The translations under genes and the position numbers were made by a program. 64,000 nucleotides of DNA from NCBI GenBank assembly GCA_015075625.1, contig JABTTZ010000002.1, positions 1,116,001 to 1,180,000 of the forward strand, given 5' to 3'. Below are positions 1 to 64,000 of this stretch, piece by piece; position 1 is the first letter of the stretch; every line of letters starts with the position of its first letter. The stretch is from Anaerolineales bacterium. GTDB lineage: Bacteria; Chloroflexota; Anaerolineae; Aggregatilineales; UBA2796. The notes under the pieces are model-generated. The model searched no databases, had not been told where the DNA came from, and was given only the letters and a program-made list of their open reading frames with translations.

Positions 1-1625
1 GCGTGCGCTTGTTCCAGCGCCTCGCCCATGACCGCCCACGAGACACCCTTGATTTTCAAGTCCATCTGGAGCGCCGTCACACCGTCGCGTGTTCCGGCAA
101 CCTTGAAGTCCATATCCCCGATGTGGTCTTCCAAGCCCTGAATATCGGTGAGAACAGCGTATTTATCGCCGTCGGTGATCAAGCCCATAGCAATTCCGGC
201 GACGGGCGCTTTCAACGGCACACCCGCATCCATCAACGCCAATGTGCTGCCGCAGACGCTCGCCATGCTCGTGCTTCCATTGGAAGAAAGCACCTCGCTG
301 ACGACGCGAATCGTGTAGGGGAATACAGACTCGTCGGGGATGACGTTGCGGAGAGCGGTTTCCGCCAGCGCCCCGTGACCAATTTCGCGCCGTTTCGGTC
401 CGCGCAGGGGGGAGGATTCCCCGCTGGCGAAGGGGGGCATGTTGTAATGATGCATGTACCGCTTGGAGGTATCCGGCTCTAGGGTATCCAACTGTTGGCT
501 ATCTGCCGGAACGCCCAATGTGACAACGCTCATGACCTGTGTCCGCCCGCGCTGGAACAAGCCTGAGCCATGTACACGGGGGAGGATGCTCACCTCTGCG
601 CTCAGGGGGCGAATGTCCTTCAGTCCGCGCCCGTCGGGGCGAATGCCTTCGTTCAAGATGCGGCGGCGAACTTCTTCGGTGACGACATCCTCAAAGCCCG
701 CCATAATCTGCTGTGGGGTATAGCTATCCGCTGCGTCGCGTGCCGCCTCAACAGGGCTGCCGTATTCGGCAACAAGGGAGTCGCGCAGGTCCCACAGTTC
801 GGCTTGGCGTTCGTCTGTGTTCCCACGCAAAGCAATAATTTGGGCGATCTGTCCGGCGGCGCGTGTCCGCACTCTATCCATCAGATCGGTCTTGGGTTTG
901 GCGGGGGTGTAATCAGCCTTTGGCTTGCCCACTGCCGCCCGCATTTCTTCTTGAACGCGGAAAATATCTTGCATCGATTCTTGGGCAAGTTTGAGGGCAT
1001 CAACGAGGGTCGCCTCGCTCACTTCCAGCGCCCCGCACTCCACCATGTTAATCGCATCTTTCGTCCCTGCCACGCGCAGATCGAGAAGGCTTTTTTCCAT
1101 CTCGGCATAGGTTGGGTTAGCGATCAGTTTGCCATCGACAAGGGCGATGCGCACCCCGCCAACGGGGCCATCAAAGGGGACATCGGAGATGGTCAGCGCT
1201 GCGCTTGCGCCCAAAATGCAGAGCATGTCCAGCGGACGCTCTTGATCGAAGGCGAGGGCGTTGATCACAATTTGCACATCGTTGCGGAGGTCTTTGGGAA
1301 AGAGAGGGCGAAGGGGGCGATCTGTGACGCGGCTGGTCAGAATTGCCTGCTCGCCCGGGCGACCCTCGCGGCGGAAAAACGACCCGGGAATACGCCCGAC
1401 GGCGTAGAGGCGCTCCTCATATTCAACGGTGAGGGGGAAAAAATCGATTCCCTCGCGGATATTGCGGCTCATGACCACTGTCGCCAGGATCACGGTGTCG
1501 CCCATGCGGACTGTCACTGCGCCACCGGCTTGGGGTGCGAGCTTCCCCGTCTCAATGGTTATTGTCTCGCTGCCGAGTGTGGCTGTAAAGCGTCGTGCTT
1601 GCTGTGCTTGCTCGCCGTTCGTCAT
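1..1625 (-). CDS. pnp: Polyribonucleotide nucleotidyltransferase (PNPase), 3' end outside window
   Basis: This is the N-terminal ~541 residues of PNPase, the phosphorolytic 3'-to-5' exoribonuclease of RNA turnover. Reading leftward from the ATG at 1625 the protein starts MTNGEQAQQARRF and contains the first RNase PH-like core (GRIPGSFFRREGRP, LTSRVTDRPLRPLFP, DVPFDGPVGGVR). After an all-helical linker, the start of the second core is visible (RPDGRGLKDIRPLS, near residue 325). The KH and S1 domains would lie left of base 1. It sits downstream of rpsO in the same direction, the classical rpsO-pnp order, with a strong hairpin between the genes. The identification is from family knowledge and is secure. 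The gene is incomplete only because of the window edge. Confidence 0.97.
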   Translation of the reverse strand, partial: MTNGEQAQQARRFTATLGSETITIETGKLAPQAGGAVTVRMGDTVILATVVMSRNIREGIDFFPLTVEYEERLYAVGRIPGSFFRREGRPGEQAILTSRVTDRPLRPLFPKDLRNDVQIVINALAFDQERPLDMLCILGASAALTISDVPFDGPVGGVRIALVDGKLIANPTYAEMEKSLLDLRVAGTKDAINMVECGALEVSEATLVDALKLAQESMQDIFRVQEEMRAAVGKPKADYTPAKPKTDLMDRVRTRAAGQIAQIIALRGNTDERQAELWDLRDSLVAEYGSPVEAARDAADSYTPQQIMAGFEDVVTEEVRRRILNEGIRPDGRGLKDIRPLSAEVSILPRVHGSGLFQRGRTQVMSVVTLGVPADSQQLDTLEPDTSKRYMHHYNMPPFASGESSPLRGPKRREIGHGALAETALRNVIPDESVFPYTIRVVSEVLSSNGSTSMASVCGSTLALMDAGVPLKAPVAGIAMGLITDGDKYAVLTDIQGLEDHIGDMDFKVAGTRDGVTALQMDLKIKGVSWAVMGEALEQAH

Positions 1626-1669
1626 AAATATTGCCTAGCTCCTTAACCTTTGCCTATGCGGTATGACAG

Positions 1670-1717
1670 ACCACATCGGTGATTGCCCCCTTTTCGAGTC
1701 GCAATCACCGATGTGGT
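1670..1717 (-). promoter_or_regulatory. 16-bp perfect stem-loop between rpsO and pnp
   Basis: Bases 1670-1685 and 1702-1717 form a perfect 16-bp inverted repeat with a 16-nt loop, 45 bases upstream of the pnp start codon. The downstream side has no T-run, so it does not look like a terminator. In enterobacteria a stem-loop at the same place is cut by RNase III and mediates PNPase autoregulation. By analogy this is a candidate processing or autoregulatory site. The stem is read directly; the role is inference. Confidence 0.6.
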
Positions 1718-1765
1718 ATTCATTCGTGGGTTGTATGGGGTGCGCCGGGGGGAGTCGCGGTGACT

Positions 1766-2047
1766 CTAACGCCCAATGTAATCGCGCAAGCCCAAGCGTT
1801 CAATGAGTGCCTTGTAGCCAGCGAGATTTGTCTTGTGAAGATAGCGAAGGTGGCGCAGGCGCTGCCCAACCAGTTTGAGCAGACCCCGCCGTGAGGTTTC
1901 GTCGTGCTTGTGAACCTTCAAATGCTCCGTCAATTGGAGAATCCGTGTGGTGAGCATCGCAATCTGAACTTCCGGCGAACCTGTATCTTTTTCGTGCCGT
2001 CCAAATTCCTTGAAAACGTCACTTTTTTCATTTGTAGACATGGGCAT
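1766..2047 (-). CDS. rpsO: 30S ribosomal protein S15
   Basis: Small-subunit protein S15, which binds 16S rRNA early in assembly. The family signature is plain: [16 protein letters not shown], then [18 protein letters not shown] and the C-terminal [14 protein letters not shown]. The frame is open up to an ATG at 2056, but a GGAGG lies only one base before that codon. It is 10 nt ahead of the ATG at 2047, which I take as the start (93 residues; the family is about 89). It is the first gene of an rpsO-pnp unit. Confidence 0.95.
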
Positions 2048-2143
2048 GGCGTTCATTCCTCCATTGGGTATAAGGTGTCACCAGAGCGGGCAGAACGCAC
2101 TCGCCCGCTGGTCAATGAATAGACGGAAGGCATTGTAGCACAG

Positions 2144-3694
2144 TCAGGGGGTGATCGCAATCCTAGCCAACGTCAGCACATCCCCCACCGAAGTGATATC
2201 GATGTATTGATTGCCGCTGCTGTAGCCCGTCAGTGTGCCGCTGTTCAATTTTAGGGAGAGCGTGATTACCACGCGCCCTGCGGTCTGGGGAAGGGGGAGG
2301 GCGTGATACGTCGTGCGCAGCCCCCGCCGTAGAATCTCGGCGGCGATCTCGTCGGTGATCGTCGTTAAGGGCTGCCCGTCCTCGTTGGTGGCGCTCAAGG
2401 TGACGCTAAGGGGCTGCGTGGCGGCGCGTTTGACCTCCCACTCCAACCCAATGCGGAGGATATCACCCGCCGCCGCCTCTGCGCGGTCAAGGCTGTAGGT
2501 CTGCAAGGTGAGATCGGGTGTGTAGAGGATGGAGGCGGCATAGAGCCTGAACACGCCAATCGGTTTTGTGCGGCGCAGCCACGCTCCATCGGAGACATAC
2601 CCAAGCCGCTCAAGCGTTTCTGTGCCAAAGCGTGAGCTTGGGTTAAATCCGGCGCTCAGGGCGATCACATCCGGCGCATACTTGATCACGATAGAGCGAT
2701 CATCCCCAAATTCGCGCAGAAAGAACACATCGGGCTGAAACCGTCCGTCGAAGGCGATCAGGGTTTGGTTAGCGGTGCGTTCATACTGCCCGTAATCGTC
2801 GGCACGCGGGATACCTACCGTGCCAGCGTTGAGCGGAAGGGCGGTCAGAGGTGTCGAAGAACGTTTTTCGGCAGCGAGAACACCACTCACGACGATCAGA
2901 CAGGCAAGAGGGGGAATCACCCCGAAAAAACGGCGAGAGGAGGAGAGATGCCGCGCTACCCAAACGATTGGCGCGGCGGCGCCCACCACGATGATCAGCC
3001 GCAGTGTATCGGAGGGGATGCCGCTGATCAGAATCCCAACCAACCCCTCGCCATAGACATACACCAGAAAGGCACCCCCCACCCCCAAAGGGAGGGCATA
3101 GGCAAGGATGAAGGTTCCCCCCCGCCCGGCGAGGGTTGCCCAAACGATCCCCACCAGCACGAGAAGCCCTATCTCAACGGTGATTAGGGTTGCCAGCGCA
3201 AAGCAGAGCGCGGCAGGGGTGTGCCGTTTGTGCGCCATGAGCAGGAAGGCGCATAGCGCTACACCAAGCCCCACCGGAGCAGCCGTACCCGCCCCGAAGG
3301 ACACCACCCCTACATAAAATGCCGCGCTAAGACCCGCCATAAGCCGATCTGTTTGGCGGCGGGCAAGGGCGAACACCGCCCCCCCGCCAAGCCCCGCACT
3401 CAGCGCAAAGAGCAGCGGCGGCGGGATGACCACCAACAGGGCAAGATAAAGGGGCGCCGGAAGCAGCAGAACAACTTCGCCCGCATTAAAGACAAACCCA
3501 TGTCCAGCGCGGGCGTTCAGCGCATAGGCGGTGGCAATGTCGCTGTAGGCGCGGTGGGTTTCCCAGAGCAAGCCATAAAGGGCGATCCCGACGATTGCCC
3601 CGCTGATCCCAACAATCAGGATCAGCGCCACCTCAAGACGCCCTTCCCGGAGGGGGAAAGGGATATCGGATGCGGGATGGCTGCCCTGATTCAC
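2144..3694 (-). CDS. Multi-pass membrane protein with C-terminal extracellular domain, unrecognised
   Basis: I do not recognise a named family. The start is taken as the GTG at 3694: it overlaps the stop of the upstream hydrolase (GTGA) and has GAGGA about 8 nt before it, giving 516 residues. About nine hydrophobic segments fill residues ~20-300. A soluble C-terminal part (~310-516) follows, with segments such as DVFFLREFGDD and a beta-rich tail. The layout resembles GT-C/GT39-like membrane proteins of Chloroflexota, but I see no acidic first-loop motif to support glycosyltransferase activity. It is translationally coupled to the secreted hydrolase, so the two may act together at the envelope. 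Confidence 0.75.
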   Translation of the reverse strand: MNQGSHPASDIPFPLREGRLEVALILIVGISGAIVGIALYGLLWETHRAYSDIATAYALNARAGHGFVFNAGEVVLLLPAPLYLALLVVIPPPLLFALSAGLGGGAVFALARRQTDRLMAGLSAAFYVGVVSFGAGTAAPVGLGVALCAFLLMAHKRHTPAALCFALATLITVEIGLLVLVGIVWATLAGRGGTFILAYALPLGVGGAFLVYVYGEGLVGILISGIPSDTLRLIIVVGAAAPIVWVARHLSSSRRFFGVIPPLACLIVVSGVLAAEKRSSTPLTALPLNAGTVGIPRADDYGQYERTANQTLIAFDGRFQPDVFFLREFGDDRSIVIKYAPDVIALSAGFNPSSRFGTETLERLGYVSDGAWLRRTKPIGVFRLYAASILYTPDLTLQTYSLDRAEAAAGDILRIGLEWEVKRAATQPLSVTLSATNEDGQPLTTITDEIAAEILRRGLRTTYHALPLPQTAGRVVITLSLKLNSGTLTGYSSGNQYIDITSVGDVLTLARIAITP

Positions 3695-4947
3695 CAATTC
3701 GTCCTCAGCTTGCCCATCGCGTTGTAAATGGCGTCTTTCCAATACCAGTAATCCCAATTATCGCCATCGCGCCCCAAGTAGGCTTGAAACCACTTCATCG
3801 TTTCGGGGTAGCCTTCATCGTGGGTGAACAGCCCGTGATCGCCATATGCCTGTACGATCAGTTTCACCGTTCGCCCCGCCCGCTGCATCGCCTTTGCCAA
3901 TGCCTTCGATTGCTCCACCGAGACAACGGTATCGGCGTCGCCATGCTGAAGAAGAAGGGGGACGCGGATGCTTCCCGCCCAATAGGTGGCAGAGCGTGCT
4001 TTGAAGGCGGCGGGGTTGCTTCCCGTTGTGCCGCCCACAAGATCGGGATACGCGCCGCTGTTCAGTTCGGGAATTTGCTTTGCCCACATAAAGAGATCGG
4101 CAAGCCCGCTGGTGGTGGCGGCAACTTTGATTGCGCCGCTGCCGTGTTCGCCCAATTTTTTGAGAGCAAGGTAGGTCATCAGCGCCCCCCGTGAGGAGCC
4201 GAACATCCCGATGCGGTCGGGGTCGGTGTAGGGGCGGGAGGTGAGGACAGGGATCAGGTTCAGCACGTCGTTCACATCGCCGCCGCCCAATTGATCAGCC
4301 CCTTCGCTGCCGGGTCCGCCGCGATATTGTGAGGCGGCGACGACAAACCCCATCTCGGCAAAGTAGGCAAACTCATAGCCTTGCAACGCGCCCGTATCCC
4401 GATTCCCGCCGCGATTGTAGATCACCGCCGGATACTTCCCCGGTGAGCGCGGCTCGGCAAGGAATCCAGCAATGCGCAAACCATCGCTGAAGTAGACGAT
4501 CCGGTAGTAATCCACGCGGTCTGTCTGGGCATAGAGCGTCATCGACTCAATCTGCCCATTCGCGCCGTTGGCGGGGGGAGGCGCGACGGGGTTTTCGCCA
4601 CCGGTATTGCCAGCCGTCCCGCCGCTTGATGGTGGCGGGGCGGCATCGCCAACGGGGAGGGCGAACAAGTTCCCTTTGAAACTGAGGTAGGCGACGCTCA
4701 ACCACCCTTGTTTATCCTCAAAGGTGACTTTCACCCATCCCGTTTTCTCGTCACGGGCAAAGGCGAGAAGGGGTGTTCCGGCGGGTATTTTTGCTAGTGT
4801 CTCGTGCCGTGTGCCGGGTCCCGCCCGAAGGTTCACCAGTGTGTCTGTGGTCACCTCCACGCCGCCCTGCGCCTGAACGCCGAGCGGGAGGGCGATCAGG
4901 AAAAAGGTAACTAGGCAAACAAGCCCCCGACAGCATAGAGATCGCAT
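3691..4947 (-). CDS. Secreted SH3-domain / prolyl-oligopeptidase-like alpha/beta hydrolase
   Basis: An exported hydrolase of 418 residues. A signal peptide (VTFFLIALPLGVQAQ) is followed by a bacterial SH3 domain (~residues 30-90; VNLRAGPGTRHETLAKIPAG). A Gly/Pro-rich linker leads to an S9-type alpha/beta hydrolase. The nucleophile elbow is GMFGSSRGAL, the acid lies in LLLQHGDADTVVS, and the His in AYGDHGLFTHDEG. A peptidase or esterase acting outside the cell is likely; the substrate is unknown. The frame opens at a GTG at 4962, but the ATG at 4947 has AAGGA 7 nt before it and is preferred. It is first in a two-gene unit with the membrane protein downstream. Confidence 0.85.
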   Translation of the reverse strand: MRSLCCRGLVCLVTFFLIALPLGVQAQGGVEVTTDTLVNLRAGPGTRHETLAKIPAGTPLLAFARDEKTGWVKVTFEDKQGWLSVAYLSFKGNLFALPVGDAAPPPSSGGTAGNTGGENPVAPPPANGANGQIESMTLYAQTDRVDYYRIVYFSDGLRIAGFLAEPRSPGKYPAVIYNRGGNRDTGALQGYEFAYFAEMGFVVAASQYRGGPGSEGADQLGGGDVNDVLNLIPVLTSRPYTDPDRIGMFGSSRGALMTYLALKKLGEHGSGAIKVAATTSGLADLFMWAKQIPELNSGAYPDLVGGTTGSNPAAFKARSATYWAGSIRVPLLLQHGDADTVVSVEQSKALAKAMQRAGRTVKLIVQAYGDHGLFTHDEGYPETMKWFQAYLGRDGDNWDYWYWKDAIYNAMGKLRTNW

Positions 4948-5031
4948 CACAGAGTCCTTCACTGGGTCAACATGAGGACTATCTTACCACTGACTACCCA
5001 TGAAAGGGGATCAGCCGCTCTGCGATTCCCT

Positions 5032-5364
5032 TCATAACCCGCCCAAGAGCAGCCGCCATACCCACAAGGTGATCATCCCGCCGATGATCGTCAGCAGCAG
5101 GTTTTTCGTCCGAAAGGCGATCAGGGCGGCGACCACGCCGGCGATTAGATAGCTGTTGTCCACCCGCAGCGCTAAATCCCCGTTTTTCAGAGTGATGAAG
5201 GGGACGATGATCGCCGTCAGAACGGCGGGCGGGACAAACTTTAAGGCACGCAGCGCCCACATAGGGAGCGGCATCCGCCCGACCATTGCCAGCACCGGAT
5301 AACGCGAGACAAAGGTGACGGCAACCATCCCCGCCACCAGCGCCACCTCGTTGATCTCATTCAT
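5032..5364 (-). CDS. azlD: AzlD-type branched-chain amino acid transport subunit
   Basis: A 110-residue protein with four hydrophobic segments typical of the AzlD family, the small partner of AzlC in branched-chain amino acid exporters. It starts [16 protein letters not shown] and has the family-like [15 protein letters not shown] stretch. It overlaps the end of azlC by 8 bases, so the two subunits are translationally coupled. Assignment is by family resemblance plus the partner gene. Confidence 0.9.
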
Positions 5365-6127
5365 GGGAAACCGCCTCCACTGCCACTGCTTCCATTGCGC
5401 CTTTCATGGGTGCGCGTTGCCCCTCGGCAATCATCCCCACCGCCACCCCCACCAGCGCGGCGGCGATCAACCCCAAGCGGTTGGGCAAGCTATTAAAGGC
5501 TAATGCCGCCAGCCCTGCCGAAACCGTCGCAAGGAACGCCGGACGGCTTTTGATCAGCGGGATCAACATCCCAATGAAGGTGGCGACGAGGGCAAATTCT
5601 AAGCCCAGTCGGGCGATAGTCTCGGTGGGGACTGCCCCCACTGTGAGCAGCCCGACAGCCGTCCACACCTGCCAATTGGTATACATAAAGACAGCCGAGC
5701 CGAGGTAGTACCAATGCTTGTTGGGGGAGTCATCCGGCTCGTTGTAACGGGTGATCACGGTGACAAAGGTTTCGTCCGTCAGCCAGAAGCCAAGCGGCAA
5801 GAGCCACCGTTGGGGAAGGTGCTTCACATGCTTGGCAAGCGTTGCCGAATACAAGGCGTGGCGCACATTGACGATGAACGTTGTCAAGATAATGACGAAC
5901 ACCGTTGCCCCGCCGTTCACCAACTGCGCGGCAATAAATTGCGACGATCCGGCAAAGACAAAAAGCGACATTGCCATCGCTGCGGTGGGGGAAACTTTGT
6001 TGAGCGCTGCCGTTGCCCCGAAGATGAACCCAAAGGGAATTGCCCCGATAACAAGGGGGATGGTGGCGCGAAACCCCGCCCAAAATTCGGCGCGGGGCGT
6101 GCGGTGAAGGAGTGGTGACTCCGGCAT
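5357..6127 (-). CDS. azlC: AzlC-type branched-chain amino acid exporter subunit
   Basis: A 256-residue membrane protein of the AzlC (LIV-E) family: [19 protein letters not shown] at the N-terminus, [26 protein letters not shown], and [13 protein letters not shown] are all family hallmarks. With AzlD it is expected to export branched-chain or related amino acids across the inner membrane. It is first of the azlCD pair. The DUF2917 gene upstream points the same way, and a LysR regulator is transcribed divergently from that gene, so local control by the regulator is plausible. Confidence 0.92.
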
Positions 6128-6229
6128 GGTGACTCCTATTTAGGTAGACGGCTTATGAATCCGTCGGGGAAACAGGAGTCAGTATGCCACAGCTTTCTGG
6201 ATGTGGATCAGTCCAATGCAGACCAACGT

Positions 6230-6487
6230 TTAGGCGGAGCGAGCCACCTCAAAAATGAGCGTGGTCAAGGTGGGTGTATCGCCAAAATGAGGGGTCGAAA
6301 TGATCGCCGCTTCCTCATCCTGATTGACAGCAAGACTTTCCCCGCTGTGCAAGACAATATCTTGTCCGTTGTGGCTGACCCATGCCTCGCCAGTGAGAAT
6401 ATGTACCGTTAATGCCTTGTGCGGAATGTCTAGGGTGTTCAGAATTTCCCCGTTGCGCAGTTGAAAACGCCATGTTGACTGACTCAT
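6230..6487 (-). CDS. DUF2917-like small cupin-type protein
   Basis: An 85-residue protein resembling DUF2917: ALTVHILTGEAWVSHNGQDI followed by VLHSGESLAV, a short all-beta fold with a Trp/Gly turn. Its biochemical role is unknown. The frame is open to 6514, but the ATG at 6487 has GAGGA 10 nt upstream and gives a normal N-terminus (MSQSTWRFQLRNG). It lies between azlC and the LysR gene; in other bacteria DUF2917 genes often neighbour LysR regulators and amino-acid exporters, which fits here. Confidence 0.75.
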   Translation of the reverse strand: MSQSTWRFQLRNGEILNTLDIPHKALTVHILTGEAWVSHNGQDIVLHSGESLAVNQDEEAAIISTPHFGDTPTLTTLIFEVARSA

Positions 6488-6523
6488 CGTCTGGTGTTCC
6501 TCATCATCCGACAACGAAGATTA

Positions 6524-6579
6524 TCTCATGAGACAATCATTCAGTCCAACAAATAAATTTGATATAATCTATCGATAGA
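6524..6579. promoter_or_regulatory. Divergent control region with two short palindromes (LysR operator candidates)
   Basis: The stretch between the DUF2917 gene and the LysR gene is A+T-rich and holds two perfect palindromes: TCTCATGAGA (6524-6533) and TCTATCGATAGA (6568-6579). LysR-type operators are short dyads of the T-N11-A kind placed between divergent genes, so these are the natural candidate sites. A TATAAT lies at 6563-6568 just before the second dyad. Confidence 0.5.
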
Positions 6580-6591
6580 AATGATGAACAA

Positions 6592-7506
6592 ATGAGACCA
6601 TCCGTGGAAATTCGGCAGTTACAGACCTTTCGCACCCTCGCTAGAACGCTCAGCTTTACGCAGACGGCAGCCAATTTGAGCTACGCCCAATCGAGCATTA
6701 CGGCGCAGATTCAAGCCCTAGAGGTGGAGTTAGGCACACCGCTTTTGGATCGCTTGGGAAAACGGGTTGTCCTCACCGACGCTGGACGGCGTTTTTTGTC
6801 TTATGTCGAGAAGATTCTCGCCCTTCTTGACGAGGCACGTGAATCGATCAACGTTGGGGAAACCATCAGCGGGACGCTTGTTGTCAGCGCAACGGAGACG
6901 CTTTGCACCTACCGTATTCCCCCACTGCTGAAGGAATTTCGCACCCGCTACCCGGAAGTGAACCTTCAGTTCAAGCCGCTCCGCTGGCTGCAACTGCGCT
7001 CTGAGGTCTTAAATGGGGCGCTGGATATTGCTTTTGCCCTCGATCACCTTCGTCCGGTGAATTCGTTGGTGATCACCCCCCTGATTTACGAGCCGATCTG
7101 CCTTATTGCCGCCGCCGGGCATCCGCTGGCAGAACAAGCGGTTGTCTACCCCGCTGACCTCGCCGGAGAGACGATTCTTTTCACCGAACAGGGGTGTTCC
7201 TACCGGACGATGTTTGAACAGGACTTGGCAGAGGTGGGTGTTTACCCGCGCACCCAATTTGAGTTTATGACAGTGGACGCCATCAAGCAGTGTGTGATTG
7301 CCGGCTTGGGGGTCAGCGTGCTGCCCGAAGTGGTTGTGGCAACAGAGGTGGCAGCCGGAACGCTCGTGGTTTTACCCTGGGCGCGGCGCGATTTTCACCT
7401 TCACACGCAGATGATGATCCACAAGGATAAATCGGAGTCCCGCACGCTGAAAGCCTTCATAGACTTAGCGCAGATGATGCTCTGTGGGGAGGAAATGCCC
7501 GTGTAG
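6592..7506 (+). CDS. LysR-family transcriptional regulator
   Basis: A 304-residue LysR-type regulator. The winged HTH spans residues ~5-64 (LQTFRTLARTLSFTQTAANL, YAQSSITAQIQALE), and a periplasmic-binding-like effector domain follows from ~90 (GTLVVSATETLCTYRIPPLL). It is divergent from the DUF2917-azlCD unit, the usual arrangement for a LysR gene and its target, so an amino acid or analogue could be the ligand. The ATG at 6592 gives the expected N-terminus; the GTG at 6604 is an alternative. Confidence 0.93.
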   Translation: MRPSVEIRQLQTFRTLARTLSFTQTAANLSYAQSSITAQIQALEVELGTPLLDRLGKRVVLTDAGRRFLSYVEKILALLDEARESINVGETISGTLVVSATETLCTYRIPPLLKEFRTRYPEVNLQFKPLRWLQLRSEVLNGALDIAFALDHLRPVNSLVITPLIYEPICLIAAAGHPLAEQAVVYPADLAGETILFTEQGCSYRTMFEQDLAEVGVYPRTQFEFMTVDAIKQCVIAGLGVSVLPEVVVATEVAAGTLVVLPWARRDFHLHTQMMIHKDKSESRTLKAFIDLAQMMLCGEEMPV

Positions 7507-7873
7507 GCGTGATTTCCAGAAAAAATCCCTCGCCCCTCAGCTGCTACAGCGCTAGGCATTACCCACATTGTGGGGAAGGTGAGAAAGAGACCACGTATGA
7601 GCAATATCTTGGAGGCAAGACCCGCCGCTGAGATAGATCATTGTCGATGCCGTGCGATCCAGCGCTGCTGCCTCGTTCGCCGTCAAGATCGCCAGCGCCA
7701 TCGAATCCCCTACGGGTGGGCTGCGTTGGCGAGATATCATAAAAATGATGTGCGGTGGGGCAAAGGGGAGACCATCAAAAGCCGCAGGGGATGGCTGCCT
7801 TTATCCACTCTCAATAGCCCTCCCGCCCGATCCGTGATAGGATTCACGAATATTTACCAAACCACCCAAACCA
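7507..7873 (+). other. Intergenic stretch without a supported gene
   Basis: The 367 bases between the LysR gene and the glycosyltransferase hold only short open frames with no recognisable product, no ribosome-binding site of note and no repeat shared with the rest of the window. It presumably contains the promoter of the GT2-YfhO unit, but I cannot point to a convincing -35/-10 pair. Confidence 0.5.
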
Positions 7874-8638
7874 GTGAACATGATGCCTGACGCACCCAAA
7901 ACAATCATTGTCGTCCCCACCTATAACGAAAAAGAGAACCTTGCCAACCTAACCGAGGCGCTCTTAGGGTTATCGATTCCCAACCTGACCATCCTCATTG
8001 TGGATGATAATTCTCCCGATGGGACGGGACGCATTGCTGATGAACTTACCGCCCAAACAGAGCATATCCAGGTGATGCACCGGACAGGAAAAAAAGGCTT
8101 GGGAACGGCGTACACGGAAGGGTTCATCTGGGCAATCAACGAGGGGGCGGATTATATTGTCCAGATGGACGCCGATTTCTCGCACGATCCGAAGGATGTC
8201 CCGCGCCTTTTGGCGGGGCTGGCAGAGGCGGATTTGGTGATCGGCTCGCGTTATACAAAGGGCGGCAAACTTGATGAGCGCTGGAGTTTCCAGCGTCGCT
8301 TGCTCAGTTGGTGGGCAAACCGCATTTGGGTTGATTTTATTCTAGGAACGCGCATCAAAGATGCCACAGCGGGCTTTCGGGCATGGCGGCGCAACACCCT
8401 GATCGGCATGAACTTGGCGACGATTCGCTCAAATGGCTACGTTTTTCAGGTGGAAATGTCCTATTTGGCGCGGAAATTGGGCTACACCATCCGCGAAATC
8501 CCCATTTATTTTCAAGATCGCCGCTATGGTGAGTCGAAGATGGGTTTCAAGGTACAGTACGAAGCAGCAGTGGGGGTTTTTCGTCTGCGGCGGCATTATG
8601 GACGGGTGACACCGGCGGATCGGGCGATGGGGGGCTAA
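7874..8638 (+). CDS. Polyprenyl-phosphate glycosyltransferase (GT2, dolichol-P-mannose synthase-like)
   Basis: A 254-residue GT2 enzyme of the DPM1/Ppm1 type, which transfers a hexose from a nucleotide sugar to polyprenyl phosphate on the cytoplasmic face of the membrane. Visible motifs: VVPTYNEKENL, VDDNSPDGTGRIADEL, MDADFSHDPKDVP (the DxD-like region), VIGSRYTKGG, ATAGFRAWRR and the C-terminal RYGESKMGF. There are no C-terminal membrane spans, as in soluble Ppm1-like proteins. The start is GTG 7874 or ATG 7880. The next gene begins two bases after the stop, so the two are surely co-translated and probably form one glycosylation pathway. Confidence 0.92.
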   Translation: MNMMPDAPKTIIVVPTYNEKENLANLTEALLGLSIPNLTILIVDDNSPDGTGRIADELTAQTEHIQVMHRTGKKGLGTAYTEGFIWAINEGADYIVQMDADFSHDPKDVPRLLAGLAEADLVIGSRYTKGGKLDERWSFQRRLLSWWANRIWVDFILGTRIKDATAGFRAWRRNTLIGMNLATIRSNGYVFQVEMSYLARKLGYTIREIPIYFQDRRYGESKMGFKVQYEAAVGVFRLRRHYGRVTPADRAMGG

Positions 8639-8640
8639 CC

Positions 8641-11600
8641 TTGCTCAGACGCCTGCGCTCCACCATCAGCCGCCCCGATGTTCTCATTTCGGGGTTCTTT
8701 TTCCTCCTCCCTTTGGCGTTTTTCTGGCAAGTCACCCTCGGCGGAAAGACCCTGATCCCCGCCGATAATCTCTACCAAGTTCAGCCTTTTGCCGCCTATC
8801 GTGAGGCGCTTGGTGTCCCGCCCGTTGCCCACAATATGCTCGTCTCCGATCTGCTGCTGGAAAACATTGTCTGGAAGCAGTTCATCCGTGAGAGCCTTGC
8901 CGGAGGGGAACTTCCCCTGTGGAATCCCTACTTGTTTACGGGTGTCCCCTTCCTTGCCGCCGGGCAGCACTCGGCGCTTTACCCTTTCAGCCTCATTTAC
9001 TATGCCCTCCCCCTACCCGCCGCCTATGGCTGGTTTACCGTCAGCCAACTGTGGCTGGCGGGGCTGTTCATGTACCTTTTCATGCGCGGCATGGGCGTGG
9101 GACGGTGGGGGGCGGTCTTTGCTGGAGTCGTCTTTCAACTGAGCGGGTTTTTCCTGATCAGCGTCGTCTTTCAGATGATCATTGCGGGGGCGGCGTGGCT
9201 GCCCTTCCTGATGTTGATGGTCGAATTCACCTTGCGCCGCGAACCCTTCGCGGGCAAACCCGCTGTTATTCCCTGGGTGGCGGGTGGGGCGGTGGGTCTG
9301 GGGATGACCATCCTCGCCGGGCATGTCGAATTCGTTTACTACGTCCTGCTGGTCATGGGCTTTTGGGCTGGTTTGCGCTTGCTGCACCTGCTGATCAGCC
9401 GCCGCACCTCATTCCTTCAAGCGGTGCAGAAGGGCATCACCTTGCTTGCCCTTGTTGGGTTAGGCATTGGCATTGGCGCGGTGCAGTTCCTCCCCTTTTT
9501 GGAATTGGCGGGCGGCAGCTTCCGAGAGGGGCGCAGCACCTTTGAGCAGATTCGCGGCTATGCCTTTCCCCCCCGCCATGCGCTCATCTACCTGATGCCC
9601 AACCTCTTTGGCAACCCCACGCAGCACACCTATTTTGATGTCTTTGCGGGCGAGACACGCCCCGTCGCCTGGACGGTCAACGGCGCCACCCTGACCGATA
9701 CGATGATGCCCGGAGGGAAAAACTATGTCGAGGGCGCTGCGTATGTCGGTATTTTGACGCTGTTCCTAGCCGTGTTAGGGGCAACTGCCCCTCAGCCACG
9801 CCCTGATCTCGGTAAGGGAGACATGGACGCTTTGAGAGGCGTCTACCGCAGCCTGATCGTCCTGCTTACCCTCGCTGCGGGGTCGTTCACCTTCGGGACG
9901 ATCACCTATGCCCTCCTGTATTATGGACTGCCTGGGTTCAATCAACTTCATTCTCCTTTTCGGTGGGTTTTTCCGCTCACGCTCTGTTTGGCGGCATTAG
10001 CAGGCTTTGGTGTGGATGGACTGCGGCGGCTGGATGGGGACCGCCTGCGCCGGTGGGCGGCGCGGTTCGGTTATGCCGCTGCCGCACTCGGTGGGGTCAT
10101 TCTCGCTGGCTTGGTTGCCTCGCGGCTGTTCTATGATCGTTTGGAGACGGTTATGGAGGCGCTCTACAAGGGGTTAGCTGGCGCGGACTACGCCTACCCC
10201 TCCGCAGAAATTTTTTACAGCGTGAAGTTCCGCGATGTGTTGATTTTTGCCCTGATGCTGATTGGCGCGGGAATCGTCTTGATTCTGTTCCGTCGCCGCC
10301 CGAAGATCGCCCCATTTGCAGCGGTGACGCTGATCGCTGCCGATCTGGTGATCGCCTCGGCGGGGTTCAATCCGGCGGCTGATCCAGCGTGGTTGGATTT
10401 CACACCGCCTTCCATTGCCTTTTTGCAGAGCCAAAACCCCAAAGAATGGCGGCTCACCGCCGTTCAAGGGCAGACAGCAACGCTGAATGCAAACCTTGCC
10501 TGGCGGTACGGCTTACAAGACATACGCGGCTACGACAGCATCATCACCCGCGCTTATGTTGACTATATGACGCGCATCCAGCCGCAAACGCAGCTTCTCT
10601 ACAACCGCATCGCCCCAATTTTTCCAGACACCCTTCACCAAGCGGTGGAGTCTTTCTGGCTGCCCTTGATGGGCGTTCGTTACCTCCTCTCCGAAGGGGA
10701 ACTCCCACTCGCCGCATTTCCCCAGTATCGGCTCGTCAGCCGCGATGAGGGGGTGGTCATCTACGAAAACACAGAGACATTTCCCCGCGCTGTTCTGATT
10801 CAGGGTGGGGCAAGCCGCTTGGCAAATTTCAGCGGTGCGATTAGCACCTGTTGGCAGCTTGATGAATCTCTCGTTGAACAGACGGGCATACAGGGCGTTC
10901 CGGCGGCGCTCACCGAGGCGAAAAACAATCAAGTCATCGTCACCGTTCAGGGAGGCGAGCAAGGTGGCTGCTTGCTTTTGACAGATAGCTATGCCTCTGG
11001 CTGGCGGGTGTATCTTCGCCCCGAAGGGTCGCCAGAGAGCGCCGAACAAGAGGCGCTCAACAGGCATGGTGACGGTTCGCCAGACACCCCCGCGCCAAGC
11101 CGTCTGTTTGGCAACTTCCGAGGGGTGGATATTCCCCCTGGCGCATGGACGGTGCGTTTTCGTTATTCCCCGCCCTCCTTCCAAATTGGGGCGTTCACGT
11201 CCTTCCTCGCCGTAATGACACTCATCCTGATGGGGATGATCATGGCGTGGGGGCGCTTGCGGGCGGGTGGGGAGGCGCTCAGCAGCGGTGGGCGCATCTT
11301 CAAAAACACCGCCGTGCCAATCCTACTGAATCTATTCAACCGAGGGATCGACCTTGCCTTTGCCCTGATCATGCTTCGCCTGCTTGGTCCCGCCAACGCC
11401 GGAACGTATTACTACGCCATCGTGATCTTTGGCTGGTTCGATATTTTCACCAATTTTGGACTGAACACCCTCCTCACTCGCGAAGTAGCACGGGATCGGG
11501 CGAGTGCCGGACGGTATTTGCTCAATTCAAGCCTCTTGCGCTTGGGGTTGGCGGGGGCGGGCATCCCGCTCTTGATCGGCTTTTTAGCCATTCGGGGGGC

Positions 11601-12753
11601 GCTCACCCCGCCGCTGGATGGAATCGCGATTGCGGCGATCCTTCTGTTTTACGTCGGGCTGCTCCCGAACAGCATCAGCACGGGGCTGACGGCGCTCTTT
11701 TACGCCTTTGAACGCGCCGAAGTTCCGGCGATCACGGCGGGCGTCACGGCAATTCTAAAAGCAGGGGTGGGCTTGCTGGCACTCGTCAGCGGCGGCGGGG
11801 TGATCGGCTTGGCGCTGGTGAGCATCCTCCTCAATGGGATCACCCTGATCATTTTAGGGGCACAGGCGCGTTCGCTTCCTCCGGTAGAGACAGCGGAAAC
11901 GGCAAACGTGGATCGGGCGCTCATGGGCGGGATGCTCCGCGCGGGCTTCCCGCTGATGCTCAATCACTTCCTCGCCACAATTTTTTTCAAAAGCGATGTT
12001 GTCCTTTTGGAGGCGCTCAAAGGGGCAAGCGTTGTTGGAACGTACAGCACCGCCTACAAGTGGATCGATGCGCTTGGGGTGATTCCCTCCCTGTTCACGA
12101 TGGCGCTGCTGCCGCTGCTCTCGCGGCAGGCGGTGGAGGATAAAGCGGCGCTCTTGCGGACGTGGGGGTTCGGCGTCAAGCTGCTTCTGATGGTGGCGAT
12201 TCCGGTGGCGGTGGTGACAACACTCCTCGCCTACCCGCTGATTGGGCTGCTTGGCGGGACACAGTTTTTGCCGGACGGGGCAATCGCCCTCCAACTGATG
12301 ATCTGGTTTGCGCTCATTGGCTGGATCAACAGCCTAACCAATTACGTCCTGATCGCCCTTGATCAACAGACGAAGATGCGTGAGGCGTTCTTTGCCGGGG
12401 TCAGTTTCAACATCATCGCCAACCTCATTTTGATCCCCACCTACAGCTACCGTGCCGCCGCCGTTGTGACGATCTTTTCCGAACTGGTGCTGCTGGTCAT
12501 GTTTGCGCGGCTGCTGCGGCGGGCGGCAGGGGCGGTGGATTGGGTGGGATTGCTGTGGCGGCAGGCGGCGGCGGGGGGCATGATGATCGCCGCCGCTGTG
12601 CTGATCGCCCCACATTCGTTGATCTTGGCAGGGATTGTCTCGGTAGCGGTCTATGGCGCGGCGTTTGCTGTACTGCGTCCCTTCACGGCGTGGGAGATGG
12701 AGCGTTTGCGGGGTAGCCTCCCTCGGCGCTCATCTCCTTCCCCCGCCGCGTAA
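8641..12753 (+). CDS. YfhO-like membrane glycosyltransferase fused to a Wzx/MATE-type flippase
   Basis: A 1370-residue two-part membrane protein starting at TTG 8641. Residues ~1-870 look like the YfhO family: many membrane spans, an early loop with NLYQVQPF and PLWNPYLFTGVPFLA, and a large extracytoplasmic part (~580-840). After a short basic linker, residues ~885-1370 are a complete polysaccharide flippase (NRGIDLAFALIMLRLLGPAN, NFGLNTLLTREVARDR, DVVLLEALKGASVVGTYSTA), with about 12-14 spans. In Bacillus, YfhO acts with a GT2 enzyme that makes a C55-P-sugar and a separate flippase. Here transferase and flippase appear as one chain just behind the GT2 gene. The fold assignments are from family knowledge; the sugar and the acceptor are unknown. 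Confidence 0.85.
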   Translation: MLRRLRSTISRPDVLISGFFFLLPLAFFWQVTLGGKTLIPADNLYQVQPFAAYREALGVPPVAHNMLVSDLLLENIVWKQFIRESLAGGELPLWNPYLFTGVPFLAAGQHSALYPFSLIYYALPLPAAYGWFTVSQLWLAGLFMYLFMRGMGVGRWGAVFAGVVFQLSGFFLISVVFQMIIAGAAWLPFLMLMVEFTLRREPFAGKPAVIPWVAGGAVGLGMTILAGHVEFVYYVLLVMGFWAGLRLLHLLISRRTSFLQAVQKGITLLALVGLGIGIGAVQFLPFLELAGGSFREGRSTFEQIRGYAFPPRHALIYLMPNLFGNPTQHTYFDVFAGETRPVAWTVNGATLTDTMMPGGKNYVEGAAYVGILTLFLAVLGATAPQPRPDLGKGDMDALRGVYRSLIVLLTLAAGSFTFGTITYALLYYGLPGFNQLHSPFRWVFPLTLCLAALAGFGVDGLRRLDGDRLRRWAARFGYAAAALGGVILAGLVASRLFYDRLETVMEALYKGLAGADYAYPSAEIFYSVKFRDVLIFALMLIGAGIVLILFRRRPKIAPFAAVTLIAADLVIASAGFNPAADPAWLDFTPPSIAFLQSQNPKEWRLTAVQGQTATLNANLAWRYGLQDIRGYDSIITRAYVDYMTRIQPQTQLLYNRIAPIFPDTLHQAVESFWLPLMGVRYLLSEGELPLAAFPQYRLVSRDEGVVIYENTETFPRAVLIQGGASRLANFSGAISTCWQLDESLVEQTGIQGVPAALTEAKNNQVIVTVQGGEQGGCLLLTDSYASGWRVYLRPEGSPESAEQEALNRHGDGSPDTPAPSRLFGNFRGVDIPPGAWTVRFRYSPPSFQIGAFTSFLAVMTLILMGMIMAWGRLRAGGEALSSGGRIFKNTAVPILLNLFNRGIDLAFALIMLRLLGPANAGTYYYAIVIFGWFDIFTNFGLNTLLTREVARDRASAGRYLLNSSLLRLGLAGAGIPLLIGFLAIRGALTPPLDGIAIAAILLFYVGLLPNSISTGLTALFYAFERAEVPAITAGVTAILKAGVGLLALVSGGGVIGLALVSILLNGITLIILGAQARSLPPVETAETANVDRALMGGMLRAGFPLMLNHFLATIFFKSDVVLLEALKGASVVGTYSTAYKWIDALGVIPSLFTMALLPLLSRQAVEDKAALLRTWGFGVKLLLMVAIPVAVVTTLLAYPLIGLLGGTQFLPDGAIALQLMIWFALIGWINSLTNYVLIALDQQTKMREAFFAGVSFNIIANLILIPTYSYRAAAVVTIFSELVLLVMFARLLRRAAGAVDWVGLLWRQAAAGGMMIAAAVLIAPHSLILAGIVSVAVYGAAFAVLRPFTAWEMERLRGSLPRRSSPSPAA

Positions 12754-12773
12754 ACGAGAAAGGGTCAGCGCTC

Positions 12774-13988
12774 CTAAGCCAACGCCGATTGAACGGCTTT
12801 GTAGGCGGTGGCAAGGGCGACCCCTTCGCTCGTCTCTAAGGGTGATGGCGCACCAGACGGGTGGGCAATGAGATGCCCGGCGGCGTAAAGCCCCTCGGCA
12901 AACGGTTCACCCGCCTCATCGAGGGGCTGCATCGCCTCATCCACCCTGATCCCCACATGGTGAATAGGGTGTCCGCCCGCCGCCAACATTGTCTCCGCAA
13001 ACCACCCTGAGCGATCTTTGGGGTACTGGACAGGAAGGTTAAAAATACCTTCCCAGATATGCCCCCGATCATCGCTGAACAACCCCCCGCCATACAGGTT
13101 TCCAGTGGCAAGGATCACCGCCCGCGCCCGAAACGGTTGTGGTTTTCCCACCGCTTCGACCTCCACCCCAACAACGCGCCCCTGTTCGATGAGTCCCCGC
13201 CCAACAGGATGCCCAACCTGCATCCGCACCTTGTGATCCAAGAGGTAACGGCGAATCGCATTGTAAAGGCGAGTCCCCGGCACAGAGGGCGGCAAGGTTG
13301 GCACTTCAAAAACAGGGACGCCCAACAGCGCCGTGAGATCAGCAATGGCAGCCTGTGGATCGGCAAGCCCCAAAACCGCCGGAAAGCCAACAGCGGATAT
13401 ACCTTTCAAATGCCCCTTAATCTGCTCGGCAGCTGCCTGACGCACAGCTGCTGCGTCAAATTCACGGGCGATCTCCGTCGGCGGGGCGTCCCACAACCGA
13501 TCTTGGTTGGGGAGCGTCACATACACGGCGTTTCCAGAGAGCGCCGGATAGTAATCGCGCCAGCCGGCGAAGCCAACGAAAAGGGGTGTATCCCCCATAG
13601 ACGCGGCATAGCCCGGCGGGACAAGCGCCGGAGTTGCCACCCCGCCAAGCGCTGTGCGCAGCGTCCGATTGCCCACCCGTTCGCCTGTATACGGCAAGCC
13701 AATCGCAGCGCTTATGGCGAGGAACGATTCTACCGCTTTCATGATCACCTCTGCCCCCACAAGAGCATAGGGATGATTGGGGTGGGCGCGAACGAGATCG
13801 ACCAACCCGCGCCGCACATCCCCATTCGCCGCATCCAGAAGGCTGATCCATCCGGGCGTGACAATGGGCGAACCAATGCCTTGCGCGATTAAGCGGATTT
13901 TCGCCCCGCGTGCTTTCCCTTGCTCAAGGGCAAAGAGCGCCGCTGCCAACCCCGCCCATCCTGCCCCAACAATGATCACATCATCCAT
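12774..13988 (-). CDS. glpB: Anaerobic glycerol-3-phosphate dehydrogenase subunit B
   Basis: A 404-residue FAD/NAD(P)-binding-fold protein matching GlpB. The Rossmann dinucleotide motif is DVIIVGAGWAGLAAALFAL, and the C-terminal part has AVILATGNLYGGG and GLYAAGHLIAHP, as in the glpB family. Together with GlpA it oxidises glycerol-3-phosphate at the membrane. It overlaps the end of glpA by 8 bases. In known systems a third subunit, GlpC, carries iron-sulfur clusters and anchors the complex; no glpC follows here, because the next gene is the convergent flippase fusion. Confidence 0.92.
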   Translation of the reverse strand: MDDVIIVGAGWAGLAAALFALEQGKARGAKIRLIAQGIGSPIVTPGWISLLDAANGDVRRGLVDLVRAHPNHPYALVGAEVIMKAVESFLAISAAIGLPYTGERVGNRTLRTALGGVATPALVPPGYAASMGDTPLFVGFAGWRDYYPALSGNAVYVTLPNQDRLWDAPPTEIAREFDAAAVRQAAAEQIKGHLKGISAVGFPAVLGLADPQAAIADLTALLGVPVFEVPTLPPSVPGTRLYNAIRRYLLDHKVRMQVGHPVGRGLIEQGRVVGVEVEAVGKPQPFRARAVILATGNLYGGGLFSDDRGHIWEGIFNLPVQYPKDRSGWFAETMLAAGGHPIHHVGIRVDEAMQPLDEAGEPFAEGLYAAGHLIAHPSGAPSPLETSEGVALATAYKAVQSALA

Positions 13989-15621
13989 GTGTGGCGCTTT
14001 CTTGTGGGGACTGTGTTTCGCTAGTGCTGGCGGTCAGACCCAATGCGCGGCGGTAGATCATCTCATCAAGAAGTGCCTGACGGAGTTGATGCCCCCATAA
14101 CAGGGGACGGTTGCCGCGAAACCGTTCTTCAACAAAATCGTGCAGGGCGCTCACTGTTTGAGGGGCGGGAAGGTGCTGCATCTCACCAAGGATGCCCGCC
14201 GTTCGGTAGGCACAGAATCCCCCCTGACACGGACCCATCCCCACGCGCAGATCGCGGCGCAGATCGTCAAGGCTTACGCCTTCTCCAGAGACGCTGATCG
14301 CCGCCTCAATCTGCGGGCGGGTGACCAGTTCACATTCGCAAATGAGTCCGCTGTGGGTTTCGCTGCGCTCTAAGACCTGAAGGCGGTTTGTTAGGGCATG
14401 GAAACGGTTGCCATGTTCCCGTGACCAGCGGGGGAGCGGTAGTTGGATGCCCGCCGTTGTACAGGGGCGTTTTATGTTTAACAGTTGGCAGACCTGATCG
14501 CCGATTTTCTCTGCCATTTGGCGGTAGGTGGTTAGCTTCCCGCCGACGATAGAGAGCATCCCCGCTGCGTCGTCGGCGCTGTGATCGAGTGTGGTGAAGG
14601 TGCGGGTGATGAATCGTCCCTCGTCGTCTTCCTCGGCGGTGTGTTCGTCATGCGCCTCGCCGCCCCCTGTGCCGCCCGGGTCATAAAGGGGGCGCACCCC
14701 CGCCCACGCCCGCAGCGCCCGCGCCCGCCGAAAGTTGGGGATCATCACCTCTCCCTCGTCAAGCATTTCGCTGACTTCCTTTGGGGTGATGCTCAGATCG
14801 TCGGGGCGTTCAACGGTCACTGAGGTTGTGCCGATCACCGCCACCGTCCCCACCGGAACAAGAATGTCGCCATCGCCGGGCTTTGTCAGGCGGTTGATGA
14901 TCGTGTTGACCCACCGGACGTTTATGGCGATCATGATCCCCTTGCTCAGGCTCATCCCAATCTGAACACCGGCTAATTTGCCCACCTCCCCCGCCCATGG
15001 TCCCGCCGCATTAACGATCACCTCACTATGGACGCGGATTTCTTCTCTCGTCCGGCGGTGGCGCAATGTTGCCCCGCGCACCCGTCCACCCTCAACATGA
15101 ATCGCGCTGACGACGTGATAATTCAACGTCTGTCCGCTATAGGCTGCCGCCCCTTCCACAAGGGAATGGGTCAGTTCAAAGGAATCACAGGCGGCGTCGG
15201 GGACGCGGTAAACCTCACGAACAGCCGGATTTAGGTGTGGTTCAGCGCGGAGCGCTTCGGCGGGTGTCAGCCGTTCAGTGGGAATGCCCACCGCCGCACA
15301 ACCTTGCAGCCAGAGCGGGACATACGCCGGATCATCAGGGGGAAAGGCGGCAAACCACCCTCCGGTGTCCTCTAAGACATGGGGGGCAATCTTGCGTAGG
15401 ATGCGGTTTTCTTCAATACATTCCCGCGCCGAGAGCGGATCGCGGACGACATACCGCGCCCCAGAGTGCAGCAAGCCGTGATAGCGCCCGCTTGTCCCCG
15501 TGCCAATGTCGTTTTGTTCGGCAAGGATAACCTTCAGCCCGCGCACAGCAAGGTCAAAAAGGACGCCGGCACCCGTCGCCCCACCGCCAATGACCAAGAC
15601 ATCACAGGTAAGTGACTTCAT
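13981..15621 (-). CDS. glpA: Anaerobic glycerol-3-phosphate dehydrogenase subunit A
   Basis: A 546-residue FAD-dependent G3P dehydrogenase. N-terminal FAD motif: DVLVIGGGATGAGVLFDLAV; then GTSGRYHGLLHSGARYVVRD, typical of GlpA/GlpD. The C-terminal ~100 residues carry a BFD-like [2Fe-2S] domain with cysteines in LICECELVTRPQIE and GMGPCQGGFCAYR, which marks GlpA rather than aerobic GlpD. First gene of a glpAB pair; it oxidises G3P to dihydroxyacetone phosphate and passes electrons toward the quinone pool. The electron-carrying partner (GlpC) is not adjacent. Confidence 0.93.
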   Translation of the reverse strand: MKSLTCDVLVIGGGATGAGVLFDLAVRGLKVILAEQNDIGTGTSGRYHGLLHSGARYVVRDPLSARECIEENRILRKIAPHVLEDTGGWFAAFPPDDPAYVPLWLQGCAAVGIPTERLTPAEALRAEPHLNPAVREVYRVPDAACDSFELTHSLVEGAAAYSGQTLNYHVVSAIHVEGGRVRGATLRHRRTREEIRVHSEVIVNAAGPWAGEVGKLAGVQIGMSLSKGIMIAINVRWVNTIINRLTKPGDGDILVPVGTVAVIGTTSVTVERPDDLSITPKEVSEMLDEGEVMIPNFRRARALRAWAGVRPLYDPGGTGGGEAHDEHTAEEDDEGRFITRTFTTLDHSADDAAGMLSIVGGKLTTYRQMAEKIGDQVCQLLNIKRPCTTAGIQLPLPRWSREHGNRFHALTNRLQVLERSETHSGLICECELVTRPQIEAAISVSGEGVSLDDLRRDLRVGMGPCQGGFCAYRTAGILGEMQHLPAPQTVSALHDFVEERFRGNRPLLWGHQLRQALLDEMIYRRALGLTASTSETQSPQESATHG

Positions 15622-15673
15622 AAATTCTCCATGAATGAATTATAGCGGCTGTGCGGAAAGTGCGGGAGGCGGC

Positions 15674-15679
15674 TATAAT
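15674..15679 (+). promoter_or_regulatory. -10 element TATAAT before the Thr/Pro-linker membrane protein
   Basis: A perfect TATAAT lies about 28 bases ahead of the TTG start at 15707 and supports that start rather than the more upstream ATG of the same frame. No clear -35 box is seen. The site is in the short gap divergent from glpA. Confidence 0.45.
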
Positions 15680-15706
15680 GTCGGCGGGTTCGGGAAAGGA
15701 TCACTC

Positions 15707-16948
15707 TTGGTAGAGACCCTCGTCCACATACGCACGGCTGCCCCACTGTTCATGATCATCCTGTTCGTCGCGGGTGCGGCGTGCTGGCTTTTGGCGTTCC
15801 GCTTTTTCACCCTGAGCCGGACGGAATCATTTTGGCGGCGGCGGCGGGCGGCGGGGCAGCAGGGCTTTCGCCTTGCCCTCATTGGCAGTTCCGCCCTCTT
15901 TGCTGGCATCCTTGCCGGCGGTGTGAGCATTGGCGCTGAGCTTGTCACCCGCCAAAGGATCAATGAGACGGCGCTTTCCCCAACCCTAGAGACGCCAACG
16001 GGGGCTGCCGTTGAGGTGGCGAGTACACCGACCAGCGAGGGAACGCCCACGCCCGAACCGCCCACCGAAACGCCTTTCCCCATGCCCGTTATGCCCAGCG
16101 CAACACCCATCAGCGGGACGCTGCTTAGCCCCTCTCCCAATGCGACAGAGACAACCACGCCCACCGAAACGCTCACTCCCCGCCCCCTGGTTGAGATCGC
16201 CTCGGCAACATCCCCCCCCCGCCCCACCCTGACACCAAGCCCAATCATGGCGACAGTGACACCCACACCGCCCGCTTCGACAACGGCTGAGCCGGATGCC
16301 ATTGGGGTGAACAGCACCGCCCAAAAAACACCAACGCGCACCGATTCACTCTTGGCGACGAATACCCTTCGTCCCACGCGCACCCCAACTCCAACGCACA
16401 CCCCGTCTCAGACGGCAACCTTTACGCCTTCGTTCACGGCAACCTTTACACCCACGTTTACTGCCACAACACCCTTTACACCAACGGCACTTCCCACGAA
16501 TACGGCGACGCCAAGCGCCACGATCCCCCCCTCGTCAACGCCAACGGCAACCTTCCTCCCGCTGACGGTTGCCGGCGAACCAACCCTTGCTTCTAGCGTC
16601 ACTCCGGCGGCAACGGCAAAATTAACGCTCTACGCTTTCGCCACCCAAATCAACCCCGATGGCACACCGCTGAACCCTACCACGCGCTTCCGAACGGGGT
16701 TAGGGCGCTTGTATTATTTCGTCTCGGCAGAGGACATGCGGCGGGGGGTGATCTGGCGGCGCGAACTCTGGCGGGGGGGCATTTTGCTCAGCGCCGAGGA
16801 AGGGCTGTGGGTAGGGGCGGAGACGAGCAGCCGCTATTATTTCGTAGGGTTGGAAGGGGGATTCACCCCCGGAAATTACGAGATTCGCCTGTATATCGGG
16901 CGGGAAACCCCGATTCCGGCGACGGTAGGAGCTTTTGTGGTGGAGTGA
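15707..16948 (+). CDS. Membrane-anchored protein with long Thr/Pro-rich linker, unrecognised
   Basis: The frame opens at 15635, but the TTG at 15707 has AAAGGA 6 nt upstream and a TATAAT further upstream, giving 413 residues. Two hydrophobic spans (~10-31, ~55-76) anchor it. A low-complexity linker of ~210 residues rich in Thr, Pro and Ser follows (PTRTPTPTHTPSQTATFTPS is typical), and a compact C-terminal domain of ~100 residues contains TGLGRLYYFVSAEDMRRGV and GFTPGNYEIRLYIG. Such linkers are common on extracellular proteins of Chloroflexota. The C-terminal domain is probably outside the cell; its role is unknown. Confidence 0.7.
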   Translation: MVETLVHIRTAAPLFMIILFVAGAACWLLAFRFFTLSRTESFWRRRRAAGQQGFRLALIGSSALFAGILAGGVSIGAELVTRQRINETALSPTLETPTGAAVEVASTPTSEGTPTPEPPTETPFPMPVMPSATPISGTLLSPSPNATETTTPTETLTPRPLVEIASATSPPRPTLTPSPIMATVTPTPPASTTAEPDAIGVNSTAQKTPTRTDSLLATNTLRPTRTPTPTHTPSQTATFTPSFTATFTPTFTATTPFTPTALPTNTATPSATIPPSSTPTATFLPLTVAGEPTLASSVTPAATAKLTLYAFATQINPDGTPLNPTTRFRTGLGRLYYFVSAEDMRRGVIWRRELWRGGILLSAEEGLWVGAETSSRYYFVGLEGGFTPGNYEIRLYIGRETPIPATVGAFVVE

Positions 16949-16952
16949 TTGG

Positions 16953-17450
16953 CTATAACAAAACGATGGTTTCGTCATCGACATAGACAACTTCAACAGG
17001 TGTACCGAGATCGGGAAACGAATCCAGCACCAGAACCGCCGTTCCCACCTCGTGGGTGTGCTGATATTCGCGCCCATCAGGGGTGGTGAAGCGGTAGGTA
17101 AGCCGGTGGATGCTCACCTGCCCACGTCGTGTCCGTATTCCCCGACAATCAACGATCACACCGGGAAGGATGCGCCCCTGATCGCGAAGGCGGCGCAAAA
17201 ACGGACTGGGAATCCACGCGAGGATGAACACGGCAATCGCCGCGAGGAAAAACACCCACACACCGAATTTGGCAATACCTGCCTCATCCGAGGGGCGGTA
17301 AAAGGTGATAAGGTAACAGCCATAGAGGATCAACCCCACCGCCCCTAAAAGGGTTGAGAAGCGGGCGGGGGATTCGCCTGTCACCTGTTTGTGAAAGCGC
17401 GGATCGCGGCGAAAGATACCATCCTCATAATGATTTGTCCGGTGATTCAT
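16953..17450 (-). CDS. DUF3592-like membrane protein
   Basis: The frame is open far upstream, but the part beyond 17450 is antisense-like nonsense. The ATG at 17450 (MNHRTNHYEDGIFRRD) gives a sensible 165-residue protein with two spans (~residues 35-82) and a C-terminal beta domain: RGQVSIHRLTYRFTTPDGRE and LGTPVEVVYVDDETIVLL. The last stretch resembles DUF3592 proteins, in which a membrane hairpin carries a small extracytoplasmic beta fold. Function unknown. It follows the CPBP-like gene in the same direction. Confidence 0.7.
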   Translation of the reverse strand: MNHRTNHYEDGIFRRDPRFHKQVTGESPARFSTLLGAVGLILYGCYLITFYRPSDEAGIAKFGVWVFFLAAIAVFILAWIPSPFLRRLRDQGRILPGVIVDCRGIRTRRGQVSIHRLTYRFTTPDGREYQHTHEVGTAVLVLDSFPDLGTPVEVVYVDDETIVLL

Positions 17451-17479
17451 CGTGTTTGGTGCCGCACCGCGCCTCACCC

Positions 17480-18253
17480 TTACCCACCAAATCCCCCACT
17501 GAAAGCGGCGGCTAAGATGAAAAATACGCCAAAGGCGACTCGCGCCACAACTGCCGCCCGTGTGGATTGGTAGTAAGCGCGGAAACAGAGGACGACGATC
17601 ATCATCAGGAAGGGTTGGACGGCGGCATACCACGTCCCCGGCGCCGGACTCATGATCAAGCTGACAACCAGAAATAAAAAGGCTGTGCTGAAGATGCCAA
17701 AGCGTGTATCCCCTGTTGCCCGCGCTGTGGTGGGGTAAACAATTCCGGCAAAGACGAGGGATTCGGCAAGTGGTTGCAAGAAAACCGCGTAAACCGCCGC
17801 GACAAGCCATGCCAAAGCATTTCCCTCGCGCAGACTGTCCATCACCGGGGGAATCACTTGCCCACCCTTCAACCGCAGCAGCACCCCTAAAAGATCAATC
17901 GACCACGCCAAGCCAAGCCCAATCAAGAAGATATAGAGCAGCGTGTTGCGTCCGGTGGGGTGGGTCACCTGTAAGGCAGTTCCCCACCCCGCGCCCATCC
18001 GCCGCCGTGCAAACTGGACGATCCCGATGGTGATCACAGCGGCACTCACGATTCCGCTGAGCGCCAAGACACGAGGGCTTGGCACAGCACGGTTAATTTC
18101 ACCAGTGATGACACTGATCACCGAGAGGGCGGCGATCCATACGACACCATAGGCGGCGAGGATGAGCAGCGCCACCGGACGAGCAAAAAAAGGTGGGTCT
18201 TCCGCCGCTTGAAGGCGTGCCATAAAGGACGGGCGTTTGGTTGTCATTGTCAC
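17480..18253 (-). CDS. CPBP-like membrane protein with degenerate protease motifs
   Basis: A 257-residue protein with about eight hydrophobic segments, laid out like CPBP (Abi/CAAX protease-like) proteins. Where the family has the EExxxR catalytic motif this protein has QPLAESLVFAGIVYP: one Glu is kept, the paired Glu and the Arg are gone, and the downstream catalytic His is not visible. It may be an inactive relative or a different family. It starts with a GTG at 18253 that overlaps the stop of the sigma factor gene by GTGA (ATG 18247 is an alternative), so the two are translationally coupled and it could be a membrane partner or regulator of that sigma factor. Confidence 0.6.
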   Translation of the reverse strand: MTMTTKRPSFMARLQAAEDPPFFARPVALLILAAYGVVWIAALSVISVITGEINRAVPSPRVLALSGIVSAAVITIGIVQFARRRMGAGWGTALQVTHPTGRNTLLYIFLIGLGLAWSIDLLGVLLRLKGGQVIPPVMDSLREGNALAWLVAAVYAVFLQPLAESLVFAGIVYPTTARATGDTRFGIFSTAFLFLVVSLIMSPAPGTWYAAVQPFLMMIVVLCFRAYYQSTRAAVVARVAFGVFFILAAAFSGGFGG

Positions 18254-18903
18254 TGTTCAAAAAGTTCCAAAATGTAATCGGGCGAAAGCCCTTGATCGGT
18301 CAGGCTTGTGCGGAGTTTTCGGCGGGCGTCAAAGATCAGCTTGTAGAGGGCGTTGCGATTCGTCCCCATCCGCTCAGCAACGACCTCCAATGGAATGCCC
18401 TCAATGATCACTGCCTCCATTGCGGTGCGCTGGCGCGGTGTTAAGACCTCGCGGAAGGCGTTTCGGACGCGCTCCAGAACTTCGCCCTTCTCTGTCGCCT
18501 GTTCAGGGCGGTCAGGGGGGGTGCTGTTCACGCTGGCAAGGCTCAGTTCCTTGAGGTCGCCATTTTCTGTCAGCGCGTCAAGGCTGAAATCGCGGTAGCG
18601 ACTGCGCCGAAGCTCGCTGATGGCGATGCGCACGGCAACTTTTGTCGCCCATGTCGTAAATTGGCTATCCCCTCGGAAGGAATCGAGGTTGTCAAGGACG
18701 CGAAGTGTTCCTTCCTGAACAAAATCTTCCGCCATGTGCTGCAATTCTTCGCTGGCACGCCCAGCAAGGTCGCTGCGCTCATGGCTTAGGTAGTAGTAAA
18801 TGCCCCGTTGTAGACGAACGCGCAGATCAGCGATTGCCTGCTCTCGGCGCTCCCCATCGCTGCGTAAATCAGCCAGCCATGCCTCGTTTGTGCGATCCGA
18901 CAC
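18250..18903 (-). CDS. ECF-type RNA polymerase sigma factor
   Basis: A sigma-70 family protein of 217 residues. Region 2 is visible as LQHMAEDFVQEGTLRVLDNL and FRGDSQFTTWATKVAVRIAI, region 4 as LTPRQRTAMEAVIIEGIPLE plus VVAERMGTNRNALYKLIFDA. The frame opens further upstream at 18960, but a TATAAT lies inside that extension, so the GTG at 18903 (reading MSDRTNEAWLADL) is the better start. It is followed, with overlapping stop/start, by the CPBP-like membrane protein. No zinc-binding anti-sigma factor is adjacent. Confidence 0.9.
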   Translation of the reverse strand: MSDRTNEAWLADLRSDGERREQAIADLRVRLQRGIYYYLSHERSDLAGRASEELQHMAEDFVQEGTLRVLDNLDSFRGDSQFTTWATKVAVRIAISELRRSRYRDFSLDALTENGDLKELSLASVNSTPPDRPEQATEKGEVLERVRNAFREVLTPRQRTAMEAVIIEGIPLEVVAERMGTNRNALYKLIFDARRKLRTSLTDQGLSPDYILELFEQ

Positions 18904-18940
18904 GCTGAGACCCCATTGAAAGGAAAAGAAAGTAGGTGGA

Positions 18941-18946
18941 ATTATA
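18941..18946 (-). promoter_or_regulatory. -10 element TATAAT upstream of the sigma factor gene
   Basis: Read on the minus strand, TATAAT at 18946-18941 lies 38 bases before the GTG start at 18903. This places transcription start near 18934 and argues against the longer open frame. No convincing -35 box is seen. Confidence 0.4.
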
Positions 18947-18962
18947 ACCCATGAAGACACCC

Positions 18963-19496
18963 CTATGATGGGTTTTTTGGCGAATCGGTAGTCTGTTTTT
19001 GGCGTTCCTCATAGCGCCACAAAACGATGAACAAGATCGCCATCCCAATGACAATGGCATGATCGGCAAAATTAGAAACATTCGTGATCACACCGGGCAA
19101 GCGGAGGACAACCCAATCAACGACATAGCCAAAGCGGAGGCGATCCAGCGCATTGCCAAGCGTCCCCCCCAAAACCATGCCGAGGGCGATTCGCGCCGCC
19201 CAATAGCCAGGGGGAATACGCCGATAGTAGAGGATCACCCCCACCGTCATTCCCACAGCAATGATCAGAAATATATCGCCCAATTGCGGCAGCAAGCCGA
19301 ACGCCGCCCCTGTATTATAACTGAGGGTAAGGCGGAAAAAGTCCTCCAAAAAAGGCAGTGGGGTGATGATCTCTCCCACCGTCAAGGTGCGCAGGATAAG
19401 CCCTTTCGCCGCTTGGTCAGCAAGGAAAACGACAGCCGCACTAAGGATAAGGATCAGCCATTCACGGCGGCGTTGGGTGGGTGAGCGTAACATCAT
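18963..19496 (-). CDS. lspA: Lipoprotein signal peptidase (signal peptidase II)
   Basis: A 177-residue, four-span aspartyl protease that removes signal peptides from prolipoproteins. Family motifs are intact: FLADQAAKGLI in the first span, SYNTGAAFG, GGTLGNALDRLRFGYVVDW (first catalytic Asp) and NVSNFADHAIVIG (second catalytic Asp). Length is normal. It starts MMLRSPTQRRREWL. It lies between the sigma factor gene and a MITE-like repeat. Confidence 0.95.
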   Translation of the reverse strand: MMLRSPTQRRREWLILILSAAVVFLADQAAKGLILRTLTVGEIITPLPFLEDFFRLTLSYNTGAAFGLLPQLGDIFLIIAVGMTVGVILYYRRIPPGYWAARIALGMVLGGTLGNALDRLRFGYVVDWVVLRLPGVITNVSNFADHAIVIGMAILFIVLWRYEERQKQTTDSPKNPS

Positions 19497-19520
19497 AAGG
19501 ACACATTATAGCGTTAATCA

Positions 19521-19666
19521 ACTCACCTTACGCAGTTGGGTTTGTTCACCCTGTATTCGTCGAAAGGGGCAGTTTGAGGGGGCTTCCCCCTCAAAAAAGT
19601 GCATTCCCCCTCTCCCGCCACGCGGGAGAGGGGGTTAGGGGGTGAGGGTCTGTGCGTAAGGTGAGT
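19521..19666. mobile_element. MITE-like repeat, copy 1, with terminal inverted repeats and 6-bp flanking duplication
   Basis: A 146-bp non-coding element whose ends are inverted repeats (ACTCACCTTACGCA at the left, its complement at the right). The interior holds two perfect hairpins built on runs of C and G (near 19576-19593 and 19605-19636). It is flanked on both sides by TAATCA (19515-19520 and 19667-19672), which looks like a target-site duplication. A second copy is at 36137-36273. It encodes nothing, so it would be moved by a transposase elsewhere. It sits between lspA and aroA. Confidence 0.7.
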
Positions 19667-19755
19667 TAATCAATTTACTTTCCCGCTGATTCGCGGTATT
19701 GTCAGGGACGGAGATCAATGGAGATCAGACGAGGCACAGCGGGAAACACACGCCT

Positions 19756-21030
19756 ATGACAACCTATACCGTCCGCCCCTTAAATCGCCCTGTGGATGCC
19801 GATGTTGCGGTACCGGGATCAAAAAGCATCACCAATCGGGCGCTTCTTTTAGCGGCACTTGCCAACGGTGAGTCTGTGCTTGAAAACGCTCTCTTTAGTG
19901 AGGATTCCCACTGGTTTTCTGAATCATTGCGGCGGATGGGGATTGTCGTTTGGGAAGATGCCGCCCATGCCACGATGACGGTACGCGGCGAAGGCGGGAC
20001 ATTTCCCGAAAAAACGGCAGATTGCTTTGTTGGAAATTCCGGCACAACCGCCCGTTTCATGGTAGCGGCGGCGGCGTTAGGGCGGGGCGATTACCGCTTT
20101 GATGGCGTGCCGCGTATGCGCCAACGCCCGATTGCCCCCCTCTTGGATGCCCTTCGCCCTTTGGGGACGCGCTTTAGTTTTGAGGCAGACGCCGATTGTT
20201 TCCCCTTGATCGTTCATGGGGAGGGCTTGCGCGGCGGGGAAACCACCCTTGATGCGGCTGCCAGCAGCCAATACCTGACTGGACTGCTTATGGCGGCGCC
20301 CTACGCCGAGGGGGATGTGACCATTCGCCTTGCCGGGGAACTCGTCTCCGAGCCGTACATTGATATGACCATCCGTATGATGGCACAGTTCGGCGTGCAG
20401 GTGAGCATGGGGAAGGGCGTTTTCATGACCCGTACCGGTGGGCGTTACCGAGCGCAGCGCTATATTATTGAGCCAGACGCCAGCAATGCAACCTATTTCT
20501 TTGCCGCGGCGGCGCTGTGCGGTGGGCGGGTGCGTGTGCCGAACCTTCCGGCGCTCTCGCTGCAAGGCGATGTGGGTTTTGTCGATGTCTTGGCACAGAT
20601 GGGCTGTGCCGTGACGAAAACGGCGGAGTACATCGAAGTTCAGGGGACGGGGACACTGCACGGCGTTGATGTGGATATGAACGCTATTAGCGATACGGCA
20701 CAAACCCTCGCCGCCATCGCCCCCTTTGCCGATTCGCCCGTGCGCATCCGCAACATTGGTCATATTCGGCATAAGGAGACGGATCGTATTCACGCTGCCG
20801 TCAACGAGTTGAAGCGGTTGGGCGTCGATGCCGAGGAGTTTTCCGACGGGTTGATTATCCAACCCTCAGTCGTCCATCCTGCCGAAGTGCAAACCTACGA
20901 CGATCATCGGATGGCGATGGCATTCAGCGTCATTGGCTTGCGGGCGGAAGGAATCACCATTGCCAACCCAGAGTGTACGGCAAAGACCTTCCCCGATTTC
21001 TTTCAACGGTTTGAGTCACTTTACACGTAA
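19756..21030 (+). CDS. aroA: 3-phosphoshikimate 1-carboxyvinyltransferase (EPSP synthase)
   Basis: Sixth step of the shikimate pathway: shikimate-3-phosphate plus PEP gives EPSP. Motifs: PGSKSITNRALLLAALANG (substrate-binding Lys), GNSGTTARFMVAAAALG, MRQRPIAPLLDALRPLG, IEPDASNATYFFAAAAL and YDDHRMAMAFSVIGLRAEG. The ATG at 19756 gives 424 residues, the usual length; the frame is open 57 bases further but that part has no family character. The gene stands alone, not in a shikimate operon, just downstream of a MITE-like repeat. Confidence 0.96.
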   Translation: MTTYTVRPLNRPVDADVAVPGSKSITNRALLLAALANGESVLENALFSEDSHWFSESLRRMGIVVWEDAAHATMTVRGEGGTFPEKTADCFVGNSGTTARFMVAAAALGRGDYRFDGVPRMRQRPIAPLLDALRPLGTRFSFEADADCFPLIVHGEGLRGGETTLDAAASSQYLTGLLMAAPYAEGDVTIRLAGELVSEPYIDMTIRMMAQFGVQVSMGKGVFMTRTGGRYRAQRYIIEPDASNATYFFAAAALCGGRVRVPNLPALSLQGDVGFVDVLAQMGCAVTKTAEYIEVQGTGTLHGVDVDMNAISDTAQTLAAIAPFADSPVRIRNIGHIRHKETDRIHAAVNELKRLGVDAEEFSDGLIIQPSVVHPAEVQTYDDHRMAMAFSVIGLRAEGITIANPECTAKTFPDFFQRFESLYT

Positions 21031-21512
21031 CCAGAGGACACCCCCACTGAAAAGGGGGATATGGTAAGGAACGCTACCTGTCCTCGACACGAAAATGGCT
21101 TGTCTGGGAACTAGGGTGTGTTGACATTGTAACCCTAGTACACCCGCCGCTAAAGCAGCGGGCTGAAAGCAGCCACCCCTTCGGGGCTTGGAAACCCTAC
21201 CCTCCACCTCGTAAACAGAGAGGGGGACTCTCTCCCCCTTTCCCTGTGTACGGGGAAAGGCGACTGCTGCGCAGTAACCGGGGGGGATAGGGGTTCTGAA
21301 CCAAACACGTCAACAGGCGAGATCGCTTATGATCCCGCACCCTGTAAGGGCGCAATGCTTGCGCCGCTACTCATATTTCACCGATGGACACTTCCTCACA
21401 CCTTTCCCCGTCCCCAAAATGAAACTCCTTGTTATAATCGCTTTCATATAATGAAAACTCTCACAAATGCGCCCTGCTTCGGGTTCTATTCAAAAGTTCG
21501 GAGTGCTTGCCT
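21031..21512 (+). other. Intergenic region with REP-like repeat and ctaC promoter
   Basis: No gene is supported in these 482 bases. They contain a REP-like palindromic repeat (21143-21190), a G/C-run tract near 21220-21260, and an A+T-rich stretch just before ctaC with TATAAT at 21433-21438 and again at 21447-21452. The latter are candidate -10 boxes for the cytochrome oxidase operon; neither has an obvious -35. Confidence 0.5.
21143..21190 (+). repeat. REP-like palindromic repeat, copy 1
   Basis: Two adjacent short hairpins: CCCGCCGCTAAAGCAGCGGG (an imperfect palindrome) followed by GGCTGA and, 13-15 bases on, CCCCTTCGGGGCTTGG. The same pair of modules occurs in the opposite orientation at 39800-39858. 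Non-coding; probably a dispersed extragenic palindrome. Confidence 0.55.
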
Positions 21513-22631
21513 GTGAAGACTAGTCGCGTCATACCCTTCCTCATGGTGGGGGCGGTCTTCGTTGTGATCGGCGTCCTTGTTGGCTTAACGGTGCGGGTCT
21601 TTCCCGTCCAAGCCTCGGCGGAATCGGTCAGCGTTGATGCGCTCTTCAATTTTATGCTCGCCATTGCCGTCGTCGTCTTTTTGATCGTGGAAGGTGGAAT
21701 CATCTACTCGATCCTTCGGTTTCGCCGCCGCGCCGGTGACGAAACCGATGGGATCCCCCTGCATGGGAACACCGCGCTAGAGATCACCTGGACGACGATT
21801 CCGGCAATTATCGTCTTTGTGTTGTCCATCGTTAGCTATCAGGTCTTTGCCGCCACCCGAGCGCCTTCCGATGATATGCTGACGGTGCGCGTGCAAGGGC
21901 AGCAGTTCCAGTGGACATTCTTCTACGACATGCCGCCGGATAGCGACCCCGCTGTGACACCGGAACTTCGTGAGCGCATTGCCCAATACATGGTCAGCGC
22001 TGATCTTTACCTCCCCGTCGGGCGGCGTATTCAGGCAGCGCTAAGCTCCCGTGATGTGATTCATGCTTTCTACGTCCCCGAATTTCGGATCAAAGAGGAC
22101 GCCGTACCCGGACGCACGACGAATGTGTACTTCACGCCGATCAAACCACTTGAATCGTGGGTGCTGTGCGCCGAACTGTGCGGGGTTGGTCATGCCGCGA
22201 TGTCGCAGATCAACCGCATTTTTGTTGTAGAGGAAAGCAGCTATGAAAAATTCGTGGCTGATCTTTATGCCCAAGCGAAAGAAACCGCCAACAACCCCCG
22301 CGCCCCAGAGGTAGGGAAACAGTTAGTGGCACAAAAATATCCCTGTGGGACGTGCCATGTCATTGGCGAGCTTGGCTTGAAGGGGGCTGTTGGACCCTCC
22401 TTGAATGGCGTTGCCACTCGTGCAGAGGGTCACGCCGCCGCCAGTGAAGGGTTGTTTGGGGGGACGGATGCCGCTGCCTACCTGCGCGGCTCGCTTGTGA
22501 AACCAAACGCCTACGTTGTCAGCGGTTATGACGCCGGACTGATGCCGCAAAATTACGGCGACCCAACGATCATGTCCGAGGATGACTTGGAAGCGATTAT
22601 CAACTACCTGTTGACCCTGAAAGCAGAATAG
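21513..22631 (+). CDS. ctaC: Cytochrome c oxidase subunit II with fused cytochrome c domain
   Basis: A 372-residue caa3-type subunit II. Two N-terminal spans (~8-30, ~45-68) are followed by the cupredoxin domain with the CuA ligands: HAFYVPEFRIKEDAVPG and CAELCGVGHAAM. A C-terminal class I cytochrome c domain has YPCGTCHVIG (CxxCH haem site) and an axial Met in AGLMPQNYG. It takes electrons from a c-type cytochrome or other donor and passes them to subunit I. The GTG at 21513 has GGAG 9 nt upstream and is taken as the start. First gene of ctaCDE. Confidence 0.95.
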   Translation: MKTSRVIPFLMVGAVFVVIGVLVGLTVRVFPVQASAESVSVDALFNFMLAIAVVVFLIVEGGIIYSILRFRRRAGDETDGIPLHGNTALEITWTTIPAIIVFVLSIVSYQVFAATRAPSDDMLTVRVQGQQFQWTFFYDMPPDSDPAVTPELRERIAQYMVSADLYLPVGRRIQAALSSRDVIHAFYVPEFRIKEDAVPGRTTNVYFTPIKPLESWVLCAELCGVGHAAMSQINRIFVVEESSYEKFVADLYAQAKETANNPRAPEVGKQLVAQKYPCGTCHVIGELGLKGAVGPSLNGVATRAEGHAAASEGLFGGTDAAAYLRGSLVKPNAYVVSGYDAGLMPQNYGDPTIMSEDDLEAIINYLLTLKAE

Positions 22632-22662
22632 ACCGAAGGCAGTTTAAGAAAGAGGTCTTCCT

Positions 22663-24390
22663 ATGGCGACATCGGTTGGGACGGCACCACGCGCCGCCGC
22701 ACGCCCACGCGGGGCGTTGAAGTTCTTTACGTGGAGTATCGACCACAAGGTCATTGGGATTCAATACATTGCCGTCGGTCTACTGTTTTTCCTGATCGGC
22801 GGTCTGTTGGCGGAGATGATCCGCATCGAGTTGTTCACTCCGGCTGCCAGCCTGATGGTGGACGGCGGGGCGTACAACACGCTGTTCACGATGCATGGGA
22901 CGATCATGCTCTTTTTCTTCGTGATCCCCATCTTGGCAGGCTTTGGCAACTACCTTGTACCGCTCATGCTTGGCGCAAAAGATATGGCCTTCCCTTGGCT
23001 GAATGCTTTCGCCTTCTGGTTGATCCCTCCGGCAGGTGTGCTGATGTTGGCCGGATGGCTGGTGGGGCCTCCTGGTGCTGGTTGGACGAGCTATTTTCCC
23101 CTCTCTGGCCCACTTTACAGCCCATTGGATGGGCAAACTCTGTGGGCAATTTCGCTGCATCTTTTGGGGGCATCTTCGATCCTCGGCGCGATCAACTTCA
23201 TCGTCACCATTTTGAATATGCGCCCGCCGGGAATGACGATATGGCAAATGCCGCTCTTTTGTTGGGCAATGCTGGCAACCTCGATCATCATTCTGGGGGC
23301 AACGCCGTTCCTTGCGGGCGGGCTGACATTGATGCTCTTTGATCGTCTTGCCGGAACAAGTTTCTTCAGTCCGGCGACGGGTGGCGACCCACTGCTATGG
23401 CAGAACGTCTTCTGGTTCTACAGCCACCCAGCAGTCTACATCATGGTGCTGCCGGCAATGGGCATCCTCTCGGAGATTTTATCGGTACATGCCCGTAAAT
23501 CCGTCTTTGGCTATCGCTTTGTCGCCGTATCCAGCATGGCGATTGGCATATTGGGCTTTCTTGTCTGGGGACACCACATGTTCACTTCGCTGGCGCCATG
23601 GGCGCGTATCCCCTTCATGATCACCTCAATGATCATTGCCGTGCCAACTGGGGTGAAAATGTTTAGTTGGATTGGGACGCTGTGGGGGGGGAAAATCCGC
23701 TTCACCACACCCATGCTCTTTGGTTTGGGCTTCCTCTCCATGTTCGTCATGGGCGGGATCACCGGGGTGTTTTTGGGGTCTGTGCCGGTGGATGTCCACC
23801 TCCATGATACCTATTTCGTCGTTGCTCATTTCCACTTCGTCCTTTTTGGGGGAAGCGCTCTGGCAATCTTTGGTGGGATTTACCATTGGTTTCCGAAAAT
23901 GTCTGGGCGGATGTATAGTGAGCGCTTGGGGAAACTCCACTTTGCATTGACTTATATTGGGTTCTTCCTCACCTTTTTCCCGATGCACTTTTTGGGGATG
24001 GAGGGGATGCCGCGCCGGATTTACACCTACGATCCGAAATACACGCTCTTGAACCAACTGGCAACCGTTGGGGCGCTGATTATGGCGGTTGCTGTCGTGC
24101 CGTTCTTGATCAATCTCATCGTCTCGATGATTGCCGGAAAACCTGCCGGGAATAACCCCTGGCGGGCGCTCACGCTGGAATGGATGACTTCCTCGCCACC
24201 GCCAGAGCTGAATTTTGAGGGGGTGATCTTCCCCGCCCCCGATCCATATGGGTACGGGACGCCGGAAGCCGCCGCCTACCTTGCCGGAGAGGGCAAGCTG
24301 TCCATTGCCCCAGCGGGCGGGCATGGTCACGGGGAGGCAGCGTCGAAATCTTCGGCGGGGAGCGACGAGCCGCCTATTGCGGGGGACTAA
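22663..24390 (+). CDS. ctaD: Cytochrome c oxidase subunit I
   Basis: The 575-residue catalytic subunit of a haem-copper oxidase. Visible: FTMHGTIMLFFFVIPILAGF (haem ligand His), FWFYSHPAVYIMVLPAMG (CuB His and the cross-linked Tyr region), WGHHMFTSLAPWARIPFMI (two CuB His) and DTYFVVAHFHFVLFGG (haem a and a3 His ligands). The YSHP form suggests an A-type oxidase of the A2 kind, lacking the K-channel-related Glu of the HPEVY form. It is 31 bases downstream of ctaC. Confidence 0.96.
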   Translation: MATSVGTAPRAAARPRGALKFFTWSIDHKVIGIQYIAVGLLFFLIGGLLAEMIRIELFTPAASLMVDGGAYNTLFTMHGTIMLFFFVIPILAGFGNYLVPLMLGAKDMAFPWLNAFAFWLIPPAGVLMLAGWLVGPPGAGWTSYFPLSGPLYSPLDGQTLWAISLHLLGASSILGAINFIVTILNMRPPGMTIWQMPLFCWAMLATSIIILGATPFLAGGLTLMLFDRLAGTSFFSPATGGDPLLWQNVFWFYSHPAVYIMVLPAMGILSEILSVHARKSVFGYRFVAVSSMAIGILGFLVWGHHMFTSLAPWARIPFMITSMIIAVPTGVKMFSWIGTLWGGKIRFTTPMLFGLGFLSMFVMGGITGVFLGSVPVDVHLHDTYFVVAHFHFVLFGGSALAIFGGIYHWFPKMSGRMYSERLGKLHFALTYIGFFLTFFPMHFLGMEGMPRRIYTYDPKYTLLNQLATVGALIMAVAVVPFLINLIVSMIAGKPAGNNPWRALTLEWMTSSPPPELNFEGVIFPAPDPYGYGTPEAAAYLAGEGKLSIAPAGGHGHGEAASKSSAGSDEPPIAGD

Positions 24391-24488
24391 GCGCAGGGGG
24401 ATCACGGGGCGCATCTAGGGGGTATTTGCCAAGCCTTCTGGATGCTGCCTACACAAAAGTAGACAGTGAGTGGTACAAAGGATGCTCC

Positions 24489-25076
24489 ATGTCGGCACAA
24501 TTCAGCCCCACCGTCGGGTATGAAGAAATCTATCTGCGCGAACAGGCGCTGCGCAATGCCCGCACGGGACTGCTGCTCTGGCGGATTACCAACGGGCTTG
24601 TTTTTGCCTTTTTCGTCTTTGCCAACTTCCTGATGCGCAATGTCCAACCGAGTTGGCCCCCACCGGGTATCCCTCGCTTGGAGATCGGCTTGCCCATTGT
24701 GATCACGCTTGCGCTGATCGTCAGCGGTGTGTTTGCCTCGCGGGGGTTAGCGGCGATCCGCGCTGGTGACGAGAACGCCCTGCGGCAAAACCTGTTGATC
24801 GCGGTGGGGTTGGGGGTCGCCTTTTTCGTCGGCATTGTGATCGTCACAGCGCGTATTCCCCACAGCGGGGCGTACAGTTCGATCATCCTGGCGATGAATC
24901 TCTTTCACGCCCTTCATGTGCTGGTTGGGGTTGCCCTTTTGGGTATTGTCACTATCCGTTCAGGAGGCGGGCGCTACACAGCCGCAAACCACTTCATGGC
25001 AGAAGGAGCTGTTGTTTTCTGGCATTTTGTGGACGCCATGTGGCTATTTTTCTTCCTCGTGATTTATGTCTTCTAG
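24489..25076 (+). CDS. ctaE: Cytochrome c oxidase subunit III
   Basis: A 195-residue, five-span subunit III, shorter than the seven-span mitochondrial type. Motifs: LREQALRNARTGLLLWRITN, SIILAMNLFHALHVLVGVAL and the C-terminal EGAVVFWHFVDAMWLFFFLV, typical of the family. The ATG at 24489 has AAAGGA 6 nt upstream and is clearly the start; the open frame extends 63 bases further without family similarity. Third gene of ctaCDE. Confidence 0.94.
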   Translation: MSAQFSPTVGYEEIYLREQALRNARTGLLLWRITNGLVFAFFVFANFLMRNVQPSWPPPGIPRLEIGLPIVITLALIVSGVFASRGLAAIRAGDENALRQNLLIAVGLGVAFFVGIVIVTARIPHSGAYSSIILAMNLFHALHVLVGVALLGIVTIRSGGGRYTAANHFMAEGAVVFWHFVDAMWLFFFLVIYVF

Positions 25077-25131
25077 GGGTATCATTGCCCATAAGTGACT
25101 TAGCATTGCCTCTTGCACAAGGACTCTCGAC

Positions 25132-26166
25132 GTGATACTTCCCTTTTCTCTACGACCCGGACTCTTGCGCAGCATCATTGGCGCGGCTGCCTTTGGCGCA
25201 GCATTCAGCATGGTCTACCGTGCCTTTGCGCAAGGTGAATACTACGCCATTGCCGCAGCGTTTTTCCTGTTGCAGGGCTTCCTTTTTGGGGGGCTGCGCG
25301 GGATGCTCATTGGTGGGGTATTTTTCGTCCCCGCCTATTTCTTACTGCACTTTCCAATCGCGCAGCAGAGCGATCCCTTTGGGAACATTCTGCTGACCCT
25401 TGCCGTGTATGTGGGGGCGGTGCCAACGATTTACCTTGCCCACGCCTTTGTGCTGAAGAAAATCCTCGGCGTGATCATCTCGGCGGCAGTGATCGTCCCC
25501 GGCTATGCCACACTGTTGATCGCCCCCGGTTTCATCAGCACCGCCATTCCCCTTGTTTACCAGCGGGGGCCAGGTGTGAGTGTGGGGGCAAGTTTGGTCT
25601 TTGCCGGGTTTGGTCTTGCCTTTGGCTACCTGTGGGGGATTGGTGCGGTGAGCGCGGGGGCATCTGCCCATGAGGGACCGAATTATTACGCTGCTGTTGC
25701 CGAATTGGAACAGCCCAAACCGCGCCCTGTCCGCCAACTGCGCGAACAGGTGACAAAAGCGCTCCCCAACATTTTGGCACATGTCCAGCCGATGATTCGC
25801 CCAATAGTGATTACCCTCGGCGTGATCACGCTCGTTACGGGAGCGATCTTCTTCGTGGCGCTCAACCCAATTGTCCCTGTCTCCCGCGCCCAGACCTATA
25901 ACACAGCAGCCAGCGCCACCCAACTGACGGGGGAAAAGCTGATCACCTTCCTTGTCTTTGGCGGGGTAATCATCGGCGCAATTGTCAGTTTGGCGGCGTT
26001 ACTTGCCGTTGGGATCAGTGTTTTAAACCGTAACGTGAATGTGGCGAAAAAAGAGCAGGTAGTTCCGGCAAATATCAAAGGGACGAAACTTGCCCGTTTG
26101 GGAAATTTTGCCCTCGATTGGGTGCGTGACATTCTGAACGGTGTTACCAGCGTTTTCCGAGGATAA
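25132..26166 (+). CDS. Multi-pass membrane protein in the cytochrome oxidase operon, unrecognised
   Basis: A 344-residue protein with about eight hydrophobic segments: six or so in residues 15-175, then a soluble loop (~180-220, PRPVRQLREQVTKALPNILA) and two more spans, ending in a basic tail. It starts at GTG 25132 and follows ctaE by 55 bases, in the same direction. I know of no family that fits. Its place suggests an accessory role with the oxidase, but that is only context. It could equally be the first gene of a bioY unit, since bioY follows seven bases later. Confidence 0.65.
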   Translation: MILPFSLRPGLLRSIIGAAAFGAAFSMVYRAFAQGEYYAIAAAFFLLQGFLFGGLRGMLIGGVFFVPAYFLLHFPIAQQSDPFGNILLTLAVYVGAVPTIYLAHAFVLKKILGVIISAAVIVPGYATLLIAPGFISTAIPLVYQRGPGVSVGASLVFAGFGLAFGYLWGIGAVSAGASAHEGPNYYAAVAELEQPKPRPVRQLREQVTKALPNILAHVQPMIRPIVITLGVITLVTGAIFFVALNPIVPVSRAQTYNTAASATQLTGEKLITFLVFGGVIIGAIVSLAALLAVGISVLNRNVNVAKKEQVVPANIKGTKLARLGNFALDWVRDILNGVTSVFRG

Positions 26167-26173
26167 GAGGACT

Positions 26174-26749
26174 TTGACCACACAAATTCAATCGCGGACA
26201 ATGCCCCGGTGGGTTATCACCGGGCTGCAAATCGGTTTGTTTGTCACCTTATTAACAATCAGCGCAAAAATTCGCTTAACCATTCCCGGCACGCCCATCC
26301 CCATCACCATGCAAACACTCGCCGTCTTGCTGACGGGGATGATTTTGGGTCCGGTGAAGGGTGCGGCGGCAGTGATCGCCTACGTCGGCTTGATCTGGCG
26401 GGGAGTCCCGCTGGATGCGAACGGGTTGGGCGCGGCGGCGCTGATCAGCCCCACAGCGGGCTACCTGATCGGCTTCATGCCCGCCGCCTTCCTCGCTGGG
26501 ATTGGTTGGCAGGCGAAAGGGTGGCAGCGGTTCTTCAATGCGCTTGGCTTTGGGCTGATCGCCGTCGTCGTCATCTTTGCCTTTGGTTGGTTGGGGTTGT
26601 TCACCCTTATGGGCGCGGCGGATAAGGCGTTCATGGCGGGGGTTATCCCCTTCGTCTTTATTGATTTTGGGAAGGCGCTGCTTGCCGCTGCCCTCGTCAC
26701 GTTGGGGCGGGAATCATGGGCGCGGTGGTTTGGGGCGGAACTATCGTAG
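26174..26749 (+). CDS. bioY: Biotin transporter BioY
   Basis: S component of an ECF-type biotin uptake system, 191 residues from the TTG at 26174 (GAGGA 10 nt upstream), or 183 from the ATG at 26198. Family signature: TIPGTPIPITMQTLAVLLTG, then GAAAVIAYVGLIWRGVPLDA and SPTAGYLIGFMPAAFLAG. About six membrane spans. No bioM/bioN energising genes are next to it, so it either works alone or shares an ECF module encoded elsewhere. Confidence 0.92.
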   Translation: MTTQIQSRTMPRWVITGLQIGLFVTLLTISAKIRLTIPGTPIPITMQTLAVLLTGMILGPVKGAAAVIAYVGLIWRGVPLDANGLGAAALISPTAGYLIGFMPAAFLAGIGWQAKGWQRFFNALGFGLIAVVVIFAFGWLGLFTLMGAADKAFMAGVIPFVFIDFGKALLAAALVTLGRESWARWFGAELS

Positions 26750-26767
26750 TGGGGGTAATTCCTCATT

Positions 26768-26900
26768 CCCTAGTAGACCATCAAGAAGGTACCCATAGAA
26801 AGAAACAGCCCTCACCCCCTCGCCCACAGAATTTCTTCCCTTTCTCCGCGTGCGGGGAAAGGGGTTCTTTTAGAAATCACTGTGGCGGACTACTAGTTCC
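26768..26900. repeat. Degenerate MITE-like repeat with imperfect inverted ends
   Basis: The gap between bioY and recF contains CTAGTAGACC near the left end and its near-complement GGACTACTAG near 26890. They enclose C-run/G-run hairpin sequence similar in style, not in exact sequence, to the element at 19521. No gene is seen. Likely another decayed non-autonomous element; moderate to low confidence. Confidence 0.35.
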
Positions 26901-26987
26901 CGGACAAACCCTTTAGGGCGGGGTGATCCATCCTAGCCCGTCCCCGTTTAGGGGCGGGCGCGGGGTTAAACCGGTAGTCACCGATCA

Positions 26988-28202
26988 TCACGGTGTGACG
27001 ATCTGCCCGCTGTTCACCGTCCAGACGGTTGCCTTCGCCAAAAACCCCTTTGTAAAAATATCGGGTTCTGTCGTCGTCAGGATGGACTGCCCCGCCCCGT
27101 CGATTCGCTCTAAGAGGAAAGCGCGGCGGCGTCCGTCCAATTCGGCAATAAATTCATCCAGCAGCAGCACGGGGCATTCTCCCGTCACCTGTTCCATCCA
27201 GCCCATCTCTGCCAATTTGATCGCCAAAACCGCCGTGCGTGCCTGCCCTCGTGAGCCATACAGCCCCAGATCGCGCCCATTGACCATAAAGCGCAGTTCG
27301 TCCCGTTGTGGACCGACAAGGGTCATGCCGCGCTGGATTTCTTCACGGCGGAGACTGGACAAAGCCTCTTTGTATTGGGGGGCAATCTCGGCGGGCGTTA
27401 GTTGGCGATGAATATCCAGCCCTAACACGTTGAAGGAAAGCTGCCCGTCGCCTTTTCCGGTGGGCTGAAAACTCGGCTGATAGATCAGTTCGAGTGTTTC
27501 GTCGCCGCCTGTCAGTTGGCGGTGAACCTGTTGGGCAAGCAGTTCAAGCTCACGCAGCAGCCGCTGTCGCCCACTGATCATGATACTCCCCGCCGCGACC
27601 AATTTATCGTCCCAAAACGGAAGTTCACTGGCGCTGGCTTGGCGCTCCCCAATCCGCCGCAAGAGGGCGTTGCGCTGTTGGAGCGCTTTATCAAAGGTTT
27701 GAAGTGCCTCGGCATAGGTGGAGTCTACCTGCGCAAGGGTGATGTTCACATAGCGGCGGCGATCCGTTGGCGACCCTTCGATCAGGGCGAGGTCTTGCGG
27801 CAGAAACATGACAACAGTGATGGATCCCATCAGATCAACGACGCGGCGTTTCACGCCGTTCACCTTGATTTCCTTCCGAAAGCGAGGGCTTCCATCAGCA
27901 TCTTTTGCCGTGCTATCACGGTAGATGGTGATGTCGATGCGCGTGATTGTCTTACCCTTTCCCAACACATCTGCTGTGATGCGGCTGTGGGGTAAAGGGT
28001 CGTTTTCGGCACGCCAATTCAGCAGTTGGCGATCTGAGGATGTCCATGGCGAACGTGCTGTCGCTAGGTAATAAATGGACTCGATCAGGCTGGTTTTCCC
28101 TTGCGCGTTCGCCCCACAAACAAGGATCGCACCCGTCGGAAGGGTCAATTCAAGGCGCGAGTACAGCCGAAAATTGGTCAGGGAAAGGTGTTGGAGGTGC
28201 AT
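26988..28202 (-). CDS. recF: DNA replication and repair protein RecF
   Basis: A 404-residue SMC-like ATPase that helps load RecA at gapped DNA. Motifs: LTNFRLYSRLELTLPTGAIL, the P-loop GANAQGKTSLIESIYYLATA, the signature region LYGSRGQARTAVLAIKLAEM, and Walker B with PVLLLDEFIAELDGRRRAFL. The ATG at 28202 has GGAGGA 7 nt upstream. In many bacteria recF lies with dnaA, dnaN and gyrB; here none of these is near. Confidence 0.95.
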   Translation of the reverse strand: MHLQHLSLTNFRLYSRLELTLPTGAILVCGANAQGKTSLIESIYYLATARSPWTSSDRQLLNWRAENDPLPHSRITADVLGKGKTITRIDITIYRDSTAKDADGSPRFRKEIKVNGVKRRVVDLMGSITVVMFLPQDLALIEGSPTDRRRYVNITLAQVDSTYAEALQTFDKALQQRNALLRRIGERQASASELPFWDDKLVAAGSIMISGRQRLLRELELLAQQVHRQLTGGDETLELIYQPSFQPTGKGDGQLSFNVLGLDIHRQLTPAEIAPQYKEALSSLRREEIQRGMTLVGPQRDELRFMVNGRDLGLYGSRGQARTAVLAIKLAEMGWMEQVTGECPVLLLDEFIAELDGRRRAFLLERIDGAGQSILTTTEPDIFTKGFLAKATVWTVNSGQIVTP

Positions 28203-28267
28203 CAGCACATCCTCCAACGAAGCGGCAAGGGGTGCGCCAACACTAGGAGGGCAAGGTATTCCATCAG

Positions 28268-28951
28268 TTACTTTGTCAGGCGCAGCGCTTTTGTCGCCGG
28301 AGTGAACACAGTCACATCGTAATAGGGAAACTGTGCTTGTGTCGCCTGCGCGCCCACATAAAGCCAGCGCCCGCTTTCTGTCTTGATTAAGACGATGCGT
28401 AGTTCGTTGCCGCGTTCAATGCCTTCCACAAAGGCAGCCGTACCCGCCACATTGGGATAGGGTTTTGCTGCCGTAAACCGCGCCCGGTCTCGGTTCAGGG
28501 CGTCGATCAAGGCGTCAAGCTGCGCAGCCGGTTCGCCGTAATCCGTGCGTAGTGTCAACTGTTGGCTAAAGACATCTAAGGCGTCTACGACGACATAGAG
28601 AAAGGGTCCGGCGGTGGTGCTTGTGTCTGTTGCCCCATCGGGGGAGAGAACAAAACTCGTCTCGCTGCGAAGGGCTGGCGGCTGCCAATTATCTGGGGCA
28701 AGCAGGCTAACGCCAAGGGTTGGGAGTTCAACGAAACTGAGGCTGGTCACCGTTGGGGGCGGCGGTGGGACGCTAGGGGGCGGCGTGCCGATGCGCTGGA
28801 TAAGCAGCATACCAACGAACGAAAAACCGACGAGCATCCCAAGCAGGGGAAGCCAACGGGCGCGAAAAGGGACTTCAGCAGGGGCGTTATTGCCTTCCCC
28901 CTCAACAGTTGGTGGGGCAGGCGGTGTATTTATTGGCGGTGAAGGTGTCAT
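28268..28951 (-). CDS. Single-span membrane protein with extracytoplasmic domain, unrecognised
   Basis: A 227-residue protein: a Pro-rich cytoplasmic N-terminus (~30 residues), one span (~33-50), a Pro-rich spacer (PPPSVPPPPPTVTS), then a soluble domain (~70-227) with LPTLGVSLLAPDNWQPP and ERGNELRIVLIKTESGRWLY. The domain reads like a PsbP/DUF1795-type fold that begins with a short amphipathic strand and a 'P.-W' turn, but this is a weak impression. It is upstream of recF and downstream of the TusA-like gene in the same direction. Confidence 0.65.
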   Translation of the reverse strand: MTPSPPINTPPAPPTVEGEGNNAPAEVPFRARWLPLLGMLVGFSFVGMLLIQRIGTPPPSVPPPPPTVTSLSFVELPTLGVSLLAPDNWQPPALRSETSFVLSPDGATDTSTTAGPFLYVVVDALDVFSQQLTLRTDYGEPAAQLDALIDALNRDRARFTAAKPYPNVAGTAAFVEGIERGNELRIVLIKTESGRWLYVGAQATQAQFPYYDVTVFTPATKALRLTK

Positions 28952-28957
28952 AAAGGG

Positions 28958-29194
28958 TCAGGCTTTTTCAATCAAAAACCGGCTGCGCCCGTCGGAAAGA
29001 GACTCGCATAGAAGCAAAGGAAACCCGCGCACTTCGCACCATGCGGCAATTTTTTCCGGCGCATCGGGGTCGCTTGTTGTATATTCAAACACCTCGCCAA
29101 AGCGCAGCCGCGCCAGCCGCGCCGCAAGGTAGAGAAGAATTTCATAACAAATTTCGAGATTCGAGTCAAAGGTGTCAGCGGGCATGGCAACCAC
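28958..29194 (-). CDS. TusA/SirA-like small protein lacking the CPxP motif
   Basis: A 78-residue protein whose C-terminal two thirds match the TusA fold: FGEVFEYTTSDPDAPEKIAA then WCEVRGFPLLLCESL and GRSRFLIEKA. TusA proteins carry a Cys-Pro-x-Pro sulfur-relay motif in the first helix. Here the corresponding region reads LEICYEILLYLAARLARLR, with a Cys but no CPxP. It may be a non-catalytic paralogue. It lies two bases after the Rieske gene stop and is followed by the anchored protein, so these three form a small unit. Confidence 0.65.
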   Translation of the reverse strand: MVAMPADTFDSNLEICYEILLYLAARLARLRFGEVFEYTTSDPDAPEKIAAWCEVRGFPLLLCESLSDGRSRFLIEKA

Positions 29195-29196
29195 AC

Positions 29197-29571
29197 TTAA
29201 AAGCGAGCGCGAACTTTCGATGGATCATCCGTCTCCCACGCCACATACACCTCACCACCCTCTACCCGCGTCTCGAAGGTGCGCAGCATCTTCTTTTGTT
29301 TTACATCATCGACCATCGGCATGGGCCAATGCTGTACAGACCCGTCACGAATATCGAATTTACTGCCGTGCAGGTTGCAGGTGAGAACGCAGTTTTCTAC
29401 TTTGGAATCTTTGAGCGGGTAGAGCATATGGGTGCAATAGCCTTGTACCATATAGGCGCTTTCGCCTTGCCGGATCACCACATAGCGCTGCCCATTGACG
29501 AAAATATTCACGGCTTTATCAGAAGGAAGTTGTTCAAGGGCACAAAGTCGAATCCATACTTTACCAGGCAT
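29197..29571 (-). CDS. Rieske [2Fe-2S] ferredoxin-like protein
   Basis: A 124-residue soluble Rieske protein. Cluster ligands are visible as GYCTHM (C-x-H) and TCNLHGSKFD (C-x2-H), with the expected spacing and a following G-S-V. No membrane span, so it is a ferredoxin-type partner of an oxygenase or reductase, not a bc1 subunit. The frame reaches a TTG at 29598; the ATG at 29571 (MPGKVWIRLCAL) is preferred. It is first in a unit with the TusA-like protein; no oxygenase subunit is near. Confidence 0.85.
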   Translation of the reverse strand: MPGKVWIRLCALEQLPSDKAVNIFVNGQRYVVIRQGESAYMVQGYCTHMLYPLKDSKVENCVLTCNLHGSKFDIRDGSVQHWPMPMVDDVKQKKMLRTFETRVEGGEVYVAWETDDPSKVRARF

Positions 29572-29749
29572 TGTGTGAAGGCTTTCATGAGTTTTCAAGA
29601 GTGGAATCTATATAGAGTCTAGCAGAAACGTAAGAGGAAACCAAACGTTCTGTACGCTCTCTCATCACCTTCTTTCTGACACCAACGGTACGGTGTGCTA
29701 TGCTTACCCAAACTGTTGACCAGTGAACAACAAGGATATAGTTGAGACC

Positions 29750-31000
29750 ATGGATCACAACAAACGAATTCCTCTCTTGGCGGGCATTCTTGCCCTTGCC
29801 CTCGTAGCGACCTTAGCTCTTTCGGGGATGGGCAGCCGTTATGCCGCACAAGGGGATATCGCCACCTCCACACAGCCCCCCACCCCCGAAGGGAACGGCG
29901 GTACGGCAACGTGGACAATTGGGGAGCCGTCTTTTGAGAGCAACTACCCACGCGGGTTCACGATCAGCCTAAACGCTGAAAGCAGCGCTGGACGGATCAC
30001 CGGAGCAACCGTTTTTTGGCAGCACTCGCCAAAGCTGCGCAACCGCGTCCCTGGCAAAGTTGCCGCAGACGGAAAAAGCGTGATCGCAGTGGCTGACCGT
30101 GTGCAAGTGCCGCAGTGGGTGGCGGTGACATATTGGTGGGTGCTGACCGATGAAAAAGGCAACAGCTATCAAACCGAACGCCGCGACACCCTCTACGAGG
30201 ACAATACACGAGTATGGAATCATTTGGAGAGCGAAGACCTCGTTATTTACTGGCAGCAGGGCGTCCCCGATAAAGTTGGCGAACTGGCGGTGAAAGCGAT
30301 GGACAAAGCACGTCCCATCTACCGCCAACGGTGGGCAAAGCCTCTGGGCTATCGCCCCCACGCGATCATTTATGCTGATTACGCCACGTGGGAGGAATGG
30401 AATCGTGGGGTAGGGACTTCGGTGGGTGGTGTCGTCACCGCCGGACAGACGAGCGATAGTTGGGGTGGTACGGCGCAGGTCTGGCTGCCTTCTTACTACG
30501 ACGCCGAAACGCTTGCTGATGACATTATCGTTCATGAGGTAGCGCACCTCTATCAGTATGCCAATGGCGGCACAGGGCAAGATTTCTGGTTCTTTGAAGG
30601 GAATGCCACCTACTTTGAACTCTTGAGCGGGGCGTCCAAGTTAGAGCGCGTGCGCGATCTGGCACGTTCAGGGGAACTGCCGTCCTTGCAAGCGGGCGGT
30701 CCTAGCGCACGAGGTCGGTTTGCCCTCGATGCCTATAACATTGGCTATGCCTTTTGGTTGTGGGTTGAGGAAACCTATGGGGTAGACGCTCACAAGCTGA
30801 TTTGGAAGCTGATTGACGAGGGGCGCGGCTGGAAAAATGCCCTTGAAACAGTGACTCAGTTGAACTTCATTGATATGGAGACAGCCTTTCGGGCATGGGC
30901 AGGGGCGACGAATGCCGTTGCGCCAACGCCGATTCCTTCACCGACGATGTTCTTCTTCCCCTCGCCAACCTACGAACCGACCTCGACGCCGAAGCCGTAG
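29750..31000 (+). CDS. Secreted peptidase MA-like zinc metallopeptidase
   Basis: A 416-residue exported protein. Signal or anchor: GILALALVATLALSGMG. An N-terminal beta domain (~45-150) precedes the metallopeptidase domain with the zinc motif HEVAHLYQYANGG (HExxH) and a downstream Glu in FFEGNATYFELLSG, as in peptidase MA-like families. It ends in a Thr/Pro tail (SPTYEPTSTPKP). Start taken at ATG 29750; a GTG at 29723 is possible. A strong terminator follows at 31012. The substrate is unknown. Confidence 0.83.
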   Translation: MDHNKRIPLLAGILALALVATLALSGMGSRYAAQGDIATSTQPPTPEGNGGTATWTIGEPSFESNYPRGFTISLNAESSAGRITGATVFWQHSPKLRNRVPGKVAADGKSVIAVADRVQVPQWVAVTYWWVLTDEKGNSYQTERRDTLYEDNTRVWNHLESEDLVIYWQQGVPDKVGELAVKAMDKARPIYRQRWAKPLGYRPHAIIYADYATWEEWNRGVGTSVGGVVTAGQTSDSWGGTAQVWLPSYYDAETLADDIIVHEVAHLYQYANGGTGQDFWFFEGNATYFELLSGASKLERVRDLARSGELPSLQAGGPSARGRFALDAYNIGYAFWLWVEETYGVDAHKLIWKLIDEGRGWKNALETVTQLNFIDMETAFRAWAGATNAVAPTPIPSPTMFFFPSPTYEPTSTPKP

Positions 31001-31011
31001 AGGACACCCTC

Positions 31012-31043
31012 CCCCTCAACTGCGATTGGTTGAGGGGTTTTTT
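31012..31043 (+). terminator. Rho-independent terminator after the metallopeptidase gene
   Basis: A 9-bp perfect stem (CCCCTCAAC at 31012-31020, complement at 31029-31037) is followed by six T's (31038-31043). It overlaps the 3' end of the convergent GT39 gene. Confidence 0.85.
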
Positions 31044-32347
31044 GCCCGCCACAGACTCCCCGCCGCCACCGCTGCAAAAAGGTAGAAGGCGGGGGTCAGG
31101 GGGAACAGATAACGAGGTAAGGCATAGATGACGACATGCACCGCCGTGAGGTAAGCAATCAGCCCATAAAGAGGGAAGGCTAAGAAGAATGCCCCCCGCC
31201 GCCGCAAGGTAAGGAACATCCCCACCGCGCCGCCGATCAACGCCCACCCATGAACGAGATACAAGAGCAACTTGGGGAAAAAGGCATCCCCCCGCACAAC
31301 GCGCAGCAATCCGCTGAGGCTGCGATCCGCCGTCAGCCATGAAAGTGCCAACGTTTTCAGGCTTTCACCCGGATAGTAAACGGTGTTGTGTGGTTGCAGG
31401 TATGCCTCGCTAAGATTCGAGAGGCGCGTCCGCACCCAACCGGGAAAATCGTTCAAGATCGCATCGAAAAAACCAGCGGCAAAGGCAGCATCGCGCTGCC
31501 CCGCTGCGGCGTCCTCGCCAATGCTGGCGTCAATCGAACGCGGATCGGTGATCCCCGTGACGCCGATGTAGGCAAACGCCGTCAGCCCCTCACCGCCAAT
31601 GATGAAACGATTCCAGCGGGCAAGGTTGTAAACCGTCCAGAGGGAGACAGTCAACATAAAGGCAGTGGCAAGGACTGCCCCTAAGCGCAGCCCCCGCCGC
31701 CACCCATGCAAGCGGATGAGGTGGGCGATGAGGGCGAGGGGAAAGAGTAGGACGACAACCCGCGTAAGCGCCGCCGCACCGAAAAGCACCCCGCAAAGGA
31801 TGAGCGATCTCATCGTGGGGCGCTCTTGCCGCCGGGCGTGGAGCGCCAAGCCAGCAAACAAAAGCGCCATGAACAGGCTTTCCGTCAGCGGTGCGCCCGC
31901 TTCGATCACAAACGCCGGACTCAGGGCTAAGACAAGCCCCGCTAGGGTTGCCACACGTGGGGTGAAATAGAGCAGCCCAAGCTGATAGACTGCGGCGATC
32001 AACACCGCCCCCCACAACACATTCAAGAGACGGATCATTTGGGCGGCGGTGGTCGTCAGCGGAAGGGGCGGCGCATGATGTGGCGCCCAGAATGGTTGCA
32101 GCGGGCGGAGGGCGATGAAGAGATCGCGAAACAGGTGCTGAACCACCCCGGCATAGACGAGGAACACCGGACCGGTCTGGACGGGGTGATCGAGTGTTCC
32201 GGCGACGAGGCTGTAGCCCTTATCGAGATACCAACGGACATCCCCACCTTCCAAGCGAGGGCGGGGATCAATAACCATGACGAACAGCAAACGCAGGACA
32301 ACGCCGATAGCGAGAAGGGCGATCAACGGGTGACGGGTTGGCGGCAC
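31016..32347 (-). CDS. GT39-type membrane glycosyltransferase (ArnT/PMT-like)
   Basis: A 443-residue GT-C fold protein with about 11 spans. The first extracytoplasmic loop has the acidic motif region RLEGGDVRWYLDKGYSLVAG, and the next segments (IEAGAPLTESLFMALLFAGL and HARRQERPTMRSL) match the ArnT/PMT layout. Such enzymes transfer a sugar from a polyprenyl-phosphate donor to lipid or protein outside the membrane. Start at GTG 32347, five bases after the acyl-CoA dehydrogenase stop, so the two are co-transcribed although functionally unrelated. Confidence 0.82.
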   Translation of the reverse strand: MPPTRHPLIALLAIGVVLRLLFVMVIDPRPRLEGGDVRWYLDKGYSLVAGTLDHPVQTGPVFLVYAGVVQHLFRDLFIALRPLQPFWAPHHAPPLPLTTTAAQMIRLLNVLWGAVLIAAVYQLGLLYFTPRVATLAGLVLALSPAFVIEAGAPLTESLFMALLFAGLALHARRQERPTMRSLILCGVLFGAAALTRVVVLLFPLALIAHLIRLHGWRRGLRLGAVLATAFMLTVSLWTVYNLARWNRFIIGGEGLTAFAYIGVTGITDPRSIDASIGEDAAAGQRDAAFAAGFFDAILNDFPGWVRTRLSNLSEAYLQPHNTVYYPGESLKTLALSWLTADRSLSGLLRVVRGDAFFPKLLLYLVHGWALIGGAVGMFLTLRRRGAFFLAFPLYGLIAYLTAVHVVIYALPRYLFPLTPAFYLFAAVAAGSLWRAKNPSTNRS

Positions 32348-32352
32348 GATCC

Positions 32353-33501
32353 CTACATCTCTGCCAAAAGACGGCGGGCAATGACCATTCGTTGAATTTG
32401 ACTCGTCCCCTCGCCAATGCTCATCAGACGTTGATCGCGGTACATACGCTCAACAGGGAATTCGGCGCTGTAACCATAGCTGCCGTGAATCTGAATAGCG
32501 TTGAAGCAGACCCGTTCGGCAACTTCCGAGGCGTAGAGCTTTGCCATTGCCGCCTCTTTGGTGAAGGGTTTCCCCTGATCTTTCAGCCACGCCGCCCGCA
32601 TAACGAGGAGTCGCGCTGCGTCGATCTCTAAGCCGGCGTCGGCAATCATGAACTGAATCGCCTGATGCTGTGCGATAGGCTGCCCAAAGGCGAGGCGCTG
32701 TTTGGCGTACTTCACGCCTTCTTCAAACGCGCCCTGTGCCAAGCCGACAGAGAGCGCCCCAATGCTGATACGTCCAGCGTCAAGCGTTTCCATTACCTGT
32801 TGAAAGCCGCGCCCTTCTGTGCCTAAGAGATGGTCGCTGTGTGAGACGCGCACGTTGTCGTAGCTGAGCATCTGGGTGGGCGATCCCTTCAAGCCCATCT
32901 TCTTTTCCGGGGTATGGAGCGTCAACCCTGCCATACCTGGCTCAACGAGCAGCATACTAAAGCCTCGCGTCCCGGCGTCTTTGTCGGTGCGGGTGAAGGT
33001 GATGATCACCGGCGCAAAGATCGGGTTCGTGATCCATGCTTTCGCCCCATTGATCACCCACGAATCGCCATCTTTCACGGCGTGGGTGCGGGCGTTCGCC
33101 AGATCAGAGCCGGCATTCGGTTCGGTCAGCGCCAACGCGCCGAGGTGCTTTCCACTGGTGAGCGCCGGAAGGTATTTTTCCTTCTGCGCCTTCGTCCCCC
33201 ACTTCACCAACGGCGCACAGCACAAGCCATTATGGGCAGAGATGGAGAGCGCCGTTGAGCCGCAAACGCGCCCCAATTCCTCTACGGCGATGGACGCCAT
33301 GACCGTATCCCCGCCCATCCCACCGTATTCTTCGGGGACGAACAACCCGGTGAGACCGAGGGCGGGCATTTTTTGGATCGCCTCCCAACGCATTTCGCCT
33401 CTGTGATCGACCTCTGCGGCATAAGGTTTCAATTCCCCCGCACAGAAATCGCGGACGGCACGTTGAAACATACGTTGTTCTTGACTGAGTTCAAAATCCA
33501 T
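32353..33501 (-). CDS. Acyl-CoA dehydrogenase
   Basis: A 382-residue FAD enzyme of the acyl-CoA dehydrogenase family, catalysing alpha-beta dehydrogenation of acyl-CoA in fatty or branched-chain acid breakdown. Motifs: LFVPEEYGGMGGDTVMASIA, ALTEPNAGSDLANARTHAV, GAKAWITNPIFAPVIITFTR and the C-terminal IHGSYGYSAEFPVERMYRDQ, followed by GEGTSQIQRMVIAR with the catalytic Glu in the usual place. Chain-length specificity cannot be told. No partner ETF genes are near. Confidence 0.93.
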   Translation of the reverse strand: MDFELSQEQRMFQRAVRDFCAGELKPYAAEVDHRGEMRWEAIQKMPALGLTGLFVPEEYGGMGGDTVMASIAVEELGRVCGSTALSISAHNGLCCAPLVKWGTKAQKEKYLPALTSGKHLGALALTEPNAGSDLANARTHAVKDGDSWVINGAKAWITNPIFAPVIITFTRTDKDAGTRGFSMLLVEPGMAGLTLHTPEKKMGLKGSPTQMLSYDNVRVSHSDHLLGTEGRGFQQVMETLDAGRISIGALSVGLAQGAFEEGVKYAKQRLAFGQPIAQHQAIQFMIADAGLEIDAARLLVMRAAWLKDQGKPFTKEAAMAKLYASEVAERVCFNAIQIHGSYGYSAEFPVERMYRDQRLMSIGEGTSQIQRMVIARRLLAEM

Positions 33502-33692
33502 GTTTGTAAAAACCTCTGGGCATTTTTGAATTTCGCAGTGCTAAACGACTTGTCAACACAGGTGACGAGGAATCGTCTCTCTCCACGCAGACAGGTCGAA
33601 GCACCCCATATATCTTAGCGCACGCTCACAAGCCGCGCACCTCTCAGGTAAATTACTCCCAATTCACCATCGACCCACAGCCACTGTGGGCG

Positions 33693-33866
33693 GGACTCTC
33701 TTTCTTAGCCATTGAAGTGCCTCATATCCTCATGCTTGACTTACTCTCCGATCACCACAAAGACCCGTTTGATCGTTTGTTGATCGCACAAGTGCAGCGA
33801 GAGTCCTTCATTCTCATCACGAATGATCCGCTTATTGCCAGATATTCTGTAGCTGTGGTCTGGTGA
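33693..33866 (+). pseudogene. C-terminal remnant of a VapC-type PIN-domain toxin
   Basis: In one frame the DNA reads GLSFLAIEVPHILMLDLL, then DHHKDPFDRLLIAQ and LITNDPLIARYSVAVVW before a stop. This is the second half of a PIN-domain toxin (type II toxin-antitoxin), with the conserved H..DPFDRLLIAQA and T-N-D-P acidic motif. The upstream part (33650-33692) stays open but does not look like the VapC N-terminus with its first catalytic Asp, and there is no antitoxin gene. Judged a broken gene. Confidence 0.7.
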
Positions 33867-33905
33867 GGGCAAAAAGATCGGCGTACCCTCGCCTTCTCCG
33901 CTGAG

Positions 33906-34010
33906 CAACCGCCCCTCCTCGCCTTAATCAACCTGCGGGTGTGGTTCTACAACCCGCAGCACGGGGTATTTACGTCTCTCGATCCCGCACCAACGGTGAT
34001 GGATACAACT
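33906..34010 (+). pseudogene. RHS/YD-repeat protein fragment
   Basis: In one frame the DNA reads LINLRVWFYNPQHGVFTSLD followed by PA. This is a recognisable version of the RHS core boundary motif (LRARYYDPxxGRFxSxDP). The match lasts only about 25 residues; no repeats precede it and the continuing frame is anonymous. It is a remnant of an RHS-family toxin or wall protein, adjacent to the VapC remnant. Confidence 0.5.
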
Positions 34011-34239
34011 GCGCCTGACCGGAGCAAAGGCGTTCGCAGCGGGAGTCCTCTCCGATGTGGGGCTGGGTGTGCTGCTCAGGGCGGCTTCAACGTCGTGAAC
34101 CCATGCTCAAGGCGCCCGTCTACAACCTGCACCGTTAGCTGCTGCCTCTCCTCTGTTTATCTTTGCAACTGAGCAAACACACCCTCATGAGACAAGCCAC
34201 CCGTTGCCTTCTAACCGTGCCTCGTGTAGAGTCGTGCCT

Positions 34240-35052
34240 ATGAACTCACTTGTTTACCTGATCAAACAAATTGCGCCGGGAATCTGGCTCATCTGCGCAG
34301 CGGCACTGCTTTTACGCCTGCGGGCGCTGATGCTTGCCCGCCGTAAACTTGCCATAGCCGAGTTTGATCTAGAGCGTGAACTGGCGGAGGGAGAGCAAGC
34401 GCGGGCGATCACCTGGAGCGTCCTGATCCTCGAACTCGCTCTGGCGGTGGTTGCCGTTTATTTTGTCGTTGAGCCAACCATCCGCCAAGATATTCTTTCG
34501 GGTGTCATTGTTGGGGAGATTGGCGGCGGAGGGGTGGCGGAAGGACCCTTCGAGACGAGTACCCCGGGCGGCACGGGGGAAGATATTGCCTCCATGAATC
34601 AGACGGCGGCGGCGCTTCCGGTGGGGACAAGCGTCGGTTTGATTCTCACTGCCGTTGCCTCGCCAACGCCAGTTGGGACGTTGCTGGCTGGCTACCCCAC
34701 CCCCACCGATTGCACCACCGACCAAGCGCGTCTGCTGATCCCTGCGCCGGGGCAGCTTCTCTTTGACTCGGTGACGGTGGTGGGGACGGCGACCATCCCC
34801 AACTTTGCCTTCTACAAGCTAGAACTGGCGGGACCCTCGACGGGCGGCGGCTTTGCCCCCATTCTTGGCGAACGCACCTCACCGGTCACGGTGACTGGAA
34901 CACTGGGCATTTTGCCCTTGAATTCCCTTCAGCCCGGAGATTACGACTTTCGCTTAGCAGTTTTTGATAACACCGGAGCGATGCGGGCATCCTGTACCGT
35001 GCGGGTGAATATCATCCTCCCGCCGCCAACCTCAACACCGCCCGGAGGATGA
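34240..35052 (+). CDS. Membrane protein with extracellular Ig-like domain, unrecognised
   Basis: A 270-residue protein from ATG 34240. Two spans (~6-24 and ~60-82) bracket a charged cytoplasmic loop (LAIAEFDLERELAEGEQARA). After a Gly/Thr linker comes an extracellular domain of ~110 residues (LLIPAPGQLLFDSVTVVGTA, LNSLQPGDYDFRLAVFDNTG) with the strand pattern of an Ig- or fibronectin-like fold, and a short Pro/Thr tail. No family name can be given. It ends at a bidirectional terminator. Confidence 0.7.
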   Translation: MNSLVYLIKQIAPGIWLICAAALLLRLRALMLARRKLAIAEFDLERELAEGEQARAITWSVLILELALAVVAVYFVVEPTIRQDILSGVIVGEIGGGGVAEGPFETSTPGGTGEDIASMNQTAAALPVGTSVGLILTAVASPTPVGTLLAGYPTPTDCTTDQARLLIPAPGQLLFDSVTVVGTATIPNFAFYKLELAGPSTGGGFAPILGERTSPVTVTGTLGILPLNSLQPGDYDFRLAVFDNTGAMRASCTVRVNIILPPPTSTPPGG

Positions 35053-35083
35053 GGGCAAAGGAGCAACTCCTCCCACAACAAAA

Positions 35084-35105
35084 ACCCGCCTTGCGGCGGG
35101 TGCTT
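35084..35105. terminator. Bidirectional terminator between convergent genes
   Basis: ACCCGCC (35084-35090) and GGCGGGT (35095-35101) form a tight 7-bp stem with a TTGC loop. Toward the right it is followed by TGCTTTT, toward the left (minus strand) by TTTTTGTTG, so it can serve both the 34240 gene and rpsT. Confidence 0.75.
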
Positions 35106-35142
35106 TTGCGTTCATTTTTACGTATTATCTAGACGGGGCGTG

Positions 35143-35415
35143 TTACTTCGCCGCGTTCAAGGCATTCAGTTTCTTCATCAGGCGGCTCTTGCGCCGTGCG
35201 GCATTGTTCTTATGAAGAACCCCTTTGCTCACCGCCTTATCCAGCGTGCGGATAGCGTCCAGCGTTGCTTGCTTTGCTTCCGTAGGATTGGCGGCGGCAA
35301 GCAGTTCCCGCGCCTTGCGAACTTCCGTCCGCGTGCGGCTGACAATGATACGGTTGCGCAAACGGCGGCGCTCATTGATTCGAATACGTTTGATGGCTGA
35401 CTTATGGTTCGCCAC
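35143..35415 (-). CDS. rpsT: 30S ribosomal protein S20
   Basis: A 90-residue basic helical protein with the S20 signature: MANHKSAIKRIRINERRRLR then LDKAVSKGVLHKNNAARRKS and RLMKKLNAL. It binds 16S rRNA. It stands alone, downstream of the tRNA-Ser gene in the same direction, and ends at the bidirectional terminator at 35084. Confidence 0.96.
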   Translation of the reverse strand: MANHKSAIKRIRINERRRLRNRIIVSRTRTEVRKARELLAAANPTEAKQATLDAIRTLDKAVSKGVLHKNNAARRKSRLMKKLNALNAAK

Positions 35416-35472
35416 GAAAAACCCTCTTTCCTATCTCGTTGATTCACTTGACTTCATCTGACACATCTGTAG

Positions 35473-35559
35473 CGGAGGGGGTGGGATTCGAACCCACGAT
35501 GCCCTTTCAGACATAACGCTTTTCGAGAGCGCCCCGATCAGCCTCTCCGGCACCCCTCC
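35473..35559 (-). tRNA. tRNA-Ser (CGA)
   Basis: Reading the minus strand, a 7-bp acceptor stem (GGAGGGG with CCCCTCC), a D-arm, an anticodon loop CTCGAAA with anticodon CGA, a long variable arm typical of class II tRNAs, and a T-arm GGGTTCGAATCCC are all present. The 3' CCA is not encoded. The long variable arm with a CGA anticodon means serine. Confidence 0.93.
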
Positions 35560-35568
35560 AATAGTTGT

Positions 35569-36036
35569 TCAGGACGAACGCTTTTTCTTCCCGCGCCGCT
35601 CAGCAAAAAAGCTCACCAGCAGGGCTGCTCCGTCATCGGCAAGGACACCCGCTGTCACCGCAATCCGGTGGTTCAAGCGTTGGTGATTCAAGACCGTCAA
35701 CGCGCCGCCGCACGCGCCCGCTTTGGGGTCGGTTGCCCCATAAACAAGACGCTCCAACCGCGCTAAAACCAGCGCCCCAGCACACATCGCACACGGTTCA
35801 AGCGTCACATAGAGCGTCACCCCGTCCAAGCGCCAATGCTGGATCGCTGCTGCCGCTTGGCGTAGGGCGATCATCTCGGCATGGGCGGTGGGGTCGTGGT
35901 CAATCTCGCGGCGGTTATGCCCCCGCCCAACGACCTGCCCTTCACGCACCGCCACCGCCCCGACGGGGACATCCCCATGTTCGGAGGCAAGCGCGGCTTC
36001 CGCCAATGCCAGACGCATCCAACCCGCGTCGTCCAT
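35569..36036 (-). CDS. tadA: tRNA-specific adenosine deaminase
   Basis: A 155-residue cytidine-deaminase-fold enzyme that converts A34 to inosine in tRNA-Arg. Zinc and catalytic motifs: PTAHAEMIALRQAA (HAE) and VTLEPCAMCAGALVLAR (PCxxC). N-terminus WMRLALAEAALASEHGDVPV is typical. The frame is open to 36114, but family similarity begins at the ATG at 36036. It lies next to the tRNA-Ser gene and upstream of a MITE-like repeat. Confidence 0.93.
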   Translation of the reverse strand: MDDAGWMRLALAEAALASEHGDVPVGAVAVREGQVVGRGHNRREIDHDPTAHAEMIALRQAAAAIQHWRLDGVTLYVTLEPCAMCAGALVLARLERLVYGATDPKAGACGGALTVLNHQRLNHRIAVTAGVLADDGAALLVSFFAERRGKKKRSS

Positions 36037-36136
36037 GAACAGTGAGTGTAGCACAGGGGAGGCGCTCTGTGAAGAGTCAGATCGTTGGAAGGGAAAGCGG
36101 GCGATTGACTCCAATGAGAAGGGGTGCTACCCTGTA

Positions 36137-36273
36137 ACTCACCTTACGCAGTTGGGTTTGTTCACCCCGTATTCGTCGAAAGGGGCAGTTTGAGGGGGCT
36201 TCCCCCTCAAAAAAGTGCATTCCCCCTCTCCCGCCAGGGGGGTAGGGGGTGAGGGTCTGTGCCTAAGGTGAGT
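36137..36273. mobile_element. MITE-like repeat, copy 2
   Basis: A second copy of the element at 19521, in the same orientation, nearly identical over its length except for a 9-base deletion in the right-hand hairpin and a few substitutions (137 bp). The inverted ends ACTCACC...GGTGAGT are kept. No clear target duplication flanks it. It sits just before rsgA. Confidence 0.7.
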
Positions 36274-36334
36274 AATTATCGGCAACATTCGCCCGTTGAC
36301 TCGGATCGTCTATCCTTATAAGGACACCTTGCCT

Positions 36335-37288
36335 ATGCGTGATATTTCAGGACTCGTGGTCAAGACTCACAGTGGCTATTACACTGTTCAGGTGGGTGGC
36401 ACTCGCCTTGTGTGCCATCTGCGGGGGACGCTGAAACAAGCAGCAAAAAAAACCGAATTATGTGTCATTGGGGATCGTGTCCTCGTTGAGTTCACCGAGA
36501 CGGATATGCTCAGTGGGGAACAACGCGGGGTGATCACCCGCATCCTTCCCCGCGAACGCCTTCTCTCCCGTGTTGAACCCTCTGCCTATGCCGGGAAAAG
36601 TACCGAGCGCGAACAGATCATCATCGCTAACCCCGATCAGGCTGTCTTTGTTTTTGCCGCGCAGCAGCCCGAACCAAACACCCGCTTGGTAGATCGCTTC
36701 CTTGTTGCCGCCGAAAAAGCTGCCCTTCCAGACATTGCCCTTGTTCTCAACAAAATTGATGCCGTCAGCGAGGCACACGCCCGGTCACTGTTCGGTATCT
36801 ATGAGCGGATCGGCTACCCTGTTCATTATGTCAGCGCCCTAAGCAGGGTGGGTATTGAGCCTTTGCGAAAGCGCCTGCAAGGGAAAATTAGCGTGTTCAC
36901 GGGACCCTCTGGGGTGGGCAAAAGCAGCTTGCTCAACGCCATTCAAGGCGGCTTAGGGCAGGCAGTCGGCGCGGTGAGCGAGCGGCTGACGAAAGGAAAA
37001 CACACCACCCGCAACGCTGAGATGTTCCCCCTTGAAGGGGGCGGCTATGTGGCGGATACCCCCGGACTGCGCAGCCTTGCTCCATGGGATGTTGAACCCG
37101 GCGAATTGGATGCTTACTTTCCCGAATTTCGCCCATACATCCCCAATTGTGCCTTCAACGACTGCACCCATGTCCACGAGCCTGGGTGCGCCGTGCGCCT
37201 TGCCCTTGAATCGGGTAAGATTGATCCAGCGCGGCATGACAGCTACTGCCGGCTGCGTGCCGACTTGGAATCACAATATATCTATTGA
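36335..37288 (+). CDS. rsgA: Ribosome small subunit-dependent GTPase A
   Basis: A 317-residue circularly permuted GTPase that helps late 30S maturation. An N-terminal OB fold precedes the G domain with G4 LNKID before G1 FTGPSGVGKSSLLNAI and G3 DTPGLRSLAPW, the permuted order that marks RsgA. The C-terminal zinc site is CAFNDCTHVHEPGCAV. The ATG at 36335 has AAGGA 10 nt upstream. It is followed by rimI 25 bases on, a plausible ribosome-related pair. Confidence 0.95.
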   Translation: MRDISGLVVKTHSGYYTVQVGGTRLVCHLRGTLKQAAKKTELCVIGDRVLVEFTETDMLSGEQRGVITRILPRERLLSRVEPSAYAGKSTEREQIIIANPDQAVFVFAAQQPEPNTRLVDRFLVAAEKAALPDIALVLNKIDAVSEAHARSLFGIYERIGYPVHYVSALSRVGIEPLRKRLQGKISVFTGPSGVGKSSLLNAIQGGLGQAVGAVSERLTKGKHTTRNAEMFPLEGGGYVADTPGLRSLAPWDVEPGELDAYFPEFRPYIPNCAFNDCTHVHEPGCAVRLALESGKIDPARHDSYCRLRADLESQYIY

Positions 37289-37313
37289 TGCTAGTAAGTG
37301 ATGGCAATCACCA

Positions 37314-37892
37314 ATGAGCGCGACCACCTCCGTTGAGACGCCCTTGTATGTTCTGCGCCGGATGCACTTGGCGGATGTGCCACAGGTGGCGGCGCTGGAC
37401 GCTATCTGTTTTTCCGCCCCATGGACGGCGCAGGCATATACCTTTGAGATTAGCGACAACCCGCACGCCTATATGATCGCCCTCGTCACGCCATCCGCCA
37501 TTCCCAATCAGAGCGAGGTGGTCATTGGTTATGGAGGGATGTGGCTGATCGAAGGGGAGGCACACATCAGCACGATTGCCGTTCGCCCGGCGGATCAGGG
37601 TAAGGGTTTAGGGGATGTTCTACTCATTGCCATGCTGCGGCGGGCGTTGACACAGCGGGCGGCGTATGCCATTCTAGAGGTGCGCGTGGGCAATGCGACG
37701 GCAATTGCCCTCTACCACAAGCACGAATTCGTCATTGTGGGGCGGCAGAAAAACTACTACCGCGAGACGGGCGAAGATGCTTACCTGATGCACCTTGCCC
37801 CGCTAAATGATGCCTATCATGCGCGGTTGATCGAACGGCAAACACGCCTTGCCGCCCGCCTTGCCTATCGGGATGATTTATCCGCCGGATAA
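37314..37892 (+). CDS. rimI: GNAT acetyltransferase, RimI-like (ribosomal S18 alanine N-acetyltransferase)
   Basis: A 192-residue GNAT protein. The acetyl-CoA motif reads ISTIAVRPADQGKGLGDVLL, preceded by VIGYGGMWLIEGEAHI and followed by LEVRVGNATAIALYHKHEFV and KNYYRETGEDAYLM, which is the RimI pattern. RimI acetylates the N-terminal alanine of ribosomal protein S18. RimI-type genes often sit with tsaB/tsaD; here tsaD is 9 kb away. Confidence 0.88.
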   Translation: MSATTSVETPLYVLRRMHLADVPQVAALDAICFSAPWTAQAYTFEISDNPHAYMIALVTPSAIPNQSEVVIGYGGMWLIEGEAHISTIAVRPADQGKGLGDVLLIAMLRRALTQRAAYAILEVRVGNATAIALYHKHEFVIVGRQKNYYRETGEDAYLMHLAPLNDAYHARLIERQTRLAARLAYRDDLSAG

Positions 37893-38068
37893 GCAATTCC
37901 TCCCACTACTCAGCGGTCTTGCCTGTTTCTTCCCCACCTCTGAACGGTAAACGAGGGGATGGACAATTGCCATGCACAGATCGTCATGACAAACACACCT
38001 TTAAGTACCACGATTCCTGTGCGAATCAGCGATACAATCTCACCTCACCACAAACAAAGGAAAATGGT

Positions 38069-39706
38069 ATGTCCGAGAAACAATGGCTATGGTGGCAGAC
38101 GGGCGTTATCTACCAGATTTACCCGCGCTCATTTATGGATTCGAACAAGGATGGCATTGGCGATATTCCGGGGATCATCAGCCGCTTGGATTACCTAAAA
38201 AGGTTGGGCATTGATGCGATCTGGCTCTCGCCATTTTACCCCTCCCCCCAAGCCGATTTTGGCTACGATGTTGCCGATTATTGCGATGTTGATCCGCAGT
38301 TTGGCACGCTTGCCGATTTTGATCGCCTAGTTGACGAAGCGCACAAGCGCGATCTACGTATCGTTGTTGATTACGTCCCCAACCATAGCTCCGACCAACA
38401 CCCCTGGTTTTTGGAATCGCGGCAGTCCCGGACGAATCCGAAGGCGGATTGGTACGTGTGGGCAGACCCCAAAGCGGATGGCTCGCCCCCCAACAACTGG
38501 CTTGGGCATTTCGGCGGTTCGGCGTGGGACTATGCCCCCGAACGTGGGCAGTTCTACCTTCATTCCTTCCTAAAAGAACAGCCCGATCTGAACTGGCGCA
38601 ATCCGGCGGTGAAAGAGGCGATGCTCAATGCCCTCCGCTTTTGGCTAGAGCGCGGCGTCGATGGCTTTCGGATCGATGTGGCGCATTTCATCATGAAAGA
38701 CCCCGAAATGCGCGATAACCCGCTGAACCCCACCGCTGAGGGCAACCCGTACAAACCGCTGGGTGAATATGACAGCCTGATCCACCTCTATGATAAGGGT
38801 CACCCCGATGTTCACGCCGTCTACCGCGAGATGCGGGCGCTGCTGGATTCCTACAGCGCGAAGCGTCCGCGCTATTCGGTGGGGGAAATCCACATCTTCG
38901 ATTGGGACGAATGGGCGCAGTATTACGGTAAAAACCTTGATGAACTGCATATGCCCTTCAATTTTGGGCTGGTGAACATCGATTGGAAGGCGTCGGCAGT
39001 TCGGACGATGGTGGACAGCGTAGAAGGGGCGCTCAAACGGCTGAACCCCGACGCTTGGTCAAATTACGTCCTCGGCAACCACGATGAACACCGCATCGCC
39101 TCGCGGCGGGGGGTGGGGCAGGCACGCATGGCGATGACCCTCCTCCTCACGCTGCGGGGGACGCCCACGATTTACTATGGCGACGAACTAGGGATGCTTG
39201 ATGGTGTGATCCCCCCGGAGAAGGAACAAGACCCCTGGGGGCTGCGAATGCCCGGTTTGGGCTTGGGGCGTGACCCCGAACGGACGCCGATGCAGTGGGA
39301 CACCTCGCCCAATGCGGGGTTCACCGCGCCGGAGGCTGACCCCTGGCTGCCCACCAGCCCCAATACAGGGACGATCAGCGTTGCCGCCCAAGAAGGCGAT
39401 GACCGTTCGATGTTGACGCTGACGAAAACACTGCTCTCCCTGCGGCGCGGCTCAGAGGCGCTGACGAAGGGCGTTTATACTCCGCTGGATGGCTTGCCCG
39501 ATGGGGTGTTCGGCTACCTCCGCGCTTATGGCGAGGAACGCCGCCTGATCCTGCTCAATTTCACAGGGGAGGACGTGGCGATCAATCTGCCAGCGTTCCC
39601 AACGGCAGCGCTCATCCTCAGTTCGTTCTTGGATCGCAAAGAGGGGGCGGTTGACCTCACCGTGTTCGCCTTGCGTGGGGATGAAGGGGTGATCCTGACG
39701 GTGTGA
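38069..39706 (+). CDS. GH13 alpha-glucosidase (oligo-1,6-glucosidase-like)
   Basis: A 545-residue cytoplasmic GH13 enzyme. Conserved regions: DYVPNHSSDQHPWF, DGFRIDVAHFIMKD (nucleophile Asp), YSVGEIHIFDWDEW (acid/base Glu) and NYVLGNHDEHRIAS (third acidic residue), with an N-terminal WWQTGVIYQIYPRSFMDSNK. This is the alpha-glucosidase/trehalose-type subfamily (GH13_31-like), so hydrolysis of short alpha-glucosides is expected. The ATG at 38069 has AAAGG 9-10 nt upstream; the open frame before it has no family character. It stands alone, with no sugar transporter nearby. Confidence 0.93.
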   Translation: MSEKQWLWWQTGVIYQIYPRSFMDSNKDGIGDIPGIISRLDYLKRLGIDAIWLSPFYPSPQADFGYDVADYCDVDPQFGTLADFDRLVDEAHKRDLRIVVDYVPNHSSDQHPWFLESRQSRTNPKADWYVWADPKADGSPPNNWLGHFGGSAWDYAPERGQFYLHSFLKEQPDLNWRNPAVKEAMLNALRFWLERGVDGFRIDVAHFIMKDPEMRDNPLNPTAEGNPYKPLGEYDSLIHLYDKGHPDVHAVYREMRALLDSYSAKRPRYSVGEIHIFDWDEWAQYYGKNLDELHMPFNFGLVNIDWKASAVRTMVDSVEGALKRLNPDAWSNYVLGNHDEHRIASRRGVGQARMAMTLLLTLRGTPTIYYGDELGMLDGVIPPEKEQDPWGLRMPGLGLGRDPERTPMQWDTSPNAGFTAPEADPWLPTSPNTGTISVAAQEGDDRSMLTLTKTLLSLRRGSEALTKGVYTPLDGLPDGVFGYLRAYGEERRLILLNFTGEDVAINLPAFPTAALILSSFLDRKEGAVDLTVFALRGDEGVILTV

Positions 39707-39710
39707 TGTT

Positions 39711-39858
39711 TCTTCCTCTTGGGGCGGCGCGGGGCTTTAGCCCCGCGCTAGGAGTAATCATCCCTTTGGGGCTTGGAAAGACAAACCACCCTGAGCTAAC
39801 CTCTTGCCTTCAAGCCCCAACGGGGCGGTCAGCCTCAGCCCGCTGCTTTAGCGGCGGG
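39711..39858. repeat. REP-like palindromic repeat cluster, copy 2 (inverted)
   Basis: Between the convergent GH13 and DUF3048 genes lie several hairpins: GGGGCTTTAGCCCCG-type near 39727, GGGGCTTGG near 39770, CAAGCCCCAACGGGGCGG near 39810 and CCCGCTGCTTTAGCGGCGGG at 39839-39858. The last is the reverse complement of the palindrome at 21143, and the CAAGCCCC module pairs with the one near 21176. A dispersed extragenic palindrome family, possibly also serving as a terminator here. Confidence 0.55.
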
Positions 39859-39869
39859 CAAGGTCGCCC

Positions 39870-41405
39870 CTATTTTCCGAGCATCCCGACCACTTGCGGG
39901 GTTGCCGTTGGTGTGCCGGTGATCACGGGCGGAATCAGGTTAGAATTTCCGCCGCGTGGGATGCCACCATTAAACTGAGCGGTGGCGGCGCTTGCGGTAC
40001 TGGTCATGTTGGCAATGGGCGCTTGCTGGGTGAGAACTTCCGGCGAATATTGGGGCGCTTTTTGCGTGGCAATACCCACCGCAACCGTCGCCGTTGCGTT
40101 CACATCGGCATAGGTGTAATCAACCTTCACGCCGTACATATCACAGCAGCGGACGACCTCAATCCATGTTTTGCCCGGCTTCAGGTGGATCGGGCTGCGA
40201 TTGGCATCGTTGTTGTAGAAGCCAATCGAACCGCGTTCACGGTTGCGCCGAATCCAAATCCCCTGATACCAGCGCCCATCGCGGAAAACCCACGCTTTTT
40301 CATCGCCCCACAGTTGGATTTCCACCGTCTTTGCCCCGCTCTCGCTCTCATACACATCGGGGCGATCCACATGAATCGCTTGGACGATCACGATGTTGTC
40401 GAAGGCGAGTTGATCGCCGGTGAGGGCGTCGATATGCGGAATGCCCGTGTTCCAGCGGTAATATTTGCCGTCGTTGGGATTGTATTGCCAGCGAGCATCC
40501 TGATCGCCATACCACTTGATGGCAATGTCGTTGATATATTTGTCGGTGAGATCGGGCGTGTCGTCAAAAGCGAAGCCACGTGCGGGAAAGCCCTCATTGA
40601 TCCCGCGTCGATCTGCCACCTCCCACATCTGAAAGGCATTTCCATACAGAGTATGCTCAAAGGGCAAACCCGCTTTGGGGAAACGGCAGAAGGGGGGGCA
40701 GTTATCGCCAAACTGGGGGGTGAGCGTCCAGCGTTTCCAGACTGCCTCCCCAATCATCGCTTTAATGTTGTCGTTCACGCCGCTGTAAGCAAAAAGCGCC
40801 TGATACATAACGACCAGTTCAAGGTCTAGCAAACGCCCGCTGCGGACGGGTCCGATATGTTCCACCCCTTCGCTGCGGTAGATAGCCGCAAAGCGGGTAA
40901 CGCCCCCTTCCACCTCGTATTCATAGACGACATCGGCAAAGCTGACGCCGCTCTGGGGGCGGACAATTGCCGGATAGTTGGAGACTTTGACAATCAGGGT
41001 GCGGCGGTTTTGCGCCTCAACGCTCGGAAAGGGCAGCCCGGTGAGCGAATTAAAGCCCTCTGGGTAGGTGACCGGTCCTATCGTCGTCGGCGTGGGGGAG
41101 GGGGTGTAGGTGGGCGACGGGGTGAGCGTCGGGGTGTTCGAGGGCGTTAGAGTGAGGGTGGGTGTTGCCGTCGGCGTGACGGGCGTGCTGGTGGGGCGTT
41201 TCGTGTTCGTCGGCAGCAGCGTCGGGCGCTTTGTGTTCGTTGGCGGCGCTTGCCCGCTGGCAGTCTCGGCGGTTAAGAACGACAGAAGGGAAAGACCCAG
41301 TAGGACAAGGAAAAGACCCGCTGCCAGCGCAGCGCGTCCAGTGTGACGTTTGTGAAACACCGTGAGCGACACTCCAAATTTCCGGTAGAGGAAAAACCGC
41401 GCCAT
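39870..41405 (-). CDS. DUF3048 (YerB-like) extracellular protein with Thr/Pro linker
   Basis: A 511-residue exported protein. An N-terminal span (~26-46) is followed by a Thr/Pro linker (~55-112; TPSNTPTLTPSPTYTPSPTP). The rest is DUF3048: NSLTGLPFPSVEAQNRRTLI, GVSFADVVYEYEVEGGVTRF, EHIGPVRSGRLLDLELVVMY and later the C-terminal DUF3048_C part (RSPIHLKPGKTWIEVVRCC). The YerB family is widespread in Gram-positives and Chloroflexota; a cell-envelope role is assumed, but no activity is established. It is convergent with the GH13 gene. Confidence 0.88.
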   Translation of the reverse strand: MARFFLYRKFGVSLTVFHKRHTGRAALAAGLFLVLLGLSLLSFLTAETASGQAPPTNTKRPTLLPTNTKRPTSTPVTPTATPTLTLTPSNTPTLTPSPTYTPSPTPTTIGPVTYPEGFNSLTGLPFPSVEAQNRRTLIVKVSNYPAIVRPQSGVSFADVVYEYEVEGGVTRFAAIYRSEGVEHIGPVRSGRLLDLELVVMYQALFAYSGVNDNIKAMIGEAVWKRWTLTPQFGDNCPPFCRFPKAGLPFEHTLYGNAFQMWEVADRRGINEGFPARGFAFDDTPDLTDKYINDIAIKWYGDQDARWQYNPNDGKYYRWNTGIPHIDALTGDQLAFDNIVIVQAIHVDRPDVYESESGAKTVEIQLWGDEKAWVFRDGRWYQGIWIRRNRERGSIGFYNNDANRSPIHLKPGKTWIEVVRCCDMYGVKVDYTYADVNATATVAVGIATQKAPQYSPEVLTQQAPIANMTSTASAATAQFNGGIPRGGNSNLIPPVITGTPTATPQVVGMLGK

Positions 41406-41524
41406 GATAGCGTCAGAATCGGCTTTTGACGAGTGCCGTTTACCCTACGCTCACCCTTCTTGCTTGTTTTAATCCTTTGGGGGAGGGCGGCTATGATTCT
41501 GGGCGCATATAATGCGCCCCTCCC

Positions 41525-43837
41525 CTACCCGCCGGCGATCCCCCGCAGTTTCCCGCCAATCCAGCGGAAAAAATCGGGCAGGAAGGCAAAGAAGGCAATC
41601 ACCACGCCCATAAAGAGGGCGAAATAAAGCGGCTGGTTGGGCGATTCTTCCACAAAGTAAATGAGCGGGACGAAAATATCGCCGCGCAGCATTGCCTCAT
41701 GAGAGGCATAAAGCGCCGCTGCCACCCCGACCATCCCGCCAGCGGCACGTGCCAAACTCCAGCGGGTTAGCCCAGAGAGCAGAGCGAAGCCGCCAATGAA
41801 GCCGACAGAGGTGGTTAAGAACCACGCCCAACTATCCATTTCCTCTGGATCGAAATAGTAGTAGCGGCGGAGGATGTAAAAGGCAAGGACAGCCACCACC
41901 CCGCCGAGGATCACGCCGAGCGCCGTCCGTGCGAGGCGATTCCACGCCCGCAGACGCGCTGGAATTTCCGCCGCCAAGAGGATCGCCACGCCAAAGAGCG
42001 CCCCATAGAGCGCCCCGCTTGCCAAGCCGTTGCCCACTGCTTGGGCAAAGAGCAGTTGGCGCGATTCGGGCGTGCCATATTGCAGCGTTTGGACGATTGC
42101 CCACGCCACAATAAAGCCCCCTGAGGCGCTGAGCCAACGCCCCAACAAGCCGCGCTGGAAAAACTGCCGAAGGCTGACAGCGGCGAACACCCGTCCGCGC
42201 ACCCCGCTGGCGATCCCGCTAGGGAGGTGCGGCGTGAGGTCACGGATGATCGTCAGCGCCTCGAACGCGGCAGGCTTTCCTTCCGTGGTGGCGGCGGCAA
42301 TAGCGCGGCTGGCGCTGGCTGAGCGGAGCGAGGCAATAGCACGGGCAGCCGTCCGGCGCACCGCCGCATCGGGGTCTTTTACGGCAAGGTCGGCAAGAAC
42401 CTGATCAATCTCTGGGGTGTAGGCTGCCTCGCGCCATGTTTTTGCCTCACCCGCCCGCCGCCGAAGCAGTTCAATTCCGGCAAGGCGCACCGATGGCTCT
42501 GGCTCTTTGGCGATGATGGTCGCCGTCCGAATGGGGATGGCGGGGGGGGATGAATCGGGCAATAAGGCAAGACATTCCAAAGCGCGAAGGCGGGCGGCGG
42601 GAAGATCGCTGCTGAGCGATTGGAGGGCAACCATCCGCCGATCTGCCGTTGTACCGCCCTCGCCCCACCAATAATCAAGGTTAAAGCCATACTCTAATGC
42701 CCCGCGCAGCATGAGCCGCCGTGCCGAGTCGCTCAGTTCGATACCAATCTCGTCGCCCATGCGGTAAAAGGAATCGGCGTATTTGAAATCTTCCTCGTAG
42801 AAACGGAAACGCCCCGCGCCATCCGCCCAACGAGTGAGCGCTTCATCCACGATCCGCACGGCGTCGATGGAGGCTTGCATCGCTGGATCGTCGGTAGGGA
42901 GCATCATGATCAAGCCGTCATCATCAAGGACGCTTGTTACGTCAAAGGCAAGCCCTTCGCCTTGAATTTCCAACATGGCGACATCGGCTTGGGCGTCGCG
43001 TAGGGCTTGGATGGTCGCCATTGCCGATTCGTAGCGCTCGCTTTTGTTCAACGCCGTCGCCCGCCGCAAAACATTGGCAATCGGCTCACTGAGGTATGAC
43101 GGAATGGGGAGCGGTTCGCGGCGGGTTAGCTGAGCGATATTCCAATGTTCGCTGCCAATGCGGGGGACGCTGCCGGTGAACAATTCGTAGAGCAAAATCC
43201 CGAAGGCGTAGAGGTCGGCGTAGTGATCAACGGGTTCGCTGCGCAGTTGTTCAGGCGCCATGTACGCCAAAGTCCCTGACGCGCTGCCAGATGAGGCATC
43301 GCCAGAGGTGACGGAAAGCCCGAAATCGGCAAGGTAGGGGCGGTTTTGCCCATCAAGGAGGATGTTCACGCTTTTAATATCGCGGTGAACGATGCGCCGT
43401 TCGTGCGCCATGTCCAGCGCGTCTGCCAGCGGCTCTAGCAATTTGATGACGCGGGGGAGGTCAAGGGGGTGTTTGTCAATCAGCTTGCGCAGCGTGCCGC
43501 CGGGCATGTAGCGCATGATGATATACAGCCAGTCATCTTTTTGTCCAAAACTATAGACAGGAAGAATGTAAGGATGTTCCAATTCCGCGATAATTTTTGC
43601 CTCGCTGCGAAAGCGGAGCGCCTGTTCATCAGCGCTGACAGTGGCAGCCGAACTGCCCGCCGCCGTGCCGCTCGCGCTGCCCTCACTCCCCCCCACCAGC
43701 GGGGCAAGTAGGCTGATCGTTTTGACCGCGACAATCCGTTTCAGTTGGTCGTCTTCGGCTGACCAAACAGCGGCTTGCCCGCCCTGCCCGATTTGTTCAA
43801 GCAGCGTGTAATGTTCAATGCGATCACCGGGTTTCAT
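41525..43837 (-). CDS. Ser/Thr protein kinase with HEAT-like repeats and C-terminal membrane domain
   Basis: A 770-residue Hanks-type kinase. Kinase domain (~9-275): GQGGQAAVWSAEDDQLKRIV (Gly loop and Lys), VHRDIKSVNILLDGQNRPYL, ADFGLSVTSG, APEQLRSEPV. Residues ~420-540 look like HEAT/armadillo helices (VRLAGIELLRRRAGEAKT, DAAVRRTAARAIASL). The last ~200 residues have five or six membrane spans. So a cytoplasmic kinase is tethered at its C-terminus, unlike PknB, whose single span leads to an extracellular sensor. It overlaps the end of thrC by ATGA, so it is co-translated with threonine synthase. Confidence 0.88.
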   Translation of the reverse strand: MKPGDRIEHYTLLEQIGQGGQAAVWSAEDDQLKRIVAVKTISLLAPLVGGSEGSASGTAAGSSAATVSADEQALRFRSEAKIIAELEHPYILPVYSFGQKDDWLYIIMRYMPGGTLRKLIDKHPLDLPRVIKLLEPLADALDMAHERRIVHRDIKSVNILLDGQNRPYLADFGLSVTSGDASSGSASGTLAYMAPEQLRSEPVDHYADLYAFGILLYELFTGSVPRIGSEHWNIAQLTRREPLPIPSYLSEPIANVLRRATALNKSERYESAMATIQALRDAQADVAMLEIQGEGLAFDVTSVLDDDGLIMMLPTDDPAMQASIDAVRIVDEALTRWADGAGRFRFYEEDFKYADSFYRMGDEIGIELSDSARRLMLRGALEYGFNLDYWWGEGGTTADRRMVALQSLSSDLPAARLRALECLALLPDSSPPAIPIRTATIIAKEPEPSVRLAGIELLRRRAGEAKTWREAAYTPEIDQVLADLAVKDPDAAVRRTAARAIASLRSASASRAIAAATTEGKPAAFEALTIIRDLTPHLPSGIASGVRGRVFAAVSLRQFFQRGLLGRWLSASGGFIVAWAIVQTLQYGTPESRQLLFAQAVGNGLASGALYGALFGVAILLAAEIPARLRAWNRLARTALGVILGGVVAVLAFYILRRYYYFDPEEMDSWAWFLTTSVGFIGGFALLSGLTRWSLARAAGGMVGVAAALYASHEAMLRGDIFVPLIYFVEESPNQPLYFALFMGVVIAFFAFLPDFFRWIGGKLRGIAGG

Positions 43838-45102
43838 AAGGGATTTTTCTCCATAGCTTCGCGCACTGCCGCCAATGTTGGTAGGATTGTCTCTGCCTTT
43901 GCGCCCTCGCTTTCCGCGCTGCGTATGGCGCTGGCAATATCCTTCAACCCGCTGCCTGTGATGAGAACGACAACGCGCTCCCCACGCCTGACCATGCCAT
44001 GTTCTAGAGCGTTTTTCAAGCCGGCGTAGGCAGTGGCGGCGGCGGGTTCGGCAAAAACGCCCGTCGCCCGCGCCAAATCGGGAATGGCGGCGAGGATTGC
44101 CGCATCGCTCACCGCCAGATACGCCCCGTTTGTTGCCCGCACCGCACGCATTCCTTTGACGCGATCACGGGGGAAGCCCACCGAGATCGAATCGGCAATG
44201 GTTTTGGGGCGCTCAAGGGGCATGGTCGCCGGATCGCGCCCCGCCTCCCACGCCCGTACAAAGGGGGCGCTGCCCGCTGCTTGAACGCCGATCAGACGGG
44301 GCATGTGATCGATCCAGCCCAGTTGATGAAGGTCGTAAAAGCCTTTGTATTGCCCGGCAATGATGTTCCCATCACCAACACTGACGAGCATGGCATCAGG
44401 GGCGTACCACCCCAACTGTTCGGCAATCTCGAAGGCGGCGGTCTTTTTGCCCTCTGTGGTATAGGGGTTCATCCCTGTGTTGCGGCAGTACCAGCCAAAT
44501 TCGTGGGCAGCTTTCACGCTCAGGTCAAAGGCATCGTCATACGTCCCATCAACAAGGAAGACGCGCGCCCCAAAAATCAGCAATTGGGTCACTTTCGCTT
44601 GGGGGGCAGTCTTGGGGACAAAGATAACCGGACGCAGCCCCACACTGGCACACACACCCGCCAACGCCGCCGCCGCGTTCCCCGAACTTGCCGTCGTAAT
44701 GGCGTCCGCGCCGATCTCCCGCGCCCGTGCGACGACCATCGCGCTGGCACGATCTTTCAGGCTTGCCGTTGGGTTGCGTCCGTCATCTTTTAGCCAAACC
44801 TCCGCCAAGCCGAAGCGCTCTGCCAAACGCGGGGCGGGGACAAGGGGCGTCCACCCCACCGGCAGAGGGGGAATGTAGGTATCATCGATAACGGGCAAGA
44901 GGGGACGATAGCGCCACATTGTCCATTCCTGATGGGCGCTGATCGTCGCTGGCGTCAGATCGCGGCGGAGGGCGGCATAATCATAGACCATATCCAACGC
45001 CCCAACCTCCCCACAAGCGGGGCACGTATAGGGAATTGTATTGGGGGCATAGGTTGCCTTGCAGACGGGGCATTGCAGGTGGCTGAGATAGGAACTCGGC
45101 AT
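43834..45102 (-). CDS. thrC: Threonine synthase
   Basis: A 422-residue PLP enzyme converting O-phosphohomoserine to threonine. A zinc-ribbon-like N-terminus (CPVCKATYAPNTIPYTCPAC) precedes the fold, as in many archaeal and Chloroflexota ThrC proteins. The PLP lysine is in NPTASLKDRASAMVVARA, and SSGNAAAALAGVCASVGLRP follows. A Gly-rich phosphate site is seen in MLVSVGDGNIIAGQYKG. The stop overlaps the kinase start. Divergent from the PfkB gene. Confidence 0.93.
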   Translation of the reverse strand: MPSSYLSHLQCPVCKATYAPNTIPYTCPACGEVGALDMVYDYAALRRDLTPATISAHQEWTMWRYRPLLPVIDDTYIPPLPVGWTPLVPAPRLAERFGLAEVWLKDDGRNPTASLKDRASAMVVARAREIGADAITTASSGNAAAALAGVCASVGLRPVIFVPKTAPQAKVTQLLIFGARVFLVDGTYDDAFDLSVKAAHEFGWYCRNTGMNPYTTEGKKTAAFEIAEQLGWYAPDAMLVSVGDGNIIAGQYKGFYDLHQLGWIDHMPRLIGVQAAGSAPFVRAWEAGRDPATMPLERPKTIADSISVGFPRDRVKGMRAVRATNGAYLAVSDAAILAAIPDLARATGVFAEPAAATAYAGLKNALEHGMVRRGERVVVLITGSGLKDIASAIRSAESEGAKAETILPTLAAVREAMEKNPL

Positions 45103-45197
45103 AGGGTTTTAGCTTGGTAGAATGGTGGTGCGGGACGGTGACTGTCAGTGTAGCCGATTCAGATTCCACTCGCAACTCAACCGGAAAGAAACTGCCT

Positions 45198-46043
45198 ATG
45201 CCCCGTTTAGATTATCTGTTGATTGGGCATATTGCCCATGATGAAACCCCTGAGGGAGCAATTCTGGGGGGGACGGTGGCTTATGCAGGGGCGGCAGCAC
45301 AAGCGCTGGGAGCGCAGGTTGCCATCCTCACCAGCGGGCGAGTGGATGATCCAGTTTGGGGGCAGTTTCCTTTAGGCATTGAGACGCACTGTATCCCTGC
45401 CGCCGAAAGTACAATTTTTGTCAATGACTATACAGGTGATACACGCCGTCAGCGATTGATAGGGCGAGCCGAGGTACTCAGCGCAGAACACCTTCCAGCG
45501 GAGTGGAAAACAGCACGGATTGTCCACCTTGCCCCCCTTGCCGATGAGCTTGATCCGGCGCTGTGCGAACGCTTTCCAGCGGCGATCCTTGCCGCCACCC
45601 CCCAGGGTTGGATGCGCGGGTGGGATGCGGCGGGAACGGTAAGGGCGAAGGCATGGGCGGCGGCAGAACACTGGCTGCCCTATCTGAATGTGGTCATCCT
45701 CAGCGAGGACGACATCGGGCGGGATAGCGCATTAGAGGCGCATTATGCAGGCTTGGCGCGGCTGTTGATTGTGACACGGGCGGCGGCGGGCTGCACCATC
45801 TACCAGCGGGGACGTCCCTCCCTCAGCCTTGCTGCGCCCTCGGTCATCGCTGTCGATGCAACAGGGGCGGGCGATATTTTTGCCGGCGTCTTTCTGACCG
45901 TCCTAGAACGCAGTGGGGATGCGGCACTGGCGGGGCAGTGGGCTGTTTTTCTTGCCTCACAGAGCGTTACGCGGCGGGGGATTGCCAGCGTCCCAACGGC
46001 GACGGAGATCGCCCGTGCAGAGCGCGATTATCCTCTACTATGA
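45198..46043 (+). CDS. PfkB-family carbohydrate/nucleoside kinase
   Basis: A 281-residue ribokinase-fold enzyme. The C-terminal ATP/anion-hole signature is AVDATGAGDIFAGVFLTVLE with the catalytic Asp in GAGD, and the N-terminal part has LLIGHIAHDE and LGGTVAYAGAAAQALGAQVA. The substrate cannot be told from sequence. The ATG at 45198 gives the normal N-terminus; an open stretch upstream is not family-like. The length is slightly short for the family. Confidence 0.87.
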   Translation: MPRLDYLLIGHIAHDETPEGAILGGTVAYAGAAAQALGAQVAILTSGRVDDPVWGQFPLGIETHCIPAAESTIFVNDYTGDTRRQRLIGRAEVLSAEHLPAEWKTARIVHLAPLADELDPALCERFPAAILAATPQGWMRGWDAAGTVRAKAWAAAEHWLPYLNVVILSEDDIGRDSALEAHYAGLARLLIVTRAAAGCTIYQRGRPSLSLAAPSVIAVDATGAGDIFAGVFLTVLERSGDAALAGQWAVFLASQSVTRRGIASVPTATEIARAERDYPLL

Positions 46044-46087
46044 GGATGTAATAACAATGGGGATAGAGAAGATCGCCCGAATCCCCC

Positions 46088-47140
46088 TCAGCCCAAGCCC
46101 GCCATCGGCTGGACATCAAATCTGAAATCGCCCCGCGCCCCGCGAAGGTAATGCTGATGTGCCGCCGCGCCAATCATCGCCGCGTTATCGGTGCAGAGCG
46201 CGAGGGGTGGATAATAGACGGGCAGCGCCGACTCCGCCCGCATTGCCTCGCGCAGGGCGGTGTTGGCGCTGACGCCGCCGGAGAGCAGAATCGCCGTCGC
46301 TGCATGGTCGCGGGCGGCGGCAGCCATCTTCTCAACAAGCATGCTGACCGCCGCCGCCTGAAAACTTGCCGCCATATCGGGGATGCTCACCTCTGGGCGT
46401 AACGCCCCACTGCTCATTGACTCTTCGCCACGTATGCGTTTGCCTGATGCGGGAGGGGGCTGCACCGCCCGCATGACCGCCGTTTTCAAACCAGAAAAAC
46501 TGAAATCGTAGGGGTGATCCGCCCCCAATACGGAACGGGTGAAAGGGTAGCGGGTGGGATCGCCTTCCCGCGCCGCTTTCTCAATGGCGGGTCCGCCGGG
46601 ATAGGGAAGATTCAAAACGCGCCCGACTTTATCGAACGCTTCGCCCGCCGCGTCGTCTAGTGTCCGTCCGAGGCGGGTGTAATCACCATGCCCATGCATC
46701 AGGATCACATCGGTATGCCCACCGGAGACGATCAGACACAGCAGGGGAAAGCGGAAGGTTGGCGCATGTTCCGTCAGCCATAAACTGTAGAGATGCCCCT
46801 CAAGGTGGTTGATTGGCAAAAGGGGCTTCCCCCACCCAAACGCCAAGCCTTTGGCAAAATTGACCCCCACCAACAGCGACCCCGCCAAGCCGGGACCATG
46901 CGTCACGGCGAGCGCGTCTAGCGCCGCTGGCGATGTGCCGCTTTGCGCAAGGGCGGCGGCGACAACGCCGCTGATCGTCTCGACGTGAAGGCGCGAGGCA
47001 ACCTCTGGAAACACGCCGCCGTATTGCCGATGTATATCAATTTGAGAAGCGACGATGTTGGCGCGGATGATCGTCCCGTCCTCAATGACGGCGGCGGCGG
47101 TTTCGTCACAGCTTGTTTCAATGGCAAGGATAAGCGTCAT
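46088..47140 (-). CDS. tsaD: tRNA N6-adenosine threonylcarbamoyltransferase
   Basis: A 350-residue ASKHA-fold protein making t6A37 in ANN-decoding tRNAs with TsaB/TsaE. Motifs: LAIETSCDETAAAVIEDG, EVASRLHVETISGVV, the metal-binding HLEGHLYSLWL, VSGGHTDVILMHGHGDY, DDAAGEAFDKVGRVLNLPYP and LLSGGVSANTALR. Length is normal. It is the last recognisable housekeeping gene before the recombination scar; the first scar repeat starts 39 bases from its start codon. Confidence 0.96.
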   Translation of the reverse strand: MTLILAIETSCDETAAAVIEDGTIIRANIVASQIDIHRQYGGVFPEVASRLHVETISGVVAAALAQSGTSPAALDALAVTHGPGLAGSLLVGVNFAKGLAFGWGKPLLPINHLEGHLYSLWLTEHAPTFRFPLLCLIVSGGHTDVILMHGHGDYTRLGRTLDDAAGEAFDKVGRVLNLPYPGGPAIEKAAREGDPTRYPFTRSVLGADHPYDFSFSGLKTAVMRAVQPPPASGKRIRGEESMSSGALRPEVSIPDMAASFQAAAVSMLVEKMAAAARDHAATAILLSGGVSANTALREAMRAESALPVYYPPLALCTDNAAMIGAAAHQHYLRGARGDFRFDVQPMAGLG

Positions 47141-47178
47141 AGATGGTGCTGATCTTTCTTCGTGGCGAGGGGGTGTTT

Positions 47179-47353
47179 GAGCAATGGATTAACAAAGAGG
47201 AGGAAGGGGCTTAAAATCCCATGACGTACCTGAAAAGGCTGCACGGCGTCGTCGCCAAGTGGTAAGGCAAGGGTCTGCAAAGGACTTTCCCCATCGCTAA
47301 TTGAGAGAGCATTATAGCTCTCAATTGACCCCCTCAAACGAGGGGCTTTTTAT
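47179..47353 (+). repeat. Long direct repeat, copy 1 (ORF tail + tRNA-Cys-like half + terminator)
   Basis: Bases 47179-47282 match 48395-48498 over 104 bases with two mismatches by eye. The unit contains the last codons of an ORF (EQWINKEEEGA then stop), a spacer, and a tRNA-Cys-like 5' half (47245-47281). Copy 1 then has 34 extra bases before homology resumes at 47317 (GCTCTCAATT) and ends in a C-stem/G-stem hairpin with a T-run near 47347. The two copies bracket the HNH and ComF remnants. Confidence 0.85.
47245..47281 (+). other. tRNA-Cys-like 5' half (truncated tRNA, possible att remnant), copy 1
   Basis: The run has the features of the 5' half of tRNA-Cys: a GGCGTCG-type acceptor strand, a D-arm with GCCAAGTGGTAAGGC, and the anticodon loop with GCA (GGGTCTGCAAA). 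After the loop the sequence does not complete the anticodon stem, and no T-arm or 3' acceptor strand follows. It is therefore not a working tRNA gene. Break at the anticodon loop is a common crossover point for tRNA-targeting integrases. Confidence 0.6.
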
Positions 47354-47475
47354 TGCCCGACCTCTTGGCACAAAAAAGTGCTTTATAGCTAACCTTTGAT
47401 GCTACAATGACTTCATGACACGTCTCTTGGTTTGTTTTGTCTGTCTTGCCCTAAGTGAATGAGGAAGATATTCAG

Positions 47476-47730
47476 ATGATGAATTATGCACCGCCTGCCA
47501 GTATTCAGGAAGAAGTGCTGACTTTCTTGCTTTCGTCGCCTACACCGCAGCATGTGGTTGATTTTCACGCATCAGAAGCCGCACAAACCCGCTTACGCTA
47601 TTTGTTGGATGCCAATCGTGAGGGATACCTGACCCCAGAGGAACGTGCGGAATTGGACGAAGCCAGCCAGATGAATCATTTAATGATTCTGCTCAAGGCG
47701 AAAGCGCATAAGGCGATCCAAAATACATGA
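47476..47730 (+). CDS. Small protein encoded just upstream of an HNH endonuclease
   Basis: An 84-residue soluble protein (MMNYAPPASIQEEVLTFLLS; then ASEAAQTRLRYLLDANREGY and LTPEERAELDEASQMNHLMI). Proteins of this look are commonly found immediately before HNH endonuclease genes in Chloroflexota and cyanobacteria, an observation from memory; the role is unknown and may be antitoxin-like. GAGGA lies 10 nt before the ATG at 47476. Its stop overlaps the start of the HNH gene (ATGA). Confidence 0.7.
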   Translation: MMNYAPPASIQEEVLTFLLSSPTPQHVVDFHASEAAQTRLRYLLDANREGYLTPEERAELDEASQMNHLMILLKAKAHKAIQNT

Positions 47731-48136
47731 CCTACATCCCTGAAGCCTTGCGTCGTCAGGTCATTGAGCGTGCGGAAGGCTGTTGTGAATACTGCTTGAT
47801 TCACCAATCTGACAGTTTGTACACACATGAAGTTGATCACATTATCGCGGCGAGACCACCCTTGAGAATCTTTGCCTTGCCTGCCTAGATTGTAATCGCG
47901 CTAAGGGCAGTGATTTTGGCTCATTCGACCCAGAAACAGGTGAAATAGCCATGCTGTATAATCCCCGCCAACAAAGGTGGAAAGAGCATTTCCAATTGGA
48001 TGACACACACATTATTCCGTTGTCACCAGAGGGGCGCGTAACCGTGTTTATGCTAAATCTCAATAACGAAATCCGCATCAGGGCGCGTCAAGCGTTACTT
48101 GGATCTGGAAACTATCCCCCAAAGCGCATTGGGTGA
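47727..48136 (+). pseudogene. HNH endonuclease, frameshifted
   Basis: The first frame reads MTYIPEALRRQVIERAEGCC, EYCLIHQSDSLYTHEVDHII, the start of an HNH domain (CEYC, HEVDHI). About base 47850 a few bases are missing and the rest continues in another frame: GETTLENLCLACLDCNRAKG (CLDCNRAKG, the second zinc/HNH half), FDPETGEIAMLYNPRQQRW and HIIPLSPEGRVTVFML to a stop at 48136. The Lys/His/Gly residues normally between HIIA and GETTLEN are lost, so the gene is broken. It probably encoded a homing- or restriction-type nuclease. Confidence 0.85.
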
Positions 48137-48162
48137 GAGAAAACGGGTAACATAGCGCATAG

Positions 48163-48297
48163 CTACCCAAGATGCGGCGGTATATACTTCCCGCACCCTA
48201 CCACCTTCATTTGCCGTGCGCACTCATTTACCGTCGCTCCAGTCGTTATGACATCATCCACTATAAATACCTGCCTCCCACGCAAAAGATCGGGCTT
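48163..48297 (-). pseudogene. ComF-type phosphoribosyltransferase, C-terminal fragment
   Basis: Read leftward the frame gives KPDLLRGRQVFIVDDVITTG, then ATVNECARQMKVVGCGKY and a stop. This is the PRPP-binding segment and tail of a ComF/ComFC protein (VDDVITTGAT). Homology stops abruptly near 48298, where the open frame runs into an unrelated sequence, so only about 45 residues remain. The same motif occurs intact in the FtsK-ComFC fusion at 57920-60169, so this may be debris of a related element or of a chromosomal comF broken by insertion. Confidence 0.75.
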
Positions 48298-48298
48298 G

Positions 48299-48430
48299 CC
48301 CGTCGCCTTGATCATCGAGGATGGTGAGGTGAAGGTGGGGGTGATGAACTTCATACCCGACGCGAACGATTGGTTCACCAACCCCATCCCCCTAGAGCAA
48401 TGGATTGACAAAGAGAAGGAAGGGGCTTAA
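48299..48430 (+). pseudogene. ORF tail carried by repeat copy 2, unrecognised
   Basis: A 43-residue open stretch without its own start: PVALIIEDGEVKVGVMNFIP, DANDWFTNPIPLEQWIDKEK, EGA, stop. The last eleven residues have a near-identical counterpart in repeat copy 1 (EQWINKEEEGA). It begins where the ComF fragment on the other strand ends, so the point near 48298 is a junction. The parent protein is unknown. Confidence 0.4.
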
Positions 48431-48460
48431 AATCCCATGACGTACCTGAAAAGGCTGCAC

Positions 48461-48497
48461 GGCGTCGTCGCCAAGTGGTAAGGCAAGGGTCTGCAAA
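48461..48497 (+). other. tRNA-Cys-like 5' half, copy 2 (candidate element boundary)
   Basis: Identical to the tRNA-Cys-like half at 47245: acceptor 5' strand, D-arm and anticodon loop with GCA. Downstream only ACGCC (48508-48512) could pair with the acceptor 5' end; the 3' half of the anticodon arm and the T-arm are absent. Together with copy 1 it makes this the best candidate for the left attachment site of the accessory region. Confidence 0.6.
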
Positions 48498-48511
48498 GCT
48501 CTCAATTTACG

Positions 48512-48536
48512 CCCCCTCAAAGTAGAGGGGGTTTTT
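48512..48536 (+). terminator. Terminator at the scar/element border
   Basis: CCCCCTC (48512-48518) pairs with GAGGGGG (48525-48531) and is followed by TTTTT. It is the strongest hairpin of repeat copy 2. The final A+T stretch overlaps the stop codon of the leftward SH3 gene. Confidence 0.75.
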
Positions 48537-49752
48537 ATTTGGGGTAGATCGCAAATCGAGCATCTATTCCTTCACCCACAGCGACTACCTCAATTGCCCC
48601 CCGACGCCCTTCACTTGTCAGGATGCCTATTACGCTCCCCGCCCTGAACGAATCTCTTAGTACATGTTCGCCCTTGACCCCTTCCAAAAGATCAAAATGA
48701 ACATCGGTCATGACGATGTTGGAGATGATCGCTAGTTGCGCCCCACCTGTGGCATGTATCCCTGTGCCGTCAAGGTAGAAATCTGTCGTTCCTCCGTGAA
48801 GATCATAATTCGTGTTGGGGATGATCTCTATCCGGGACTCCACAAGTCGGGGGCGATCAACCCAATATCGCACTGTCATTTCGTGTTCGGGCAACGGTTG
48901 CCCCAACTGCATATCAGGATCGATAACGAGGGGGATTGTGTGTTCCCCAGTGTGATCAAGTGCTTTAGCCTGAATTGAAACCGTTCCTTCCCCTGCCGGG
49001 AACTTTGGTATAGATGCCCACAGGAACTGATCCCCATTCGCGCCCGCAACTGCGAACGCGCCCACATCAGAGGCGCTTACAATCGTCAGCTTTAGGATGA
49101 ACCATTCGCCCGGACGTGGCACAATCGGGTCCATGGTGTATTGGGTGATCGAAAGTCCGGGCGGCGGGGTGGCGGGGGATGGTGGATTGTCGTCATAGGT
49201 TGGCAGCATCATAGGATCGGCAATATCAATGAACCATGTGCTTACCCATGCGGGCGTACCCCAATACTGGAAGAATAGCCATTTCCCAGCTTCATCTCTT
49301 GCATCGAAGATGACGCGCCCACCGATCTTTAACACCCCAATTTGTTCACACTCCACACGCGGGCAAGCCCTCACCTTGACCGTATCCCTGACGATCCCTT
49401 GACGCGGGTCTTGGGCGTTCGCCCGGGCGGGGATCATCAGGGTAACAATGGAGATAATCCATAAGGCGCGTAAGCGTCGCCACAGCCGCCGCACAATCGA
49501 TCCGCGCCGCCGCTCCCTACGATATAGAGAAATAATCTCAGGGATCGTAAGTGAAGGGTGTTTCGACAATAAAAACCAAGCATGATCTGAGTTTCTTGCG
49601 GCGCGGGAAGCGATTAAATGCCGGATTGCGGTATGGGCGTCGCTGACGGGGCGTCCGTAAATTGTCCCATCGGTGGGGGTGAAACCCCTCGTTACGGGTG
49701 GCACGCGATCTCGCAGCGTGCGTCGGGGAAAAAAGTAACGGATGATTCTCAT
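48535..49752 (-). CDS. Membrane-anchored SH3-domain protein of the accessory element
   Basis: A 405-residue protein, last gene of the leftward operon. Residues ~1-90 are hydrophilic and cytoplasmic (TDGTIYGRPVSDAHTAIRHL, SLTIPEIISLYRRERRR). One span (~95-112) ends in a signal-peptide-like ARANAQ. A bacterial SH3 domain follows (~118-175; VKVRACPRVECEQIGVLKIG), then a C-terminal beta-rich domain (~200-405; VPRPGEWFILKLTIVSASDV) like an extracellular sugar- or peptide-binding fold. I know no such combination. An SH3 domain suggests contact with peptidoglycan. Confidence 0.75.
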   Translation of the reverse strand: MRIIRYFFPRRTLRDRVPPVTRGFTPTDGTIYGRPVSDAHTAIRHLIASRAARNSDHAWFLLSKHPSLTIPEIISLYRRERRRGSIVRRLWRRLRALWIISIVTLMIPARANAQDPRQGIVRDTVKVRACPRVECEQIGVLKIGGRVIFDARDEAGKWLFFQYWGTPAWVSTWFIDIADPMMLPTYDDNPPSPATPPPGLSITQYTMDPIVPRPGEWFILKLTIVSASDVGAFAVAGANGDQFLWASIPKFPAGEGTVSIQAKALDHTGEHTIPLVIDPDMQLGQPLPEHEMTVRYWVDRPRLVESRIEIIPNTNYDLHGGTTDFYLDGTGIHATGGAQLAIISNIVMTDVHFDLLEGVKGEHVLRDSFRAGSVIGILTSEGRRGAIEVVAVGEGIDARFAIYPK

Positions 49753-49770
49753 GGCGTTTTTTAAAGTTCC

Positions 49771-50193
49771 TCATGGTATTTCCGTATGTGAAGGGGTGGG
49801 TGTGCCATAGATTGCCTCATAGGTTGCCGACCATCTGGTAAGCATCCATGGACCCGGAGTCCATGTGGCAATCGCGCCGGGCGGGATAGGTGTTTCAGTT
49901 GGGGTTGGAGAGGGCAAGGGGGTAGGCATAGATGTTCCCAATGTTGGGGCGGGGATGCTCTTAGTGGGGGCAATCTCAATGAGTGGTGTAGGTAGAATAT
50001 CAGCAAGCGGCGTATCAGGGCGACGGGTAGATAGATAGAGGCTTACCAACCCAACAAACGCCATAACCCACACCATCCAATTAAACACCTTTCCCAGACA
50101 CCCCGAAACGGTTTGCCGCTCTAGGGGAAAATCCATCTCGGTGGGGTCTTCGCCGGGCGTTGCCCATGCGTATTTAGGTTCTGGTTTGCTCAT
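49771..50193 (-). CDS. Single-span Thr/Pro-rich membrane protein
   Basis: A 140-residue protein: ~36 cytoplasmic residues (MSKPEPKYAWATPGEDPTEM), one span (NWMVWVMAFVGLVSLYL), then an extracellular tail dominated by Pro, Thr and Ser and ending WSATYEAIYGTPTPSHTEIP. No family. It starts four bases after the stop of the 555-residue protein gene, in the same operon. Confidence 0.65.
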   Translation of the reverse strand: MSKPEPKYAWATPGEDPTEMDFPLERQTVSGCLGKVFNWMVWVMAFVGLVSLYLSTRRPDTPLADILPTPLIEIAPTKSIPAPTLGTSMPTPLPSPTPTETPIPPGAIATWTPGPWMLTRWSATYEAIYGTPTPSHTEIP

Positions 50194-50196
50194 GGG

Positions 50197-51864
50197 TCAC
50201 TTCGATGCATTGAGAATCCGTACCAACCGGACCCCTACCACGAGGGCAATTGCCACAAGTGCAATGAACGCAATGAAATCAACCAACCCTCCCGACATAG
50301 TGTTTAGCGTTCGGTATGTGTTAATTGCGTAATCCGCCGATGTTCCATCAAATGCATCCCCCACCACGAACGGCACGGTAGACAGTGTTAGCGCCGTTGG
50401 CGTTGGTCGAAAGCCGATAAAGCGACTTGTCGCAGTGGGAACGATTGGCAATAGGGTTGTGGTGAGAGTGAGAGTAATCGTCCCTGTGGGCGTTCGCGTG
50501 GCAAGTGCGACGGGGGTTGCCTCAGAGAAATTGCCGGGTGTGGCACTCGCCGCGATCAAGATGACAATCACAAAGATGAGCGCAATAAGGAACACTGCTG
50601 CGCCGGGCGACTGAGATACAAGACGGATCAACACCATGAGCGCACGCCACATGAAGAAAACGAAACTGATGACAAAAACGATAACCCTGACCAGAATATT
50701 GAATCCTATGACCAGCAAAAGGATCACCACAAGATCGCCCGTTTGACCAATTGACTCGCGCATTGTGCGCAAGACATAAAAGAAACCGCCGATGTTCCCC
50801 CCGATTTGATGCGCTTGATTGCGCAAATCTGCCATGGGCGTTCCCTGTGCATCAAGAAAAACCCGTGTAGACCACGCCTTGACCGCGCCTGAATATTGGG
50901 CAACCGAGGTGAGCGCCCCGTCCACCGGAATTAAGGCAACCCCCAGCACGTCACCGCTATACGCCGTTGCCAACATTGCCGTTTCGGTTGTTCGTGCCGG
51001 GATCGCCGAAGGAGCAACCATTGCCGGGCTAGGGAAGCGCGGCACTGGGAAGGGGAATCTCAAATCAGACGATTGTGGCGATGGGGTAGGAAAATGCCCT
51101 GATACAAGTGGTTCGAGGGTGTCTTGTGGCAATGCTGTGGGCGTTCCCGCACCCGGCGATGGGGAGGGTGTTTTTGTTGGAGTGAGTGGATTAGGCGTCC
51201 TCGTAAGTGAGGGCGTTAAGGTCGTAGTAGGGCGTGGCGTGTTTGTTGGTGGGGGAGTGTATTGTGATGTTGCGGTGGGTGTATGGGTTTGGGTAGGTGG
51301 TGTGGGAGTCCGGGTTACCTCGTTGGATGGGTTTTGGAAGCAAACACGATCCACAATAACGACAAACGCCTGCGCGGTATCAGGTGTTGCAGATGTCTGC
51401 ACAACATCAACTTGAAGTTCGGTTGAATCGACGGCGGGAAATTGTTGCGTGTAGACATTCCACTGGTAGAGTTGGTAGGATGATTGCTGAACAACAAACT
51501 GCGAACGTGGCACATAGCCAACCATCGGGGTGAATTCAAACCTGACAGGTATTTCTGTTCGTGCTGTGAAATAGACGCGAAAATCAATACGCACGATCTT
51601 ATTGTATTGATAGACGCGAACAATGCGCACATTTTCGGAATTGGGGTCAACCCCTACAGCATGAAAACCTTCCACTCCATAGGGTGATGATCCCGCTGTT
51701 TGGAATGTCCCAACCGCCGCCGCCCACATTGTCGCATTTGCGGCAGTATCTGTGATGCAGTAAAAACCCTGTGCATGGGCGCGTGCGGCGGGAATTACAA
51801 AGAGTAATCCCCCACTGACCAGACTGACTAGGGCGATTAATCCCCACAATTTATTACATTTCAT
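50197..51864 (-). CDS. Large exported membrane protein with Thr/Pro linker
   Basis: A 555-residue protein. Signal peptide LVSGGLLFVIPAARAHAQ; N-terminal beta domain (~33-178; VRIVRVYQYNKIVRIDFRVY, FQNPSNEV); Thr/Pro linker (~180-255); a spacer; then a membrane part with two or three spans (~375-445; GDLVVILLLVIGFNILVRVI, SPGAAVFLIALIFVIVILIA), a second Thr-rich stretch, and a last span (~530-550). The layout fits a surface-exposed assembly or channel component. The gene overlaps the end of the 630-residue protein gene by 11 bases. Confidence 0.7.
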   Translation of the reverse strand: MKCNKLWGLIALVSLVSGGLLFVIPAARAHAQGFYCITDTAANATMWAAAVGTFQTAGSSPYGVEGFHAVGVDPNSENVRIVRVYQYNKIVRIDFRVYFTARTEIPVRFEFTPMVGYVPRSQFVVQQSSYQLYQWNVYTQQFPAVDSTELQVDVVQTSATPDTAQAFVVIVDRVCFQNPSNEVTRTPTPPTQTHTPTATSQYTPPPTNTPRPTTTLTPSLTRTPNPLTPTKTPSPSPGAGTPTALPQDTLEPLVSGHFPTPSPQSSDLRFPFPVPRFPSPAMVAPSAIPARTTETAMLATAYSGDVLGVALIPVDGALTSVAQYSGAVKAWSTRVFLDAQGTPMADLRNQAHQIGGNIGGFFYVLRTMRESIGQTGDLVVILLLVIGFNILVRVIVFVISFVFFMWRALMVLIRLVSQSPGAAVFLIALIFVIVILIAASATPGNFSEATPVALATRTPTGTITLTLTTTLLPIVPTATSRFIGFRPTPTALTLSTVPFVVGDAFDGTSADYAINTYRTLNTMSGGLVDFIAFIALVAIALVVGVRLVRILNASK

Positions 51865-53746
51865 TGTTCAGTATCCCCACCCTGATAAGGTTCGTTGCCC
51901 AAACGATGGTGTCAATACTGATGATCGAGATAATCACAATGAATATGTAGTAGCCGGGACCCTGAAAAATCGTGTTGTCTAGAACATAGAAGGCGAGGCA
52001 GACAGGATATAGGACGCCTTCAGGGTTTACACATGAAAATGACTGGGAGATTGTCAGGGGCGGGGAATCGCCAAGCGGTGGCGCACCGCCGAGTGGCGCG
52101 GGCGCACCTGTGTTGAACCCAGACTCTAGAGACATAATTATCACGTCGCCCAACCCGAAGATTTCGGCGATCCATTGCAATACAGTTGCAAAGAATGACA
52201 ACACCGCATTGATGATCGCTCCGATCACTTGAAACACCGCGCCAATGACCAATCCCAATGTTTCAAATATTGTCCTGAAAAAGTTCACGATGCTAGATGC
52301 AGCATTAATAAGCCACTCCAAAATCCCGATAAGGAAATTCCCCACTCCCTGTATGATGTTTCGGAAATGCCCCCATAGCCACTCTGCGAATCGCGCCACA
52401 ACATTCAGCACGAATTGAATGATCTCCCCCATTGTGCCAACGATCCACTCTGCAAAGCCGATGATCCAGTTCAATATGTCTAGGATCGCTTTCCCGATTT
52501 GCCCTAAGATGATCCATAATTGACACTCTAAAAATTTGCGAAGTGAACACCACAGCCAGCCGATTGTGTTCAGTATGTTCTCAACGATGTGCTGAATGTG
52601 AGGCAGCCCCGCCACACCAATCACATCTTTGGGTTCATAGATGCACTCAAAGCATTCCTCTGATTTGGTATCCCTCACTTCCTCAGAAGACTCAATTTCG
52701 CTGATACACCAATAGTTGATGACAAGCCCAGCTTCAGGTTGTTCAGCCCCCGATTCAAACGATATGTCGGTAAATTTCCCGCTGAATCGATAGCCGCTCC
52801 GAATGAAGTAAGGTTCACCCTCAAAGAAACTCAGATCGTTAAGTTCGATTGTGTGTTGCGCCCCGTCAGTCGTAGTGCGTCCGATAACGTTCGATCCCGC
52901 CACGTTCCATATAAATTCTTGGGGTGGGGCGGGATTAGAATCGTAAATAACCTTGATGTTGTACTTTTTGGTTGTGTCGAGATTGCCCGCATACCTTGCG
53001 ACGCCGCCCGGTGGTAGATGTAAACCGTCTATTTGAATCGTTGCACCACCCGACACTGACCACACTGATGCTGTAAATTGCGCTCCTGACGGAAAAAGTA
53101 AGCAGCTAGGGCGGGTGACGATTGGCGCGGACGGTGTTCCGGTGGGCGACGGCGATGGTGTCAATGTCGGCGTCGGCGTGAATGTCGGGGTCGGCGTGAA
53201 TGTCGGGGTCGGCGTGAACGATGGATCGTAGATCGTGAAATAAGTGAATCTGAAATTGTTCCATGTATTGCCCCCCCCTGTCGAGAACGTAACAATAAAC
53301 TTTTTAGTTAAATGGTTGCCATTTTGATGTGATCGAGAATAATAGAATGAATCTGCGCCTACTGCTCCCGAACCGCCCCGATGTTCACTCAACAGCACAT
53401 CCGCGCTGTTGTATTGTCGTACCCAATAGGGCGCAACGATCCAGCCCTGCGGCGAGTTCCAATTCAACCCTACGGTGCGAGGATCGCCTAGCAGTGCGTC
53501 GTCACAGAGAATATGTACCTCTATGAAACGGTCATCTCCCGACGCTTGTGGGTAAATGCCGTCCCCACCAATCGTTCCCGACAACACCGTGACGCCTGAC
53601 GGTGCGCTACCAGTAAAATTCCAATTGAAAAAACGACAGTCCACACCCGATTGCGCCGAAGTCGGTCTTGCCCCAACCAAAAACATGCCCGCGAGTAGCG
53701 CCCCCAACAGGGAGACGAAAACGAGGGCATGTTTCGGGTTACGCAT
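51854..53746 (-). CDS. Large exported protein with amphipathic Trp-rich helical region
   Basis: A 630-residue protein. Signal peptide (LVFVSLLGALLAGMFLVGAR); an N-terminal beta domain (~34-175); a Thr/Pro linker made of a repeated FTPTPT unit; a second beta domain (~200-345); then ~170 residues (~375-545) of almost continuous Trp-rich amphipathic or hydrophobic helix (for example WIIGFAEWIVGTMGEIIQFV). A final span lies near the C-terminus (YYIFIVIISIISIDTIVWAT). The helical part recalls pore-forming, tape-measure or VirB6/TrbL-like segments, without sequence proof. It lies between the mini-protein genes and the 555-residue gene. Confidence 0.7.
   Translation of the reverse strand: MRNPKHALVFVSLLGALLAGMFLVGARPTSAQSGVDCRFFNWNFTGSAPSGVTVLSGTIGGDGIYPQASGDDRFIEVHILCDDALLGDPRTVGLNWNSPQGWIVAPYWVRQYNSADVLLSEHRGGSGAVGADSFYYSRSHQNGNHLTKKFIVTFSTGGGNTWNNFRFTYFTIYDPSFTPTPTFTPTPTFTPTPTLTPSPSPTGTPSAPIVTRPSCLLFPSGAQFTASVWSVSGGATIQIDGLHLPPGGVARYAGNLDTTKKYNIKVIYDSNPAPPQEFIWNVAGSNVIGRTTTDGAQHTIELNDLSFFEGEPYFIRSGYRFSGKFTDISFESGAEQPEAGLVINYWCISEIESSEEVRDTKSEECFECIYEPKDVIGVAGLPHIQHIVENILNTIGWLWCSLRKFLECQLWIILGQIGKAILDILNWIIGFAEWIVGTMGEIIQFVLNVVARFAEWLWGHFRNIIQGVGNFLIGILEWLINAASSIVNFFRTIFETLGLVIGAVFQVIGAIINAVLSFFATVLQWIAEIFGLGDVIIMSLESGFNTGAPAPLGGAPPLGDSPPLTISQSFSCVNPEGVLYPVCLAFYVLDNTIFQGPGYYIFIVIISIISIDTIVWATNLIRVGILNNEM
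53172..53220. repeat. 18-bp tandem repeat inside the 630-residue protein gene
   Basis: An 18-base unit (GTCGGCGTGAATGTCGGG and variants) is present nearly three times in a row. On the coding strand it encodes the FTPTPT repeats of the Thr/Pro linker. Coding repeat, not a CRISPR. Confidence 0.75.
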
Positions 53747-53751
53747 ATAGT

Positions 53752-53907
53752 CTAGATCGCCTTACGGACTTCACTGATCACCTTTACGACCAATCCCAAA
53801 CCGAGGCTGATCCCAGCGATCCCCAAGAACAACGGCGCAAAGGCATTGAACATCGATGCCGCCGTTGCCAACATCGTGTTGAAATCGAAGTTAAACGAAC
53901 TCATCAT
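53752..53907 (-). CDS. 51-residue single-span mini-protein (coat-protein-like)
   Basis: A tiny gene with a good ribosome site (GAGG 4 or 7 nt before two consecutive ATGs). The protein starts MMSSFNFDFNTMLATAAS, has one hydrophobic segment (APLFLGIAGISLGLGLVV) and ends in the basic tail KVISEVRKAI. The layout (short N-terminal amphipathic part, one span, basic C-terminus) is that of filamentous-phage major coat proteins, but also of many anonymous membrane peptides. It lies five bases before the 630-residue protein gene. I am sure it is a gene, unsure of its role. Confidence 0.7.
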   Translation of the reverse strand: MMSSFNFDFNTMLATAASMFNAFAPLFLGIAGISLGLGLVVKVISEVRKAI

Positions 53908-53976
53908 CACACCTCATGAATCACTAAATCACGGACGAACGAAACCGATCTATAGCCTTGCTGTGCATCACCCCCT

Positions 53977-54105
53977 TTAGTCCTGAAAGGTTGTCAGAAT
54001 CATTTCTGCGATTGCGAACACAATCAGGCTTCCCAGAGTGATCGCCGCAACAAGCCCGGCAACCGGAGCGAAAATCAAGCTGATCATTTCCTGTAAGTCG
54101 CTCAC
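53977..54105 (-). CDS. 42-residue single-span mini-protein
   Basis: Starts at GTG 54105, overlapping the stop of the preceding mini-gene (GTGA), and reads VSDLQEMISLIFAPVAGLVA, AITLGSLIVFAIAEMILTTF, QD. One hydrophobic segment flanked by a short acidic N-terminus. Overlapping start and stop and the conserved operon direction support translation. No family. Confidence 0.6.
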   Translation of the reverse strand: MSDLQEMISLIFAPVAGLVAAITLGSLIVFAIAEMILTTFQD

Positions 54106-54218
54106 AGCCCGAATACCCTTTTGATTGCATCCCATGTAACCCGAACTAACGTCGCAACAATCAAGGCGACGATCCCGCACAGCACAGGAAGGGCGAAAAG
54201 CAAGGAAAACGTGATCAC
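54102..54218 (-). CDS. 38-residue single-span mini-protein
   Basis: Starts at GTG 54218, overlapping the stop of the LamG gene (GTGA): MITFSLLFALPVLCGIVALI, VATLVRVTWDAIKRVFGL. One long span and a basic C-terminal tail. Together with the 42- and 51-residue genes it makes a run of three tiny membrane proteins between a LamG surface protein and a large anchored protein. Confidence 0.6.
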   Translation of the reverse strand: MITFSLLFALPVLCGIVALIVATLVRVTWDAIKRVFGL

Positions 54219-55114
54219 CGTCGCCCCCGGAACATCAGAACGATCAAGACTGCAAACACGAGAAGCCCAACAGTGATCTCGCCAACGGTGAAGGTGTAGA
54301 TAAGTCCTACTTCCCGCCCGCTGGCGAGGGTGAGCGTCTCGGTATAATTGGCAGCGGGGGCAATGGTCGTGGTTGAGGGATCGGCTAATTCAGAAATTTC
54401 GTCAGCGTCTAGTGCCTCATTCCATAATGCGACGCGGGCGATTGATCCATACCACCCAGCACCCCCCGGCTGAACCCCTATATAGAGATCGTCCGTAGTG
54501 GACGCCCCGCCCACATAGCCACTCTCGGCGATTAATGTTCCATTTTGGTAAAGGCGCTGGGTAAATCCATCATTCGTATAGGCAAGGTGTACCCACGAAG
54601 ACAGAATCGAAAAGTTTGCACTGATCCCATTGCTATAGCCTGTCAGATATGCATTAATCTCCCCTGTATCGGGAAGGAATATCCCGTATCCTGTGTTCCA
54701 TGTTGCGCCGTCCGTTTTGGCGACGATCCCCCTCCAATACGTTGTCTCTGTGGCATTGACCCAAACAGAGATTGTTAGTTGTCCGGACGGATTCAATGTT
54801 GTTGAATTTGGAATAAACACCCAATCATTGATTCCATCGAAAAGCGGCGCGCTGAGTCCATCAGGGTGTATTGCCCCATTCAGGGTTGTTCCCTGATATG
54901 TGCCGTTGTTTCCATTCCCTGATAAGTCCATTGCTAGTGAGCCGCTTGTTTCATTCAGCGCCCAGTACCCCATGAGCGCCGCCGCACGGATTGCGAGAAC
55001 GCGCTGACTGTAGGTAAGGGCGTGGGCGGGTGTGGCGACGCTGATCGTGCTGATCGTAAAGAGGGCGATCAGCACCCAGATCACGAGACGGCTAGGGCGG
55101 CGGCGTGCGACCAA
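54215..55114 (-). CDS. LamG/concanavalin-fold surface protein with C-terminal membrane anchor
   Basis: A 299-residue exported lectin-like protein. TTG 55114 has GGAGG 6 nt upstream and yields a good signal peptide (LVIWVLIALFTISTISVATP). The LamG domain spans ~50-235: LMGYWALNETSGSLAMDLSG, LFDGINDWVFIPNSTTLNPS, LTISVWVNATETTYWRGIVA, YIGVQPGGAGWYGSIARVAL and WNEALDADEIS are all hallmarks. A last span (FTVGEITVGLLVFAVLIVLM) and RGRR end the chain, so the lectin is displayed outside. It would suit an adhesin for host or recipient recognition. Translationally coupled both ways. Confidence 0.85.
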   Translation of the reverse strand: MVARRRPSRLVIWVLIALFTISTISVATPAHALTYSQRVLAIRAAALMGYWALNETSGSLAMDLSGNGNNGTYQGTTLNGAIHPDGLSAPLFDGINDWVFIPNSTTLNPSGQLTISVWVNATETTYWRGIVAKTDGATWNTGYGIFLPDTGEINAYLTGYSNGISANFSILSSWVHLAYTNDGFTQRLYQNGTLIAESGYVGGASTTDDLYIGVQPGGAGWYGSIARVALWNEALDADEISELADPSTTTIAPAANYTETLTLASGREVGLIYTFTVGEITVGLLVFAVLIVLMFRGRR

Positions 55115-55544
55115 TCCACACCTCCGGTAATCCCATGTAGTACGCCCGTGCATCTTGTTTCGACTGGAAAAGCGTCACGGCGATCCCATCGGAAATCAGC
55201 ACTGGATCAATCTCCACGACTTGTGAGAATGCGGCGTAAATATCATCCGCCGTTGGCTCTGCAAACCATCGACCCTCTATAAGTGCCTTTGTGCGATCCA
55301 CAGAGATGATCCAATGCAGGAGTTCTGCGGGTTGTGGGCGTCCGGACAAATTGCCCAGCCGGGCAAGGGATTGCCGTAGCCGAGAATCCGAGAGCAGTTG
55401 CAGAAGAGTTGCGTCCGCCCCGGACGCAACTTCTACGAGGATAGTTCCTGTCCATCCCGGATCGACTGGGGGTTGCGCCCCCGCTGTCACGACGGGGGGC
55501 AACAAGAACAAAAGGGCAAGGGAGAGAGAGGACAGGCGACGCAT
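55092..55544 (-). CDS. Exported protein, first gene of the leftward operon, unrecognised
   Basis: A 150-residue protein with a clear signal peptide (LSLALLFLLPPVVTAGAQ) and a small alpha/beta domain (WTGTILVEVASGADATLLQL, HWIISVDRTKALIEGRWFAE). No family. Its end overlaps the start of the LamG gene by 23 bases. The gap to the rightward winged-helix operon is only about 125 bases and must hold both promoters. Confidence 0.7.
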   Translation of the reverse strand: MRRLSSLSLALLFLLPPVVTAGAQPPVDPGWTGTILVEVASGADATLLQLLSDSRLRQSLARLGNLSGRPQPAELLHWIISVDRTKALIEGRWFAEPTADDIYAAFSQVVEIDPVLISDGIAVTLFQSKQDARAYYMGLPEVWIGRTPPP

Positions 55545-55580
55545 AGTCTGATTATCTCAGTATCTGCCCCTCTTGGATCG

Positions 55581-55609
55581 TTGATTGAGTTTTTTTTGCG
55601 TTCAATAAT
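55581..55609 (+). promoter_or_regulatory. Candidate promoter of the rightward (FtsK-ComFC) operon
   Basis: TTGATT at 55581-55586 and AATAAT at 55604-55609 with a 17-base spacer make a plausible sigma-70 promoter. The winged-helix gene starts about 55 bases after the expected start point, with AAGGA 8 nt before its ATG. Confidence 0.45.
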
Positions 55610-55669
55610 GAACACAAAAGTACTCAGTCCTGATACCATGCAGGTGTGGGATTTAGAAGGAAGCGCCTG

Positions 55670-55924
55670 ATGACTGTTTCAATGGAGAGTGTCCTGATTG
55701 CGTTGTCACGCTTGCCGTCGTCAGACAACCTAAAGCTGCGGAGATTGGCGAGTGAGGCGAATGTATCCATGATGAGTTGCCGCCGCGCTGTACGCCGCTT
55801 AAGCAATGAAGGCTATATCACCGCTTTCCGCGCCGCCTCGCGCGGAAATCTTACCTATTCATTCTCCCTCACGGGAAAGGGTCAGGACGTTGCCGTAGCC
55901 CTCAAATATCAGCAGGGATTATGA
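55670..55924 (+). CDS. Winged-helix DNA-binding protein
   Basis: An 84-residue protein (MTVSMESVLIALSRLPSSDN) whose core, LRRLASEANVSMMSCRRAVR then RLSNEGYITAFRAASRGN, is a winged HTH of the MarR/GntR kind followed by a short wing and tail. It is probably the local repressor of the divergent operons at 55.5 kb. AAGGA lies 8 nt before ATG 55670. Its stop overlaps the next start. Confidence 0.75.
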   Translation: MTVSMESVLIALSRLPSSDNLKLRRLASEANVSMMSCRRAVRRLSNEGYITAFRAASRGNLTYSFSLTGKGQDVAVALKYQQGL

Positions 55925-56139
55925 TGGACTTTACCGACTTTACACGATGGCAACAGGCAATGAGTGATCGTGAGATCGGGGTATGGACTATCGTTATGCT
56001 GGTAGTCACGGCGCTTATCATTTTGTATGTTGTGAAGTGGGTTGCCCCGGCGGACACTGAGAAAACGGGGCGCTGGCTCATGCGGACATACTACGTTTAC
56101 CTTGCAGTTCTGATGATCGCGGCGGTGTTTCGTGCTTAA
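55921..56139 (+). CDS. Small two-span membrane protein
   Basis: 72 residues; two hydrophobic segments (VWTIVMLVVTALIILYVVKW and TYYVYLAVLMIAAVFRA) joined by a short polar loop. No family. It overlaps its neighbours at both ends (ATGA at the start, 8 bases at the end), so it is part of the tight rightward operon. Confidence 0.65.
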   Translation: MMDFTDFTRWQQAMSDREIGVWTIVMLVVTALIILYVVKWVAPADTEKTGRWLMRTYYVYLAVLMIAAVFRA

Positions 56140-57589
56140 ACGCCTTTCTCATATTCCCGCCCCGATCCTGTTGATCGCCCTTGCCGCTGCGCTCCGATTT
56201 GTGAATCTGGGATCAGAGTCGCTGTGGTATGACGAGTCCTTCACCGCATGGGTATCAAAGTTAGATTTTCAATCCATGATCGAGGCAATCCGGGGGGATG
56301 TTCATCCGCCGCTATCTTACATTTTGACATGGGGTGTTGTGAGGGTCTTCGGTGACTCTGAATTTGCCCTTAGATTGATCCCAGCGCTCTTTGGGTGTCT
56401 CGCTCCAGTGCTGATTCATAGGATCGCCCGCGCTATTCATTTTGAGCGCCGCACAGCACTTACCGCCGGGCTAATCGCGGCGGTCCTGCCGGGGCTGCTG
56501 TACTACAGTCAGGACGCCCGGATGTACCCCGAACTTGTGGTGTTCGTTTTGGTCACGGTATGGGGAGCAGTGTCTAAGTCGGGGGGGCTATTCCTCATCG
56601 GCGGCGTGGGCGCGGCTTACACTCAAAACTATGGCTTGTTCTACATAGCGGCGATCTCCGTCGCCATGTTCTTTACCCATCATCGCACCGGAGGCGTGAT
56701 TCGTGTTGCAGTGATAGCCGCCGCCTACCTTCCATGGCTACCAGTAATGTTGAGTCAAACAGGCGATGTTGCGGACGGTTTTTGGATACCGTCACTGACG
56801 TTCCCGGCGGCAATCCTACCCGCCATGACGAATACAATGGGAACGCGGATCGCCGATATGTTCCAAATTCACCTGTATGGCGGGGCGCTCATGGCGACGG
56901 TGATCGGCATCTATGCTTCGCGGCGATGGTTGTTTCGCGGGCGTGGACTGATCATCCTTGCAGCGATTTTCGGTGCGCCCTTCCTGGCGGCGGTGTTGTC
57001 ATGGGTTTGGAAACCGATCTATCTTTCGCGGGGACTCCTCCCCAGCGCGGTCTTGATCGCCCTCGTTTGGGCATATGCTCTGCACCACTTGTCACGGGGA
57101 AACCGCCGCGTCATGGGGGCGATCCTTATCCCCGCGCTGATCATTGGGGTGATCTCCCATTACGCGGTGACGGGGCGTGATGATTGGCGCTCATGGGTAC
57201 AACCCGTCAGAACAAAATGGGAGATGGGGGATGTGATTTACAACACCGCCGTTCATACGACAATCAATCTGGGCTACTACCTACAGGGGTATCCCTATCG
57301 TTTGCGTCCGCACGCCTCAGACCTGAATCAATCCCTCACTGAAACGACAAAAGTCGCTATGAAGTTTCATCAAGATGATTTTGATGACCTGCCCGCGCAA
57401 GGCTACCGCCGGGCATGGCTCATGTTTGCCCTCAATCCGATGTCTCGCCGGGATGAAAAATCCGAGATCGCCCGGATTCTCACCCACTATCCTAATAAAC
57501 GAATCGCCGTCAAGAGCGGCGATTACTACGAAGTGGCGATCTATCTCGTGGAATTGAATGAAGGAGTCACATATGGACATGGACATTGA
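56132..57589 (+). CDS. GT39-type membrane glycosyltransferase within the element
   Basis: A 485-residue GT-C protein. The first loop has the acidic family motif LGSESLWYDESFTAWVSKLD, then GDVHPPLSYILTWGVVRVFG and LLYYSQDARMYPELVVFVLV, exactly the ArnT/PMT-like pattern of bacterial GT39 proteins, followed by about ten spans and a soluble C-terminal domain (~400-485). It would glycosylate a surface protein or lipid from a polyprenyl-P-sugar. Possible targets are the operon's own Thr/Pro-rich surface proteins, since PMT enzymes modify Ser/Thr. Start GTG 56132. Confidence 0.85.
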   Translation: MLKRLSHIPAPILLIALAAALRFVNLGSESLWYDESFTAWVSKLDFQSMIEAIRGDVHPPLSYILTWGVVRVFGDSEFALRLIPALFGCLAPVLIHRIARAIHFERRTALTAGLIAAVLPGLLYYSQDARMYPELVVFVLVTVWGAVSKSGGLFLIGGVGAAYTQNYGLFYIAAISVAMFFTHHRTGGVIRVAVIAAAYLPWLPVMLSQTGDVADGFWIPSLTFPAAILPAMTNTMGTRIADMFQIHLYGGALMATVIGIYASRRWLFRGRGLIILAAIFGAPFLAAVLSWVWKPIYLSRGLLPSAVLIALVWAYALHHLSRGNRRVMGAILIPALIIGVISHYAVTGRDDWRSWVQPVRTKWEMGDVIYNTAVHTTINLGYYLQGYPYRLRPHASDLNQSLTETTKVAMKFHQDDFDDLPAQGYRRAWLMFALNPMSRRDEKSEIARILTHYPNKRIAVKSGDYYEVAIYLVELNEGVTYGHGH

Positions 57590-57923
57590 CACAATCGTTG
57601 CCGCCTACAAAGATTTCATGGCAGCAAAATATCCCGACGATCCGCTACCAGATCAACCCATTGTGAAATTCTTTGATCCCGGTGACGATGTGCCGGATCA
57701 TGGACGTTTTCTCGTATTGCCCCGTGAACAATGGCTCAAGGATCGAGATCAAAAGGGAATAAAGGACTCCCTGATGATTGCTAGACGTATGCGGCGCAAG
57801 CCCCCAGACGTAGGGTACTACCTGAACACTGGATCGTCATGGTTGTTCATTGCGCCCACACCCTCAGACGCGGTGCTGTGGTTTGACACCCTGAAATCGG
57901 AGATTGTTAACATCACAGCATGA
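57573..57923 (+). CDS. Small soluble protein before FtsK-ComFC, unrecognised
   Basis: 116 residues from ATG 57573 (AAGGAG 6 nt upstream): MDMDIDTIVAAYKDFMAAKY, PDDPLPDQPIVKFFDPGDDV, then RKPPDVGYYLNTGSSWLFIA. Acidic N-terminus, mixed alpha/beta look, no membrane span. No family. Its stop overlaps the FtsK-ComFC start (ATGA), so it may be a partner of that protein. Confidence 0.65.
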   Translation: MDMDIDTIVAAYKDFMAAKYPDDPLPDQPIVKFFDPGDDVPDHGRFLVLPREQWLKDRDQKGIKDSLMIARRMRRKPPDVGYYLNTGSSWLFIAPTPSDAVLWFDTLKSEIVNITA

Positions 57924-60169
57924 CCACCGCGCCCGCCCGCGTTCGCCTTATGCCGGGATGGATGATCGCCCTTTCACCCTTTCTGGGAATCATCCTTCCC
58001 CGGCGTTCTTCCCGTCGCCTGATGGAGCGGCGGCGGGCTACTCTTGATCGCCTTGAGCGGGAAAAGGTTTATGCCCTCCGTCGGGCGGAAATTTACAAAG
58101 AGGCACGTTTGTATGAGGGGATCATTGTTGAGTCGTTGGCACGAATGGGTTTTTGCTGGAATCCCCGGCAATCACGGGGCAATGATGAACAGGCACGGCG
58201 GCGTGGGCGCGTCGTGAAGGTCAAGATCGAAAAGGTCAGGTTTGACGAATATCGGATCGTTTACAAGCTGTTGGTGCGGCGGAGGGGTCTTATGCGTTCC
58301 CGCGATATGCTCCCCTACAAAACAAGTGCGGCGGAAATTGTCGCCGAGAAAACCCTAGAGGAATTGGGCTTTGCCCTAGAGCGCGTCGTCAAGTCAAATG
58401 ACAACCCGACAAAGGGGGCGCGGTTGATTGTCTATAGGCAAGAGGGCGCGGGCGTACTGCCTAAGCTGATCAAATACGAGGCGATCCGCGAATATTTCCC
58501 TGTGGATAAGCTGCTAGATGCACCGTTGATCGTGGGCGTTGGAAAAAATTCCGTTGTTCTTACCTCTTCATTGCAGAAACAGCCCCACTGGTTTATTGCG
58601 GGCGCGTCGAACTCTGGGAAGTCAAACGAGATGAACCAAATCATCGCGTCGTGGGCGATACATCTCACCCCGGCGGATATTCAATTCATCATGATCGATC
58701 CCAAGATTGTTGAACTCCAGTTCTATGAGCGGCTGCCGCACCTCATGCGTCCGATCATCCACAAAGTTGATGAGGCGATAGACGCCCTGCATGACGCCCT
58801 TAGCCTCATTGATCGACGCACGGAACTACTTGCCTCTGATCGGGTGAAGAATATCAGCGAATACAACGCATTGCACCCCGACGCCCGGTTGCCCCGCATC
58901 GTGATCGTCATTGAGGAACTTGCCCGCTTGCTGGGAATCGAGGCGGGGAAGGCGGCTAAAAAAGCACAGTCGCTGATGGTGGCAATCGGCAACACCGGGC
59001 GAGCGGCGGGAGTCCACTTGATTGCCGTTACCCAAACCCCCAAAAAAGAGGTGATGCCCACCGAACTAAAAGCGAACATGGCACGGATGGTTGGCAAAGT
59101 AGATTCCATTGTTGCATCTATGATCGTTCTGTCCACAAGCCATGCTGCTTTGATAGATGATGTGCCGGGGCGGATGATCCTTGCGGTGGACTCTAACCGT
59201 CAGGACTTTCAAGCGCCGCTGATTACGAACGCCGATGTGCAACATGCCGTCGCCATTGCCTGTGGAAAACATGCCGGGTTGATTCGCCTTGACGGGCTGA
59301 TCATTGTCCCCCTGGCGGATGGGATCATCCGCCATACGATCACCCACTGCGACGGGAAACTTTCGGCGCGGGGCAATCTATTTTATTTCCGAGATTTTGC
59401 CCTGACTGAAACTCACCTTAAAGACGTGTATCAGACAATCGTCAAAACTGACACGCCTATTCAGGTTGGGCGGGCAATCTACTCTGTGAAACGGGAAGGC
59501 AGTGGCTATCGCCTTGTCTTGCATAGCACAATTGAAGATATACCGCCCGTTCCCCCCGCTACCGACCCCGACCCCACCGATTCCGGCTGGCGGGTTGTGG
59601 ATATGCCCGTCCCCGCCCCGGCACAGGCAACACAGGACGAAACTACCGGGCGCGATTTACCGGGGATCACGGAACGTCGCGCAACGGCGATCTATAAACG
59701 GGATCATGATGTTGCCGATGCAATCTGGGCGTTGAAAACCGATCCCACCGGGGCAGAATGGCTAGGGCGACGGCTTGCTGATGAGTTTCGCCGCGCTGCA
59801 TGGAATGTTGACCTCTTCATCCCGATCCCACTTTCAGAAGAAAAGTACCGCACGCGGGGGTACAACCAAGCTGACCTTCTCGCTGCTGTTGCAAGTCGAG
59901 AGTCCGGTATTCCCTGTGCGTCCTATGCATTGGAGCGTATGGGCGTGGGGATTGAGCAAAAGCGCAAGCGGACGAAAGAGTCCCGGACGGCGGCAACGGC
60001 AACCTTTTGGGCAATCCCTGATCTCGTGCGTGGGCGGCGAGTCTGCTTAGTGGATGATGTGATCACGACGGGTGCAACGATGATCGCGGCGGCGGCGGCG
60101 CTCAGGGACGCGGGCGCGGTGGATGTCTATGCGTTGGCTGTGGCGTCAGGCTATGTGAGTGAGGGCTGA
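57920..60169 (+). CDS. FtsK/SpoIIIE-type DNA translocase fused to a ComFC-type phosphoribosyltransferase
   Basis: A 749-residue fusion. Residues ~10-30 are weakly hydrophobic; ~35-220 is a charged region with a wing-like part. Residues ~195-470 form an FtsK/SpoIIIE motor: Walker A HWFIAGASNSGKSNEMNQII (~226-238), FIMIDPKIVELQFYERLPHL, Walker B PRIVIVIEELARLLGIEA (~325) and AAGVHLIAVTQTP. A Pro-rich linker follows (~540-575), then ComFC: YKRDHDVADAIWALKTDPTG, VDLFIPIPLSEEKYRTRGYN and the PRPP loop CLVDDVITTGATM (~710). The zinc ribbon usual at the ComFC N-terminus is absent. ComFC proteins act in ssDNA uptake during transformation, and FtsK-like proteins pump dsDNA. I know no earlier description of the two in one chain. 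Likely the element's DNA-transfer or packaging engine. Confidence 0.9.
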   Translation: MTTAPARVRLMPGWMIALSPFLGIILPRRSSRRLMERRRATLDRLEREKVYALRRAEIYKEARLYEGIIVESLARMGFCWNPRQSRGNDEQARRRGRVVKVKIEKVRFDEYRIVYKLLVRRRGLMRSRDMLPYKTSAAEIVAEKTLEELGFALERVVKSNDNPTKGARLIVYRQEGAGVLPKLIKYEAIREYFPVDKLLDAPLIVGVGKNSVVLTSSLQKQPHWFIAGASNSGKSNEMNQIIASWAIHLTPADIQFIMIDPKIVELQFYERLPHLMRPIIHKVDEAIDALHDALSLIDRRTELLASDRVKNISEYNALHPDARLPRIVIVIEELARLLGIEAGKAAKKAQSLMVAIGNTGRAAGVHLIAVTQTPKKEVMPTELKANMARMVGKVDSIVASMIVLSTSHAALIDDVPGRMILAVDSNRQDFQAPLITNADVQHAVAIACGKHAGLIRLDGLIIVPLADGIIRHTITHCDGKLSARGNLFYFRDFALTETHLKDVYQTIVKTDTPIQVGRAIYSVKREGSGYRLVLHSTIEDIPPVPPATDPDPTDSGWRVVDMPVPAPAQATQDETTGRDLPGITERRATAIYKRDHDVADAIWALKTDPTGAEWLGRRLADEFRRAAWNVDLFIPIPLSEEKYRTRGYNQADLLAAVASRESGIPCASYALERMGVGIEQKRKRTKESRTAATATFWAIPDLVRGRRVCLVDDVITTGATMIAAAAALRDAGAVDVYALAVASGYVSEG

Positions 60170-60172
60170 GTC

Positions 60173-60340
60173 ATGAATGAAATTCTCGTCTTTGCGGTGA
60201 TGTGTCTTTATCCGCTGATCTTTGGGGCGTTGCCGACATACCTTCTATGCAGGTATCGGATCGTGCCGCGTCAATCGAGATCGTCCGTCTCAGACCTACC
60301 AACGGGTGGGTTCACAAGCCGCCGCCCTACTGTGGAGTGA
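60173..60340 (+). CDS. 55-residue single-span protein
   Basis: Starts three bases after the FtsK-ComFC stop: MNEILVFAVMCLYPLIFGAL, PTYLLCRYRIVPRQSRSSVS, then DLPTGGFTSRRPTVE. One span and a basic tail. Position and tight spacing suggest it belongs to the same operon. No family. After it, 60341-60512 shows no gene. Confidence 0.5.
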   Translation: MNEILVFAVMCLYPLIFGALPTYLLCRYRIVPRQSRSSVSDLPTGGFTSRRPTVE

Positions 60341-60512
60341 TCTCCCGATGAGGAATATTATCGGAACATCTGCAACTTACTAATCATCGTACATTGCGGG
60401 TAAACGGGGTTTTGAGGGGCGTTTCCCGAAACATGTAAGCCTTGCGGTATAAGAAAACGCGGCGAGGGTAATTTTAGGGGTATATTAAACTGCGGGTTAC
60501 TTTCGCTGCGTT

Positions 60513-61019
60513 TTATTCATCCCGAATTTCCAACCGCCGCCGCTGCATCCGATAGTAGCGTTCGATTCGGTAGAGACGATCATGAAACTTGCGGCGTTCC
60601 TCTGGCGTCATAGGTGGTTCGGGTTGTGCTTGACCATCACGAGGGGCAACCTTCATCTTGCGTGGTGGGGTGATCGTCGTGTCCATAGGGATGATGGTCT
60701 GAAACGAACGCGGGCGGTATGACTCTGTCACCTCCACACGGGCGCTCACTTTCCGCAAGTCACCTTCAATTCCCCCCACCATTGCCGCCGCCCAATTGTA
60801 GGACGCCGCCGCCGCGCCGAAAACAAGCGCCCCAATCAGCCCCCCACCTAAGACCACCGCCACCGCCAGGAGTATCAATTCCCCAGCCCGATTATCTTGA
60901 AAGGACACAATCGCCCATCCAGACACAGGAAAGGCAATCAGTAACAGGAACAAGGCATGAAAAAAGCACCCTACCCGCATAGCAGACCATATACCGATGG
61001 ATCGTAGTCTGACGTGCAT
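60513..61019 (-). CDS. Two-span membrane protein, unrecognised
   Basis: A 168-residue protein with two spans (CFFHALFLLLIAFPVSGWAI and ILLAVAVVLGGGLIGALVFG) and a ~90-residue charged cytoplasmic tail (MTPEERRKFHDRLYRIERYY, RMQRRRLEIRDE). It is last in a leftward group with the XRE regulator and the 133-residue protein. Confidence 0.6.
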   Translation of the reverse strand: MHVRLRSIGIWSAMRVGCFFHALFLLLIAFPVSGWAIVSFQDNRAGELILLAVAVVLGGGLIGALVFGAAAASYNWAAAMVGGIEGDLRKVSARVEVTESYRPRSFQTIIPMDTTITPPRKMKVAPRDGQAQPEPPMTPEERRKFHDRLYRIERYYRMQRRRLEIRDE

Positions 61020-61030
61020 CGTTAATGCCC

Positions 61031-61432
61031 CTACCGCTTCTTTTGCCGTGCATCCCGAACGCGCCCATTGTGTATCTCGCTTAGGCGATCATTTTCTCGC
61101 TCTTTGTCTCTCAGGTAAGCGTCTTTCTCTTTTTCCCAGCGCTGCGGTGGTGGCACGATATAAGGTGGTTCGGGGGGGGTGGGGATGACTCGTTCCCCCT
61201 TCAAGTATCGTGACTTGTGGGTAAAAATGGCGTGAGGGCGGGGTAGTTGAGGGATGGGGGCGGCAGTTTGTTCTGAGGTATCCGATTGTGGGCGGCGAAT
61301 TTCTTTAAGGGCAGCTTCTAGTCCTGCCCGCACCCCTACCCAATAGGCACGATCCGTTTCATCCTCGGCAAGGGCGATCTTTTCGGACGCCCGCCCAATG
61401 CCCATTGCGATCCGTTCGATCAAGGTTGGCAT
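61031..61432 (-). CDS. Charged soluble protein, unrecognised
   Basis: 133 residues, starting MPTLIERIAMGIGRASEKIA, with a helical N-terminal half and a Pro/charged C-terminal half (PPYIVPPPQRWEKEKDAYLR). No family. It begins two bases after the XRE stop and precedes the two-span protein gene. Confidence 0.55.
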   Translation of the reverse strand: MPTLIERIAMGIGRASEKIALAEDETDRAYWVGVRAGLEAALKEIRRPQSDTSEQTAAPIPQLPRPHAIFTHKSRYLKGERVIPTPPEPPYIVPPPQRWEKEKDAYLRDKERENDRLSEIHNGRVRDARQKKR

Positions 61433-61434
61433 GG

Positions 61435-61809
61435 CTATCTTCCCGCCTTCACCGCAAATCTGTTATACAGCGACGTGAGTTGATCGATTGCAACATCTTG
61501 TACATCGGGAGGGAGTTGATCCACAAGGTTTGCTGCCAAACGCGCCTTATCGCTACGTTCGTCCTCTATAATGACGTAGCCCAATGCCTCCATGAGTTCG
61601 TTCGTATCCATCTCCAATGCAATTGCAAGCGCTACCCGAAAGCCTTTATCATGGAGCGGCATTTTGTTTCGTCCGGTTTCCCAATGTGAGACCCGTGCGT
61701 GGCTTGTTTCTTGCCCCGAATTGGACAGACGTGCCGCTAATTCATCTTGACTAATCCCTAATAGTTTGCGCCTATCCCTCAAGAACTCAGTTGCGTCCAT
61801 ACATACCAT
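61435..61809 (-). CDS. XRE-family HTH regulator
   Basis: A 124-residue protein with an N-terminal Cro/CI-type HTH (FLRDRRKLLGISQDELAARL, SHARVSHWETGRNKMPLHDK) and a helical C-terminus. Phage- or plasmid-type repressor. It is divergent from a ribbon-helix-helix gene over a shared operator region (61810-61925). ATG 61809 has AGGA 10 nt upstream; ATG 61800 is an alternative. Confidence 0.85.
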   Translation of the reverse strand: MVCMDATEFLRDRRKLLGISQDELAARLSNSGQETSHARVSHWETGRNKMPLHDKGFRVALAIALEMDTNELMEALGYVIIEDERSDKARLAANLVDQLPPDVQDVAIDQLTSLYNRFAVKAGR

Positions 61810-61832
61810 TACATCATTTTCCTACGAAAAGT

Positions 61833-61897
61833 ATACGATTTTCTATCTATAAAGTGAACTACAGATAGTTGACATTTATTGAAACAAATCGTATTAT
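61833..61897. promoter_or_regulatory. XRE/RHH divergent switch: promoter with nested inverted repeats
   Basis: A textbook promoter points right: TTGACA (61869-61874), 17 bases, TATTAT (61892-61897), giving a start near 61904 and the RHH gene at 61926. Two nested inverted repeats overlap it: ATACGATTT (61833-61841) with AAATCGTAT (61886-61894), and CTATCT (61843-61848) with AGATAG (61863-61868). The outer arm covers the -10 box, the inner arm abuts the -35, as expected of repressor sites. Confidence 0.7.
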
Positions 61898-61925
61898 GTT
61901 ACTGAATGTAACAATTGGAGATAAG

Positions 61926-62129
61926 ATGAAAGTCCTGACGTTGCGGGAGATGAAAAAAACAGAGCGGATGGTACAGGTGATGGTGCGTCTACCATCCGCC
62001 ACCCGGATGAAAATACGCAGTATCACTGAATCTCTTGGAGTAAGGGAATCAGAGGTATTGCGCAGTGCTATCATGTTTTTTTTGGATGAGTATTTTACTA
62101 AAAGTAACGAATCTGGATCAGAAAAATGA
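61926..62129 (+). CDS. Ribbon-helix-helix (CopG/Arc-like) DNA-binding protein
   Basis: 67 residues from ATG 61926 (GGAG 5 nt upstream): TERMVQVMVRLPSATRMKIR, SITESLGVRESEVLRSAIMF, FLDEYFTK. A short beta strand (VQVMVRLP) followed by two helices is the RHH fold. Probable copy-control or transfer regulator, divergent from the XRE gene. Its stop overlaps the next start (ATGA). Confidence 0.8.
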   Translation: MKVLTLREMKKTERMVQVMVRLPSATRMKIRSITESLGVRESEVLRSAIMFFLDEYFTKSNESGSEK

Positions 62130-62224
62130 ACCACCTGCGGCACTCATTGAAACGCATCTATTGGACTCTGATTGCCGCACTGCTGACCGCGCTAGTGCTT
62201 ATTCTCGCTGTGCTGTGGATGTGA
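62126..62224 (+). CDS. 32-residue single-span peptide
   Basis: Overlaps the RHH stop by ATGA: MNHLRHSLKRIYWTLIAALL, TALVLILAVLWM. Basic N-terminus plus one span to the very end. The size and layout resemble small toxin-like or holin-like membrane peptides, but no name can be given. A long hairpin follows. Confidence 0.5.
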   Translation: MNHLRHSLKRIYWTLIAALLTALVLILAVLWM

Positions 62225-62231
62225 GTCGACA

Positions 62232-62272
62232 CCAGCCCACAAGCCTCACGGGTGAGGGGGTTTGTGGGCTGG
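62232..62272. promoter_or_regulatory. 11-bp perfect stem-loop before the 60-residue gene
   Basis: CCAGCCCACAA (62232-62242) and TTGTGGGCTGG (62262-62272) pair perfectly. The loop contains a second small stem (CCTCAC with GTGAGG). There is no T-run after it, so it is not a standard terminator. A related hairpin is at 62647. Confidence 0.55.
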
Positions 62273-62298
62273 CATGGATTCATAAAGGAAAGAGGGAA

Positions 62299-62481
62299 AT
62301 GGCTACGAAAACTAAGGAATTGAACCGAACAATGCTGCGATTAGGGCAGGAATATGCCGAGCGCTGGGGACATGACTGGCGTTATCAGGGCGCCGAGATC
62401 GTCTATTTCAAAGGACACTTCATGATCGTCAAAGGGACGGAAACACTCGCCACGAACCGCAGCGCGGATGTTCTGCACTGA
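62299..62481 (+). CDS. 60-residue protein, unrecognised
   Basis: MATKTKELNRTMLRLGQEYA, ERWGHDWRYQGAEIVYFKGH, FMIVKGTETLATNRSADVLH. Soluble, alpha then beta; no family. AGAGGG lies directly ahead of ATG 62299. A helix-turn-helix coding frame follows without a normal start of its own. Confidence 0.6.
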   Translation: MATKTKELNRTMLRLGQEYAERWGHDWRYQGAEIVYFKGHFMIVKGTETLATNRSADVLH

Positions 62482-62639
62482 TTGAGGAATATGGCTCAAT
62501 TCGCCAAGCGGCGTTGGTCTTGAACGTCGCAGACAACACAGTGAAAGACTTCATGAAAAGGCGCGGGCTACGGGTCGTTTACAGGCGCGTGGCAACCGTG
62601 CAACGGGGTGAAGGAATGATTCCCGGTGAGGACAAATGA
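62478..62639 (+). CDS. HTH-like coding frame without an ordinary start codon
   Basis: The frame reads LIEEYGSIRQAALVLNVADN, TVKDFMKRRGLRVVYRRVAT, VQRGEGMIPGEDK, a convincing Fis/transposase-type helix-turn-helix. No ATG, GTG or TTG precedes it in frame after the last stop; the CTG at 62478 overlaps the end of the previous gene. It may use CTG, be joined to the 60-residue protein by a frameshift, or be a decayed gene. Confidence 0.4.
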   Translation: MIEEYGSIRQAALVLNVADNTVKDFMKRRGLRVVYRRVATVQRGEGMIPGEDK

Positions 62640-62646
62640 GCCGCCA

Positions 62647-62691
62647 CAAGCCCGCAAAACGAAGTTAGGGTGAGGGCGTTTTGTGGGCTTG
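62647..62691. promoter_or_regulatory. 14-bp stem-loop (one G-U pair) related to the hairpin at 62232
   Basis: CAAGCCCGCAAAAC (62647-62660) pairs with GTTTTGTGGGCTTG (62678-62691), all positions paired with one G-U. It shares the CCC(A/G)CAA core with the hairpin at 62232 and, like it, lies between small genes without a T-run. Confidence 0.5.
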
Positions 62692-62715
62692 CGGGGGCGC
62701 ATTTGAGGGATAACC

Positions 62716-62907
62716 GTGACGGGCAACCTTAACAAATCAGGCATAGTCAAAGCACACCTACGGGGCAATGGGCTACTTCTTGAACTGAATTACTGGCAAG
62801 GATCGCGGCGAGGACAACCCGATAGCACCCCACTAGTCGGTCATCATGTGAAAGGGAAAGCAGATTATGAACCAAGAGTTACCCGATACAACCGAAAAGG
62901 AAATTGA
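62716..62907 (+). CDS. Possible small protein, weak support
   Basis: A 63-residue frame from GTG 62716 (MTGNLNKSGIVKAHLRGNGL). No ribosome site, no family, and it overlaps the next, better supported gene by 41 bases. Kept only as a possibility. Confidence 0.2.
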   Translation: MTGNLNKSGIVKAHLRGNGLLLELNYWQGSRRGQPDSTPLVGHHVKGKADYEPRVTRYNRKGN

Positions 62908-63106
62908 GGAGGCGATGCCTGACACTGAGATTCATTTAGAATGGGAGTATCGGGGCTACACCTTCACACAACACTACGAGGAAGGCGATCCAGTCCATAC
63001 GCCCCCATCCGCCCGGCGGCGAGCGGCGGCGGCGGCGGCGTCCATTGCCGATCAATATGGACTTGTGTTATTTCGCCCGCCGCGCCGGAATGGACGCGAG
63101 GAATGA
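62867..63106 (+). CDS. 79-residue acidic/basic protein, unrecognised
   Basis: MNQELPDTTEKEIEEAMPDT, then EYRGYTFTQHYEEGDPVHTP and an Ala/Arg-rich C-terminus. No family. AAAGGGAAAG lies upstream of ATG 62867. Its stop overlaps the next start (ATGA), which supports translation. Confidence 0.5.
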   Translation: MNQELPDTTEKEIEEAMPDTEIHLEWEYRGYTFTQHYEEGDPVHTPPSARRRAAAAAASIADQYGLVLFRPPRRNGREE

Positions 63107-63282
63107 TATTACCACAAATCATACTAACTCCGCTCATTGTCAGCCTAGGTATTACGCTTGGACTAATAATCGTCTCACGCATTTTCTCGGTATTCAGAAA
63201 GGCGTTCAGCGAGATGCCTAAGCGTGATCACTGGTTCACCGAAGACGGTGATGGGGGAGATCGATCTTCCGATAGAGATTGA
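63103..63282 (+). CDS. 59-residue single-span protein
   Basis: Overlaps the previous stop by ATGA, with GAGGA at the junction: MILPQIILTPLIVSLGITLG, LIIVSRIFSVFRKAFSEMPK, then an acidic tail. One span at the N-terminus. No family. Confidence 0.5.
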   Translation: MILPQIILTPLIVSLGITLGLIIVSRIFSVFRKAFSEMPKRDHWFTEDGDGGDRSSDRD

Positions 63283-63382
63283 TTTCGGAGAGGAAAAACC
63301 CAAACGGACGCAATGGCAACTTGTCAACAGAGCGTCACTTCAGGCAAGAAGACCGCTTTCATTTCCCTGTGAATTGGGTTAG
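63251..63382 (+). CDS. Possible 43-residue protein
   Basis: MGEIDLPIEIDFGEEKPKRT, QWQLVNRASLQARRPLSFPC, ELG. It begins inside the end of the 59-residue gene in another frame and ends at the ribosome site of the exonuclease gene. Fits the overlapping style of the region but has no other support. Confidence 0.3.
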   Translation: MGEIDLPIEIDFGEEKPKRTQWQLVNRASLQARRPLSFPCELG

Positions 63383-63390
63383 GAGGATTG

Positions 63391-63948
63391 ATGTCACTGG
63401 AAAGTTTGAAACTCTTGTGGGATGCACAAAATTTCGTCGTTCTGGACACAGAGACGACGGGGTTGGGTTGGGGTGCAGAAATTGTTGAGATCGCAATCAT
63501 AGACTACCGGGGAAACATCCTCCTCAATGGCCGTATACGCCCACAGAACGGAATCCCTGAGGACGCCGCACGAATTCACGGAATCAGGGATAAGGATGTC
63601 TCTGATTGCCCGTCGTGGCAGAAAATTTGTGGTGAGGTGAAGGACGCGCTGATAGATCGCGATGTGATCATTTACAACGCCAAATACGATGTAGAGATGC
63701 TGCAATCCTCCGATATGGTCTGCGGACTCAAAAACGGGTGGATCAGCATAGCGCACTATGAATGTGCGATGTTGGGATACGCAGAATTCAGAGGCGATTG
63801 GAACCACTATCACCGAAATTATCGATGGCACAAGCTGACTGAGGCAATAAGCCAGATGGGATTGCCACCGATCCACGCCCATTCCGCGCTTGGCGATTGC
63901 CAGATGACCCTCTCGCTCATGAACCATATTTTCGGAGATCACTCATGA
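63391..63948 (+). CDS. DnaQ-like DEDDh 3'-5' exonuclease
   Basis: A 185-residue exonuclease. Motif Exo I: FVVLDTETTGLGWGAEIVEI; Exo II: VIIYNAKYDVEMLQ; Exo IIIe: HSALGDCQMTLSLM with the His and Asp of the DEDDh class. It resembles the stand-alone proofreading/RNase T-like exonucleases often carried by phages and plasmids. GGAGGA lies just before ATG 63391 (a TTG at 63388 is possible). It is the last gene fully inside the window. Confidence 0.88.
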   Translation: MSLESLKLLWDAQNFVVLDTETTGLGWGAEIVEIAIIDYRGNILLNGRIRPQNGIPEDAARIHGIRDKDVSDCPSWQKICGEVKDALIDRDVIIYNAKYDVEMLQSSDMVCGLKNGWISIAHYECAMLGYAEFRGDWNHYHRNYRWHKLTEAISQMGLPPIHAHSALGDCQMTLSLMNHIFGDHS

Positions 63949-64000
63949 AACCCCAAGAGCTGATGCTACATCGATGCTCACCTTAATCGTATGGTGGATC

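Follow-up and report, generated by a model that had tools for sequence, protein, structure and literature searches.

The nearest known pairs of a motor and a phosphoribosyltransferase (PRTase) are RqlH/PsyrT, a RecQ helicase joined to a PRTase, and ComFA/ComFC. In RqlH the PRTase lies C-terminally behind the RecQ motor, and its PRPP pocket is required for the genotoxic effect; not every rqlH has a DprA-like partner (PMC4670107). ComFC binds ssDNA as well as PRPP and NMPs, and its pocket is needed for the passage of DNA during uptake; the role of the PRTase there is a long-standing question. Mutation of the zinc ribbon in H. pylori ComFC reduced membrane association (PMC9005727). ComFC-like PRTases likewise form part of polyvalent proteins, multidomain products of phages and conjugative elements; for such mobile-element PRTases Iyer et al. 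(2017) suggest a part in making or sensing nucleotides as DNA enters (PMC5512222). In AICEs (actinomycete integrative and conjugative elements), dsDNA is transferred by one FtsK/SpoIIIE-type protein (PMC3218068).

We analysed a 64-kb stretch of DNA, referred to below as the window (C2:1116001-1180000). It encodes a protein, P0001, in which an FtsK motor is fused to a ComF-type PRTase. The gene and its parts are:

57920..60169, + strand: FtsK-PRTase fusion gene P0001, 749 aa (ORF list, Pfam, NCBIfam)
57920..58522, + strand: N-terminal region, residues 1-201, common to the mobile-element FtsK family only
58523..59041, + strand: FtsK/SpoIIIE motor core, Pfam residues 202-374 (Pfam, AlphaFold, Foldseek)
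59207..59554, + strand: conserved post-motor region, residues 430-545, common to family members
59555..59686, + strand: proline-rich linker, residues ~546-589 (sequence; pLDDT under 50)
59687..60154, + strand: ComF-type PRTase domain, residues ~590-745, without zinc ribbon (Pfam, NCBIfam, alignment, tree)

The fusion is real as assembled. An earlier note had claimed a single 749-residue frame with both domains, and translation confirms that the frame is uninterrupted. Pfam matches FtsK_SpoIIIE to the motor core (E 4.3e-32) and Pribosyltran to residues 652-734 (E 3.8e-7), and NCBIfam places ComF TIGR00201 at residues 614-741 of the full protein (E 2.9e-19), so that a PRTase is found by domain search after residue 575. 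These HMM scores rule out a chance or weak domain call. Three-phase base composition is coding-like across the motor and PRTase parts, with the weakest periodicity at the 3' end. A frame-shifted stand-alone comF, or two genes, can be rejected: P0001 contains no stop, and the other forward frames hold no ComF-style zinc-ribbon motif upstream of the domain. Just upstream of the PRTase part these frames have many stops and no paired CxxC, which argues against an obvious frame-shifted comF.

The motor carries Walker A (GASNSGKS, residues 228-235) and the IDPK segment (259-262), in line with the intact FtsK motor described earlier. That description needs one correction, as the Walker B sequence IVIVIEE ends in a Glu-Glu pair, E332-E333, instead of the usual Asp-Glu. 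In an AlphaFold model of full-length P0001 (37 alignment rows) pLDDT is about 90-98 over residues 240-380 and poor elsewhere. A Foldseek search with the modelled motor gave E. coli FtsK (2ius, E 7e-22) as the best match, followed by P. aeruginosa FtsK, TcpA of pCW3 (a conjugation coupling protein, 2e-16) and EccC. The motor fold is thus like that of FtsK and TcpA, whereas the N-terminal region, the post-motor region and the PRTase tail of P0001 differ from both. By position and pattern we infer that the post-motor region is winged-helix-like, at low model confidence.

The PRTase had been described as ComFC-like and devoid of its zinc ribbon, and the profile searches uphold this. With the domain alone, ComF is the top NCBIfam model (73.7 bits) and GntX the second (52.6 bits). 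The ComF scores of P0001 lie below the curated TIGR00201 cut-off of 233.55, which does not discriminate here, as the host's own ordinary ComF also falls below it with 97.6 bits. The PRPP loop VDDVITTGAT is present at residues 711-720. P0001 has five cysteines in all and no CxxC pair; nearly every complete ComF relative has at least two CxxC pairs ahead of the PRTase domain. Conserved ComF positions, defined as those kept in at least 80% of 48 ComFs, are retained at 32 of 42 sites. These include all PRPP-loop and PPi-loop motif residues: D712, D713, T716, T717, G718 and T720 in the PRPP loop, K606, and R646-G-Y-N-Q650. Changes fall in the hood and flexible loop (R642K, T677G, R688S, N691A, Y607T). 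In a maximum-likelihood tree the domain groups with ComFs of the same order at 89/90 support, which is below the strict mark, and on a very long branch (2.41).

Judged from the sequence, the domain is probably a captured host-order ComF that lost its zinc ribbon and changed fast while retaining its ligand pocket. Since the pocket is retained, binding of PRPP or a nucleotide is likely; the changed hood positions and the very long branch suggest that catalysis may be lost or altered. The domain is poorly modelled, with a pLDDT of 39 in a single-sequence model of the domain alone. Like ComFC it is of the ComF type and has a PRPP loop and an RGYNQ motif. Unlike ComFC it lacks the N-terminal four-Cys zinc finger, is fused to a motor and lies in a mobile element, not in a competence locus; with the zinc finger missing, it is best described as ComF-derived yet no ComFC. 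An ordinary ComF of the host, like its ComEC and DprA, is encoded away from the element.

No further FtsK-PRTase fusion was found in 154 genomes of the order, in 301 genomes of the phylum or, at the sensitivity used, in phage, plasmid and viral collections. A motif scan of 142 FtsK-type frames in the retrieved loci returned none, one scan of genome contigs gave ordinary FtsK only, and the open literature that we searched does not contain the architecture. Two long ComF frames (in G407 and G612) proved to be ComFs with a zinc ribbon, the frame in G723 is an orotate PRTase, and an apparently ribbon-less ComF in G513 has its zinc ribbon in a shifted frame. The pairing in P0001 is a single example among what could be searched. 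The claim that no system of this architecture has been described thus stands for the FtsK-PRTase combination in the genomes, collections and open literature searched, and is otherwise too strong: fusion of a motor to a ComF-like PRTase is known from RqlH/PsyrT, of the RecQ type (PMC4670107), and PRTases are known from multidomain proteins of mobile elements, where they form a distinct group and occur in other architectures (PMC5512222).

P0001 lies in an integrative element at tRNA-Cys. A repeat of ~100 bp that includes the 5' half of tRNA-Cys is present in three copies with 98% identity, two of them in the window and one at C2:1184716-1184809; the intact tRNA-Cys(GCA) is at C2:1184773-1184844, and no tRNA-Cys was found within the window itself. 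The repeats and the position of the intact tRNA-Cys give a main element of about 20.4 kb, from window position 48395 to C2:1184809. The features of the element and its left flank are:

47179..47282, + strand: third, outer att copy, adjoining tsaD (repeat comparison)
47727..47888, + strand: HNH endonuclease fragment (Pfam PF01844, just below its cut-off)
48095..48345, - strand: frame-shifted remnant of a second ComF-like PRTase (GRQVFIVDDVITTGATVNECARQMK ... REVYTAASWVAM)
48395..48498, + strand: left att repeat of the main element, 5' tRNA-Cys half and upstream sequence (98% identical to attR, C2:1184716-1184809)
48535..49752, - strand: SH3_3-like protein, 405 aa, at the element's left end (weak Pfam match; syntenic in G003)
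50197..51864, - strand: Thr/Pro-rich membrane protein, 555 aa (no homology to a relative detected in the synteny comparison)
51854..53746, - strand: hydrophobic protein, 630 aa, weakly tape-measure-like (PHROG; synteny)
54215..55153, - strand: Laminin_G_3 (LamG) protein with a C-terminal TM (Pfam; syntenic in G003)
56132..57589, + strand: PMT_2 / GT39-like membrane glycosyltransferase (Pfam; adjoins the translocase in G003 and G008 too)
57558..57923, + strand: conserved 121-aa protein of the GT39-120aa-FtsK cassette (synteny with G003; no Pfam match)
63388..63948, + strand: DnaQ-like exonuclease, RNase_T family (Pfam)
C2:1180581-1181951, outside the window: candidate Rep, 456 aa (no Pfam match)
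C2:1181967-1183088, outside the window: MreB-like/ParM-type protein (Pfam/PHROG)
C2:1183399-1184337, outside the window: tyrosine recombinase (PF00589 Phage_integrase, E 2.9e-32)

The element further encodes HTH proteins and membrane proteins. The 121-aa gene overlaps the glycosyltransferase gene upstream, and its stop at 57923 overlaps the ATG of P0001 downstream. From these overlaps the three genes look translationally coupled.

In several respects the element resembles AICEs of the pSAM2 type, in which TraB is the translocase: it has a tyrosine recombinase for integration at a tRNA, a single FtsK/SpoIIIE protein and a candidate replication gene, neither a relaxase nor a T4SS was found in it, and tandem copies at one att site occur in both (PMC3218068). 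The integrase domains that define AICEs, PF00589 or PF07508, are represented here by PF00589 in the recombinase. PF01580 occurs in P0001 only, which would act in transfer, and among the ORFs of the element that were scanned, Pfam returned no relaxase, VirB4, VirD4 or T4SS match. The direct repeats at the tRNA are also as in AICEs, with the difference that they cover the 5' half of the gene and not the usual 3' end. None of the Rep families of AICEs (RepSA, RepAM PF12307, Prim-Pol PF09250) was recognised by Pfam in the candidate Rep, and for this reason we regard the element as AICE-like and do not file it as an AICE. Its host appears not to be actinobacterial, and its translocase carries a PRTase tail, two further differences. 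From the character of the sequence and one hit named as Dehalococcoidales, the host is probably a member of the Chloroflexota. A search for TraB-like short tandem repeats (clt) gave nothing beyond short arrays of low score, without an obvious cluster of 8-bp units.

Between the two left att copies, at 47179-48498, lies a 1.2-kb element remnant that holds the HNH fragment and the broken ComF-like piece. This shows that ComF-like genes have been cargo at the tRNA-Cys att site more than once. The segments of the broken piece match many ComFs about equally and are too short for it to be placed as a sister of the P0001 PRTase. The position of the remnant between att copies suggests tandem accretion at tRNA-Cys.

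A profile built from four relatives was run against 154 genomes of the host's order and places the translocase in a family of 21 members, with E values from 1e-296 to 6e-78 and a clear separation from ordinary FtsK. Most members end soon after the post-motor region. When the members were checked for a PRTase, 18 by reading in full and three by motif scan, P0001 was the only one to have it; the other 20 lack it, which implies that the PRTase is not needed for the core function of the family. No comF was found beside the translocase in the relatives; in 17 genomes with family members the chromosomal comF is located elsewhere. Synteny was demonstrated for two relatives, largely for G003 and partly for G008. 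The G003 element (22 kb, C23:132827-155221) is flanked by perfect repeats of 44 bp at tRNA-Gly(CCC) and shares the order SH3-like, 140-aa, 630-aa, LamG, glycosyltransferase, 120-aa, FtsK, Rep, recombinase; what G008 has in common is the 630-aa protein, the glycosyltransferase, FtsK and the ParM-like protein. The G003 translocase (L013:1417-3630, + strand) ends in an extra C-terminal tail of another kind, in which residues ~640-700 weakly resemble Pox_D5 / primase-C (E 0.029), and that of G008 has no extra tail. The tail behind the post-motor region thus seems exchangeable among family members. Together, the element of P0001 and its relatives are a newly delineated element family.

We favour, with a probability of roughly 0.45, the reading that P0001 is the dsDNA translocase of an AICE-like element and that the PRTase is most likely an accessory of transfer or establishment. 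The element would excise from tRNA-Cys by its own tyrosine recombinase and replicate by its own candidate Rep, and the FtsK-type ring of P0001 would move its DNA. A host-order ComF PRTase would have been joined through the proline-rich linker behind the post-motor domain, keeping its PRPP-binding core and losing the zinc ribbon. This would place a PRPP- or nucleotide-binding domain on the DNA being moved by the ring, where it would bind DNA or a nucleotide signal beside the pump, like ComFC beside ComFA or the PRTase behind the RqlH helicase. The accessory role is favoured on account of the binding of ssDNA and PRPP by ComFC, the requirement for the pocket in RqlH and the proposal of Iyer et al. 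Several points speak against it: the example is single and the other 20 family members lack a PRTase, the changed hood positions and the very long branch suggest that catalysis may be lost or altered, the candidate Rep is of no known family, and the PRTase is poorly modelled. The earlier note had pictured a transfer machine in which the PRTase handles DNA at the membrane. The context of DNA transfer agrees with the first part (a tRNA-integrated element with a recombinase, a candidate Rep and an FtsK, and no relaxase or T4SS by Pfam). A location at the membrane is not supported: P0001 has no clear transmembrane segment (top 19-residue Kyte-Doolittle mean 1.64, residues 452-470) and is devoid of the zinc ribbon that H. 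pylori ComFC needs for its association with the membrane (PMC9005727).

The strongest competitor, though we think it improbable, is that a recent stop-loss or deletion fused a comF-like gene to the translocase and that the PRTase is a passenger with no selected role. A single case among 21 family members in 154 genomes is what such an accident would look like, as are the very long branch and the altered hood positions; the broken ComF-like piece next door indicates that such genes come and go at the locus, and the G003 member bears a different extra tail. Decay would, however, have hit the PRPP-loop and PPi-loop residues, and these are kept at ~2.4 changes per site in a frame that is open to its end. 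Somewhat less probable again is an anti-phage or toxin-type effector as in PsyrT (RqlH) and ShosT, which would harm the cell or an invader once a DNA event is sensed, with an FtsK motor replacing the helicase. RqlH shares with P0001 an ATP-driven DNA motor with a C-terminal ComF-like PRTase, its toxicity depends on the PRTase pocket (PMC4670107), and the PADLOC models of ShosT (2.8e-8) and PsyrT (3.2e-7) match residues 663-745. PRTase-DprA pairs act in phage defence (PMC9122126), and PRTases recur in conflict proteins of mobile elements (PMC5512222). Against these similarities, ComF models fit P0001 far better than those of PsyrT or ShosT, and its motor is no RecQ-like helicase; it is of the FtsK type, from a translocase family whose other members do without a PRTase. 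The known systems have a DprA-like partner, and none is encoded in the element, the DprA-family genes of the host being confined to contigs C3 and C4.

Least probable, and in our view quite unlikely, is that the element is a provirus or satellite and P0001 a packaging- or ejection-side ATPase, not a conjugative pump. The best PHROG match is indeed a phage FtsK/SpoIIIE-like family (phrog_1358, 1.5e-55), which is listed among moron, auxiliary and host takeover genes, and the 630-aa and LamG proteins weakly match tape-measure and virion proteins (PHROG). The tape-measure matches coincide with a hydrophobic, helical segment and may reflect its composition; Pfam and PHROG scans found no capsid, portal or terminase genes, and close relatives of P0001 are absent from the viral contigs.

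Within the favoured reading of a translocase with an accessory PRTase, a more specific version can be put forward as a speculative proposal: a conjugative-type dsDNA translocase may have acquired a competence PRTase, and binding of PRPP or a nucleotide would then gate DNA transfer or make the DNA ready in the recipient. If this is true, P0001 would be the FtsK-type counterpart of ComFA-ComFC and RqlH, and the ComF PRTase a portable module for DNA motors. The fusion argues that the PRTase works beside a DNA motor in general, and the natural link to a well-understood dsDNA motor allows it to be studied beside a pump of measurable activity. Our results also point to a family of AICE-like elements outside Actinobacteria, and the 21 members of the translocase family can be mined.

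Some further observations were made. Just outside the G003 element there is a second integrase gene (131774-132685), which suggests another tandem array. In three genera a PMT_2 glycosyltransferase is the neighbour of the mobile-element FtsK, and in two of these a protein of ~120 aa lies in between; the neighbourhoods are:

56132-60169 of the window: glycosyltransferase-FtsK neighbourhood
G003:C23:140550-144990: glycosyltransferase-FtsK neighbourhood
G008:C4:107189-110718: glycosyltransferase-FtsK neighbourhood

Proteins of the EccC/EssC type commonly carry three or four ATPase domains. A single open frame of 2890 aa in one genome (G000:C1:629922-636074, - strand) has seven FtsK_SpoIIIE matches, and frames of 2848-2855 aa with several such matches occur in genomes of the family.
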